DNA of 64,000 bases. It comes from Branchiostoma floridae. Taxonomy: Eukaryota; Chordata; Leptocardii; Amphioxiformes; Branchiostomatidae. The first letter of the stretch is position 1. The number at the start of each line of letters is the position of its first letter. The stretch spans positions 5,342,365 to 5,406,364 of the forward strand of contig NC_049990.1 of assembly GCF_000003815.2 (NCBI RefSeq), given 5' to 3'. Of the stretch, positions 1 through 64,000 are shown piece after piece. The notes beneath the pieces were generated by a model that was not told the DNA's origin, searched no databases, and saw nothing but the letters and a program-made list of their open reading frames with translations. Position numbers and translations under genes: made by a program.

Positions 1-1031
1 AGTTAGAAAACAGGTTTATCCTAACTATATGAATTAATATGTAAAAAGGGGAGGAGGACGAATTTTCAAAAGTCCAATATCATACATGTAGGTACGATTG
101 AATTCAACACCATTCATGTGCATATCGTTAATTAGTTTAGTCTACAGACATTAAGATTAAAATTCTAATTCATTTAAGGGAGTTGGGTTTATTTTAGAAG
201 TACGTAATGGTTTTAGGACCTTGGCAACAAAAGCATTTATTGATTGAAAAATCTGTAACGTATTTCATGTGTGAAAATGTAGCTGTGTGCCAAGTAAGTT
301 CCGAAGCAATCGTTGTTCATATTTCATGGTATTAAGTGCAACGTGTGCATGTCTTTAATTAGTTTACAGTCGTTAGACTCCCAATTCATTTTCGGTAGTT
401 GGACTCATTTCCTAAGCTTATATTGATTTTCATTTCTACGAACTTGGCAATGGAAGTATTCCTTGATTGGAAAAGAGGAATTTATTTCATTTGTAGCAAT
501 ATTACGTAACTCAGTTGTGTGCCAAGTATGTTCCAGAGTAAGATTTTTCCATACATTAAAGTATTGATAATCTATGAAATCAGATAAATCAGGCTCCATA
601 TCTCTAATGGCAATGTAGATCAAATACGCTAGATACATTAATGCTTACAGAGAATAGTCTCATCAGCAAAAGCTTCAGTTGCCCACGATTTCAATCGCTT
701 AAATATATGATCATAGGAGGAAAAGCAAGCAGTAAATGGCATGAGTAAAAACTTCCAAAAAAACATGTCACATGCTGTAAATGCTAAAGGGTGTAAATTA
801 TCATTGATATGAGGTGAATTGGTACTTTCCATGCAAATACCGAGTGGGTCCTTAAGTTTAGCTGTGTCTGTTCTGTGACTTCTTGACTTCTCACACACTC
901 AAAAGGCTAAAGACTGGAAAGTATCATTGATATGGGTGAATTGGTAAGTTTTATATTGATATCTTTCAGCACAAACACCAAGCAGATCGTTATTAACTGT
1001 GTCTTTTCTGTGATTTGTTCTTACCTTACAG
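1..1031 (+). other. intron of the left-edge gene, with two tandem duplications
   Basis: No coding exon is recognised here. Two imperfect tandem duplications are visible. About 110-330 is repeated at about 340-550: both parts carry TTAATTAGTTTA and then a TGTGTGCCAAGTA-like word in the same order. About 781-895 is repeated at about 903-1022, offset about 123 bases, sharing TCATTGATATG and GGTGAATTGG. The second pair ends at the splice acceptor of the next exon, so the acceptor-side intron has been duplicated. Confidence 0.6.
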
Positions 1032-1897
1032 AAGAAGAAGATCTGAACGACCAGACCAACCGAGCCGCCGCGCTGGACTTTCTGGCAGACCTCCGCAGAC
1101 GACACAACGACGCTCAGCCCCTCAACATCTTCGAAGACTCCGACTCCAAAGAGGAGGAGGAAGACGAAGAAGAAGATGAAGAAGATCAGAAGGATGAAGA
1201 GGATGGAGAAAGAAAGAAAGAAGAAGACAAGAAGGGAGAGAAGAAAGAAGCCGCCAAACAACAGTGTCCCCCCAAGTCGTCCAGCAGACCGTGGGACCCG
1301 GAAGGCCGTGTGGGCAGACACAACCTCCCCCCTCCTCCCCCGATGATGTTGATAAACCCCCCGCTCAGCGTCCACTCCTCCCTCTCCAAGCGCCCCATGC
1401 AGAGCGTCCCCCTCCCGAAGACGTCCGGCAGCGCGGCTCTACCCAAGGCGGAGGTGAGACCATCCGTCGGCAACACCGCCCCGGACACCACCTACTTCAG
1501 ACCAACCTTCCAGCCCAGATGGAACCGCGCCGGCGACCACCAGGGAGGGAAGACGGATGTTGGAACGGCCGGTGCCCCCCCTCCGGACAATGGGAACAAA
1601 CCGGACAGCGCGTCGCGCTGGATGAGCGGGACCTACACCATGCCGGAGTACAGAGTCGGCCAGAAGAGGAAGGCCTCTCGACCCACAAGGCAGGCCTCAG
1701 ATGTTGGCCAGAAGGAACAGCCTGCCGCCATGGGCCTCCAACATCTCCAGTGGTATGATGATGAGGATGATGAAGATGACGATGCGGTACCCACTGGTGT
1801 ATCTTGGGAAGCCTCAACAGAGCGGCCTTCAGAGGATACCTCTTCACACACAGCAAAGAAGGCTAAGAAGAACATTCGCCCGCGTCATGATGACTAG
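1032..1897 (+). CDS. last coding exon of an unrecognised acidic, proline-rich nuclear-type protein (5' part outside window)
   Basis: A pyrimidine-rich acceptor ends in CAG at 1029-1031. The open frame then runs to TAG at 1895-1897, about 287 residues. It begins EEDLNDQTNRAAALDFLADL, a short probably helical segment. A long Glu/Asp/Lys run follows (about 1150-1255), then a proline-rich stretch (PPPPPMM near 1330) and low-complexity sequence. A basic QKRKAS motif lies near 1660, a second acidic run (DDEDDEDDD) near 1755, and the C-terminus is basic (KKAKKNIRPRHDD). The alternating acidic and basic disorder with NLS-like clusters suggests a nuclear protein. I do not recognise the family, and the upstream exons are not in the window. 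G+C is higher than in the flanks, as expected for a real exon. The overlapping frames are shadows. Confidence 0.7.
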
Positions 1898-2868
1898 CGA
1901 TAGGAACGTTTGAAACTTAGGGGAAACATTTAGGGAACCTATCACTGATCACGATCAGTCTTAATTATATGATATACATTCAAACCTTACATAGCAAAAG
2001 CAGTCCTTGTCAGATGAACAACAGACATATAGCAAAATGTCAAACTTGCTAGGAGGTCTAGCTCGTGTTTGACACTGAAAAGCAGTTCTGTTACCAGCTA
2101 CTTAGATACAGATATTTGTCACAAACAGATAGTTTACCATCCTCACATACATGTACACTTTCATTAATGATAAAAATGTATGGTACGTTTCCTTTTTACT
2201 TTGTAATGGGGTATTTTTTGTACAAGTGTTTGAATAGACTTGGAATTACAATTTTTGAAATATTGTTACATCTTTGTGTTCCAGTTTTAAGGAACTTTTG
2301 AAATGATGCAAGTTAAATGCATGTTTATTTTGCATTTTTGTAAATTATATAATTTCTATTCAATTAGACTTTGAATTTGCAATAGGGAGATACCATGTTT
2401 TTTTTTACTATTGCATTATATCTTGATGTGCCAATGTATATATATTTGCTTTTGAGTGAGATTGTAATCATAACTTTTCGTAGTAAGGTAGGAATTCAAA
2501 AGATATTGTTCAATAAGGTATCAAAGCTACCATCAGCCAGTTTGCATGGTTTCCATTTCCTTTTAATTGCTGTGGTTTTAAGCTATCAAGATTGAAGTTA
2601 GTGTGAACAAATTGAAGAAACATCGAATCATGTTCTTGAGCGTAAAAACAGAAACAAGAGCTTTTGTTCAAGAGATTGAATGCGTAGTGTCACCTTTAAG
2701 TATTTATTACAAAGATCTTGCCAATGTTTTTGTGTAACAATATTCAAGTGTAACTTTCAACATCAAGGAAAACATTTCATGATGAACAGCACTGGTCATG
2801 GAATGGTCGACAATCCACCGACTCTATGATGTCACAATTATGCAGATAGAACACATGACTTGTTGATC

Positions 2869-2997
2869 AGTGGATCATAAGTTGCAGAAAGTTTATGGCG
2901 TCCCCCGTCTCAATTAAGGGCTGGGTTATTATTCCTCACAATCATTCCTTTATACAGACGGAGGATGCCGTAAACTTTCTGCAACTGTTGATCCACT
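2869..2997. repeat. foldback (inverted-repeat) element
   Basis: Two arms of about 40 bases are near-perfect reverse complements around a loop of about 45 bases. The left arm (2869-2910) contains GTTGCAGAAAGTTTA; the right arm (2956-2997) contains TAAACTTTCTGCAAC. The layout fits a small MITE or foldback element. No clear target duplication was found. Confidence 0.75.
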
Positions 2998-4069
2998 ATT
3001 CCTCTTTGCTGTAAATTACAGTTGAATCTTACTACAGAATGAGTTTTACTAATATAGACAAACATTCTAGTAAATTTCTGCTTGGTTTAACGGTTTAAAC
3101 TCTCTACAGAGCAAATACAAGACATAGAACCCTTGGGGATGGACCCCTTGTAGTGAGACTGGCTCCACTCTGAAGGGTGATGTAACAATACACAACATGG
3201 AGTAATGAGACTTTTGCCTGGGCTTTTTAACAAGCATGTACTAATAATGAAAGCAGGACACTCAGATGTTTCATTTAAAGCATGTAAATTGCCAGGACAC
3301 ACCCTTGAAGCCAGAGCAAGCCGGTTCTTTTAATGAAATTATATTAGTCCATTACTATATTGTAGTTGTTACGTATTGGACTATTGTACTTGTGCATGAC
3401 GTGATATTAGAGAGACTACTAGATCCTCTCTTTGTGTGTATATGCTGATCATGAATGAACAGTATCCCGAAAAGGGACATTTTTCTCTGACAATTACAAA
3501 CGACGTATCTTTGTGATGTTTATCTGATCTGTTGATGAGTTGTCAGGATAAGATAATAAACAATTGATGTATGAAACCGTGTTTTTAATGGTGTCATCAC
3601 TGTGGACATGTTTGAGTATTCTCCAAGCACAGAAAAGGCTGGATGGTTTTTAATTTCTATTTCGTCTTTTTGTTTTCTTTTTGGCAAGTGGACAACTAAA
3701 ACTGACAAGATAGAAAGCAAGATAAAAATACCTTAAAAAGTCCAAAACCACCCAGAGCCTTACCTCTGCTTGGAGAATAATGTTAAGGGATCACATACTA
3801 GTACACAGGCGGGACGCCTTATTTGGTGCCTCACATACCGACCATAACTCTCCCCAAATAAAGCGCAACTGGGCTCTGATATTTCACACTGGGTCTGTAT
3901 AAAGACATCACAAGCTTGTCCTTATAAAACCTGGTTTGATCAAAAATAAAATGTATATGATCATAATTTAGCAAATTTTATGTGCTGTGTTGAATTTGGA
4001 TGTTGTTTGGGACTTGCAAAATAACTTGTCCTCAAATCTTAAACATCTCTGAAAAACTGAGAAATCTAC

Positions 4070-4400
4070 AAAATGTACTCGGCAAGCTCCACCATGCGTC
4101 CTGAGGTAGTACTGCAGGACGTCCACTGCAAAAATTGGCAAAATATTGCCTTGGCTGTTTTGGAAACCACTGGGTAGACTTGAACATATACATGTAGTGG
4201 TTCCTTTGTGCCAAATAGATCCGAGATATCAAAACTGGAAGTTCAACTGCAGTACCGTACTGTAGAAAGCTGCTAGGAGGCCCATTATTGAACTTGAACT
4301 TTGTATGTTGATGAAGGTTAAACAACCAGGTAATAAGATACACTAAATAATAGTCACTCAAGCAACTGGGTATGATTTTGAAAACAGATATGTGTTTCAG
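4070..4400. repeat. dispersed repeat, second copy at about 20515-20600
   Basis: The segment around 4227-4280 (GATATCAAAACTGGAAGTTC, then AAAGCTGCTAGGAGG) recurs in reverse orientation at about 20515-20600. It also carries CAAGCAACTGGGTATGATTT near 4356, a member of the palindrome-associated word found at 16.2, 54.2 and 55.2 kb. Unclassified interspersed repeat. Confidence 0.55.
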
Positions 4401-5383
4401 ATAGCATCTACTGTCTTTTGACACGCCATTTACAGCTCAAATTATGCTGTCCATAAACACAGGAAAGTGTAGGGGGAAATATTACAGAAAACCAAGACAT
4501 GTCATGCCAAACCAGCTGTCAACCAATCAGAGAATAGGCTTTCCGTTTTCAAAAGCTGTCTCGCATGTATAAGGGTAACCTCATAAATATTTATAAGCAG
4601 GTCTGTCAGGAACTAAGGGTGACGGTTGAAAGAAAAGAGTACATCCAGACCGGCAGTTTGGCTGTTGGATGTCCCTGCGTAGGAGGATGGATGCCCATGG
4701 CATAGTACCAAAGCAAATGCCAGAAGATTAGTGTTGCAGCGCCCCCTGTTGAACCATGGTGCAGGTGCACTTAAGAAAGTGCATCATGTTACCAGAGCCT
4801 AGCCAACGAACTATATCTATCTTAAATTTGAAAAATTAGCTTAATCTCTGCCTAACATAAAAATGCATGTTGCAACTAAAGCATTACTATTGTCAAGGAG
4901 GTATAGTCTCTCTATAAACTCCTTGCTATTGCAAGGCATCACCAAAAATGATGCATGGGTTGAAGACAAATTTTAGGCCATTTTATTCTATGAAAGTTAA
5001 TTTGCCTTTACAGCATGGTGAACAGAATTATCAAAATTGATACATTGTACAAAATTGTTTGAAACTAGCTTCCAAGTTTACTTCGGATACCTTTTCTAAG
5101 ATCAAAGATACAATTTCAAACAAATATCATGTTCATACAAATACTTCAAATTGCCCTTTTTGCATTACATTTGTATTTAGTATATAAAACAACCTTTTTG
5201 CACTATCAAAATACATAACAATATGCAACCTTATTGGTAGATCCTTTTTGTCTAGTTATATGTAAAAGGGGTATTTTGACAAAATGTGGACACGACAAAA
5301 ATATGACAGAAAACATAGTCTACTCAAATAAAGGCACAGTTGTCACTTTACTGTTGTTCTTGCAATATTCTTTTTTGACTCTT

Positions 5384-8300
5384 TTACTTCTTGTTTTTTG
5401 CAGCAGTTTTAGGTGAGAAGAAGCTGGATATGCTCTTCATGCCTGTTTTATCCACCTTACTGAGGGCTCTCTGTGCAGCTGTCATCTTTGTGTTCTGCAA
5501 AGAGAAATCAGGGCTTAGTGCATTGATTGAATGTGTCAACTTGTATTGCCACTGTTTATAATCATAAAGTGACATTTTATAGATGTAAATGTCCAACCCT
5601 GGCAAGACAGGGAACAAAGGATGCTAAACTGAAAGAGAGAAAGAGACAGAAACAGAAACATGGTTGCCCAGAGTCAAAATCATTACAATAAATTGAAATG
5701 GTAGTCTCTGTGCCAATTAAGGTATGATATGATATTTCTTACCCTTCACCCCAAACTACCAAAATGTATAAAATGACAGAAGAAATCCTTAAAAGGTTAA
5801 CACATTGTGTTCACTGAAATGTAAAATCATTTCTTATAATCTTTTCTTCTTCAGGCATGACTCTACCATAATGTAATGTCAATTCACTTAGACAAAAGAA
5901 CATCAGTAATAATAATCAACATCATGTAAACATTATTACATGAGTATATTTCTACTTCTTGACCAGCTCACCTTTGGTTTGTCATCTTTGACAGCAAATT
6001 TGCTGTAGTCTTCAGCTGCTTCTGGAATCTCTGAAGACAGTTTAGCTTTCTGAAACACAGAAATATTTATGGTTGGTAACTGCACAGAATTTTAACTTTT
6101 AGCACTGAATTTTTGCAAGATATAGCCTTGCTAGAAAGTGTGGTTACACAAACTAAAATTCCATGTTTTTGGTTACACCTCGATCAGAGGTATTGGTCTT
6201 TTAGCTTTAGGGAAGGATTGCATAATATTAGGAAGTGCATAAAATAATCACCTTTGCTGGAGGCTCACCACACTTGACTTCTTTTTTCTCAGGAAGCTTG
6301 ATTCTGTGAAATAGGAATGAACAATAAAATATAATCTTATTTCAAAAGATGTCAAAATCAGACAAATACATGACACTATATATTGGTGACAATATGGGAA
6401 ACAATCTATAAGAAATATTAGACATGTCAAAAATGCATCTCGCAATAAAAACATGTATCAAGAACACAATGGACATATTTAACATAAGTATAGATGAAGT
6501 CACAGGAACTTTCTACCTTGATAGCAAACAAGTGCATTACTATTACCTACAAAGACACCAACAAAGCACCTCAAAGCTATCTTCAACATGATGATGATTG
6601 CCATGATAACTTACCCCATGTGTTGAGTTAGCTGCTTACTAAGGTCTGCACTGATATAATCTGACACCAGTCCACAAGCATAGCGCAGGTAGTCATCTGT
6701 TAAAGACAAACAATAAGAAACCATAATTGCTTAATGTGTATAACATTTTTTTGTTTATCTCTATTTCTATTTGCTTTATTCCACACAGAATAACATAACA
6801 AACACACGATATATAGGTAACGAGTACCTGAAAAATCTGAAGATGAAATACAACAAAGAAAAGAAAAAACAACATTTCTATCATAAGAGCATTGAGGCAG
6901 AATATCAAATCAATCAATGTATATTTGCATAACCTATTGATTATATGTATGTGGGCATTGACTTGAAAACTGAGTATTCTTTCTGTATGGCCATATATTG
7001 TATACTGATCATCTACATCTAGAAACCATCTAAACATATTCATTGAATCCAGAACATTGGCCCTTCAAGATGAGAAAGGTTTTGTAACCATGGGAAACCG
7101 CAAAGGAGGTGGGGCAATGACATCAGAGAATGGATGGGCAAGCCACTGGCAGAGTGTTCCCACAGAGCCAGAGACAGGAGGGAGTGGAGGAGGCTGATAC
7201 TGTATGTTACCATAGTCCAGACCCTCAGGTATGAGAATGGGACTAGAGGTAAGTGTAAGTAAGTAAAGAGGAGAGGGATAAGCTCTGTCTTCCAATACCA
7301 TGCCCAAGACCCACTACCCCTAAAAAGAAGACTATGAGGACTTAACCTTTTTCAATGCCATACATGTACAATTATTACTTATTCTTACCTCTGGAAGCTT
7401 GCTCAGTTTTGAGACTGTGAGTGAATGTAAGCAGCTGTGCCCCTCCTGTCACCTTTACACTGCTGTCTGTCAGCTTGTCTGCTGCCTGCTCCACCTGGAA
7501 AACACAGACTTTCTTCATAATTTTTTTTTTTTTCATTTCAGCAATGCATCAATGCAGACACAATCCTTTGTACAAATTACTAAAATGCATAGTTACACAC
7601 TTATAATAATATACAAACAATTGACACACACAGAAAACATCTGCATAAGATCCACTGTCTGGTGCAGGAAGGATTTTTCACTTTAGCCTCAGATGCAGTT
7701 CATGAAAATATTGTTAGATGGGGTTGGTGAAAATGAACAAGGTGGCTAAACAAGATGGCTGAACATCCTTGCTTGGAAGATTCATCCGTAAGTTTTAACT
7801 AGTTGTAAGCCAAGAAAAAACACTACATGCAATCGGAATAGGGAGAATACAACACACAACATTGTTCACTCTGCAAAATATCTGTAGTTTTATCTCCTAT
7901 TGGAACAATAAACAACTAAAGTAGAAGCATTTACCTTCTGCTTTAACCATTTGAGAGTACGTTCCTCACTGTAACGACAAGCCCTCACATCACCTGACCC
8001 TGAAGTTAACAAAGGAATTATATACATAAGTAAAGGAATGAAAGAGAAGATCTCCTTTAATATGAATACAAAAAACACTTAAATCAAAGCCTTAGACTTA
8101 GAGTTAAAAGGTTCAACAGATATTTGAGGGTTTGCATAGGGGGTCCCAACAATGCTTTACGCTTAATTCAGAAGAGCACCCTACATATTATGATAAAATC
8201 GAAGGCAATTTTCTAAAATTTTGTCGCCTCACTTAGAATAAAAGCTTCCCCTGCAAATTATGGCAAATCAAAATGAGCTGCCTATGCCCTACAAAGAGCA

Positions 8301-10682
8301 TGTAGTCCCTCATACTTTGTATTATGTCTACATGATACTATAATTAGTAGCAGTATTTTTTAAGTTGATTAACCTTTGACATCACAGATGTGTTCCAAGT
8401 CAGATGTGTTGATGCAGCTCAACAACCTGGTGCATTCTGGGTACTGGTCATCTGATATCAGTTGGTCGATTGGCATGTACATCCCACTCTGGGAAAAAAA
8501 CAGTATATTTGTTAACATGAATTAAAGGTATTAGAAAGTGCTTCTTCAGTCAATGTTGTGCACAAAATATATGGCAAGATCTTTTTCACTAGCACATGTA
8601 GTCTAGTGGTTACTGGCCCTACTCCTGGACCAAGCAGTCATGAGTTTGAATCCCGGCTGTGTCACTCACTCAACATGTTACTTAGAAAGATCCTTAGGAC
8701 AGGACATTAAGCTGTGGTCCAGTTCATTCATTGTTTTATTTATTTATTGATCTTTAGGGTAGTCCCTTCAGTTAACGTAGTAACTGATTTCCAAGGGAGC
8801 CCTATATACATGTTCGCACAGCGACGGGTTATACCGCCCCTTACGGGGTGACACACCCGTCCGGGTGAATGATGTAGATCACCATGTGGCTGATACGAGA
8901 CAAAGGTCGCCAGGCCTCCATCCGGGTGATTTGAAGTGAATCACCAACTTCCGACAGAAGGATCTGCACCAACGCACACCGCATCATCGCACGTGTGGGG
9001 GTTCTTTAACGTGCATGGGGTATGGCTCTCCCCATACACGGGACCTCCATTTAACGTCCTATCCGAGGGGCGACTCATTTTTCACTTGAGTAAAGTGAGG
9101 AAAGTCGTGTTAAGTGCCTTTCCCAAGGGCACAAGACCGGCAACACGGCAGGCGGATTCGAACCGGCGACCTCTCGGTCACGGGCCGAATACACTACCAC
9201 TGTGCTACGCGGCCCCACATTGTGCTGCAGGAATTTTCCTGGTACAATATTAATGAACCTGCACATACTGTACATAGTGTCTCTGTCTTTAACAGTGGAA
9301 TTCAACTCACTTTTACCCTGTCAATACTATAGATTGAAGCACATGTACTCTGATGTACAATGCATTATATCTTAACTTACAAATTTGTCAGAAAGACAAG
9401 AGAGTACTGAGCTTACCTCATAGGCTTTTACTAGATATGGCAAGACCAGAAACAGGGGGTCAACTGGGGTCACCATGTGCAAGCTTCCATCTGAAACATT
9501 GAAATAGGATTTTGAAGGATATCATGTTATAACTAAATCTTAAACTTCATCCACAATACATCATAGAACATCATAGATTTTTTTTCTTTGTCTGCTTGTC
9601 AGTACTCTAATTTGCAGGTCTATCAGTCTAAATAAGTGCATGGCATGGATGCATCTATACTTAAGTGCTTGAAATGTACCGGTAGCAAAAAAAAATTATT
9701 TACAGGAATGATTTCAAGCTTATGGTTAGGAAGATGCACAGTGCAATATCACCTTGTTGAATAGACTCGCCGATGAACCAGGACCTGAATTCCTCCTGGA
9801 AAGCCAATACTTCCAGGACCTGCTGGTTCTCCTTGGAAAACAGGAACATGCCACTTTTCTCTGGGGAAATAGCAGCACAGAACTCATTAGAGGAATGGAC
9901 AAACAGCAGTCTTCCAAAATGTTAATGTAAAGTAAGGTTACGCTTTTTCTATGGTTGAGTGAGTGACTGAGCAAGTGATAACTGATGATAGTCCATCAAA
10001 GCTCTATCTCCATTGCTTACATTTATAGCCAGGGATACTAGGTTACACTTTACTCTTTGTAGTTAGTGTGTTGGGTTCTTTTTATATAGAGGTTTGACAC
10101 TTGAGGCTTCCCCAAACTCTGGACAAACAGCTCAAGTGGTATTCTGCAATCAACTGAACATTTCTGAAGCATGAAGGTTGAAAGGATCATCAAACTTTCA
10201 AAGTTGAAATAGACAAACCTGTTTTGGGATGTAGAAGCTTGACGAAAGTCGGTCCTCCATCTTGGCTTTCAGTAACTGAATCTGTATTAAAACAGACAAG
10301 CTTTAAAATTCTACTTAAACAAGTACCATTTCAAGTCCTTGGTATATCTTCAACGACTCTTTTCTTGCATGCAAATGTTTAAAAAATATCTTTATCACAA
10401 CAAACTTGCATTTTAAAGTATCTTTACTTCGTCTGGTTCTAAGTTTCCTTAGATTTCCGTACGTTACTTTACCAATATCAAACCTTTGTTTACACGCTCT
10501 AAACGCCAATTCCTGAGCGGTCAACTACATTTTGTACAGTACAGTGCTAGGGGATAAAATATCCGTGAAACGAAATGAATGGGGGAGGGGGGCGACAAAC
10601 CTGGCACTACCACGACCCACTGGTCTTTCTCCTCGCTACCAGAGCCTCTTCCCTTCTCACCGCTTCCCCTTCTCGGTGGCAT
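5384..10682 (-). CDS. RNASEH2B: ribonuclease H2 subunit B, complete, 11 exons, 311 aa
   Basis: Non-catalytic B subunit of the nuclear RNase H2 heterotrimer, which removes ribonucleotides and R-loop RNA from DNA; B ties the enzyme to PCNA. Minus-strand exons: 10682-10601, 10281-10219, 9860-9753, 9490-9417, 8488-8374, 7999-7935, 7494-7389, 6696-6615, 6303-6252, 6049-5972, 5494-5384. All phases join without a break into 936 nt. The start MPPRRGSGEK is followed by QWVVVVPG. Conserved blocks are FVKLLHPKTG, EEFRSWFIGESIQ, TPVDPLFLVLPYLVKA, YSEERTLKWLKQK and DYLRYACGLVSDYI. The end (about residues 276-311) is the MTAAQRALSKVDK block and a PIP box, MKSISSFF. Human RNASEH2B is 312 aa with the same order. 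Intron 4 holds two SINEs. The gene is divergent from RPP38. The identification is near certain; small errors at exon edges are possible. Confidence 0.95.
8597..8720 (+). mobile_element. tRNA-derived SINE head, fragment
   Basis: A box A-like TAGTCTAGTGGTTA near 8602 and a box B-like GAGTTTGAATCCC near 8642 mark a tRNA-related RNA polymerase III promoter. The unrelated body sequence ends near 8720, next to the tail of the opposite-strand SINE. It lies in RNASEH2B intron 4. There is no proper acceptor or anticodon fold, so it is not called a tRNA gene. Confidence 0.6.
8735..9216 (-). mobile_element. tRNA-derived SINE, near full length
   Basis: Read on the minus strand, the head at 9216 starts GGGGCCGCGTAGCACAGTGG (box A), with box B GGTTCGAATCC about 45 bases on. 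A body containing CTTGTGCCCTTGGGAAAGGC and a conserved block near 9045-9075 follows. The 3' tail is AATAAATAAATAAAAC near 8735. At about 480 bases this is a long SINE. Degenerate relatives lie at 41.8, 42.8 and 47.5 kb. It sits in RNASEH2B intron 4, in the sense orientation. Confidence 0.85.
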
Positions 10683-11019
10683 CTTCTTACTCAGCAAGCC
10701 TTACTATCTTCTACTCGAAAGTTTCCGCAGGATTTTTAGTTGTGCGACACGGCAACAGGTATCAAAATCAATCCACTAAATTTTCCCGCGGTTTCTTACC
10801 CTTTGACCCTCAAAACTTATGCCACTATACTTTGGAGGGGTATAATAACGATTTACAGATTTTATTTTAGTTCTGGGTTTGAGATGTGATATAATTAAGA
10901 AAAAAAAGTTTGTAAAATTAATTATTAGTTGTTATAGGCATAATATCAGCGTTTGGATGATATTAGACTATAAAGAAAATAAATTTACCCCCTCTTCTCC
11001 AAATAGTGGTCTAGCCAGC
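10683..11019. promoter_or_regulatory. divergent promoter shared by RNASEH2B (-) and RPP38 (+)
   Basis: The two start codons face away from each other with only 337 bases between them, so both 5' UTRs and a core promoter must fit here. No TATA box is obvious at a sensible position. The RPP38 start sits in AGCATGGCGGCACC, which resembles the YY1-type ATGGCGGC element often found at start codons of housekeeping genes. Bidirectional use is inferred from layout. Confidence 0.6.
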
Positions 11020-14000
11020 ATGGCGGCACCAGTTTTAGAAGGCTCTGTCCGTACTTTCACTCCGAAACCCGTCGTTAAGAACTTGTTAGACAGCCCGTAC
11101 CAGCGCACATGGTAAGGTAAACTAAACATTAACATGTAGGGAATTGATCAGTACACAATATTTTCTTGTCGACGTTGTGTTTGTGATAGAAAACTACATT
11201 TTTGTAACCCCTTTTTTTCAACGCCCACATGCGCGCGAGGAGGGGAGGGGGGCATATGCTTTTACCTGGATATCTTTTTTTTGGTAAAGATTAACTGGAG
11301 AAGTAGTTGGAGTCATACCCTGAAGTTATATTTTGGAGCAATACATACTAAGCTATGTAAAGCTCAGGCACATGAACTTTATTGAATTTATAAATGGCGA
11401 ATTGTAAAAAGTCAAATTTTCAATAAAAGTTCAATATCTTGCGCATATTGAAAGAGCGAGAAAGGGAAAGAGAATTGGAATGAAAGAAAACAATTTTATC
11501 TTGGAAATAGTATGTTCTATAAGCAGGGGCATAAAGATATGCACTGTATGTTTGTTATTGATCTTAAAGAACATTAGGATCATAACATATTTTACTCTAT
11601 TATATCTAGGCCAACTCTGGAGAAAGGTGTCACTCCTGAAATTCTCAACAAGCTCAAAAGGTTGGTATGACATTAGGTGAACAATCCAGATAGTGACTTT
11701 TTCAAGGTTCAGTCAGTATTCAAATTACAAGAAATATGGAGTTGGAACCTGATACTGCTGAGATAGGCCAAAAGGTCACGGAATACGAGAAGTTCCTGAA
11801 CGAACGACTCAAGGTGGATCTACAGAAAACTCTCGACAGTCGCGATGAAATCTACGCCAAGATGTCGGAGTATCTTCAGCTGAAAACAAACATTGAGCGA
11901 ATGCAGGAGGTGGACTTTCCCAAAGGCGAGCTGAGGACTAAAGTGGATTTAGGATGCAACTTTTACGTACAGGCGAAAGTTCCGGATGTTAGCAAGATCT
12001 TTGTGGCGGTGGGGTTCGGATTCTACGTAGAATTCACGCACAGCGAGGCGCTGAAGTTCATCGACAAGAAGATCGAACATCTGACAGAACATGCAGAGCG
12101 CCTGACAAAGGATTCTGGGAGAATAAAAGCACATATTCGGCTGGTGATCGAAGGGCTGAAAGAACTGCAAGGTCTGCAGGATGGGCCGGAAGAACAGGAA
12201 TTCAGGGACATCTGGGGTTGAGAAATTTGGTGCCAAGTGGTTACCTTACCTGGCTGAAGGTTCAGAACCAGTGATTATGTAGCCCTGCATCCTCTGCTGC
12301 ATTCACCGCCTGTAGAGATTCAAAGTCTTGAGAAATGGGCTCTAAACTGTGCTTGTCATTAAAAGACCACCGGACACAGTACTTGTTTTAGAACTTCTCC
12401 AGGGAAGACTTGTAAAAATTGTATATGCATAAGTATAAGATAACTTGATAATTGGTAACACTTTGTATTGAGTGTATGAGTTGTTGCCATATTTGCTGTT
12501 GACAAGGACACTTGACATCCTGTCCTCAAAGTCAGCAAAAACAGTAGAAGACAGTAAAAAAAGAACATGACTGCCAGATAGTTCAGCATTAATGAAGGTT
12601 GATGTAGTTTGGAAGAAGCCATGAGTGAAGAACTACTGTTAGTACAAGTAGAAAGTTTTCTGACCATCTTAACATGACATCATTTGTAAACAAACATGAC
12701 ACATGTTGTTAGATGTATCAATGTACATATAGTAACAGAGCAATAAATAACTTGGGGAATGTAACAAAACTTAGGTACAACATTGAAGTTCATGTTTACC
12801 ACTTTTGACTGTCATACAGTATCAAGATGAGATTCCAGTGTATTTGAAAGACAGTGTTTCAAACTAAAGTAAATAGACAATGGGATGACTTGCAAAAGTG
12901 TGAAGGAATAGAAACTTTTGATCTTAAGATACATGTTCTACGTTAATTGGCCAAGCCTCCATAATTAAATGAAATATTTAATAGTTAAGCTACTCAATTT
13001 CTGTTTGTTGAGTGATTGGTGAAGGGCTAGTTTCCTGTTGGCATGACACACAGTGTATACCCCTATCAATGGTCAGTTTCTGGCTCCATATATTTTGAGA
13101 AAATTATATAGATTATAGTAACAGTATACTTTGAATTGTGATGGGCATAAACATAAAATTGTGATAGTACATAAAAGTATGGTTGTAAAATAAAATATTA
13201 CAACTTACCATTGTGGTGTCATTGGAGGAACTTTTGAAAAATAGTCTAGTATATGATTATGAGTCAATATTAGGGAGATGAGTCTTAAAGACATATCAAA
13301 CCTTGACACTGAGTAAGACAGACTTCAAAGCTTTCTTGAAATCTAGATTTGAACAAGAAATGCTTTTTAGGAGTAGGCCACTTGACTGGTTTTATCGACG
13401 ACATCTCCTGGAAACTAGATTTTTTTGTGATTGCAAAAGAGTGTATTTTTTTAACCTGCAAATCTGAAAATTTCACCACAATGTTGTATGATCTTTGATT
13501 TTCCAAAAGTTGAGATAAAACACCAAGATTGAGAAAGATCCTTATATCTTCATGAAGATCAGATGAGGGGAGTTGCAGATACAATGAGCTCCTCTTACAA
13601 ACTGATTTTGGCCACATTTCCACACACACACAAAAAAGAATATTCCTCTTAGTCAGAGATTTGATGATCCTTACATATTGTTGAAGATAACCCTCATCAC
13701 AGCAGTATTTTTACACTTTCCTCTATATTTCTTTGGTCACCCCTGAAGTGTTACATGTACATGGTCTCACCCTCAGTGACCTCGGTGACCTCAGTGCCTA
13801 CCTCAGGAAGGAAACGTCCAAGGGGAAAAGGAAACGGGCAAGAACTGCAGAGGATGCTGGGAAACCTACACGCAGTGTGGAGGAGCAAGAGTTGGCAAAA
13901 CAGTTGAAGTGAGTGTGTTTGTCACTAAAAGAATATTGCAAAACCGGTAGACTAAAAAACCTGCACAATAAACTGACTGGCAAGGACCAGTACTGTACAT

Positions 14001-15920
14001 ATAAATGTTCATCCAGGATCATTATGAGGAAATCATTGCATGAAAGGAACTGCATGTACAATGTGTGGCATATCTTCACAAGATGTTCTAGTGGCCATTA
14101 GGTGTGCTTTGCTATGACAAAAGCGGTATCAAAGTCACACTTTCACATATTGTAAAAGCAGGATGTTTCATCCAAAGTAATGTGTTAAAGTTCTAAGAGA
14201 GAGTTAAAAGGTGAAACTAACACAAAAAGGATATCACTTCATGCAGCATTCCCCAAAATTTAATAATTCATATAATTATAAAAACTATTTCAAACTAGTA
14301 ACCGAGGAAATAACTTAAGGGAACAATCTTGTTTTGTTAATTGTTCACCTTATGATAGTTGCTGTGTCTGTGATCATATTCTTTTGCTTAAACCTTAACT
14401 GTTACCAGTGGACCATAGCCTTCATCTGTAGTGCTTGGACAACTGTGTGGCTCAAGGAATATAGAAAGAGCACTGTCTTATGCACTGAAAGATTTGGGAA
14501 GGATTTTAACTGAATTACTGAATTAAACTAATTATCTTATTTAGGTCTCAGCTGGTTTTGGGCATCAACGAGGTCACCAAGGCGCTGGAGAAGGACCGGT
14601 TACGACTGGTTCTGGTGTGCCGGTCCGTCAAGCCGGCCCTGATGACTCAACACCTGGTCCTGCTGAGTGCCGTCCGTCGCGTCCCAGCTCTGTGCCTGTC
14701 CGGGCTTAGCGAAACGGTCGCCCCCATTCTCAACTTCAGAACTGTCGCTGCTATGGGCTTCAAGGTTGGTATCCTACACAGACTTACTTATGCAGGGCTG
14801 TCTCCAAGACCAATCCCTCTGTCCTAGGACGGAAATGTGCTTCTTGGAACGGAAAAAATCATACCCTATCTGTCAAAAAAGACAGATAAGAATCTCGTCT
14901 CAAAAATCTTGATGACGAAAATGTACTTTACAAAATGTACTTTTGTAATTAAAAGGACAGACTTAACAATAAAATTGACAACATGGGCTCCCAAGCAACG
15001 AGTGGGACAGAAAAGAATCTGGAGACAGCTCTGGACTTCTTCCAAAACTTAAATCAAGTTGTGGATCATTTATAGATGACTATCTTCCAGTGCACCTCAA
15101 TTCTTTGATTGCAAAAGATAAATTGTAAATGAAAATGCATATAAGAATCAAATCTCTACTTGTTTTGTAATTGTAAATTAATCAATCCTTCGTGAGTATC
15201 AAAGGTGATGCATTGCATCTGTCTGTGAGCTTGAAAATTCATTTTAAAGCTTCCTGGTAAAGCTAAATATTCAAAGACTCCTTCACAATTGGTTTTTACT
15301 GGAAAGGGTTGATTGATTGTCATAATTTCCTAATTGAATGTATATGCAACACAGTATTGACGTAGTGTTACTCTCATCTTTTCTTCTATCAGAAAACATC
15401 ACCAAAAGATGACAAAACTTTTGATCCACTGGTCGAGTTTGTGACATCACGGACACCACCCATCAAAATCCCCTGGCTGAAGTTACCTGGAGGAAAAGAG
15501 GAGGAGGATTCAAGCAAAGAAGAGGAGGAGAATGAAACAGGAAGTTCAGATGAAGAAGACACAGGTAGTAAGAATGGTACAAGCAGTTGTGACATGCAGA
15601 AATCTGCCATCAAAGTCCTTGAAGACACTTCCAAAGGTGAAGATTTCATTCCATTGATGTCAGAGGAAGACCAGACTCAAAATGAAGAAGCTGAAACAGA
15701 AGCTAAAGAGCCAGCAAAGAAATCTGAAAAGAAAGCCAAGAGGAAGAAAAGGAAGAGGAAAGCAGAAGTGGCAGAAGAAGATGGGGAGGAGGCTGGCCTC
15801 CAGGCTTTGTGTGTGAAAAGAACACAATCTGTGCAAGAGAAGGAATCCTACAAGAGGAAGATGGTTTTCAAAAAGAAGAAGAAGACCGTGATGGCAAATT
15901 TTCTAGGAAAATCAAATTAG
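11020..15920 (+). CDS. RPP38: ribonuclease P/MRP protein subunit p38, complete, 5 exons, 340 aa
   Basis: L7Ae-family subunit of nuclear and nucleolar RNase P (tRNA 5' maturation) and RNase MRP (pre-rRNA processing); it binds a kink-turn in the RNA component. Exons: 11020-11111, 11610-11660, 13777-13908, 14545-14764, 15393-15920, with matching phases. The N-terminal part contains SPYQRTWPTLEKGVTPEIL, matching the SPY/NPY..RW block of the human protein. Residues about 92-165 are the L7Ae core: GINEVTKALEKDRLRLVLVC, then SVKPALMTQHL and VPALCLSGLSE. The C-terminus is acidic then very basic (KKAKRKKRKRK), as in nucleolar proteins, and longer than in human (283 aa). In exon 3 a second CTCAG acceptor downstream (about 13790) would keep the frame. 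Intron 2 contains the UXT gene. Intron 4 contains a MITE. Confidence 0.93.
11736..12221 (+). CDS. UXT: UXT, prefoldin-like alpha-class protein, intronless, 161 aa
   Basis: Alpha-type prefoldin-like subunit; in other animals it works with URI1 and PDRG1 in the R2TP/prefoldin-like chaperone complex and as a transcription cofactor. A single open frame starts MELEPDTAEIGQKVTEYEKF. The order is an N-terminal coiled-coil helix (about 10-55, with YLQLKTNIERMQE), the beta-hairpin core VDLGCNFYVQAKVPD and VAVGFGFYVEFTHSEALKFI, and a C-terminal helix (KDSGRIKAHIRLVIEGLKEL). It lines up end to end with human UXT (157 aa). The gene lies wholly in RPP38 intron 2, on the same strand, 75 bases after the exon 2 donor. 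Human UXT has several introns. It could be a retrocopy that replaced the parent, or share the RPP38 promoter. No frame damage, so it is probably functional. Confidence 0.93.
   Translation: MELEPDTAEIGQKVTEYEKFLNERLKVDLQKTLDSRDEIYAKMSEYLQLKTNIERMQEVDFPKGELRTKVDLGCNFYVQAKVPDVSKIFVAVGFGFYVEFTHSEALKFIDKKIEHLTEHAERLTKDSGRIKAHIRLVIEGLKELQGLQDGPEEQEFRDIWG
12742..12747 (+). promoter_or_regulatory. candidate poly(A) signal for UXT
   Basis: AATAAA about 520 bases after the UXT stop, still inside RPP38 intron 2. A second AATAAA lies at 13189-13194. Either could end the UXT transcript before RPP38 exon 3 at 13777. This is a motif-only call. Confidence 0.35.
14791..15033. mobile_element. MITE-like element in RPP38 intron 4
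   Basis: The ends are imperfect inverted repeats: CAGGGCTGTCTCCA near 14793 and TGGAGACAGCTCTG ending near 15033. Relatives are visible near 19440-19500 (ATGGGCTCCCAA and GACAGCTTG) and, in reverse, near 52500-52695 (sharing CAATCCCTCTGTCC and AAATGTGCTT). Non-autonomous, no ORF. Confidence 0.6.
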
Positions 15921-16210
15921 CCATGTCCTGGAATTATAAGTACATGTGTATGTTCCAATTTAAGACAAGTGTACAAGGGGAAGGGCAATTTGAACTTGGA
16001 TATGTCTCTCCCATGTGACCTTATTAGATGGATAACAGGGTTCTTTATGCACAGGATCTACATACAATCAACAACCAAAATTTTGGTGACCGTCTGTCAC
16101 CCTCCTCAGTCCAGTCAGAGTTGCCCTGAAGAAAGGACCCTAAGATGGTCACCAAAGCATTGCATGAAGGTTTAAGATATTAAGATATGCCAAAAAGCAG
16201 TTACTTATAG

Positions 16211-16279
16211 GCAAGTGGATATGATTATGGAAACAGAAACAGTCATGGTGACTGTTTCCAAAATCATATCCAGTTGCTT
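16211..16279. repeat. palindrome with ATCATATCCAGTTGCTT core
   Basis: The left arm GCAAGTGGATATGATTATGG is mirrored by the right arm CCAAAATCATATCCAGTTGC across a spacer of about 25 bases that is itself partly self-complementary. The right arm and its following TTTTTGGC are shared with copies near 4356, 54152-54210 and 55200. Confidence 0.7.
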
Positions 16280-17699
16280 CTTTTTGGCGTACTGTAGCTG
16301 TGAAATGAAAAAAAACAACACCTTGTTATCCAGGGCTTTTTCAACCTAATGAAATTATTCTCGGACCATATTCGATGTTTGGCATTATTTTGACATTGCG
16401 AATGAATTTGGTTATATATATAATTTGGTTTGCTTAAGTCTGATTTCGTGTCTCCGAATTCAGGCACATTTATATCTGGTAACAGATTGTTTTGGGGTGA
16501 TGTGTTTTAAAACGCTTTGACAAGAAAGCATAAATGAAATTCTCCGCAAGTGACCTCTCCAAGGAACAAATGAAATGCCTTGTGATATGTCTGGAACAAT
16601 CTTGGAATTGGATTTACCTCGTACTTCCTTTAATTGCGTCTTTCACATCTGCTGTAGATAAGGCTAACATGATTAATGACATACCTTTAATGAAACGTCT
16701 TTTTTTGCGTGGTAAGTACATGTATGTATTGTGTTATGTCTATACTTTATATGATTACTGTAGTCTGCTTGCTTCCAGGTAATGCAGGTATTATTGCATG
16801 AATGTGTAACAGGTAGCTTTTGCTAAACACAAAATAATGATTGTCTGCAAATTAGCGATAAACAACCTGTGAGACATTAAATATAATCATATGAAGTTGG
16901 CAGGCAGCTAATGTCTTAATATGTTAAGAGCTGCTTTGTGCAAACTGGCATATTAATATTTTCTTCTGTTCAAAAAGCAATCAAATAAATGAGATGATAT
17001 ACTGTATCACTCAGTAGTAGTTTGTATTAAAAAAAACATCATGAATGAGTGAATCCCATAGAAACCTGTTGCAACAATGAGAGAACATGAGAATGAACAT
17101 CACATATGATGTATTAGTTACAAATAAACAGCAACCTTCGAAAGTATGAGCCAAAAGTTTTTATTGTAACCTTTAATGTAGGATCCTGATGATGCAATAG
17201 TGCAGGGATACATTGACAGTGTGTGTTACTCTCCACAGAATGCAGTGTTCCACACCCAATTTGTTGCTTGCAATCATACTCAAAGACTTAGAAATGCAGC
17301 ACTGCTCGTATGCAGTGCTTGCATTTGTGGTAAAAATCAAAATGAATGTGTCATATCTAGAGACATTCCAACACTGACAATATTTTAGATGCGTACCAAA
17401 ATAGGAGAGTTTTTAAAGCCATTAGACCCTTCTACATGTACATATAGCCAGACATTACTGTAACAGTAAAAATGTCCCAATGTAAATTGAATTGTCAAGT
17501 CCTCAGAACATAAAGTATATTCATTATTGTATGTAGTTGAAAATGTGAATGTATCTAGAAACAGAATGAACTTTTATCTTCAATGTTAGATGTAGATTTG
17601 ATGGATGCCTGGAGAGGTGAACAATTTAGGTCCACTGAAGTGTGTCTCCAAGTGACACTTCTCAAGCAATTTTATATTGGCTTTCTTAATTAGTTTGGA

Positions 17700-18250
17700 G
17701 CTTCAAGGGTTGGATACAAGCCTTGGGATCGGTGACAATCCTATATTCCAACACCCCTGTGCTTTAAGGCCCCTATGTTAGTGTTAGACTAGGGTTATAG
17801 GGGGTGTCAGATCATGGAGGTATCAGAAAATAAGCTTAGGGTATAACCCTGAGAATAAGAGGAAAAAAAATCGAAAAGCCTTTTGAATTGTTGGTGGGAA
17901 GGAGGGGAAATATTAATAGCTCCCCATTTTCTAACCACCTTGATCTTTGAGGCTATGTTAGTGTTAGGTTAGGGTTAAAGGGTGTTGGGACAAAGGGGTG
18001 TAACCTTGGGGATAACAGGCCAAAAAATCGAAAATTCTTAAGTATAAAATTTTGGTGGGAAGGAGAGGAAAGATGACTATAGCTAGCACCTTTATCTTTG
18101 AGTTTTATGTTACCTTTATGTTAGTGTTAGGTTAGGGTTAGATGGTGTTGGAAGAAAGGGGATAACAGGCCAAAAAATCGAAAATCCTTTTAAAATGTTG
18201 GTGGGAAGGAGGGGAAAGATTACTTGCTCCCCATTTTCTACACACCTAAT
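17700..18250. repeat. tandem repeat, about 165-180 base unit, three copies
   Basis: The word TATGTTAGTGTTAG recurs at about 17773, 17953 and 18117. Each copy is followed by AAAAAATCGAAAA and GGTGGGAAGGAGGGGAAA at the same relative spacing. The units contain GGTTAGGGTTA, which resembles a telomere word only by chance length. Non-coding. Confidence 0.75.
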
Positions 18251-19811
18251 TCTTTCCCTTTTAGTTAAAGAAAGGTGGCAACTCTGCCTTATTATACATT
18301 ACAGAATGAATCAGTGCAAAACAAGATTGATGTCGTGGGTCGACCAGAAACGTTGGCATGATTCCATTCCTGCTGGATATAAGTGAATGAGATTATAATT
18401 CCTATGGTTACCCAGATCATTATGAACCACACACTGCAAAAGGTGTGCAACCCCTGATATGAGCATTACCCTATGAGTCAGATTGTTCTTTATAGACAAT
18501 TAATGTTGGAACCCATCAATATGAGCAGCTCTGTCTGTGCAGACGCTACGTTATCTCGCCTTCGGATGGGTTTGGGCTACGGGAGGTGAATACCAAATGC
18601 AACAAGGTATACCTGGAGGCAGTGGGCTGAGATGCAAGCATGGGCACTAAAAAGTGAATTTGTGCATACAAGCTTAGATTTATGTAGGTGAACCTGGGAA
18701 AATGTTAACAGCGTTTATTTTTAGGAAGGTTGTCTGTTCTTTCTTGTGGAAGATGGATTAATCAATCGACATATGATTATAAATCTTGTATTTACCACTT
18801 ACACCCGTTGAAGCAGAAATTTTGATATTAGACTTTGATTAGCAAATTGGAGATTTTATGAAAGAAATTATGATTTTGAGCTACTTAGGGAAGTTAAGAA
18901 TAAAGCTATATTTCCCAAATGCTGATAATGACATTTCATTTCTGGCACTCACTACTACATGTAGTTTTTTGTCCTTTTGTACAATTGAAAGTGATACAAG
19001 AAGCCCAGTATAAAAATCATAACAGGTTGAGCTTAATGAAAATATCAATACAATTCCCTTAATAAGGACAATATTCCCATGTAACATAATGCATTACAAA
19101 AGGAGACAAGTTGTATATTGCGCCAATGTCCAAATTATTGATTTTTATGCTTCAATTACCACTTTAGCCGAGCAGGCCTAGTGAGAAGATACAAAAGGAA
19201 TACAGCATCCTTTACCATAGTTACAGTGCATATGAAACGTAAATCATATTTAACTCAATGCTTGCTATCATTATTTCCATGGTGCTCACTATTCACTTAC
19301 TGTACATGTAGCCCCACTTTGGTTTGATAATGACAACAGGCCTAGGGCTTGCTCCTGGATTTTTTCCTCCATCCAGGGTCACAAATTTTCTTCTTCTGGA
19401 TTAAAAGAAAAGATTTTGGTAAGCTTGATCAATGATAATTGACACTATGGGCTCCCAAAAAAATTAGCGGGATGAGAAAAAAATAGCTAAAGACAGCTTG
19501 CTAGTACTGAATAGACTGTCCATCAAAGCACTTGAGAAAAAGCAGAGCTGGCCTGTCCGGCAAGCTGATTACATTAGAAGTGTTGCCCTGCCACTTTACA
19601 AAATGGATGGGCCTCAAGATTATAATGCATTTCCCCTCATCCCCCTCCGACATACATGCATTAAGGAGGGAATGTGTCCAGCTGTGATTATACCTGCCTT
19701 ACGCCGAACCAATCCATCGTTGGTTTGTCATGTGTGCACCAGGGGCAGTGTACATGTATCAACATCACTCTATTTTAAACCGTGTCTTCAAGGGATGATT
19801 GGACGTCAGTG

Positions 19812-19975
19812 AGATGCATATAAACTAGTTCACTTTTATCCGTGGAGTAACCGATATCCGTTGTTTTCAAAACCTTGGTTTTAAATTGCAATATTTTCAA
19901 AAATATTTCAGTGGTCCCTACATTTTCAAAATATTGCAGTCTGAAACCACTGCCCATTGACTTGACATCCCTAGC
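19812..19975. mobile_element. MITE family A, truncated copy
   Basis: Begins ACTAGTTCACTTTTATCC and continues with the AAACCACTG and ACATCCCTA words that occur in the same order in the complete copies at 39812-40031 and 44281-44600. The right terminal repeat is missing. Confidence 0.6.
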
Positions 19976-20514
19976 TCTATTTTAACCCGTGTCTTCAAGG
20001 GATAATTGACAGTGACATGCATATAATAATACCTCAAGGTTACTCATTATCCTCCACAACAGAGAATTACAATGTATACCCTGATTGGGGATACAATTTA
20101 ATCAAGCCTGTAATAGTAATACATTGTAATTGCAATTTAGGGAGAATGCCATCAAGAAAATTGGGGTAATTTCTGATATGTCTAATTTGACATAAGTAAA
20201 TTGTTACGAGTCAAACACTCAGTATCATAATATTTCTTGAAACCAGTGGGTGTAATGTTTTGAAAATAAACAATGTGAATGTCATGATTGAAGCCTGTAT
20301 GTAAGTAAGCATGGATCTTGTTTTTGTTTTAGTGACGATACAGGATCTGTTGGTTTGTATATATATATAACTGTTATGCTGAATGTCAGGTGTAACAAAC
20401 AATAATTTCGTTGCAATACTGGTCAGGAAACTGTCATTACCTTTGTCAAGAAGGTTCATGTGTAGCATGATAACTTGAGAATACTGGATGGATTGTCGAT
20501 ATAGTACACGTATG

Positions 20515-20600
20515 AGTAGGTCTTGATGAGATTTCGGACCCCCTAGCAGCTTTCTTTGGTACTGCAGTGGAACGTCCAGTTTTGATATCTTGTGTTCTGG
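20515..20600 (-). repeat. reverse copy of the 4.2 kb dispersed repeat
   Basis: On the minus strand, TTGATATC, AAACTGGACGTTCCACTGCA and AAAGCTGCTAGGGGG-like words follow each other as in 4227-4280. The overlapping 161-residue minus frame is explained by this repeat and is not called as a gene. Confidence 0.5.
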
Positions 20601-23600
20601 ACAAGCTATGGTCACGGTTGTTTGACTGCTAATGTTCTGAAATGTAAATGATGATACATTCCTGGACTGGTATCTATGATATACAATTGTCACCACCTAG
20701 AAGCTGGTGACAACTACTGGGACGGTGTCCAAGTCCTATTTCTGTGGCCAATTCCAGTGAGTTAATGGACTATATTGAAAGAAATGCTAAAATCATTGCG
20801 CACATATGGACATGGGGGTGTCAGCAGTCAATACCTCATGCCTCGGAGGTTGTCAGATACCCAATGGCAGGTTAAACCGGGCTATTTACGTGGACAAAAA
20901 GCCGCCATGAGCCAATTGAACTTGAATATTTTGGGGATGTGGCCAGTTGGCATTGTCAGGATTGGCCAATGCTGTTCACTGTGACCCTTAATACTTACAT
21001 ATGCAAATTTACTTGTACTTGATATTTAAAGCATAATTCTGTTACACTTGCAATCATAGAGTTGAGTTTATCATTGATCTGCATGTATGACAGAACATAC
21101 AAAATGTACTATAAATCTGTTTAATTTTTGAGGTCATTTGCTTTTCTGCTAGTATTTCACATTCCTATAGCTAAGCTGAGTGTATGGCTCAGAAACGTTC
21201 ATAGTGTGATGATTTCAGTCTGTGGAAAGGCCTAGGTCGCTACTCACCTTCGGGAGCAGAACAAAGCTGGACTCCAGGCTATAGCGAACATAAAACAATT
21301 GCCAACTGATTTCAAGACTCTTCAGCAAATTGTGCTGACTTCACCCCACATTGTTAATCACCCATACATGTATTTAAATTTACCTAAGTCACCTGGAAGA
21401 CATTTGGGGAAGACAGTTGTAGTACTCTTCAATGTGTTAAGAGTCACAAGTTGATTGTAATGCCCTTGAACTGGGAGGGTTCCGTAGAAACTGACATCTG
21501 TTCCCGTACATTTCAGCAGGGTGGTTACAATTACAGGGTAAATCAGGGAAAGGCCTGCGGAATCAAAGTTATCTGTGCTCCTGCGGATTTGGAACACCTG
21601 ATGCACACGTTTGAGGTCTGAATTTGGCTAACTTGCTGCAGGGCCTGTCGTCTCAAGTTAGGCATGAACATCGTTATCTCAGCTTGAAAAGGTCTCCTCG
21701 GCCAGGTCAAATCCTTTACTTGTTTCAAACAAAAAGTATCCAGCACTGTTTTTGCAACATAAGCATGCGAAGCCAAGAGTCATAAATGTAGCCTTTATTC
21801 CTCTTCCCAAAACTATTTCTGTTTGCTGAATGATAAGTTAGCTAGGGTGCTTAAACTTAAAGAAAAATCTTCTGATACAGCAATGATTAGAACAGCTCAG
21901 CAATGTGCAGTGAAATGCCAACGAGAACTTCACACTAGAGGAACTTGCTGCAAAATTCAGGAACAGTGCCCTGGTATGGCACAATGTTGGATATATATCA
22001 TGTTGTCAAAACATAACACTAAGGCAATGTTGTTTTATTCTTTGTTTTCTTCATTCACACTTTACTAGTGGTGACACTGTTCCAGTCAGGTTCTGTGACC
22101 CATGCTCAAGAAGGTTGGCAGGTATAATGTATACACGAGCAAGAGTAAACAGCTACAAGTACTGTACTATTGGTTCCCCGGGATCATGGGGTTTTCCTTA
22201 GTCTGACTTCTGTGGTTCTGGCAAATGTTAGCACAGCCCTAGGACAAGCATGCACTATGTAAATACAGGCAGTGCTCATGACTATTAGTACATGTTAGGT
22301 TTTAAGATATGATGTAGCATCATTGCTATTCCTGATGCTGTTCACAGCACATCCTTGCACAAAGTCATATCTGACTAAAGGACCCCAGGAAGGGATAATG
22401 TCCAAGCAGATGTTTGGGTGGACAAACGCATGTCTGAAAACATGATAATTGTCACCTCAGCATTTACTTTGATGAGCTCTCTCCGACCAAACTACACATT
22501 GTTCTATATTTATTTCTTCATCATTTTCACATTGCCCAGACTTCTACCTAAGTTAATATCATTTCCCTGGTAGAAGAGTGCATATTCATTTGCAGGTGTC
22601 TTCTTTTTCTTTCCTCTTCTGTCAGTAGCCAATACGAACTCATTAATATTAGGTGTAGTTGCAAATATGAGCAATCAGTAGCCAATCAGAGCTTAGTTTA
22701 GATATTAGCTGTTGTTGCACATATGATCATTTTTTTTACTGTCACACACTACAAGGCGAGCCACATAGCATTGTGTGCAAATAGCTTGACAAAATGTTTG
22801 TGAAAATAAATGTTTCCTTTCTAGTCTTCTTCCTTTATCTTCAGTCATCATGGCAATCCTATAGCAATGCTACAATCAGATGCAGACCCTGCCTTGTCAA
22901 TGGTAAACAATTTATGAGCCTCATTGGTTTTGTCTGCTTCGCAAGTTGTAAATTTTTTACTCCGAATTAATTATGCCCTTTTAGTTAACGTTACTTACTG
23001 TTGATAACTTTAATCTTTGCAAAATTAACATAATGAAAATCACATCCTGAGATATAAACACCCTAAATGCCATCACGGGTATGTTGCTATTGGACTCCCA
23101 AAATTATGACTGACAGCAACTCAAGAGTTTGCTGACTTATCAATAATTCATAAGTTGAAAATCTTTTGGCATCAAATATCCTTGTTTTCCTATGTCAAAA
23201 ACATTTGAGCTTGCAATTAAACGTTGCTAAGGTGCTAGTTTGTCTTTGACCAATGGGCATTATAGTTTTTGAAACATAATACATTTATTATACATAATGT
23301 GGTTCAACTGTTGTTGTGACGTGTGCACACACTTTCTCAAATATAAATTGTTCGTCCTTCGTTTATCATTGGACTCTAGCTGCCCTGACTGTAAATATTA
23401 CCCTTGCGGTACCCCAACCTATGAAACAATATTATAGCCTAGGTATGTACGTCCACAGTCCCTGAAACGGACTCGCCCCTTGGCTAGTGTCTAGTGGCCC
23501 GGTAAATCAGCATGCAACATGCCCTCTGTAAACAAATGCTAAGTAGTGGTCCGGTTACACCCATTGACTTCCTCACAGAAATCATGAATCGACCTGTGTC

Positions 23601-23999
23601 CTTTCTGTCACAAAGTCAAGCAATCGGGCGAGATTTCAAATGTCAGTAGGTCTGCAAGGTATTAGCCATGCTGTTATTAGTCTAAAACTGTGGTAAAGTC
23701 ACAATTATTATCACACAGGCGTCCACAAAACTGATAACTGTGCCCTAACGCTGCACATAGCAGGGCGAAAGAGGACGACAATGGTGGCACAAAGGTTCTT
23801 ATACTCTCGCATATTATGGTCTGTATGCAAATTTCTACCGTACATTCTTGAATGTATCTCACACAATATGTCACACTCAAACTGGTAAGAAATCCGCTCT
23901 TTTTCGTCAGAACTTCGAGTGTGGTTGTATGAAATATTTATTGGTTACTTTTCGTGTTTAAAATGGCGATATTTCTTAGGAGTTGGGGTATTTTGAGGT

Positions 24000-24258
24000 A
24001 AAAGGATGTGTCGGGCGAAAGTAAGAGGTTTTACGGTGGCGGTGATCTAACCAATGAGGGCGGTGATGGCGGGAGGATCACGTGACGACCCGTCGTGGCG
24101 TGTTGTGCTCGAGCAGGAACAGCAACCAGCCTGCCAGAGGCGCCAGCCATCTTGAGCAGGAGGGGACCGTGTCGCACCCCTCGCAAACAGGGTGGATTTC
24201 TGAGTCCTAGGCGCGGTAGATCGGGGCCCTAGGGCCTCCCCCTCACTCTCTGATAATC
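24000..24258 (+). promoter_or_regulatory. INTS6 promoter and 5' UTR region, GC-rich
   Basis: Base composition changes sharply from AT-rich to GC- and CpG-rich about 250 bases before the INTS6 start. It contains the palindromic E-box TCACGTGA at about 24078-24085, the site type bound by bHLH-Zip factors such as USF or MITF. No TATA box is seen. The transcription start cannot be fixed from sequence alone. Confidence 0.55.
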
Positions 24259-27200
24259 ATGCCGATCATACTCTTCGTTATAGACACCTCCGCGTCAATG
24301 AATCAACGTACGTACATGGGCACGACACTACTGGACGTAGCAAAGGGCGCAGTGGAAACGTTTCTGAAGGTAAACACGGACGTGATTTGGACGTATTTTC
24401 TGATTTTTATTCCACCATAGGTTCATTCGACAGTAAAATTCGATTGTCACTTTTGTTGCAGTTGCGCCAGCGGGATCCTGGCTCGAGGGCTGACCGGTAC
24501 ATGCTGGTGTCGTTTGAAGACCCTCCGGCCGCCATAAAGGTGAGTTTCTTTTGAGTTTTGTTACCGATTCTGGAAGGCTTCTCCGCCCAGTTCCCCCACA
24601 GAAGTATCCCGCAGACAGCAAAGTCGCAAGATCTCCTCCTATCGGGGTTTCCAGGCGGGAGCCGACGGCAGAATCAACGGGAAAGTGGGGAGCTCTTCAA
24701 GTACAGACCGTCCCGTACCGACGACATCTTGATTCCTTCTCCTTTGCAGTGCATTCTGGGTCTAGTATTTGCATGTCACATGAGAAAGTTTGCATAAATT
24801 ATTCAAATAACTTTCTTGAAATCTCAAGCAGTCCCTGATGATCTCAAGTAATGCCAAATATTATTCAGATTTAACTAGAGTACATGTACTAAAAAAAATA
24901 TTGTGTTATTTGAGAAAATGTACAACTATAATATATATGTTGTTGTTGTCATAACAGTTATTTAACGTTAACTTTGTGTGCCAATGTATTCATATTTGAT
25001 TAATAGCAGCAAGGAGGTTTTTTAACCTCCTTGTGATTCTTTAACCTCCTTGATAGCAGGTTGTGTGATATATCAATCAATAAACGTTATAAAGTCACTT
25101 GCTTTTTCATTTTTGGTATAATAAGTAAATGGTAATAAACCAGCAATTCAATTAAATTCAGGATTTTTTTTTAAAGTGTGCATCAAGTTTCACATTACCT
25201 GCCAGACAGCCATTAATTGATATGCAGAATTTTTTTCTTGTTGCTTTAAAAAACTTGCTTTAAATGACATAGGCTCTTCATGATTTGATTTGATTAATTG
25301 AGATCAGCCCAAAGATTTTATAATTAGTATTATTCAGTCATTAATGTTTTATTTTAAAAAGAAGATGAATTACCATTATATGAAAGTAATACCAAGTTGC
25401 TGACCACTGAGTGACCAGACATGTTTGAACCATTGACACTGCTACATGTAACAAAGATTGTGCCTGTGCAAATAGTCTGCCAACCACATTTTTAAAGTTG
25501 CTGAAGAATTTCCTGAGGGATTAAAGATTTGCAGTTTTAGATTCCTTGGAATTGTACCAAGCATTTTCTGCTGAACAGCATTAGGCCAAGTGCAAGAGCA
25601 AATTTTTGATACACTTCATACCCTACATAGTTTTAGGCTACAGAAAATTATCATTTGTTTTGTGAAGAATATGATTGTTTGCCAACAATATTTTACTTTC
25701 AAATTTCCCGGAAACTTTCCCTATTATTAATGAAGATTCAGCTATTGAACACATTACTTTGATCTATAATGATAAACAAGCCTTTCTACTAGAGGCTATA
25801 ATCCCACCACAACTTGTGAGTAACCATTAATTACAGATTATTGAACAAATTTTGCAGATTTTTTGTTGTTATATATCTAACGTTTAAAGCATATCTGACA
25901 ATGAGATTTGCCCATATACTGTGGTTACTATTCATCATATTAATACAAAACGTACAATATAGCTACATCGCTAAGTACAATGCTAACAGTCAGAAATCCT
26001 GAAAAGTAAATTAACAATTGTTTCCTTCTGTTTGGGGTTTGCAGTTTTTGTTCCTACAACAACATTAGTGTAACATTACATTTGTACAAACACACATTAT
26101 GAGTGTAGCTTTTCATGCATTCATACCATTTTACCCCTTACCTTATTGAATTTCAGTGGATGTATGCTGTTACATGCACAAAGAGTTTTCAGACCATTAA
26201 TATGATGTTTATGGGAAACTGTCTCGACCATGGTGAACAGACTGAATTGTCTGGGGTTAAACGTGATCAGTTTTACATTAGAACACAGCACTAGAATCTT
26301 GATACTGACTCACTGTGATTGTTTGGGTGAGTGAAATGATGGTGAGACTTGTGTTGTATTGCTGGGCTTACCTTGCTAGTAATGTTATATCTTCAACTTG
26401 TTCAAGACCGTAGCTTACTTAAAAATCTAACACATGTAATCAATCTTGGACCTCAGACAAAAAGCAAGTTGCAGTTAAAATGCAAGGAATATTCATGGCA
26501 TACAGTGATACTTCAGAGCAAGATTATGCATTGTACATGTAATACGGTATATTTATTCGTGTTATGTCAAGCAGGTTATATCATGTAAGTTGAATGAATG
26601 GAATAACAGTAGCATTACTTTTTATGAATCAGAAAACTTCAAAAAGTACACACATTGTGTATGTACCTGGCAGATGTCACATTTAGTCATTGCAGTTGCT
26701 AAGATGAAAAATGATTTGTTTTATATATGTGACCGGTAGGTAATACTTGCTCCCTCTTGCCTGTAACATTATTTGAAAAATGGCTAAAATAGTAAAACAT
26801 ATATATTGGTGCCTGTGCAATACTTTGTGTCCAGCCATAATAAGCCATGATCTTCTATCTCTTCATTGAACATGTGAAAATGAGAAAAATTTGACATGTA
26901 TGAACCCTGTGTATATGACACGTGTCATTTGTCTCTTGAACATGTAACAAGTCCAGTGGAAAAAGACCTTCTCAGTAATGTAAAATATTGCGCTTGTAGG
27001 AAGGTTAACTTGTGAAATAACACTTGGTTTTGAACTTGAAGAATTTTTTGCTACTCAGTGTTTTAGTTTTACCAACCTGATGAACTTCTTCACGATTGAT
27101 TGAGAAGAAATAACCTCCATGAAAAATGGAGGCATTGTTTTTGGCGTGTGTGTAGGTGTCTGTTTCAGTATTTGTGTTTCTGGATATTTGTGGTCAGCAT

Positions 27201-30200
27201 AGATCTATTGAACCTTTGAATTGACTGTAGTAATAATATTTGCTGTGTGGATAGGTGCAGGGAATACAAAGGTCAAGGTCAACTTTGCCTGCTCATGTGT
27301 GGTGTCTGTTTGTGTTTCTGATATTTGTGGTCTGAGCATAACTTTTGAACCTCTGAATGGATTGTAATAATATTTTCTGTGTGGAAAGATGTTGGGAAGA
27401 CGAAGGTCTAGGTCGACTTTGCCTGGCTCGTACGTGGTGTCTGTTTGTGTTTCTGAATATTTGTGGCTGGTTTGGACAAGTTTTCTAAATCTCACTTGTA
27501 CTATCAGGCAAACGCAATTTACTTGCCCAAGACAATTTTTCACTCGCCTAGAATTCAAATGTCACTTTATATGCATAGAATTGCAGCAATGGAATTCTTA
27601 TTATTGCCATGACTGTAAAAAGTAACAAGTACAAATGTGTGTTATCAAAATGTCACTCAATGGAAAAAAAATTACTTGCCCGATCAGGCAAGTGGGTTAG
27701 GTCATGCACTTGCCTGATCAGCGCTTTCACTTGCAGTGGACAATAGGACTGGAGGACTTCTCCAACCCTGTTTCTGGTCAGAATAACTTTTGATCCTCTG
27801 GATTGATTGTAATAATATTTGCTGTGTGGGTAGGTGTTTGGAAGACGAAGGTCAAGGTCAACTTTGCCCTCTCGTGTGAGGTGTCTGTTTGTGTTTCTGG
27901 ATATTCTGGGTCAAGACAACTTTTGAAACTCTGAATGGACTGTAATAATAGTTGCTACATGTGGGTAGGTGTAGGGGTGGGTACCGGTAAAGAAAATTCA
28001 GGTCCAGGTATGGTCCAGAAGATCTGGTCCAGACCTGAACTTGGGCCTGATTGTAAAAACTTGTGAATGCTGGGCGATACACAAAACAATGGTCCGGTAA
28101 GCCACAAAACTTACAAACTCCTGCTGGTAAAATCTGTTCATTTTCGAATCAGTCCAAGATCCGGTCCACTGATGTTTTTCAGGTCCGGTTTTTCTGGACC
28201 AGTCCAACTAGAAAAAAACGGCTTTGACCATGTTCTTGTTTGCTTTTGTTCAGGCTGGGTGGAAGGAGAACCATGTGGCGTTCATGAATGAGCTGAAGAA
28301 CCTGCAGGCCACAGGTATGACCACCATGGGACAGGCTCTCAAACAGGCCTTCGACCTGCTCAACCTCAACAGGCTTGTGTCAGGCATCGACAACTATGGA
28401 CAGGTCAGTACTGAACATCACATTCTTGCTGAACACCACTTTTTCAGACTACAGATAAGTAAATCCTGAATCAATGATGATTTTGTGATAATCTTGTAGT
28501 TGAAACATAGGCAACTTGCAAAGAAATTGTTTTTAGATACAAGTAATATGTAATTCTGTGTATGAAGATGAATTTATCACTAAAAAAAGACATATTTAAT
28601 TTACATACATGTGTGTGCTTGATCAAACTTGTTCAAGTACAGGTACAGGTCTGGAACTGTACCTAAACCCATGTACCTATACCTAAAATTTGCTTAGGTA
28701 CACACATGGCGCTAGCTTCTAAGATAGATACATGTACATTTTGATGACAGCTAGATTTGAAAATTTCTGTCCGTGTACTTCTGTAGAATTTCAGAAACCA
28801 TGAAGATGGTTAAGAAGTTGCATCCTACTTTCAGAAACTGATCTTAATTTTTGATCTGTATTTTTATAGGGAAGAAACAAAGTTTAAAAAATTCCTAATT
28901 TATTTTTGTAGAATTGCAGAAATCATTGATATTGTTATAAAGTTGATTTTTATTTCAGAATATGATTTGATACCATGATTTGTTGTGCATTTGTACAGGG
29001 AAGGAACCCGTTTTTCCTGGAGCCAGCCATGGTTGTGACGATCACAGATGGCAGTAAGCTAACCAGCAGCAGTGGGGTACAGGAGGAGGTGAGGTTACAG
29101 AAGACATTTTTTGTAATGTAAAATAACACGAGAACTGTGGAGCAAGACCTTGCTGAGATGGGATGCACATGGGAGGGTGCAACAATCAGCATCAGACAGA
29201 AAAGTGTGGAGAACAATGATGGCCCACCTCAGCGAAGACTGATATGCAGCGAGGATGACGAGGATGAAAATAACCTGTTGATTTACCTGTCATACAGGGT
29301 ATCAGTATGATACCATGACATATTTCAGGCTCAAGTTCAAAATAAAGTCTACCAATGCACCATTACTGTACCTTAAGTTAAAGAAAAAGTCAAATACTAG
29401 TAGATGCAGCAGCTTTGCTTATAATTTTGTGTCTAAAATGTGCACAAATCTTCTAGCACAAAGACAAGAATTTATTTATATAGCACTGGAAAAAGATTGG
29501 AATCATTGAGTGCACTGGGACTGAACTTTTCTTGTGAAAGTAGGCCAGGGACTATAGAATTTGAATCTATTAACTGACATCTTCTCCCCCTACCAGTTGA
29601 CCCTACCGATGAACTCCCAACTGCCGGGCGGGGAGCTAACCAAAGAACCATTCTCTGGTAGTTCCTTGCCCAGGACTGTAGAATTCAGTATTACAGTAGT
29701 GATCTGTGTTGTGACTATTTCTAAAAACAAAAGGCTCTGGTCGTTCATTGTCCAAGACTATAAAATTCAAACCTGTTAACTGACATCTTCTCTCCTCTAC
29801 CAGTTAACCCTACCGATGAAGTCCCAGTTGCCTGGCGGCGAGCTGACCAAAGAACCATTCTGGTGGGACCAGAGAATTCAAACCTATTAACTGACATCTT
29901 CTACCTTCTACCAGTTAACCCTACCAATGAACTCCCAGTTGCCTGGTGGGGAGCTGACCAAAGAACCATTCTTTGGTAGTTACTTGCCCAAGACTGTAGG
30001 ATTCAAACCTGTTAACTGACATCTTCTCTCCTCTAGTTAACCCTACCAATGAACTCCCAGTAGTGATCTGTGCATCTAGGTTATATCCAAACACAAATGG
30101 CTCCTGTAGTAAGTTTATTGCCCAAAACTGTAGAATTCTGACATATTCTCTATTCTCTCCTCTGCCAGTTAACCCTACCAATGAACTCCCAACTGCCGGG

Positions 30201-33200
30201 CGGCGAGCTGACCAAAGAACCATTCCGATGGGACCAGCGGCTGTTCTCGCTGGTGCTGCGAATCCCGGGGGTGGCCTGCCGCGTACAAGAGCCACCTCAG
30301 GGCGTCATTCCAATGGACGAATCACCGATCTCAGTTCTGTGTGAGGTCACAGGAGGTGAGTGAAGAGAGCAGTGACTGACACTTGTCATAGGGTTTTAAC
30401 TTGCCGTGAAGGCTTCTTGAAGTACCCACAATTGCCAGTCACAAATTGTCATTCCAAATCCACTGGACGAGTCCCCGATCTCTGTTCTGTGTGAGGTCAC
30501 GGGAGGTAAGTAGAGAGATCAACAACTCGCAGTCATTCGAAGGTTTTAACTTGCTTTAAAGGCCTCCGAAAGGCGTTAAGTGCAGGAGCCACTGCAAGGT
30601 GTCATTCCAATGGACGAGTCGCCAATCTCCGTTCTGTGTGAGGTCACAGGAGGTGAGTGGATCGAGAGATCAACAGTTCGCACTTATCCAAAGGTTCTAA
30701 CTTGCTTTAAAGGCCTCAGAAAGGTGTTAAGTACAGGAGCCACTGCAAGGTGTCATTCCAATGGACGAGTCGCCAATTTCTGTTCTGTGTGAGGTCACGG
30801 GAGGTAAGTAGAGAGATCAACAACTCGCACTCATCCAAAGGTTTGAACTTGCTTTGAAGGCCTCCAAGAGGCATTAAATGCAGGAGCCGCCGCAAGGTGT
30901 CATTCCAATGGACAAGTCCCCAATCTCTGTTCTGTGCGAGGTCACCGGAGGTGAGTAGAGAGAACTCGTACTCATCCAAAGGTTTTAACTTGCTTTGAAG
31001 GCCTCCGAAAGGCGTTAAGTACAGGAGTCGTGGCAAGGTGTCATTCCAATGGACGAGTCACCAATGTCTGTTTCCATATAGATGAAGCTTGACTACACAA
31101 CTTAGATCTTAGAGATTCAACTGAGCCCCTTCCAATTTTCTTTGTACTCTAAAATTACTGGAATTCCATTAATCTAAAATCTTATCTCATGCTTTTGAAG
31201 TGTTCTCCAAAAGTGCTGATATAAATTGTGTCCAACGTCATATGTCAAGCACCTGATTCCCTGTGCAGTTGTTAATTGCAGTAAGGTTGTGAGTCTGTGC
31301 ATATGTGGGCGTTCTACTCTCGTTAGTATAGTTATAGTCCTTGAAGATACTCTTTGAAGTAAATACCGACAGTAATCAATGAGATAAGATCAGTCTTCCT
31401 TGGGGCCTGATTAGAAAGGACAGTGTTTTTTGGATGTTTTTGTTTATTGTTGCCTTTTGATTAAACGTAGTTGGGAAAAATGTTGGTCCTACACTGTACA
31501 TTGAGTTGACTGTATCACTAATTTTTACCTGAAATATTTGCCCAAAGGGAACACATTTTAAAAGAAGAAGTATTTTAGCTGCAAAATGTTTAATTTGATT
31601 TACCAGAGACTGTAATGTCAACCCTTGCATGACGGGGAACAACAGACGATAAACTGGATAGTGAGTGTGTGTGAGCGTTTATTCTGCTAGGTCATGTTCC
31701 TGAAAACCCCACCACATTTATAAAAAGGAAAGCATTGCAGATCTGCTATCACAGCATAGGTAATCCAAAGATATGCACACTTCAAATATCCAGGTTTTCA
31801 AGACATTCTTGAAAAGGTTTTAAAAATGCCTTTTTGTGAATGTGGCGGTGTGCAGTTACCCTACAGAATTATACACGTAAGAGTTGAAGTTAGCAGCAAC
31901 AAAGTCTACCCAGCAACAAGCTGAGATAGGAACAAAAATATCTGTGTTCATGTGAGCTTCTCTGTCTCTTGTGGTGAATGAATGGTCGTCTTCTTTTCAC
32001 TTCAGCATGGAAAGGATCACATTCAACACATCTAGTTTCTATGCGATGTTGCTGGGTTTTCTTTCCATACTGCATGTTTTTGTCACAGTTCCAGTTCTAT
32101 ACTGGTTTCCAGCAGGGGCTAGGGCCATGATTACCGTATATTCTCGAATAAAGTACGCACTTTTTTAACTTTTCAAAATTGAAAAGGTGCTACAAGTTGT
32201 TGCCAAAGTTGGGGTGCGTACTTTATTTGAGGTCACTGCACAGAGAAATGGTAAAAAAAGCCTAAAATAAAGCAAGGTGGAGCTACACTTCTAGTAATTT
32301 TTTCAAAACATGCACATTGTTGTTATCTTGTAGTTGTCTAAACATGAAACAAAGAAATTGTCTAAACATGATTTACATAAGATTGGCATTTGCATACAAT
32401 CCTTTTGAGTCAGTGACTTTGACTTGTACAACTGGATTTTCCTGATTTCTTCTACACAGTGATTTTTATAATTGCAGTAGGCAATTCTCCAGGTTATCTT
32501 ATGCAAAATAACCATGGGAAAACATCATAAATTTGAATATATCCAGTTAAAGGTCTGTTCAAAATTGGTGGAGAAGGGGTGCGTACTTTATTTGAGTTTT
32601 TCCATTTTACCTTTCAGTCCCAAAGACCTGTCTAAGACTTGTCCAAAATCAGGGGTGCGTACTTTAATTGGGGTGCGTACTTTATTCGAGAATATACGGT
32701 AAATCTAATGAGAGAATCCTGCGTCACTTGAAAGACGTGAACACAAAGGATGTGAAGTCTTCAACCATGCTGATTGCTTCTCGAGACACGTGCCGTATTT
32801 TTGCTTACGTCAGTTTTTATGGCTGTCATCTCAAGGAGTTTTTGTTATTGTCGTGTGCTTGGCTAAAAATGGGAGCCGTAGCGAAGCTGCATTTCACTGC
32901 CACAAAGTACTTGAAAAAGAAAAATGCTTCACCTGACTTGAGGATCCGATGACTGCTTTGCCTTCTGTAGGCATTCAGAATAAAAAGTCTCAGACCAATA
33001 CCTGTTTTTTCAAAGGTGGAGTAAGAATTTTTTTTAAATGTAGTTCAGCTGAATTTCCAGTAGCAGAAGAGACATAGAAGCTGAGTTATAATGGAAGAAG
33101 ATCATTATTATTCAAGCTGAATACTTGTGTATATGTATATATATCAGATAAAACTGGGTAGTATAGGAAACAAGTTGTATACCAGTCCTGTAGCACATTC

Positions 33201-36200
33201 AGAAGGAAATAAATTACATGTATTGTTGGTATTTCACAGAACAGAATTAAGTCCACTAATAAAATTTTGAATTACAGTCAAACCTGTCTATAGCGGCCAC
33301 TCAAGGGACTGGTCAAAATTGGCCACTATAGAGAGGTGGCCACTATAGAGAATATGCTAATTAATTGACCACAAGCAATAAGTTACACATGGTTTTAGTA
33401 CCCACTGATCTTTATTCACATAATACAGTACTGTACATGTACTGCAATGATTTTACACTATATGTATTAAGAAAACAAAAGCTATAAAAAGTTTTAAATG
33501 TTCTACAGTTGATATTGTCTGAAGAGACCGGTATCGTCATATTTCTTTGATCTTTCGTCTTGTATCCTTTGATACTTCGCCGTCCGTGTGTTCCCTCCCG
33601 CGTTCACACGTCAGGTTCGCCCATTATGCTAATGTGGTACTCACAAGAAAAGTCTCGTCATTTTAGACTTATCTCTTAATAAATGTAAGAATAAAATCCA
33701 CCATAGTCTGAAGGTCATATCATTTTGTCTTTGTAACAATTCATTTAGAAAGTTTTTGTGATAAAAATTAACCTAAGCGATAGTGTATTAGAACGTAACT
33801 TTAACGCAATTTACCTCTGTAATATTGGTGTCGTCTATTGACCTTATATGACCTCGCTTGTCGGCGGGTATGGGTAGCGCCAGTTTACGAAGTTTTGTTT
33901 TGAAAATAAATCAAAGAGGTTTTAAATCCGGCGTAGGGTGACGATACGGCAGCTGTATATGGCCGAACGCGTGCCGAAACATAGATCAGCGGTCCGCGTG
34001 GCCGTAATCGGCAGTGTTTTTGTACCTGCGGGACCGGAAATCGTGTGGCCGTGGCCGCGTTGGACAGGTGGCCGCTAAGCCTATTTCTTAATCATTACGA
34101 ATCCAAGGGACCGACAAAAAGTGGCCACTATGGGCAGGTGGCCGTTATGCAAAGGTGGCCGCTAATACAGGTTTGACTGTATTCATATTTTTAAACCATT
34201 TAGAATTGGATACTTTAGAGTTAGACTTAGAAGACTTTAGATCCTAGAGGAGGTCCACAAATTTCTTAATGATATCTTACTATGTTATAGAAGTATGCAT
34301 TTGGCACAACTGTGGTATGGAAAATGATGGCAATTTTGAAGTCTGTCACTAATTTGGTCTGCTGTTTTGTTGAGTAGTGTAGATTACAGTACAGTGAACT
34401 TAGTCTGGGTTATATGCAGTGGAATGATGATGATGATTTGTTTTCCAGGACGTTCCTACACAGTGGCCTCCCAGAAGACGTTGCACCAGTGTCTCGACTC
34501 TCTGTCCATGAAGGTTCAGAGTGGAGTGGTGCTGCACTTCGAGAAGATCGGGCCTGACCCGGATCCCAATGGTAAACCTACTAGTACCAGTTTCGTTCCT
34601 TCCTTCCTCTTTTTCACGTACCTTTGCACATGCAACTTCTTCCAGAAAAGCTCTGCTCTCTCAGCGCTGATGAAAAGCAAGACATCACATGTACCTACAT
34701 TTTGTAGTGGCACATATGTTGACCAAGTAAGTTTCCTTGTAGTTTCAGTAGCAGGATATATTCTTATAATTTGGGGTTGCTAGTTATTCCCCTTTAATGC
34801 ACTACGGCACTTCCTCGAACACTAGACCCCCATCATATGTCCCTTCCAAAAGATGTGTGCTGCCCCAACCAAGGTGCACTTTCCAGGATTTAACTCCCAG
34901 GGGTCTCCAGATACTAACTAATTGGAACCTAGAGCTCAGTCTGATTTTTTAATAATTGGTTTATCACATTTATCTCTAAGACTAAGAGTAGTACCAAGGA
35001 TGCCACCCAGTCCCAGGCTGATAAGAAAAAATAGCAGCATCAAAACATTGTTCACTGGACAGGCTGTACTGGTAGTGACTACATAATCCTGTAAAATGTA
35101 GACAATTTCCTGTATAACCGTAATGTACTCATATATAGTGCATGTCTGCCTCTACTGTCATTTGTAAAGTGTCATGAAAACATGGAAGATGTTTCATTGC
35201 CATACAGTGCTTGGAGCATTCAGTTTTATATTCCCTGCCATCCCTATCCTTTTTTTCAGTAAATCTATTTAGCTTCCGAACAGACAACCCGCTAATTCTG
35301 AGTGAATAATGGCCCTAGGCAGGGCTTGAAATATTTTGTGCATAACATACTTTGTGCACCCCAAACTGCTCTGTGCCCCTAAGAAAATGTTGTCAGGTGT
35401 CTTACAGCAAATTCTTAATTGTCAGGAAAAGTACTATGAAACCGTTTTTTTGAATTGCCTAAAATTTTTATTTGATTTGAAGGTTAGCATAAGATTTGGG
35501 GTTTTCAAGACTTGAAACTGTACATGTTTTGTAGTTTGTTTTATTTCATGGTGAATGTGCATTCCATTCTTTCCTACATGTCTGTAACTAGATTTTTTGG
35601 TGAGGTCTGCCCAGCAATGGTTAACATTCAGATTGAATAATAGCCTAAGGTACATTTTGTGATATTAGCTCTGCATCAACTGTGACTCTAGTGTGAGTTC
35701 CAGCCATGACTACAAACTTCAGACTGTAATCTCTATCAGAATTTATGTCAGGTCAGAGGCAATATTTCCTACGGGACTGCGTTATAACACACAATTCATC
35801 ACCATCTTGGTTTTTACGCTTGAGAAAGCCGCACACCAAGAAGTCTTACTGAGAACTCATCCTGTCAGCATCCCTCAAAGATTTGTCATCTTGAATCTCC
35901 TGCCTGGAGGAGCTTTATAGCATCTCTAATCATTTGGAACAAGTCCAAGTGCGCACTTACATTGTCTTGTACTGTATAGTGTCGACACCAGGGATTTTGC
36001 CGGTTTAGACCTTTGTGCCATAGCGGCGTGCACAAGTGATTTTAGATCTGTGTGAAATACTCTTCAAATGTGATACATCACTGAACTGTCAGTTTTTTTT
36101 ATATTTCAGCCATACATAGTATGGTGAAATATATTGTATTCGTAATGTTTCTTTCTTTCTTTCTTTCTTTCTTTCTCCTGTCAAATCTTCAAAGTGATTC

Positions 36201-39200
36201 ATCTCCGCCGTTCCTGGACCGAATGACCTGAAATTTGGCACAGGGGTAGAATGGGCCAATACCTTGATGCTTTTTTCTCAGTTTTTTCATATCTGCCTCT
36301 AAAATGATTTTATTGAGATTTTTTGGTCAATTTTAGACCAAAACTGTATATTTTGGCCCCTGTACCCTGGTATTACAACCAAATGAGCTGAAATTTGACA
36401 GAGATGTGCCTTGATAATGCTCCCATATAAATTCGATAACACTTTTGGTGTACAGTACAACAAAATGCTTATTTTTGCGATTTTTTGACCAATTTTTGAC
36501 CAAAAAAGGACACTTTTGGCCCCTGTACCCTGGTATTACAACCAAATGAGCTGAAATTTGACAGAGATGTGCCTTGATAATGCTCCCATATAAATTCAAT
36601 AACACTTTTGGTGTACAGTACAACAAAATGCTTATTTTTGCGATTTTTTGACCAATTTTTGACCAAAAAAGGACACTTTTGGCTCCTGTACCTTGGTATT
36701 GCAACCGAATGAGCTGAAATTTGACACAGATGTGCCTTGATAATCCCTTCATATAAATTCAATAACACTTTTGGTGTACAGTGCAACAAAATGCTTATTT
36801 TTGCGATTTTTGGCCAATTTTTGACCAAAAAAGGACACTTTTGGCTCCTGTACCCTGGTATTACAATTAAATGAGCTGAAATTTGGTGTAGATAGGCATT
36901 AGATACTTGGTAACAAGATTCAAGTAAAATTTTTGACATAAACAACTATAAAATGATTAATTTTGGCACTTTTCTGAGGGGAAATTTGTTTTCTTTTGGC
37001 CTCCTGACGTGACCTTCCGTGACCCCGCACAGAGCCACACCTGTGCGCGTCAGCCGGAGAGTTAATTGAATCAAAGACCTAGCCAATCAGCGAAGAGGAG
37101 GCCAAAGGCTAATTAATATTCATAAGCGGGGCCTCATGATCCCGTATATAGCAGTGTTCCCGCCAGGGGGAGCGAAGCCCGCCTAAGGCTCTCGCATTTT
37201 AGACTATTCAGAAGGCTTTATATTGTATCAGTTCTTAGGGGCATATCTATGATAATCGCAGCAGTCACTTAACTTCTCTTCAGGAGTTTAGCGTAACACT
37301 ATTTCAGGTCAAACCGTCAAAGGCAACTAAAAACAAACTTTAACGTTACTGAGTTCAACAGTACTTATAACTTGTTATCCGAAGTTGAAACGCTAGCGAT
37401 GGTATTTTCGCTGCGCTGTTAGCTCCGTGCGACTGTTGTTGACGGTCTTATAACGGTATATTTTGCACCCCTGTACCCTGGTATGAGTAACATTTGGTAT
37501 AGATAGGCATAAGATAGTTGGTAAAATGATCCAAGTAAAATTTTTGGCATAAAGTACTGTAAAAGGCTTAATTACAGCCCTTTTTTAGGGGAAATTGGTT
37601 TTTTTTCGTTCTCCATGCCATGACCATTCGGACGTTCACCCCACAGAGCCGACATCTGCACCTGCGTCTAGCCGGCAGGAAGAGTTAATTCAATTAATGG
37701 TTCAGCCAATCAGCGAAGAGGAAAGCGAAGGCTAATTGATATTCATAAGTGGGACCACACAATACGTTAACTTGAAGACTCAGGCCGTACAGACTTCTCG
37801 CCAGGATTTTTTCAAAGCGTCGGACAGGGGTCCGGGGGCCGCCGAATGTCCCTGGCGGGGTCCAGGGGCAGGGCCACTGTGGGGGGGACCCAGGTGGGCG
37901 AAGCCCCCCGGAAGCTCTTGCATTTTAGACTATTGAAAAGGCTTCTTTTGTCAGTTTTTTTAGGGCCATATCTACGATAATCGTAGCAGTCACTTACTTC
38001 TCTTCAGCAGTTTGACTTTAGAATATTTCGGGTCAAAGCTTCAAAGACAACAAAAACCTCATAAACAACAAACTTTACTTAGCTCAACAGTATACAAAAA
38101 TATTGTACGGGTTGCCATCCTTAGTTGAAGCGCTTATTTATAGCGCTAGTATCTTCGCTGCGCCGTTAGCCACCGTGCGACTTTTGTTGACGGTCTGATA
38201 TCCCTACGTCGCCGCCTCGCTGATATTCCCACGGACATGTTTCAAGAAAAATACCCAGCAAAAAACGCTGTTCTGCGTCAAATTCTATTCTATAAAACAT
38301 GTGGGACTCAGTGTTACAGTCTAAATATTTTGTAGAAGCACCGCTGTAGGAAAGAAGGTCCAAGCAATGTAAAACATCACGTAGCATGAAGTTCGCTGTC
38401 AACTGGCACACAGCACATGACTGTTTGAAACTCTAAGTCTAATCAACAGCCGTGTTTGATTGATAGCGGCGGTCCTTTGATGAAGTCGGCGAAAGGTGCG
38501 TTAGTTAGAAAATCTGCGTTTACTTTTGATACGTAATAATAAGTTAGACAGTGGCGAGAATGATTATTTTCTCATCAATATTTCTCTTCAGAATTATTTG
38601 AACTTAATTGTACATCTAAACAATTGGCTTACCTGTGCAATGTTTATATGATTAATGATCAGTGTACTGAAATCATGTGTAACGTATGGCTCCTAGTCAA
38701 TAGATCAGCATTTTTCTCTATAGTGACCACCTGTCTATAGTGGCCACATTTCTATCACTGGACTGGAACTTGCGAAAACTGCTGTATTTTCTCCAGAGCA
38801 AATGTATGTGTTCCTAGTGCTGTTGTTGTTTGACATAAACTTTGAACATTTAAATTGTAAGTAACTTTAAACTGCCAGAGTTTCAGCCCAATAAAACACT
38901 CTCAGCGCCAGGGTATGAACAGACTGACCAGACACACGAAAATAAATCCTCGAACAAGGTTCAATCGTATCTTCCGGGTCTGGCAGGACTGAGTTGTTAA
39001 ACTAAAATAAGAATAGGCTCAATGGCTAATTGCATACAAAGTAAAACAGTTTAACAGTTTTACAGCTTGAAGAAAACAAACGCTCCTACAGTACCTGCAC
39101 CTGCTTGATAATTATTAAATCGTATGCCCTACTTGAATAAAAAAAGTTTACTGTAATAATAAATGTACCCACATCACAAGGAGCTTATACTTTTTTAAAC

Positions 39201-42200
39201 TTACACCTAGTTATCGTACTGAAAATTGTTAATGACATTACATGAAGTCATTCAACAATTTTCAGTCACGATGAAAATTTTCTGAATGGAAGGTGTGATT
39301 ATTGTCATTTTCTGAAAAATAGAAGCAAGCTCTGTTTTTACCTGGAATCAATTCACAATACCAGTCCACTTTGGGGGATAATGTACTGTTAAGAGGATGT
39401 TCCATTTTTGCGCAGGGGTGATTTGGAACAGTCCAATGTTGCGTGGGAAGGGGTATGGCTGAAATATGCTGTATTTGCTCTTAAGCAAATGTCGGCCTTT
39501 CTAGTCTTACATATCTTCCTCTTATGCATCTGCATGAAATCATACTTTTGTTACATGTAATGTACATCATATTTGGGTCCACTGCAATTGTGAGAAAAGA
39601 AAGTGTTATTATGTTTCTTCTTTTCACTGCCAAAAGTGGACACCTTTTTTCCAAACTACAGATATAATTTGCAAATATTAATGATTTTAAAGTTGTGCTA
39701 TAGAAGAAGAGTGATTTGTGTCACTTAAAATATGAAAGTAAATCTTCAAATTTTATCCCAGTGTGTTGGTTTGATTAATAATTGCATTTGAATATTGTTT
39801 ACCTTGGCGTGTAACGCTGGTTCACCTTAATCCGGGGGTAACCTATATTTGTTCTCTGTAAGAAAAAATGTATTTAGGGATATGAAGTCGACAGACGGTG
39901 GTTTCAAATCGGAACATTTTGAAAATATTGCAAATTTGAAACCACTGTCAGCAGACTTAATACTCCTAAATGTGCTGTTCTTAAAAACAACGGATAAAGG
40001 TGACCCCACGGATAAAGGTGAACGAGCGCTAACCTTCATAAACTTACATTTCATTTACATTGTTTTATACTAGGTAATGGACAAAACCACACAGAGACAG
40101 AAGGCACGATGAATGGGATCATCAGCGCAGACTTAACACACTTAAAGCCTGAGAAAGGTAAGAGACTTGTCATTCATTGTCTTGCAGGGCTCGAAATACT
40201 GGGTGCATGTGCACCCAGGTGCACCCAAAATTGGAGCTGTGCACCCAATTATTTTCTGTGGGTGCACAGGGTGCACCCAAATATTTTCTTGGATTTATGT
40301 ATGTAAAGATATCAAAGTGTACATCATACATGATATTTTTGACAACTAAGGGTTAGAAAGATAATAAAAATGTCTGTCATGGTACTTGTTTAAGAATTTG
40401 ATAGCATGTAACTATGTTTTGCTATTGGGTTTTTCTGACATTCTACTTAAATTTATGTTGTGCACCCAAAATATTTTTGGTGCACCCGATTTTTTAAGCT
40501 GGGTGCACCAGTGCACCTAATGCCAAAAATGAATTTCGAGCCCTGTCTTGAATCGGTAACATTTTGCTTATGGAAAACTAGCATGCAGAAGCCAAAAAGT
40601 AGCACAAACTTGCATCCCTATTGCACCAAGTATAATATTTAAGAATCCTATATGACAACCAGTATAGTGGCAACCCGTCTGCAGTGACCATTCTTGAGTG
40701 GTTGCTGTAGACAAGTTTGACTGAACAATTATCCCATCTCTTGTGCAGATTAAAGACTTGGTATTTCTGTTGTTTTTCATTGAATGTATCAATTTTTCCA
40801 CAGATTTGCAAGAGAACAACAAGAGTATCCTGCGGGCGAATGCTCCCTCCCCCCTCCCCACCAACACAGCATGGCACAGCTGTCACAAGCTCATCTACGT
40901 CCGACCCAACCCAAAAACTGGCATTCCCCTGGGACACTGGCCCATCCCAGAGGCTTTCTGGCCAGATAGCAATGCACCCACACTGGTCAGTCAATGGCTT
41001 GGTCCAATGCAAACATAAATCCACCACAAATATTTCAAGATTTACAAATGTACAGTACTGTATATGCATTTAAGTTTGTGGGGATTTAATTTTGTGTCAG
41101 CGGAAAAAAATGTAGTGTTCACAGTGGTTTTGAGTTCATGTTAGTGTCATATTCTGTAGTCCCAAAAATTGCTCTCACTGGAAAAATGTTAGCGTTGGTT
41201 TTGAGTTTGCATTATATCCTGTTGTTATGGAAAAATGTTTGTGGTGGTTTTGAGTTTGTGGTGAACCGGCCACTGCAGAAACTGAGAACATAAAACCATT
41301 GCGAACATTTCTGCATTTGCAGTATAACAATTGCAAAAGAATATGCAAAAAAGAGTTGACTCAAAATGCTTTTGTATGACCCTTACAATATTTACTAGTA
41401 TTCCTAGTCTCTAACTTAGTTTCTACTCTCTTACTTTTGTTGTTTTTATTCTTATTAGTCTACTTTGTTTTAAGTGTTTCAATTCTGTTGCACTTATGTC
41501 AACAACTTATATTTCAAACATTAACTTTGAACCTGGTAGTAAAAGAAAAAAAGACTGAATTATTATTTTCTCTGTTTCACAGCTTCCTAGGAATGCCCAT
41601 CCCATGGTGAAGTTCACCTGCACCAACAGTGAGCCGATGGTGATTGATAACCTGCCGTTTGACAAGTATGAACTGGAGCCGTCACCTCTTACACAGTTTA
41701 TACTGGAGAGGAAGTCTCCCACTACATGTTGGCAGGTAGGGAAGAAGATTTTCTAGTTTTTGAACATTTTACGCCCAATACACCCTTCTTTGGCTTTAGA
41801 TTTTATCTGCAAGGTTGTTGAAGTACATCTTTTTGATGTATGGCAGGTTCTTTTATGTGCTTGAGGTGTGGGTCTCAGCAAACACAGATTAACGTCCTAT
41901 CCGAGGGACAGACCTAGCCATAGCTAGGTGCTCATTTCCACCTGAGTGAAAGGTTGAGGAAAGTTGTGTAAAGTTACATTACCACACAGGGGCACAAGAT
42001 TGGTGATGTGGCAGGTTTCAAACCCATAGACCTCTTGGGCCTGAGCCCAAAGTGCTGCCAATTATGCCATGCGTGATCTTACAAATCATGTGAAGATGTA
42101 AGTTTTGACATGTGTGTTTAACTTTACAAGCGATTTGTTCCTTGTATTTTTCATGACTTAATGACTGCCGATCTCTTAACATGAATCCATTGTATTATGC

Positions 42201-45200
42201 AGTGCTTTGTGCCGAGCAGTGGGAGGTACAGCGACATCGGACACCCGTTTGGGTACCTGAAGGCCAGCATGAGCATGACATGTGTCAATCTGTTCATCAT
42301 GCCGTACAACTACCCCGTACTGCTGCCACTTCTGGGTAAGTTGTTTTTTTTGTTCGTTTCCATGCAGGGTTCTAGCCAGTGCATTTATTTGTGACCACTA
42401 CGCTAGAATAAGTGCCACTACGCTAATTTTTAACTAGTGTAGTGGTGCTTTGCTATCATTTGCTTGTTCAACAATGTCTAATCAATGTCTCACAGAGCAA
42501 TGAAAAATGATGATATGCCTCTCAAAACTGACCAAATCTTTCAAATAATTCCACGTGATGTTAACAGAATGCCAACTTTTAACCGTGGAAGGGCCAAAAC
42601 CCCCTGCTTCTACGCTAAAATGAAATCCTGGCTAGAACCCTGCCATGACCTATAAAACACCTCAAGGCATAAAACACCACTTTGTATAATAAGTAGAAGG
42701 TATGAAGGACTAGACTGTTTTATACACTGACAGCCAAAAGGACCCCTTCTTTGATTAATGATTGTGGTAGGTTCTTAAACATGCTTGAGGTGTGACTCTC
42801 TTCAAATATGAAACCTCCACTTTACTTCTTTTCCGAGAACTAACTGACTACTCATTTTTAGTGGAATGAGGAAAGTCGTGTAAAGTACCTTTCCCAAGGG
42901 CACAACATCAGTGGGAAGTTGATATTCCTAATATTCTGAAAACATCCGTAACAAGTCCTTATCTTTAGCTAACCCTTAGTTCATTATTAACATTTTTACA
43001 TGTTTTTTCAGATGAGTTGTTCAAGGTGCACAAGTTGAAGCCCAATGCAAAGTGGAGAACAGCATTCGACAACTATTTGAAGAGTATGCCTAGCTACTAC
43101 ATGGGTGTAAGTATACTTTTCTGTATACATGTACTAGACTAAGAACTGTGGAAATCATAAATGTTTTCAAGGATTTGGTACTTGCCTTATTTCAGAAAAT
43201 GACACTTTTGTACTAACAATACTGTTTCTTAGAACTACATGTATCTACCTTTAGTTAGATTAGTTCCAATGCCCAATTTTGATGTTACCAGTATTTCCAG
43301 TGACTGTATCTTTAAACTTGTTAGCCTGCCATGATTGGTCTGACCAGTTATCTAACCATAAGGTCAAGTGACCTATGCCGTCAGATGTGCTATGAATCCA
43401 AAAGTGTAGTTTTTGACCGTATGTTGTATAATATTTTCCAGCCGTTAAAAGCAGCCCTGCGGAGGATGGGTGCTCCCCAGTTGATCCCCGACCACCTGGA
43501 CATGTGTCTGTCCTACAGCGTCATCTCCTACCTCAAGAAGCTCAAGCAACAGGTACTGGTGACGTCTTCTCTAGTCTTCACTCTTATCTGTTTCTGTAAG
43601 ACTATTGCTGTCCATAATGTGTATGGTCTTTGGTATGGTAGCCTTGAAAAGGTGTCTTCCAACAAGAAACACCTGTTCATCCATTGTATTGGAGAACCGT
43701 AATAGATAAATAAATGAATTTTAGACTATGTCCTGTACATTCTCTCTCTCTGTCTCTCTCTCTGTGTCTCTCTCTGTGTCTCTCTGTCTCTCTCTCTCTC
43801 TGTGTCTCTCTGTCTCTCTCTCTCTCTGTCTCTCTTTATCCCCCCTCTATCTCTCTGTACCACTTGCAATTAAGCTATTATATCTTATAAATTCTTGTCA
43901 TCTTCATCACTTGGTAAAATGTTAGGAATACTTTTTTTATGTGAAAACAGAACTGTCCCTGCCAACACCATCATACAATATCACAACTGCTGAGTTTTAT
44001 TTGAAAAGTATCATCAGTTACCAGAGCCTAATGTTCACAGACAAAAAAGGTAAGAAATATGATTGTACCATGTAGTGTGGACTGTAGCAAATCTTAGAAA
44101 AGACCAAATATCTTGCTAACTTCATGGCTATTGTGTAATTTCCAGGCCAAGTTGGAGAGTGACAGAATAATAGCTTCAGTAGGAAAGAAACCCCCACAAG
44201 ACAGTGTCATCAGAGTTGTACCAAGGTGAGACAACCTTTTATTTTAGCCAACATGTTTTTAATACAGAGCTCTTGTATGGTAACACTAGTTCACCTTTAT
44301 CCACAGGGTAACCTATATTCGTTATGTTTACCAAGTTGAACACAGTATTAAGGGATATCAACTGGACGGAAGGTGGTTTCAAGTTGTAATTTGTTCAAAA
44401 TATTGTAGTTTGAAACTCTCGCCCGTCGACTTACTTAAACTTACTTACTTTGGTCGAGCTCCCGCTCGAACCAAACTTGAAAGCTGCTTCCACACCACCC
44501 TATCTTCACATCACCCTACCGTCGACTTAACATCCCTAAATACCCATCTCTGACAGCAACGGATATAGGTTACCCCGTGGATAAAGGTGAACTAGCGTTA
44601 AAGATGTTGTACTTGAAATTCATTGCTTAGAATCAAAACAGACAACTTGACTAGGTACTCAAATGGAATCCTATCAAAGCTGATATTAGCTGCTCTTATT
44701 TAAGAAGGGCCATCATATTTTGTATCAGCCACTACAAAGTAATTGGTATCAGGTTGGAATGGTGTTATATGTGGCAAAGAGCACTTGAAGTTGAGGTACA
44801 TGTATAGAATAGAGGGCTTTTAAAGGGTCTGTTGGGATCCACTTAAGAGACACTATGTAAAGTAGTGTGCTTGAAGAAGATAGCACTTGGAAAAGCCAAC
44901 CCTATTGGTGATGCAGAAGGACTGTAAAACACAGTAAAAAGTCCCTTTCCCCTTGTTCCCCTCAATAATCCCTACTGAATTAGAATATGAATTTACAGCA
45001 GGCTTATATTACCATAGGATAGTAGAGTTTACTTTTACACAACCAGTTAATATTACCTGCTGACGTTTCGACAGACATCGTCCTCAGAGCTTACAACTGG
45101 AGTTCTGCCTCTTGCTGCTATATGTAGCCGATGTAGGTGGCACTTTTGCGGCGAGAACACAATCCCAAAAGTGGCTAAGCTTGTATCCCCCTCGTTCTGG

Positions 45201-48200
45201 TTCATCACTGGAGTTGACTTCCTTATCCAGACTGCCTATTTAAAGTTTGATCCACCGGATATGCCTGTTGTCTTCCCTGTCAGTTACCTTGGCCCCTTCC
45301 CAGTCAATGATGCAGTTATTCTGATAGGCATCAAAACGTCAGCAGGTAATATACTACTATTAACTGGTTGTGTAAAAGAAAAGTCTACCATCCAATGACC
45401 TATCAACCTAATGAAATTATTTTTGGAGGCAAAATTTCACATTGTGCTATGCAAAATTTCATAGTGCATTCTGCGACATTTCGCATTTTGTTACACAAAA
45501 CTTTCGCAGTGCGTTCTCTGAAATTTCACAGTGTCTTCTCTGAAATTTTGCAGGACATTTCGCAAAACTTGATGAGTATTTTGCAGCCTTCACTGTATAA
45601 CCATTTTGTTCCACCAGGTCCACCCCAGCATCGCCCGCCCTCCGTACAGATTTCAAGCAGGTTCTCCAGTCCATCACGGAGAGTTTACATCACCTGATTC
45701 TGCTTGGATAACAGCAGATATAACCGTTTTATTCCCTTTCCCATCAGAGAATTCACCCCAGCATCGCCCGCTCTCCGTACAGACTTCCAGCAGGTTCTCC
45801 AGTCCATCACAGGAGAGTCCCCGCTCCCGGCCCCCATCCGAACCGACTCCACCGAACGCAAAATTAAATCCCCTCGAACTTTTACAGTAACCTGTTCCCT
45901 TACCTCTCAGATCCACCCCAGCATCCCCCGCCCTCCGTACAGACTTCCAGCAGGTTCTCCAGTCCATCACGGGAGAGTCCCCGCTCCCGGCCCCCATCCG
46001 AACCGACTCCACGGAGTTTCCCGGCTTCTCCATCACGGGAGAGTTTTAACTTTACAGCATGCGATTCTGCTTGGATGGCAGCAGATGTAACCTTTTCCCT
46101 CCCCTTACTTCCAGCAGGTACTTCAGTTCATCACAGGAGAGTTTACAGCAACTGATTCTCCTTGGATGGCAGCAGATTTACTTTTAAATTAGTGTAAATG
46201 CAGAAATGTTCACGTACGGTTTTGGCATTGCCAATTCGCCGCAAACTTAAAACCTCTACAAATATTTTTCCATGACAGTCTATGACTACATGAGATGGTG
46301 CTACCGGGAACACTCCATTGTCCTGACACTACGAACTTAAATGCATTTACAGTAACCGTTTTTGTACTGTCTCTCGTCAGGTCCACCCCCGCATCCCCAG
46401 CTCTCCGTACAGACTTCCAGCAGGTTCTCCAGTCCATCACGGGAGAGTCCCCGCTCCCGGCGCCAATCCGTACCGACTCCACCGAGTTTCCCGGCTTCTC
46501 CATCGCGGTGGCGGACTGGGAGCTTCGGGCGCAGAGCTACCGGAACCCGTTCGACATCCCGCGGGGCGGACTGCTGGACCAGGTACAGAGGATGAGGAGG
46601 AACCTCATGCAGACGTCACCCTCGCACATCAAGTTTGTCGATGAAGGTGAGAAAGGAAATTTTGCAGAAGTATTTAAAGGTTTGATTTCTACACAACTTA
46701 GTATGCTATATGACCAATCTTTCGACATGCAGACGTCACCCTCGCACATCAAGTTTGTCGATGAAGGTGAGAAAATTATATAATTTATTCCCCTAAAACT
46801 GTTTATTTTTGTAGAACTATAGCAGTGTGGGAAATGTAAAGTTTGTTGGTGAAGGTGAGAAAAAATAGAACAGTGCCTTAGTATAGAACACATAGAGTTT
46901 GTGGATGAAGGTGAGAGTGTACATGCTGGACCAGGTACTGAGGATGAGGAGGAACATCATGCAGACCTCGCCCTCGCACATCAAGTTTGTCGATGAAGGT
47001 GGGAAAACAACAGTTTTTTTTTCTCAAAATAATCCTTTTCTAGAACAATCATCATTTGTTTGTTTGTTTTATTTGGATCTCCATTAGGGATAATGTTATA
47101 TTCGTTCCCTTATTCCTTCTTTGTGGAGTTGGTACAATACAGGTGCAATCAAATAAAAATTTAATGTAAGAAACTTTGTCACTTGTGAAAAATATAAAGT
47201 TTGTCCATAAAGGTAATTAAAATAGTTAATTCTAAAACTGTTATGTTATGGAACACATCAAGTTTGTCAATGAAGGTGAAAGCTTTGATAATTAAGAAAC
47301 ATTAAAGTCCTTCCCACACCATATGATAACGTATTATACAGACCAAAAATGTCTGTCATGTCTAAGAAAAAGTCATGGTCCCATAGTTTTTTGAGGACGT
47401 AGGCATTGTGTATTGTTAATCCAATGTGTCTAGGGTATAACATTGGAGGGCAGAGCCCATCCTTCTCCCTCCACTGCCTTTTGCCACGTCAGGTATCTGT
47501 TTACACCAGGTTGGTGTGAGGGACTTGTGTTAAGTGCCTTTCACAAGGATATAATGTCCAGCCAGGAATGCCATGATTCGAACCAGTAACCTCTCAATCC
47601 CATGTCTGCTAGCCTAATCACTCAGCCAGGAATGCCACAAAACCAAGAGCTAACACTTTTTCCTATGTTTTACTCCAGACCAACTCCACAGCATTCCTGT
47701 TCAGCAGATGGGGAACTACCAGGAGTACCTGAAGAAACAGCCACAGCCGCTCCGGGAGGTGGAACCTCAGCCGGTCAGACTGCACACCTTCGGCAACCCA
47801 TTCAAACTGTCCAAGGACATGGTGAGGGATATTGTCTCAGCTACATCAGATCTATGTCTACATAGAGATTACCCCCCAAATAACCCCACAAGGGGCAACA
47901 TAGGGGAGGGAGTTGAGTTATTTAAGGTGGTGGATCCCCGGGTGCTGGGTATGCCCCTGTGTGGGTTTGAGTAGACTCTGGGGAGTATCATATACCAGCC
48001 TGTCAGGCTGCACACCTTCGGCAACCCATTCAAACTGTCCAAGGACATGTTGAGGGAGATAATCTCTGTTTATATCATACAGGGCCGTGATAACATCTGT
48101 ATAGGTGTTAAAGACCAGGTGATAACTTGTTGTACTGTGATCACAGGCTTCCATTGCAAAATCATGACACGTCAAAGATCTGTTTCTATATAGCTCAAGT

Positions 48201-51200
48201 ACTACAGTGTAGTTTTAACTGCGATCTTAGAACACTGCAAAATCTTTTCCCCATATAGCGAAAACAAGTCCCAAAAGTGAACAGTATTAAGATACATGCA
48301 GATGTTGATATTCCCAAAATTGCATTGTACATGTATGCTGTTCACCTGCAAAATGCTAGGGGTCTCTTTTTACAAGCTCTTTAATTCAATGCAGCTACAT
48401 ATCCTGCAAATTTGGAAGTTTCTGCCGTGTTTTGCAGTGATTCTCTTACACTGAAAACATAATTTTCCCAATGTGCCACTACTGCAAACTCTCATTTCAA
48501 TTGCTGTGAACACGAATGAATTTACAATACTTAATATATATATATGAAAGTTCATCTGTGTTGGTAAAATACATTATAGTAAAATGCTAACACTTAACAT
48601 CCAATGCTGCAATTAACACCATAGGGACTTACCCCTCTGAATTTTAGAATGAACTCTGTCGACCTTGTTCACAGAATGAATGACCCTTCTATTTCCAGCA
48701 GTGAATTGTCAGGAACACACCACTTTTACAGGAGGGGGTCATAAGTATCATAAGTCTATGCCACCCCACGTCTCTGTTAAGGGTAGGCCAGTGAGCTCTG
48801 ATGTACACTGCCCCCTTCACTCCTTTACAATAGGAATTTACAATACATCTGTTTGTTCTAATGATGCTTGTTTCCCCTCCACAGAGCATGATGGTAGACG
48901 AGGCAGATGTGGATAACCTGCTGCAGGGTCAGCAGGGGAAGAACAAACGACAGATGGACACACCACCGGGGTCACCAGGTAGGGGTGCTGTCATCTGTCT
49001 GGCTCTACCAGGTTACGCTGGCTATTATATGAAAAATTTGTCAGGGGAGTTTTGCTATCATAGGAGTTGGTTCATGGTAGCTCGTGATATGAACCTTAGC
49101 GTAGACTGACTCCCCTGGCCAATTTCTCGATCTTTTTTGCCGAATTCTATGATCCCCATACCCCTGTAGGAAGGCCTGGTGGAGGCCATAAGATTCCTAC
49201 AGCTGAAAGGAATGTTTGGTCGTGTGACCTAACTGCAGGTTGTTCTGCTCTAATTTCCATATGTTCAAATTCTGTCATGCTAATAATCTTGTGACCTTGG
49301 GATAGGAATTTCCTGACTCCATGTACCCTGGTGTAAAAATGGGGACCTGACTTCAGTTGGGGAGGTAAAAGGTTTCAGGTGAGCGACATCAGGTAGGATA
49401 TACAATGTTAACTCCTAACCCCTTGGTCCAAAAAGCAAGGTTGCTAAACTACTCATGCTGCAGTTATGACACAGAGATCTGATTTTTTTATTTCTATGAT
49501 TTTATATCAGGACCCCCAGGAAAGCGTGCCCGGTCCCTGTCACCCGGCCCCTACAGAAGACCCCAGGCCACCACAAACGAGTCCAGCCAGAAGGACAGCC
49601 AGAAGAGACCAGCTTCTGCACCTCCTACTGTGGGAAAACCAGCAGCAAACTCAGGTATGAGACCATATCAGCCAGACTGTTCTTTGGGTGTATGCCTTGC
49701 TGTTGCAGCTACATTGTTCATGTAAATTTGGGTGATAGACCATAATATTTGTTGTTATGGGGCATATGGCTTGCTATTGCAGATACATATAAACTAAGGT
49801 GTGGAAAACATTTAATTTAGAATTTTCTTTGAAGCATATGCGTTGCTATTGCAGCAAAATGTAAACTTACCTGTAGGTATGAAACCATATCATGCAGACT
49901 TTTCTTTTGCAGTTTTGGCATATGCTTAATGATATTGCAAGTACATGTATGTTTCAAGGAGAGTGTATTGAATGATTCTTTGTATGTAGTTTTTTGTCAA
50001 ATTTTGTACATGTTATGGGATATTCAACATGTCAGTGCCAAGCAAGCAACAGTCAAACCTATGCAATAGACCACTACATAAGAACCATCTGGCTTATGTA
50101 GAGGTGATCTTTTTTGGGTGGTCCCTTAGGTATTTTTTTTTAAATTGATACAAGTACAGTGTATGAAGAACCCTGTCCACATAGACCAGATTTTATAAGT
50201 CTAGAATTAACTTCTTAGGCAGGTTTGACTGTATTCCAACAAAAAAGCTACAATTGGTTTTCAGTTCATGGCCTCTAACATTTCTATCTTTTGTGACAAA
50301 GAAGTAGACGTGAAAAACTCGGACGGTTCTGTGAGCGAGAAAATGGCCGTAGATGCTGCACCAAACACGGACTTGACGAACCACCTCAACGGAGACAAAG
50401 GGAACCAGTCAAAGATCCCGGGGAACAATCCTCTCGTTCACGAGGGAAGAAACGCCGGGAAGAAACGGACACCGTCTCCTGCGGATCTACAGAGAGTGGA
50501 GAGAGAAAACGCCAAGCTGAAAACTTCCATCTTCAGGGAACTCAGGAGGCCAGGAAGACGTGAGTGCTTTTGTGTTTTTCTGTCTTGAAGGGATGAATTG
50601 CTAGACACTGTAAATGTGTTTGTTTTCATTGTTATTTTTTGTCATGGTTAAGAAGAAAAGTGTGTGTGAAGTGGTTTTGGTGTGTGTGAACTTGGCAGTT
50701 GAAGTCATTCAGTAGTATTGTGGAAGTTTTAAACACGTTTTAGCAGTTCTATAATTTCATCTGGAGTTGATGATTAACTTCATATTATCCGAATGGAGGC
50801 CTGACAAGTCTGTCTCATAGCAGACATACGGTGATTTACATCATTCACCCAGAATCCAGGAAGAATATGTGACATATCTGTCTCTAATGAAGATCTGAAT
50901 CAGACCAAACCAAAAGGTGTACAAAGGATTTGAAATAACTTTTAAGCGATGGGTTTAGGAGGACAATGTAAAGAGACCTTTGTGTAGAATGGTGCTGGAA
51001 AAAGAAGTCAGGAGGATAGTCAGGTATCAACTGTTGATTGGTGATGGTTTTGATGTAGTCACTGGATCTTCTTTAACTGTTCCCCCTGTTGTTTTCAGCT
51101 GATGATGCAATCTTGGCCCTGCTAGAGCAGGTGGAGGGTCCGTTACCCCTGAGACTGTCGCTGCTAGACGACGTGATACAAGAGGCCGCGCGGTTCAAAC

Positions 51201-51343
51201 GGAGAGTTCTTATCGACATGCTGCAGTCCTTCCGCAAACAAACCACCAAGATGAACAGGCCCAGGAAAGTTCACGGACACAAGCGGACAGACAGTAGCTC
51301 CAGTACGTCCAGTACCAGTTCAGCAAGTAGCATCAATAGATAG
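24259..51343 (+). CDS. INTS6: Integrator complex subunit 6, complete, 19 coding exons, 908 aa
   Basis: Subunit of Integrator, the nuclear complex that cleaves snRNA and promoter-proximal nascent RNA; INTS6 helps recruit PP2A. Exons: 24259-24369, 24462-24539, 28254-28403, 28999-29088, 30169-30355, 34449-34571, 40074-40157, 40804-40985, 41583-41735, 42203-42335, 43012-43106, 43442-43552, 44146-44225, 46381-46646, 47679-47821, 48885-48978, 49511-49654, 50302-50559, 51099-51343. All phases close (2727 nt). The N-terminal von Willebrand A domain has the MIDAS motif DTSAS (residues 9-13) and TITDG near 127-131. Conserved blocks: GIDNYGQGRNPFFLEPA, LTKEPFRWDQRLF, WHSCHKLIYVRPNPKTG, FDKYELEPSPLTQFILERKS, SYSVISYLKKL and MGNYQEYLKK. 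Residues about 660-800 look disordered. The C-terminal helical block has REL.RPGRR and EAARFKRRVLID. Human INTS6 is 887 aa. Exon 7 has no obvious human match. The least certain junction is exon 18 (acceptor 50301). Confidence 0.95.
24540..28253 (+). other. INTS6 intron 2
   Basis: 3.7 kb without an exon I can support. About 24,600-27,100 is plain AT-rich sequence. The 3' third holds a degenerate tandem repeat (about 27120-27480 and 27760-27990) interrupted by an inverted-repeat element. A stretch rich in GGTCCAG words (about 27980-28215) follows, directly before exon 3. Confidence 0.6.
27120..27990. repeat. degenerate tandem repeat, about 125 base unit, split by an insertion
   Basis: The ordered words GTGTCTGTTTGTGTTTCTG, AACTTTTGAACCTCTGAAT, TGTAATAATATTTGCTGTGTG and AAGGTCAAGGTCAACTTTGCC recur about five times. 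The run is broken at about 27472-27771 by an element with end words GGTTTGGACAAG and CTTCTCCAACCCTG. That element is related, in opposite orientation, to 51530-51840; both carry repeated ACTTGCCCGAT-type words. Confidence 0.65.
29597..30066 (+). repeat. four partial copies of the acceptor half of INTS6 exon 5
   Basis: Copies start at 29597, 29804, 29915 and 30037. Each is preceded by its own pyrimidine tract and CAG or TAG acceptor, and by the shared intron words GTTAACTGACATCTTCT. They encode versions of LTLPMNSQLPGGELTKEPF, then diverge before the exon middle; the copy at 29804 reaches WWDQR. The last copy is only about 24 bases. None has the donor half. The genuine full exon starts at 30169. 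They are not predicted to be productive exons. Confidence 0.85.
30444..31080 (+). repeat. five partial copies of the donor half of INTS6 exon 5
   Basis: After the genuine exon (ending 30355), copies of its last 60-75 bases recur near 30444-30505, 30590-30655, 30735-30804, 30880-30951 and 31022-31075. They encode GVIPMDESPISVLCEVTGG variants. The first four keep a GTAAGT or GTGAGT donor; the fifth is cut short. Each is followed by about 80-90 bases of duplicated intron with GGTTTTAACTTGC. The spacing is about 145-150 bases. None has an acceptor half. Confidence 0.85.
32131..32702. mobile_element. MITE, 572 bases with perfect 30-base terminal inverted repeats
   Basis: Left end TTACCGTATATTCTCG continues with AATAAAGTACGCAC; the right end is its exact reverse complement, ending CGAGAATATACGGTAA. 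The outer TTA/TAA is compatible with a TA target duplication. A shortened version of the end, GGGGTGCGTACTTTATTTGA, recurs inside near 32214 and 32577, and again near 32654. No transposase frame. Confidence 0.85.
33275..34179. mobile_element. 905-base inverted-repeat DNA element with TA target duplication
   Basis: Left end CAGTCAAACCTGTCTATAGC and right end GCTAATACAGGTTTGACTG are inverted repeats, flanked on both sides by TA. Subterminal GTGGCCACTATAG-type words repeat near both ends. The core, about 33580-34080, is GC-richer than its surroundings. TA duplication fits a Tc1/mariner-type mechanism. No intact transposase. Shorter relatives are at 38.72 kb, 40.66-40.72 kb and 50050-50231. Confidence 0.85.
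36148..36176. repeat. TTTC microsatellite
   Basis: About seven uninterrupted TTTC units in INTS6 intron 6. Confidence 0.9.
36351..36900. repeat. tandem array, 163-base unit, about 3.4 copies
   Basis: The word TTTTGGC(C/T)CCTGTACC recurs at 36351, 36514, 36677 and 36839, spacing 163, 163 and 162. The first two full units are nearly identical; later ones are more diverged. The long minus-strand open frames here simply translate the repeat and are not genes. Confidence 0.9.
36880..38205. repeat. two-copy tandem duplication, unit about 600-720 bases
   Basis: The left copy (about 36880-37455) and right copy (about 37485-38205) share, in order: TAGATAGGCAT, AGAGTTAATT, CCAATCAGCGAAGAGGA, ATTCATAAG, CATTTTAGACTATT, GATAATCG.AGCAGTCACTTA and TTCGCTGCGC.GTTAG. 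The right copy has an extra GC-rich block of about 100 bases (near 37810-37915, with GGGGTCCAGGGGCAGGGCC). The left copy has CCAAT, then GTATATAG about 70 bases on, a promoter-like pair. Probably copies of a longer repeat whose upstream end is the 163-base array. Confidence 0.75.
39812..40031. mobile_element. MITE family A, complete copy
   Basis: Left end TAACGCTGGTTCACCTTAAT; the right end reads AAAGGTGAACGAGCGCTA, its imperfect reverse complement. Internally an inverted pair (TTGAAAATATTGCAAATTTG region) gives a fold. Two relatives lie at 19812 and 44281. It ends 42 bases before the INTS6 exon 7 acceptor. Confidence 0.8.
40185..40545. mobile_element. MITE family B, 361 bases, 5-base target duplication
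   Basis: Ends CAGGGCTCGAAAT and ATTTCGAGCCCTG are perfect inverted repeats of 13 bases. TCTTG directly flanks both sides (40180-40184 and 40546-40550). Internal GTGCACCC words repeat near both ends in inverted orientation. It begins 27 bases after the INTS6 exon 7 donor. Confidence 0.88.
41835..42072 (-). mobile_element. degenerate SINE copy in INTS6 intron 9
   Basis: Shares TTAACGTCCTATCCGAGGG, GAGGAAAGTTGTGTAAAG and GGGGCACAAGAT in the same order as the full SINE at 8735-9216. It ends in a decayed tRNA-like head (minus strand) near 42072. Confidence 0.7.
42365..42642. mobile_element. MITE, 278 bases, 5-base target duplication, related in end sequence to family B
   Basis: Ends CAGGGTTCTAGCCAG and CTGGCTAGAACCCTG are perfect 15-base inverted repeats, flanked by CCATG on both sides (42360-42364 and 42643-42647). 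Subterminal CACTACGCTA words recur. It starts 29 bases after the INTS6 exon 10 donor. Confidence 0.88.
42745..42908 (-). mobile_element. degenerate SINE copy in INTS6 intron 10
   Basis: Contains GAGGAAAGTCGTGTAAAG and CCTTTCCCAAGGGCACAA in the order of the full SINE at 8735-9216, plus the GTTCTTAAACATGCTTGAGG block. The tRNA head is missing. Confidence 0.65.
43741..43850. repeat. CT-rich microsatellite with GT interruptions
   Basis: About 110 bases of CTCTCTGTCT-type units in INTS6 intron 12. The serine/leucine frame across it is an artefact. Confidence 0.9.
44281..44600. mobile_element. MITE family A copy carrying a nested insertion
   Basis: Left end TAACACTAGTTCACCTTTAT; the right end ATAAAGGTGAACTAGCGTTA is its reverse complement. 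Inside, CCGTCGACTTA at 44423-44433 is repeated at 44519-44529 around about 85 extra bases that the other family copies lack. It therefore looks like a MITE with a smaller element inserted and an 11-base target duplication. Confidence 0.82.
44601..45617 (+). other. middle of INTS6 intron 13, including an inverted-repeat element
   Basis: No exon. At about 45034-45376 an element has ends TTTTACACAACCAGTTAATA and TTAACTGGTTGTGTAAAA, with AATATTACCTGCTGACGTTT-type sequence just inside each end in inverted orientation. The right arm has a few extra bases. About 350 bases, consistent with a MITE. Confidence 0.65.
45618..46150 (+). repeat. partial copies of the acceptor half of INTS6 exon 14
   Basis: Copies begin at about 45618, 45748 and 45911, each after a pyrimidine tract and CAG, with a short remnant near 46110. 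They encode STPASPALRTDFQQVLQSIT-type sequence, with the second and third copies reaching the LPAPIRTDSTE block. They then run into unrelated or repeated intron. The genuine exon is 46381-46646. Protein-level conservation in the copies is high, so they are recent or being homogenised. No copy has the donor half. Confidence 0.85.
46193..46362. repeat. dispersed TTCGCGG-family element just upstream of INTS6 exon 14
   Basis: The ends TTAGTGTAAATGCA and TGCATTTACAGTAA are inverted. Inside are CGCCGCAAACTTAAAACC-type words. Related stretches occur near 41053-41300 and 60675-60750 (TGCATTTAAGTT, CGCGGTGGCTTTAA). It ends about 20 bases before the genuine exon 14 acceptor. Confidence 0.5.
46726..47280 (+). 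repeat. partial copies of the donor half of INTS6 exon 14
   Basis: After the genuine exon, its last bases plus donor recur near 46726-46766 (MQTSPSHIKFVDE then GTGAGA), 46839-46857, 46895-46912, 46922-47000 (a longer copy from LDQV), about 47195-47213 and 47253-47277. Most keep a GTGAG, GTGGG or GTGAA donor. They are interleaved with unrelated intron sequence. Confidence 0.8.
47500..47627 (-). mobile_element. SINE head fragment
   Basis: On the minus strand a tRNA-like head (CTGGCTGAGTGATTAGGCTA, then box B GGTTCGAATCA) is followed by GGCACTTAACACAAG, as in the full SINE at 8735-9216. It ends about 50 bases before the INTS6 exon 15 acceptor. Confidence 0.65.
47998..48060 (+). pseudogene. partial copy of INTS6 exon 15 donor half, donor lost
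   Basis: CAGGCTGCACACCTTCGGCA and the following bases repeat the end of exon 15 (VRLHTFGNPFKLSKDM) almost exactly, about 230 bases downstream. The donor ATGGTGAGG has become ATGTTGAGG, so the copy cannot be used as an ordinary exon end. Confidence 0.85.
49004..49130. repeat. interspersed repeat, inverse copy at about 63890-64000
   Basis: TACCAGGTTACGCTGGCTAT, CAGGGGAGTTTTG and AGGAGTTGGT occur here in order. The reverse complement of about 63890-64000 has the same words in the same order. It lies directly after INTS6 exon 16. Unclassified. Confidence 0.55.
50050..50231. mobile_element. short MITE with CAGTCAAACCT ends
   Basis: CAGTCAAACCTATG and GGCAGGTTTGACTG are inverted end repeats. The right flank is TA; the left flank is not cleanly TA. 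Same end family as the 905-base element at 33275-34179. It ends 71 bases before INTS6 exon 18. Confidence 0.75.
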
Positions 51344-53300
51344 CACCAGAGATAACTATACGGGCTATTTCATTTTCAAGAAGTTCTTTGACAAGATCAG
51401 GATGGTTTTTCAATCTCCCAACCTTTCACATATCCAGCATATTCACTCTGTTTGAATGTTTTTTTTTCTATATAATGACACATTGTTAATCTCCAAGTAG
51501 AGGTAGAAAGGCAAAATCAAGCTCTCGGTTCTAGGGTTGGACAAGTCCACTAGCCCGATTGTCCCAGGCAAGTGAAAGTGCTGATTGGGCAAGTAAGATT
51601 TCTCCATGAGTGAGACTTTGATGCACTTGTTACTTTTGAAAGTCAGGGTATCAAGCATTGGTCAACACAGAAAACTAGAGCCAATAACAAAATAATTCCA
51701 TTGCTGGAAGTGAAAATACACAGAAAAATGTCTTTTAAATTTTGGGCAAGGGAAAAGTTGGTTCGGGCAAGCTGATCTTTAAAAGGACTTGCCCGATAGG
51801 ACAAGTGTGTTTTAGAAAATTTGTCCCACCCTGGTTTCCATTTTGTAAAGAGTCCATTGCTCCAGGACCTGGGAGCTTGGAAAATATCATGGTTTTGCCT
51901 TTCTAAGTCATTGTGCGATTCACTCCGTACTAAATGCAACTTTTAAAAACATTTTTCTGACATCTTTTCTTCTGTTACATTACTGACCTGATCTTGTCCA
52001 TTGTACTTGGGAGTGAAATAGCTCTTAGAGGACTGGATCAATCCATTTTTACTGTGGACCAAGGGGTGTAAGGTAACATGTGAAAATGGGCTTCCAGTTT
52101 TGGTGTTTGTGGCAATGTTGTATTATTATCGACAGCTCAGTCCAGTTTTCAGTGTCCTTACCAAAAGAACTTCTTTCCTCTGACTTGAACCAAAATGATT
52201 TCTCAACATATCACGGTTGAGTTTGGATCATTCTTGTGCAAGAATTATATCTGATAGTGTGAACGTACATATCAGGTGCAATTTTTAAGAAGCAGGGTAT
52301 GTTTTGGAAAGGAGAGGAGTGATGGACTTGAAGACGAGAAGAGCTGACATAGTTGTTGTGAGGGAATGTGTGTGTGATGGTGGACTCTCCAGTGAAACAC
52401 TTGTTGCAGCTATATAGCCACCATCAACACACAGACTCTCACTAAGTGTTTAGTTGTAGTTTGAAGGGAGGGCAACTATTGCAGACTTACGATGTATAGC
52501 TAGGAAAACATTTCTCCAGTATTCCCAGCCCTTTCATCAAGGCTGCCCCCAGCTTTGAATTTTTCTTAGTCCCACAAGTCATTTTGATGTTAGGACAACA
52601 CATTTCGCCAATTGTTGTGCTTTTTGGATAGCCAGGGTGAATTTTTTTGTATCCCAACAAGCACATTTTCTTCCTGGGACAGAGGGATTGCCCTGGAGTA
52701 ATTTTGACAACTGGCATATACTGAGAAGTACTATATCTACAGTAGAGCAAGTGCTATTCAAGTGTTAAAAGGCTGTTTCAGCAATACACTGTTTGGTCTT
52801 CTCTCATGTTGATGCAGTGCTTTTGTCATCTGCAAGGTGGCGCTTTTGTCATCCCAGAAATACCATATTTGGCACAGAGCTAAGCAATGTGTATCAGGCT
52901 TGTTGTGACCTCTAAATTTCCCCTTTTTCCCTCAGAATTTTCTTCACAATTTGGCAGCTATTTCGAAGTTTAAAACTATGAGTACTTTTCCTCTAAAATT
53001 CTGTGCATCTTGTAAAATGCGAGATATGTTGCCCTCCCTTCCGTATACACTGTAGCACCCTCGGTGGTGGCTAATCTGTTGTAATGTACAGTGCAGTAAT
53101 AAGACGAGGTTGACAAAGTTCTTGAGGTCTGTTCATCATCCCTACATGTATGTATTATGTACACCTACAGCACGTATACTGTACATGTAAATAGTTTGGG
53201 CAAGTTTATTCATGTTCAGAGAATTTATATTTTTGTTGAAAAAGAAAACAGAGTCTATATTTGTCGCCTGTACATTATGAAAATAAAATGTGAAAGCACT
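51344..53300 (+). other. INTS6 3' UTR
   Basis: About 1.95 kb from the INTS6 stop to the first well-placed AATAAA (53282-53287). It contains an inverted-repeat element at about 51530-51840 (ends GGGTTGGACAAGT and TTTGTCCCACCCT), related to 27472-27771. It also contains a reverse relative of the 14.8 kb MITE at about 52500-52695. The length assumes no intron in the UTR. Confidence 0.55.
53282..53287 (+). promoter_or_regulatory. candidate INTS6 poly(A) signal
   Basis: AATAAA in ATGAAAATAAAATGTG. It is well placed between INTS6 and the convergent minus-strand gene. Confidence 0.5.
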
Positions 53301-54151
53301 AAGTCTTGATGGCCAGCCTTGCTTATTCAGTTTGTTTGTTCCATAAAGCAAATAATTTGGCATTCTTGTTATTTTTTCGGTCATAACTTGTGTACCTGGC
53401 TGTCTCTAAGAAATCTTATTTACCCCAGAAAACTAGAATGGCGTCCAGGCAAGTCAAAAGATGGCCTGGGTGCCAACCAAGCTCTTGGGCTAATGTCACA
53501 TTTCCACAAAGGGGCCCAGACGGGCAGTTTTTGGAAACAAAAAGTATGGTATAAAACACAACAAAATGGACCAAAAATAATTGAACAGCATGCCTAGTGC
53601 ATATTTATTGGCATTAACTTTTTCCTTTCTGCAAACAGTAGGAAATGTGATGTGAAAGCTTCCTTCTGGTGGAATGCAAGTTTTTTCAAGGGACAACATA
53701 ACTCTTGACAACAAGACAACAACTTTATTTACATCCGCAAGTACTTCACAGTACATAGCATTACATTTTATCAAAATGCTTTCATCAGACACTAGTTTTA
53801 TCTTTAACCTGTCGAGCAACAACGGTTAATACATGTAGTTAAGTAGGGAAACTTCCATCCAGCATACTTGTGTCAGGAACATTTCCACTCTGACCAGTCA
53901 TAGATAGACCGACCCTGACTGTTCATCACGCTTAGCATTTCAACCAACAAGAGCATGGCAATTAGCAGTTTGACTAATGAGGGAGTGTTCGTATTTCCGT
54001 CTTACATGCAGAGGTGGGAAAGGCTTAACAGTTTGCTTCCACCCCCAAGAAGTTCCCTCCCCTTCCTCATCAAGTTGAGAAACCTTCAGTTTGGCATAAG
54101 AAAAAAGAGTCCTCGACAGGATGCTGACTTTTATTCCTCAAAGCATTTATT

Positions 54152-54210
54152 CAAGCAACTGGATATGATTTTGGGAAAATCTTGCTTCCAAAATCATATC
54201 CAGTTGCTTG
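54152..54210. repeat. palindrome with ATCATATCCAGTTGCTT core
   Basis: CAAGCAACTGGATATGATTT is mirrored by AAATCATATCCAGTTGCTTG with about 20 bases between the arms. The following words TAACTACTTTTTGGCTTA are shared with the copies near 16280 and 55225. Confidence 0.8.
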
Positions 54211-54742
54211 GGTAACTACTTTTTGGCTTATCTTACTACCTGGATGTCTAATCTTCATTGACAATGCTGACTTTTGCCTCAGCAGCTTTAAGTTTTTGAG
54301 AGTTCTAAATTCTTCATTGTAGTCATTTTCTAAAATGCAGACATGCATTAATGTACTGGTGACACCTGTACTAATGTACTGGTGCAACTTTCAAGCTGGC
54401 GAATGTTTACACATATTTTACCACACATTTTCATAAAGACAGTATAGAAAGTTGATTATACAACAGCTTCTACAAAACTATATCAGTTATTCACAAATTT
54501 GGCACGTCATTCACATTTCTTCAAGACCCAATATACAATGTACATCAATGGCAGCATCACAAAACATTTCGTATAATTTTGTATAACTTCTCAAGTTAGG
54601 ATCTACCTCTAATTTCATATTCTATTAAAAGCAGTTATTCACAAGTTGCAGTTTCAAAGTACATTCGACTCACAACATTACAGGAACGAGACATGTTTTC
54701 TGCATTCTACTATGCAAAGGCCAACTCGAGGCCTTTACAATA

Positions 54743-54916
54743 CAGTAGAAGCCATTTAATTGCACTCCCCATTTGTCAGTGTATTTCGTGCAATTATCCG
54801 GATGGTGCAATAATGAGAAGTTATCCAGCTGGACCGCACCAGTTTGGGATTTGGGGATTCCGTGTAATTAACAGAAGTGTGTAATTATCCGTTGTGCAAT
54901 TTACTGGCTTCTACTG
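54743..54916. mobile_element. MITE, 174 bases, TA target duplication
   Basis: Ends CAGTAGAAGCCATTTAATTG and CAATTTACTGGCTTCTACTG are imperfect inverted repeats of about 22 bases, flanked by TA on both sides. Internal GTGTAATTATCCG and GTGCAATTATCCGG words are related. Tc1/mariner-like by target site; no ORF. Confidence 0.85.
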
Positions 54917-56091
54917 TATATGAGTAGCTTGTGAAGGCTCTGCTAAACTGGGCTTTGGTTTCCACTTTTGTGGGCGTCAGGCCTCTAACCAGCTATCAGC
55001 CAATCGGAGGATCTCCTAAATGTTTTCTTAAGTCATTCATCATCATCATCCGGGCGTGCTGGTTGCACGGACGGCCATGACTCTCTTAGGGTATAAAAGT
55101 CATTCATAGTTAGGGTATAAAAGGCCAGTTTCTCCCAGATCACTTCATCAGTGTCACTGACGAAAGATGGTGGATGCCATCTGAAATGTCTGACCGTTTC
55201 CAAAATCATATCCAGTTGCTTCAGTAACTGCTTTTTGGCTTGTTTTCTTAAGGTTCTTCTCTGATTGACTGACAGCTGGTTTGAGGCCACACCCACAAAA
55301 GTGAAAACCTCAGCCCAGTTTTATAAATAATGCCTGAGCCTCCCAAAGGTTATTGTATAGGCCGTGGGCAAGGGTCTGCATTAGAGAATGGTTTTCTGTG
55401 CTAGTATATGCTACATTCATTCTTTACTTCGACACTTCTTTAAACGACACTGGTAGAGTTCTGAGGACGGAGTTACAGTGTTTGATACACACAAACTAGT
55501 ATAGACATTGATCCTTACTCATGTGCGCCACCTAGCGACAATTCGTCAAGCCGCAGACAGCCACCACACATACATTTTTGTACCACGCCTTGACCAATAT
55601 TAAAAGCAATAGTCTACAATATCCTTAGATTCGGTACCATGTAGATTCCTCTCTTGGCATTGACGAACGTATATACACAGCATTTCACAGGGACAAATAC
55701 TTCGTAATGGGGACCCCGAATCTGGGTAAGTTCTATTGATCACGGTCAAAACACGTGTACACTTTTTGCAACTAGGCTATAAACCTCCTAGTCGCCAAGC
55801 AGACCATACGGTGCCATTAGATAGTATCAAAGCTGGCCAAGGAGTATAGCTGGCCAAAGGGAGTCAAACGGGCAACGGTCGCATACACACTCCTAGGCCG
55901 ACTGCCTCTGCCAGCTTTTGATACTATCTACTAGTATTGCCACCGTAGGATCTGCTTGGAGATTAGCTTTTTGATACGGCAGCATGCCATCTGATTCTTG
56001 TACATTGACTAGAAACCGTCGTAGAATCGGAGAAGTATATCTTCGCCTTTATTTTGTGGACAGTTGTCATTTAGGCCGTGTTCAATAACTG

Positions 56092-56943
56092 TCATACATC
56101 CAGTCCGCTGGTGATGGTGAGATAAAACACCGTGGTCAAAGCCACACCAGTGGTGAACAGCACACCGTGCGACAGCGCCCTCTGTTGGCCGTTGGACCTA
56201 TTGCAGAGGTTTCCCACGCAGCAGTAAGTGCACTTTCGGGGCGGCCGATCGCAGTCGTGGTTGAGGGACTGACCCTTTTGGCAACGGACGGTGTTTGAGC
56301 AACCCTGCATAAAACACATATAATACAGAGAATTTAAAACATATACTAGTATAACATGATGATACAAGTTTAAACTTTATCACCGTACATAAAAATAAAG
56401 CGCTTACCAACAAACTTTCGATCAGTCCTCTGATCCTTTTCAAGTTGTAATGACCCAATATATTACATGGTGTACTTAACTTAAAAACAACTGTCCATTT
56501 ACTACTCGATGGGTATCGGTTAGGAAATTTGTGAATACGACCTAACGTGTACGTGTCATACTCATAGGACGGTTTGTACTATCCAAGCAGAGGTTAAGTT
56601 CCGTCTTGTTCTGAACGTCTTTTAGGCGTCTTATGTTTTTTTCCGGGCTTTCGTTATTGTCGGGTTTTCGGTGAACAACAAGGAACAATGACAAAATAGA
56701 AATCCCATTCTAAACATCTAAAATATGTCAAACTAGCTTCTGAGTGGAGACAAAGCGAGATTAGTCTGATAGATACTCTTTACAGAGTTACCTTGGTGAT
56801 TTTCTTGCCTGTGTGCAGGTACCTCTCCACTTGCGTGTAGCAGGCGTTCTCGTCCTGCCCCGTGCAGTTCTCGGGTGCCATCCTGTTACAGGCCGCATGG
56901 CTGATCTGTTGTAGACAGGCGTAACACTGCAGCCCGTACGCGC
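56092..56943 (-). CDS. Ly6/uPAR (LU) domain protein, last two coding exons, probable GPI anchor
   Basis: Small cysteine-rich cell-surface protein of the Ly6/CD59/uPAR superfamily (three-finger fold). Minus-strand exons: 56943-56792 (phase 1 in, phase 0 out) and 56304-56092. The mature N-terminus is [14 protein letters not shown], the usual LxCYxC start. Twelve cysteines are visible, ending in the family signature CTYCC(5)LCN. After CNRSNGQQ comes a hydrophobic tail (HGVLFTTGVALTTVFYLTI) that fits a GPI-attachment signal. The exon with the start codon and signal peptide is not identified. It should lie upstream, beyond 57 kb or outside the window. Intron-interrupted LU domains are normal in this family. 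The ligand is unknown. A partial copy of the first exon lies at 57384-57453. A LINE fragment is inserted 38 bases upstream of its acceptor. Confidence 0.85.
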
Positions 56944-56980
56944 CTGGGGGAACACATATGATACGGTTATCACTACGTGA

Positions 56981-57332
56981 TGAGGTGCCTAAGAAGAACA
57001 GTAGGGAAGACCAGAAGGGATAAGATCAGGAATGAGGTGTTAAGGGGAATGGTTGCATGGTGCCACCAACATCAACCACTACATCGCCCGACAACAAATA
57101 AAGTGGTTCGGGCACCTCGTCAGGATGTCACCCAATCAACCGGCCCTGAGAGCCTACAACACCAGACTCTGTCAGGACGGCGGGCCAGAGGTCGACCACG
57201 ACGCCGTTGGATCGACGGAGTGAAAGAGACCCGGGCTGAACACCCATGGACTGACACACCAACAAGCCACACGTCTTCTCCTCCTCCCCGCGACACCCCC
57301 GGCGGTATAAGCGGACGGATATAGATAGATAG
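56981..57332 (+). mobile_element. 5'-truncated non-LTR retrotransposon fragment with 12-base target duplication
   Basis: The C-terminal end of a LINE reverse transcriptase is readable across a frameshift: RRTVGKTRRDKIRNEVLR in one frame, IARQQIKWFGHLVRM in a second, and [14 protein letters not shown] back in the first. ATCACTACGTGA flanks the fragment at 56969-56980 and 57333-57344. The 3' end is a short ATAG repeat. The WFGHLVRM and GRPRRRWID motifs are typical of L2/CR1/RTE-type elements. A dead insertion. Confidence 0.85.
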
Positions 57333-57383
57333 ATCACTACGTGAATGAATGAATGAATGAATAGATAGATGGATGGATAGATG

Positions 57384-57453
57384 GGTGTCATTTTGTTACA
57401 GCCCGCATGGCTGATCTGCTGTAGACAGGCGTAACACTGCAGCCCGTACGCGC
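57384..57453 (-). pseudogene. partial copy of the LU-domain exon with its acceptor
   Basis: Encodes [20 protein letters not shown] and a few more residues, then changes into GGAT-type repeat after CAYCC-like decay. The acceptor and about 30 bases of adjoining intron (to about 57480) match the real exon at 56943 almost exactly. It carries only the acceptor half. Confidence 0.85.
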
Positions 57454-57479
57454 CTGGGGGAACACATATGATACGGTTA

Positions 57480-57690
57480 AGATGGATGGATGGATGGATG
57501 GATGGATGGATGGATGGATGGATGGATGGATGGATGGATGGATGGATGGATGGACACATATGATACTGAATGAATGAATGGTGGATGGATGGATGGATGG
57601 ATGGATGGATGGATGGATGGATGGATGGATGGATGGATGGATGGACACATGATACGGTATGAATGGATGGATGGATGGATAGATGAGGGG
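57480..57690. repeat. GGAT microsatellite cluster
   Basis: Long GGAT arrays at about 57482-57552 and 57583-57642, plus a short one at 57664-57680. They are separated by duplicated GGACACAT.TGATAC words that derive from the LU exon flank. The minus-strand PSIH frames are translations of the repeat. Confidence 0.95.
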
Positions 57691-57775
57691 AGAAAGGAAA
57701 GCAGGAATGAATGGATCAATGATGTATGTATGCATGCATGAATGGATGAATGCACCAATGAATGTGTCCCCGAAA

Positions 57776-58800
57776 GTAACGGCAATCTGACTATGAAAAT
57801 AATGCTCGTGTAGAAGTATCATCCATACATATGGTTGTCATGTGTATTGTCACATTGGAATTGCCTGTGAAGGCAACCAACCCGTCTAGGACATGGATAA
57901 ATGACTTTGATTTAGGCATAACCCCTCGGATAAAGGCGAGATCACAGACCCCTACGCGCCATGCAGCACTACCTACAAGCCTTGATATTCATCAACATGA
58001 ATGTGGGCTTGTACTGCAAGAAGAAGAAGAGGGCGTATTCAGAAGCGGTTGCCACAAGTTCCAGACAGCAAGCCATATTCCCGGTAGTAACCTCTGCTTG
58101 GAGAATAAACTAGGATGGCAATCCGACTATGAAAATGATGCTCGTGTAGAAGTATCATCCATACATATGGCTGACATGTGCATAGTCACATTTGAATTTC
58201 CTAGCTATGAAGGGATTCCGGGACGGCAGCCGCAAGTTTCAGACAGCAAGTCATGTCCCCGGTAGTAACCTCTGCTTGGAGAATAAACTAGGATGGCAAC
58301 CCGACTATGAAAATAATGCTCGTGTAGAAGTATCATCCATACATATGGCTGACATGTGTATAGTCACATTTGAGTTGCCTATAGCTAGCTATGAAGGGAT
58401 TCAGGGGCGGCAGCCGCAAGTTTCAGACAGCAAGTCATGTCCCCGGTAGTAACCTCTGCTTGGAGAATAAACTAGGATGGCAACCCGACTATGAAAATAA
58501 TGCTCGTGTAGAAGTATCATCCATACATATGGCTGACATGTGTATAGTCACATTTGAATTGCGTAGCTATGAAGGGATTCAGGGACGGCAGCCGCAAGTT
58601 TCAGACAGCAAGCCATGTCCCTGATAGTAACCTCTGCTTCGAGGATAAGCTAGGATGGCACCCTGACTATGACGGGTCGTGTAGTATCATCTATACATAT
58701 GGCTAGCAAGTGTATAGTCACATTCCTCATTTGAGTTGCCTATGAAGGCAGCCGCCAGTTCCAAACAGCAAGTCATATCCCAGACACTCGCCAAGGTGAC
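57776..58800. repeat. tandem array, about 180-base unit, about 4.5 units plus one outlier
   Basis: GACTATGAAAATAATGCTCG, CATACATATGGCTGACATGT and AGCCGCAAGTTTCAGACAGC recur with spacing close to 180 (units near 58080, 58260, 58444 and 58623). A diverged copy near 57776 is separated by unrelated sequence. Short open frames cross units but shift at each border, so it is not a repeat-protein gene. Confidence 0.85.
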
Positions 58801-59149
58801 CTCAGAAATGGGACCCGTTTTTCCACACCACAATATCCTCACATCCTCACCGGTCCCCTGCCAGCCGACTGTCATTAAAATTCATAACTCCATCCCGGCT
58901 CCATTTGTTAGCACCGCCAGAAAAGTCGATACGTTCTGATGGGGACTTGAAGCATTGGCGGCAGCGCGAGGGAGTCATAACTGGGAGCCGATATATCTGC
59001 CACCTTGTTCGGGACGAATATCTTATCTCAATCTTTCGGGACTTTTTCACCCTCCGCGAACGCCAATTTGCCTCTCTTTCTCAAGTCAGTACGGGGTGGA
59101 TGTCAAGGGTAAGAAGACGTCGTTAGACAGGCGTCACAATTCAAGGTAA

Positions 59150-60208
59150 CGCCGGCCGAGTTTTTAAATCGGCTGGAGCTCGCCGAATTTTGAAATCGCG
59201 CGAGCGTCGACCGTATATCTAGCTGAAAATATATGAATGAACGGATGGATGAATTAATTAATTGATTAATTAATTAATTAATTAATTAATGAATCAATGA
59301 ATGAATCAATGAATGCCTTTATACAATTTTGCCCAACCTAGCTAAGGACAGGTCACAGCAAAGATAAAACACATGCCCAATCAAGAAAGTCAAGCGAAAG
59401 TTGCTGACAATACAACGTCTTGATATATTGAGAGATAGGCCAAACGTCTTAGGAACCCAATTGAATTCAAAATTAGGAACTATAGCTGCGACATTTGCGT
59501 CCACTGTAATGAGCGAAGCTGTACATAACATCGTGTCAATGGGTACCCTGAAAAAAATATTATTCCACTGGTATAAAAGACTACCACTCGCCGTAGCTTC
59601 ACGGCTTGTGCATCTCAGGTAACCTTAAGTATTGATTTGACAGTAGATCAAAAGTTATCAATACTTATAAATCTGTAATCAGAGCCTGAAGCAAAAACTG
59701 TGTATCACATTTAGGCACTCTTATTAATCATAACTAATTTTAGACCTCACAATTCTAGCGAACGCCTGCGCGGCCGAATTCTTTTAAAAATCGGCTTGAG
59801 CTCGCCGAATTTTGAAATCGTGCGAGCGTCGACCGTATATTGTGCTGAAAAAAAATGCCCAATCAAGAAAGTCAAGCGAAGGTCGCTGACAATGTAACGT
59901 CTTGATATATCGACAGATAGACCAAACGTCTTAGGAACCCAAACGAATTCAAACTTAGGAACTATAACTGCGGCATTTACGTCAACTGTAATGAATGAAG
60001 CTGTACATAACATCGTGTCAATCGGTACCCTGAGAAAAAGATTATTCCACAGCAAGAAAAGTCTATCAATCGCCATAGCTTCACGGCTTGTGCATCTCAG
60101 GTAACCTTGAGTATTGATTTGACAGTAGATCAAGAGTTATCAATACTTATAAATCTGTAATCGGAGCCTCGAGCGAAAAAGCGGTGTTTCACATTTAGGC
60201 ATTCTTAA
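59150..60208. repeat. two-copy direct duplication, unit about 450-580 bases
   Basis: Copy 1 (about 59150-59735) contains an inserted ATTA-type microsatellite and extra sequence (about 59230-59370). Copy 2 is about 59757-60208. Both share GAGCTCGCCGAATTTTGAAA, CCCAATCAAGAAAGTCAAGC, ACCAAACGTCTTAGGAACCC, CTGTACATAACATCGTGTCA and TATCAATACTTATAAATCTG. Open frames survive on both strands in both copies, but no family is recognised. Confidence 0.8.
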
Positions 60209-60448
60209 TACCCCTGTCACATTATCCACGATCTTCGGGCGTATCGATGGAAAATATTCATATTCATATTCAAGATCTACAGAGGGTTGCGCGTATTTTT
60301 CACCTGAAAACCGTCCCTGTCACATATAAGCCATACTTTGTACCTTGTACAATTGTTGTGCAAAAAAGTTATTATTATTATAAACGAGACTCGGACGATT
60401 ACTGCAGAATCGTCGTCCGATCGATTTTCGCCAAATGTGACAGGGGTA
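60209..60448. mobile_element. MITE with TACCCCTGTCACAT ends and a nested LINE tail
   Basis: TACCCCTGTCACATT and AATGTGACAGGGGTA-type ends are inverted repeats, and TCGATGG/TCGATTTTCG words continue the arms. Inside, TACTTTGTACCTTGTACAATTG to about 60380 matches the LINE 3' end seen at 63447-63490, followed by ATT repeats. The MITE was therefore probably hit by a retroposon end. Confidence 0.7.
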
Positions 60449-60769
60449 TAAACGTCGACAGAAGAGTAAGGGAGTCGATGGATCACTGCAATTCTGACTC
60501 CGCCACTAGGAGTCGCTGCACCAGGGAGTGTGGACATAATTAGCTACTTATCGGCTTACCGTAGGATTAACGGCAAATCGGATTAGCACTAAATAAAGGA
60601 TTAACTATTCATTAAAAATGTATCGGATTAATTATAACTTCGTCTTGGTCAATATTGATCAACTGGGTACTGTGTAAATGCATTTAAGTTCGCGGAGATT
60701 TGATTTCGCGGTAGCGGGAAAAGGACTTTTCGCGGTGGCTTTAAACCAATAGTAGTTTTGAGACTGTAG

Positions 60770-61240
60770 AATATGCCACGACCCCCAGTCAATCACTTGG
60801 AGTATGAGCCACAAGAGGACAACCTCTTTCTATGGGCCGAGGACGGTCTTAATTTGAAAGGTATCTTCAAATGGCACTTTTTGACAGCTTGAGAACACAA
60901 GACTATGAAGAATCTGCCACGACCCCCAGTCAATCACCTGGAGTTTGAGCCACAGGAGGGCAACCTCTTTTTTGTATGAATCAGGCAGGGAGTCGAACTT
61001 GCGATCCACCACCTGCAAGTTCCTCTACGCCCGTGATGAGAGTATTAAACTTATGAACAAAGTGACAAAAGCTTTCAACCAGAAGTTCTGAGACTGTGAA
61101 GAATTTGCCACAAACCCCAGTGTGACTGGCAGTCAATCACCTGGAGTTTGAGCCACAACAGGACAACCTCTTTCTGTGGACCCAGCACGGTCTTAAAGTG
61201 AAATGTATCCCCAAAGGATATCTTTTGACAGGTGGAGGAC
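60770..61240. repeat. three imperfect copies of a 100-base unit, with a tRNA-like fragment
   Basis: GCCAC(G/A)A(C/A)CCCCAG..TCAATCAC starts at about 60775, 60915 and 61107, each followed by GAGCCACA..AGG.CAACCTCTTT. Between copies 2 and 3, the minus strand at about 61029-60970 reads like a tRNA 3' half (box B-like AAGTTCGACTCCC), possibly a SINE head. Confidence 0.65.
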
Positions 61241-61249
61241 ACGACACGC

Positions 61250-62394
61250 AATAAAAGTTGTAAGACGGAAAATTGCAGCCTTGCCGCGAAGTACCGAAGA
61301 TCACAGAAGGTTGGAACCCTGACAGGATTCATCATTCCCAGCGGTGATGTACGAGCGTAAAACTTGGTCCAGAATCCAATAAAACAAAACACTGAGTTGG
61401 GAGTTTCGTTATAATTATAACTTGTTTAAAAGTTTGTTTGTGGCAGACAGCATTTGAGATTGCTTTGCATTTTTTAGGACACCGACACCTAAAGACAAAC
61501 TTCTGGTGCTACTTTTAGAAAAAAATATAATTAGAACAGTGTATATAACACATACACAGTTGCCTTTTTGATCACAAGATGAAAAAAGTATAATCTAATA
61601 ACAGGATATTAGCTTGATTTGTGCTGTTGGAATTTATCATGGAACAGGTGCAAACAATAATCTTTCAACAAATTTAACTGAAACTGAAACAGAGACGGGG
61701 GACGCAATAAACTTTCCATAACTTTTGATTCACTGTAGATAGAGGCACGTGTAATATTTGCACAAAGAGACTCCACAGCAGTGGCGGATTTCGCATTCCT
61801 TGACAGAGACTGATGCTATTCAGCCAAATTGCCCCATTTCCCCATTGTGTTAATGAACTACAGTTTAATCCTGTCAAATATCGCCAAATGTCAAAATGTC
61901 GATGCAAGCAATGTGAGTGTGCACATGATAAATCTCTTTAACTCCGATGCACGAGGTATCGACTCAATAACCTTGAGTTTTTCAACTCCATCCAGTCTAT
62001 GATTCATTCCAGGTAGTTACTCAAAAGGCCAAAGGGAATACCTTTTTTTCGCATACGTAGAAGGTTACCAGTAAAGGACGTGGATGAAATTCTAAGTACC
62101 ACACACCGTCGCCAGTCTCTTATACTTATATCAGAAAGGTTACTGGAATTTTAAAGTAGTTATTACCGAGAAATTCGAATTAACCTGGCTATTACCGAAG
62201 TGTGTGTATGCAGATCGTAAACCATTATTATGTTTACCTTCGTAAAATTGTTTTTTTTTTCAGTTTTTTCCGAGCAAATGAGGTCAATGACCTAGACCGG
62301 ACGGTTGTCGCCATGATTACCGGTAAAGTAGCAAACATACTGTGGTGTTGGATTACATGATGTAGCAAGTGGCAGGACAGAGCTGGAGGGGCCG
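61250..62394. other. gene-free AT-rich sequence
   Basis: No exon, structured RNA or clear repeat recognised here. Confidence 0.4.
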
Positions 62395-62525
62395 GTCACC
62401 ATATAATGACAATGACAATGACAATGACAATGACAATGATGTTTATTGCATGTTCATGCCCCAATGGGGCTAAATGCATTATGTTTGATATAAAGTTAAT
62501 AACAACAGATAAACAATGATATATC
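62395..62525 (-). mobile_element. LINE or SINE 3' end with ATTGTC microsatellite tail
   Basis: On the minus strand, GGGGCATGAACATGCAATAA is followed by about six ATTGTC units ending near 62404. Hexamer tails of this kind mark the 3' ends of several non-LTR families. Confidence 0.6.
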
Positions 62526-62654
62526 CTAATTATAACTATTTTCTACAAGCTTCGCCCCTCCTCTTAAAACATCAGTAAACGAACTTACACAGTTCTTCCA
62601 ATACATCATAGTTAGTTGATGTCATCAGATATTTAAACAAGTCTACCTACAAGA

Positions 62655-62657
62655 CAT

Positions 62658-62688
<31 letters not shown>

Positions 62689-62715
62689 TAGATATATAGA
62701 TATAGATATGCATAT
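62655..62715. repeat. GATA/ATATAG microsatellite
   Basis: About 28 bases of pure GATA units followed by GATATAGATATAG-type sequence. Confidence 0.9.
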
Positions 62716-64000
62716 ATACACTAATGAGTTTCAGTAAGAATGATCAGAAAGGTATATTGTTAGGCTAGACCATTGAAAGGTAAATAAAAATTTTGTATTT
62801 TCTTTCATTACTTTTATACTTTTGTTTCAGTTCTATCGCGATCTTAAGTCGTCATGAATGACATTTGCTTCCTCACAAAGTGAGGATAGATTAAAGAATT
62901 CATAAGCGAATTAGAATATAAATTGCTTCTTTCCCCCATATAATCCTTCCTTAATTTATTATCAATTTGAATGATTAGGCCATGTTGATCCGATTATATG
63001 GATGAAATCCGCGCGCGCTTCACTTGTCTTCCGACTAAAACAAGTTTTCAGCCATTTTGTAAGTCGCAAAGCAACTGCAAAACTAGCAAATGTTCTCCTG
63101 GCCTGAACATGCAGGACGGGTGTGCAATTCATTCCCTACCCTCTAGTCTACTGGCGCTCATAGTCCCACAGGGTCAGGAGCTGCCATATGTACATAAGGT
63201 TGTCATTTTATACACAAGGATTTATCTCAATGGACCTGAAGTGCAAATTCAAATGCATCATGACATGTGACAATCCCTGCATGGCAGATATAGGAAAATA
63301 TATCAAAGAAGGTTTAAACATTAGAAATTCCTCAAATGATTGCAAAAGCTACCAATGACTGTAAGAAACTTATCCCATATTACAACTTCTGTATTAGTTA
63401 AATAAGCCTTAAGTTCACTGTAGAACTGTAGTTATGTAGATGACATACTTTGTACCCCGTACAATTGTTGTGCAATAAAGGTATACATATGTAAAACGGC
63501 CCCAGCAGATGCAGCTTTGTAGTTTCCCGACCGGGTACGATAACGATCTCCTTCAACTTTTAATCGGGGACCATCGCTCACCAAAAGGTACCCTGTCCGG
63601 TACTACGTAATTAAAGTCACTTGACCAAGGGCACGAACGAAGCACGACCCCAGCAGATAGACTTTCTAATGCGTGTTTCATCCACCTTCACCGTTAACCA
63701 AGTACGTCTGGCTTGTGCGGATCAACTTTGACACAAACAGTCCCCCAAGGTATGACTCTCCTGGCCTGGAGATTTCCCGGGGATTATGGAAAGGGTTTGC
63801 ATGGAGTTCCAAGCTAACTGATATGGATATGGTGACTTTGTGGTATAATGGCCGATATTCTGCAGTCAGTCAGTCCACGCTTATATTCATGTTTCCCCTG
63901 TGCGGCTGACCAACTCCTCTGGTAACAAAACTCCCCTGGCAAATTATTCTCCCTATAATAGCAAGCGTAGTCAATCTGGTACAGACTACTACCTGCCCTG
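62716..64000. other. repeat-rich right edge, no gene seen
   Basis: Contains a non-LTR 3' end at about 63447-63490 (GTACAATTGTTGTGCAATAA). A stretch with two CCCCAGCAGAT words at 63500-63660 shares CACTTGACCAAGGGCAC-type sequence with SINE bodies. A reverse copy of the 49.0 kb repeat lies at 63890-64000. The short open frames have no support as genes. Confidence 0.45.

Follow-up and report, generated by a model that had tools for sequence, protein, structure and literature searches.

Intronic copies of exon ends in the INTS6 gene of Branchiostoma floridae and the synonymous-biased divergence of lancelet mirages

Exon 5 of a gene in the genome of the lancelet Branchiostoma floridae is preceded by a stack of its own acceptor-side halves and followed by a stack of its donor-side halves, which raises the question of how such an arrangement comes about and whether the intronic halves are inert debris. 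The window analysed is a stretch of 64,000 nucleotides (contig NC_049990.1, positions 5,342,365 to 5,406,364), and the host gene of the arrays encodes Integrator subunit 6 (INTS6; match to PDB 7cun_F, E = 1e-37). Both exon 5 arrays belong to the lancelet 'mirages', a class of minisatellite-like tandem repeats in which each unit straddles the boundary between an exon and an intron. Mirages have reportedly been on record since at least the 2002 paper on Adh3. Their occurrence in lancelets has already been described (PMC3087553, PMC3902484), with published units of 150-160 bp in BflGb6 and 157 bp in BflGb9 lying across a 5' or 3' junction; their mechanism is termed unclear, and they are suggested to be raw material for intron gain (PMC3087553). 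Also characteristic of the class are concerted evolution within a cluster, its edge units excepted, copy number varying somatically or from haplotype to haplotype, and mRNA that is still spliced regularly. The repeat type itself is thus known, and what appears to be new here is the synonymous-biased divergence of its copies. We did not find this pattern in print: in the text of PMC3087553, which the search covered, the words 'synonymous' and 'silent' have no match.

Anatomy of the INTS6 arrays and of related mirages

Self-comparison of the region confirmed the first-pass annotation in that exon 5 is the only full exon, with four acceptor-side copies before it and five donor-side copies, four of them with donors, after it; the copy coordinates of that annotation held overall, with some positions off by a few bases (Table 1). 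The exon-part starts on the acceptor side (29597, 29804, 29915 and 30037) are spaced by 207, 111, 122 and 132, and the last exon bases on the donor side (30505, 30652, 30803 and 30950) by 150, 147, 151 and 147, the two arrays having TRF scores of 362 and 914. These different unit spacings bear out the proposal of two separate local amplifications, each across one splice junction. Likewise, exon 5 positions 70-114 are present in none of the nine copies, so that there is no extra complete exon and whole-exon duplication was rightly set aside. Each of the four upstream copies has an AG preceded by a pyrimidine tract (14-15 pyrimidines in 17 positions, as at the real acceptor), and the donors of D1-D4 each match eight of nine consensus positions, as does the real exon 5 donor. 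The statement that upstream copies keep acceptors and most downstream copies keep donors therefore stands; its complement, that the former never have donors and the latter have no acceptors, is not absolute, since a GT occurs near the distal break in U1-U3 and a CAG at the proximal break in D2-D5. A DNA search of the whole genome with exon 5 recovered at least eight matches, all of them here (the exon, U1-U3 and D1-D4); U4 and D5 were absent from these, the match counts are lower bounds, and no paralogous INTS6 locus that might be the source of the copies was among the matches listed.

The polarity of the copies had been presented as surprising in itself, a view that finds no support: acceptor halves lie upstream and donor halves downstream because the tandem duplications span the acceptor and the donor, respectively, and the class is already published in lancelets. 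After a duplication across the acceptor the real exon would form the final unit, with the acceptor halves displaced upstream, and after one across the donor it would form the first, with the donor halves displaced downstream; as the extra units would remain intronic, the mRNA need not change.

Table 1. Exon 5 of INTS6, its partial copies and the further INTS6 mirages in the window
Feature	Position	Strand	Remarks
INTS6 exon 5, sole complete copy	30169..30355	+	187 nt = 62 codons + 1 nt
U1, acceptor-side copy, first 57 nt of exon 5	29597..29653	+	4 synonymous, 0 nonsynonymous versus exon
U2, acceptor-side copy, first 69 nt of exon 5	29804..29872	+	4 synonymous, 1 nonsynonymous within first 57 nt
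U3, acceptor-side copy, first 57 nt of exon 5	29915..29971	+	5 synonymous, 0 nonsynonymous
U4, short acceptor-side copy, first 24 nt of exon 5	30037..30060	+	hits TAG; 1 synonymous, 0 nonsynonymous
D1, donor-side copy, last 47 nt of exon 5	30459..30505	+	rearranged 5' part; donor GTAAGT
D2, donor-side copy, last 73 nt of exon 5	30580..30652	+	donor GTGAGT
D3, donor-side copy, last 73 nt of exon 5	30731..30803	+	donor GTAAGT
D4, donor-side copy, last 70 nt of exon 5	30881..30950	+	donor GTGAGT
D5, outermost donor-side copy of exon 5, truncated	31022..31072	+	without donor; more nonsynonymous changes than D1-D4
Second INTS6 mirage (exon B), three acceptor-side copies	45619..46037	+	copies from 45619, 45752, 45912
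Exon B donor-side copies, downstream of exon end near 46646	46727..47000	+	46727, 46836, 46892, 46926
Third INTS6 mirage, one donor-side copy	47999..48049	+	copies exon end 47771-47821; donor GT changed to TT

The same gene contains two further mirages. The exon B codons that match the acceptor-side copies begin at 46382, and an additional 36-nt fragment is present at 46107-46142. The single copy of the third mirage shows two synonymous and no nonsynonymous changes in 51 nt. Elsewhere in the window a Ly6-like exon forms a mirage (56873-57479) with one changed codon synonymous and three nonsynonymous, as judged by eye. A search of the B. floridae genome for globins yielded nine loci, two of which were recognised as matching published mirages: L037, whose 158-bp acceptor-side units comprise the exon and three copies, two of the units being identical, and L033, with one donor-side copy of 157 bp. 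By side and unit length, and for L037 also by its three units, these are recognisable as BflGb6-like and BflGb9-like, a likeness of anatomy rather than identity to the named records. The GFP family, tried as a lancelet marker, was uninformative, with no match either in this genome or in 14 control genomes.

An automatic survey of 264 kb delineated 65 local repeat clusters, 59 of them testable and six not. Six of the 59 reached p <= 0.015 (about 0.9 false positives being expected at this threshold, with a smallest attainable p of 0.005), and three of these are INTS6 arrays. Significance was not reached by three clusters with mirage anatomy: 46572-47007 (p 0.45), the Ly6-like exon cluster (p 0.59) and 47768-48066 (p 0.17). 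As to other low-p clusters, those at -94107 to -85090 and 130874 to 132576 resemble ordinary coding repeats or duplicated genes, and that at +79453 to +79872, beyond the window on the minus strand (p = 0.015), contains GGTTTCGAACC, which we take to be tRNA B-box-like, and is not claimed as a mirage.

Synonymous bias and depth of divergence

In the exon parts of six arrays (four from INTS6 and two from globins) 55 of 74 derived alleles are synonymous and 19 nonsynonymous, against a neutral expectation of 23-29% for the synonymous share (combined Fisher P ~2e-14). The exon-part boundaries for this count were set by hand, in contrast to the automatic survey; the exon B donor array was trimmed to exon codons and the exon B acceptor array stripped of its last codon (the C3 break) before counting, and the count omits the third INTS6 donor copy and the Ly6-like copy. 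Within this count the exon B donor array alone, at 5:5, is not significant (P = 0.056). With the real exon excluded, the copies of five arrays still give 35 synonymous alleles out of 50 and 15 nonsynonymous (P 1.3e-8). Because the divergence is mostly synonymous where only 23-29% is expected, most copies are not old neutral relics. Omega between exon and copy is 0-0.07 for U1-U4 and D1-D4, 0-0.06 for C1-C3, 0-0.05 for L037 and 0.05 for L033. Certain pairs look decayed (dN/dS 1.44 for D4-D5 and 0.67 for X3-X4), and the outermost copies follow no single rule, D5 appearing decayed while U1 and G1 do not. Selection on the units at the RNA or DNA level was rejected as the source of the bias, which follows codon position and is not evident in the intron parts; the latter vary without clear periodicity, though the numbers are small. 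Recent homogenisation of the copies by the exon was rejected for the exon 5 arrays, in which 4-10 positions in synonymous codons separate each of U1-U3 and D1-D5 from the exon, against one in the short U4.

Silent divergence is comparable in magnitude to intron divergence and somewhat higher: dS is 0.44-1.49 and intron p-distance 0.38-0.44 between exon 5 and D1-D4, and the corresponding values among D1-D4 are 0.20-0.44 and 0.10-0.19. Nucleotide diversity (pi) at synonymous sites in B. floridae is given as 0.0397 (PMC12862219). Exon-copy dS amounts to about 4-20 times pi for most copies and 11-37 times for D1-D4, and is zero for X1; with dS so far above a pi of 0.04 the copies are not a plain sample of present alleles. 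By the four-gamete test, seven of 36 site pairs are incompatible in the U array, none of 55 in the D array and one of 28 in the exon B acceptor array.

Proposed exchange with the working exon end and competing explanations

Taken together, the synonymous-biased divergence (also in the copies alone), the comparable silent and intron divergence, the incompatible site pairs of one array and simulation lead us to rate at slightly better than even the chance that mirage arrays arise by junction-spanning duplication combined with ongoing exchange with the working exon end. Under this model the population is very polymorphic, and unequal crossing-over or conversion between homologues would let units trade places with that end; a unit lineage would repeatedly take the role of true exon end and so pass through selection on the protein, and each copy would be a recently retired exon end. 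In two of 12 simulated settings, with fast, randomly paired exchange and strong selection, omega was 0.12-0.13, which is in the right direction, and dS/pi_flank was about k (4.6 for k = 4.4, 8.0 for k = 8.0). The remaining ten settings gave omega of 0.27-0.82, above the values of most exon-copy pairs. Of these, the first simulation assumed 180 selected sites per unit and yielded 0.66-0.82 whichever of the four exchange rates was used; this may mean that such copies are too loaded to regain the exon position, and it counts against exchange for long units. The eight later settings used 45 selected sites. The observed dS is also deeper than the ~k x pi of the exchange model, the arrays holding 2-6 units; to account for this excess, other haplotypes would have to carry longer arrays or the local mutation rate would have to be elevated.

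The foremost alternative is that the mirages are passive, old slippage or repair duplications of junctions having been followed by one-way neutral drift of the intronic copies. The anatomy by itself fits this, as do the decayed-looking pairs and the Ly6-like copy with three of its four changed codons nonsynonymous. However, with at least half of the exon-copy path neutral, omega should be ~0.5 or more, and simulations with slow exchange or long units gave 0.55-0.82, far from the low values of U1-U4, D1-D4, C1-C3, L037 and L033; the synonymous excess, both pooled and in the copies alone, also opposes it. Passive origin is thus already disfavoured for most arrays and appears unlikely on the whole, and the earlier suggestion that the copies only record repair slippage is, in its passive form, contradicted by the coding-type divergence of most of them.

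Considerably less probable is that the copies are translated, exon ends being swapped at the RNA level as in-frame alternative half-exons. On the donor side a cryptic donor after 30282 (CGC/GTACAA) within exon 5 would be joined to the CAG of D2-D4, replacing the last 22 codons by a near-identical version lacking two residues. Such usage would account for deep silent divergence under strong protein constraint, and from the coordinates the joint is in frame, with the CAG present in D2-D5. Nevertheless, no pyrimidine tract directly precedes the CAG of D2-D4, the U copies offer no strong donor, U4 meets a stop immediately, and the L033 copy has no acceptor evident by eye; furthermore, published RT-PCR reportedly points to regular splicing in the case of globin mirages (PMC3087553). 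Slightly more doubtful still are old tandem duplicates of the whole exon that were formerly mutually exclusive and whose other halves have since disappeared: they would yield long coding constraint and deep dS, but the stretch missing from every exon 5 copy, the regular unit lengths on the donor side and the recurrence of the polarity at a second INTS6 exon speak against them.

The likelihood is lower again for splice decoys selected to tune exon 5 inclusion. The decoy sites match the consensus as closely as the real sites, and an in-frame stop follows in all eight computed choices of a single decoy (U1-U4 spliced through to the real donor, or D1-D4 used with the real acceptor); as all eight hit a stop, they give no sign of selection as decoys. 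Moreover, a bias at codon position 3 in exon parts is not what selection for splice sites or RNA elements would produce, and the intron parts vary as noted above. Least credible is an assembly artefact of collapsed or concatenated haplotypes, for which the high heterozygosity of lancelets, the differing PGBD5 array copy number of two published versions (PMC3902484) and a BflGb6 version termed aberrantly assembled (PMC3087553) may be cited, but which is opposed by five to six distinct units per side, more than two haplotypes could supply, by dS between copies far above pi, and by confirmation of the PGBD5 sequence on re-examined reads (PMC3902484).

Implications and comparison with known systems

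These observations suggest that lancelet introns may hold spare exon ends under protein-level selection, acting via recombination into the exon or, much less probably, via in-frame splicing of the copies. If exchange is the correct explanation, mirage copies would record exon turnover; silent polymorphism at mirage-flanked exon ends should be several-fold above that of flanking sequence (~2.6-6x in the fast-exchange simulations), and exon ends should share silent variants with intronic copies of other individuals. Were exchange with the exon to hold the copies to coding quality, they would stay usable as exon, making the route to intron gain more plausible.

Tandem duplication of mutually exclusive exons likewise places duplicated coding sequence and splice sites close together within a gene; unlike such duplicates, none of the INTS6 copies is a whole exon. 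Intron gain by the Rogers model, as in the potato RdRp case (PMC4974935), resembles the INTS6 situation in that a tandem duplication copies splice signals together with coding sequence, but differs in that no new intron has formed here, the copies sitting within existing introns. The closest parallel is with the amphioxus mirages of Adh3, BflGb6, BflGb9, TnC and PGBD5, which likewise consist of tandem junction-spanning units (10-160 bp in the cited cases) with the AG or GT duplicated and affect both 5' and 3' junctions; in contrast to these cases, in INTS6 both ends of one exon are hit, and this in two exons of one gene.

Junction-spanning arrays at INTS6 exons

INTS6 lies on the plus strand, and its exons 4 and 5 match human Integrator subunit 6 (PDB 7cun_F, E = 1e-37). 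The first-pass annotation had described partial copies of exon 5 as forming two arrays, acceptor side upstream and donor side downstream, and this description stands; the polarity to which it had given special weight, however, is that expected from junction-spanning duplication. Duplication across an acceptor would place the intron end and exon start twice in succession with only the last joining the rest of the exon, and hence the surplus, acceptor included, would sit upstream. Duplication across a donor would leave the surplus downstream with its donor, and in either case the surplus exon-end copies would then be intronic. Each upstream unit joins a pyrimidine tract and acceptor to the opening 24-69 nt of exon 5 (spacings 207, 111, 122 and 132 nt). 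Downstream units hold the exon's last 47-73 nt, a donor and ~80 nt of intron; they are spaced 147-151 nt apart, and the array ends in a fifth copy that is truncated (D5). Exon positions 70-114 are absent from every copy. GTAC occurs twice near the start of the donor-side unit, at 30283-30286 within exon 5 and at 30422-30425 within the intron, which suggests a microhomology-mediated first duplication. A search of 513,431,437 bases of genome with exon 5 recovered, among the matches listed, only the exon itself and at least seven of its copies, this count being a lower bound. All eight single-decoy choices computed for exon 5 meet an in-frame stop, implying that splice-site choice must be strong or errors discarded.

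Exon B, with matching codons from 46382, corresponds to Integrator subunit 6 residues 489-578 (E = 2e-13) and is one of several further exons with such copies (see table).

Exons with junction-spanning copies in the window and among the globin loci of the same genome
Feature	Position	Strand	Description
Window	C12:5342365-5406364
INTS6 exon 5	30169-30355	+	flanked by two arrays
Second INTS6 mirage	45619-47000		partial copies on both sides of exon B, polarity as at exon 5
Third INTS6 mirage	47771-48049		one donor-side copy of exon ending at 47821; donor GT changed to TT
Ly6-like exon	within 56783-57025	minus	single acceptor-side copy, on the upstream side of the exon as the gene reads; region 56783-57479
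Globin locus L037			acceptor-side units of 158 bp; three plus exon, two identical
Globin locus L033			donor-side copy of 157 bp

Coding-type divergence of the copies

Variable columns at codon positions 1, 2 and 3 number 1, 0 and 8 in the upstream exon 5 array and 4, 1 and 12 in the downstream one; the intron parts display no clear periodicity in their small numbers (phase counts 2,3,4; 5,12,11; 3,3,1). Over six arrays (four INTS6, two globin) the derived alleles are 55 synonymous and 19 nonsynonymous. Neutrality predicts a synonymous share of 23-29% per array, as calculated on the exon sequences with transitions given a weight of 2. The per-array P values are 3e-4, 6e-5, 1e-4, 0.056, 2e-4 and 3e-4 (combined 2e-14), and leaving out the real exon gives 35:15 in five arrays (combined P 1.3e-8). 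At exon B the synonymous:nonsynonymous ratio is 10:2 in acceptor copies (mostly synonymous) and 5:5 in donor copies (mixed); the Ly6-like copy, counted by eye, has one synonymous and three nonsynonymous codons, opposite to most INTS6 and globin arrays. These data represent one haplotype of one species with few sites per array, and exon-part edges were placed by hand except in an automatic scan.

That scan, over 264 kb (3,710 N), returned 65 local repeat clusters, 59 of them testable and six with p <= 0.015: three INTS6 arrays, two ordinary coding repeats and one of unclear nature. Three anatomical mirages, each with one testable block, were not significant in it (46572-47007, p 0.45; 47768-48066, p 0.17; 56873-57479, p 0.59). 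Two other tandem arrays, at 36301-38200 (period ~163) and 57781-58784 (period ~178), lack any such signature of coding-type change (p 0.85 and 0.42). Downstream of the window and on the minus strand, at 79453-79872 from the window start, there are diverged copies that contain a short open frame (GDSRPIYLTDDGVCL) and adjoin a motif that we take to resemble a tRNA B-box.

Proposed exchange with the working exon end

Exon-to-copy dS is 0.20-0.47 for the upstream copies of exon 5 and 0.44-1.49, near saturation, for donor-side copies D1-D4; it is 0.24-0.39 for acceptor copies of exon B, 0-0.15 for its donor-side copies X1-X2, and 0.18-0.77 and 0.60 in the globin arrays. Silent divergence is somewhat above intron divergence, though of the same order. 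Exon-copy omega (dN/dS) is 0-0.07 for the upstream copies, D1-D4, the exon B acceptor copies and the globins, 0.06 for D5, 0.14 for X3, 0.24 for X2 and undefined for X1; copy-copy omega reaches 1.44 (D4-D5). With one-way flow from exon to copy at least half of the exon-copy path would be unconstrained, so that an omega of ~0.5 or more would be expected. For constraint to show between copies as well, their lineages need to have served as the working exon end. Homologues that exchange unequally would allow this, array expansion turning an exon end into a copy and contraction making a copy the exon end.

Twelve settings were simulated forward in haploid populations of 100-150, with selection on the end unit only. 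Omega was 0.55-0.82 in seven settings where exchange was slow or units were long, and 0.27-0.37 in three where neighbouring units exchanged fast. It fell to 0.12-0.13 in the two that combined fast random pairing with strong selection, and there silent divergence was about k times flanking diversity, k being the units per array. With pi of 0.0397 for B. floridae (PMC12862219), the model predicts silent divergence of ~0.1-0.25 for 2-6 units, against observed values mostly of 0.2-0.7 and higher still for D2-D4. The modelled exchange fits the data in direction but not fully in depth. The gap would close if arrays in the population run longer or if mutation is locally raised; translation of the copies, a candidate reading, would have the same effect. 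Signs of shuffling are concentrated in the upstream exon 5 array (7/36 incompatible site pairs, versus 0/55 downstream and 1/28 at exon B).

Relation to known lancelet mirages

A globin search of the same genome recovered nine loci, two of which, L037 and L033, match published mirages, i.e. lancelet minisatellite-like tandem duplications with a unit spanning an exon-intron junction; these matches identify the class of the INTS6 arrays and also support B. floridae as the species. At the settings used no local repeats were found in four of the nine (L030, L031, L034 and L035), and other repeats are present in L029, L032 and L036. In L033 a run of N (~1922-2021), which could be an assembly gap, lies directly 3' of the single donor-side copy. 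In L036 (~1728-1947) the donor region of an exon end (GGTAAGTCC.TTCAT.TGG) seems by eye to recur ~100 nt downstream, perhaps as a repeat on the donor side that includes very little of the exon, just a few bases. Local direct repeats lie near two other globin exons (L029, 102-307/1170-1376; L032, 1076-1390).

In the accessible parts of the literature on mirages, lancelet tandem duplications, exon-edge repeats, intron gain and polymorphism we found no report of two-sided arrays on a single exon or of coding-type divergence of copies; the terms synonymous and silent have no matches in the text of PMC3087553. The exon 5 structure is a further example of the already known mirage class, and the new element beyond the known anatomy of mirages is the coding-type divergence of the copies.
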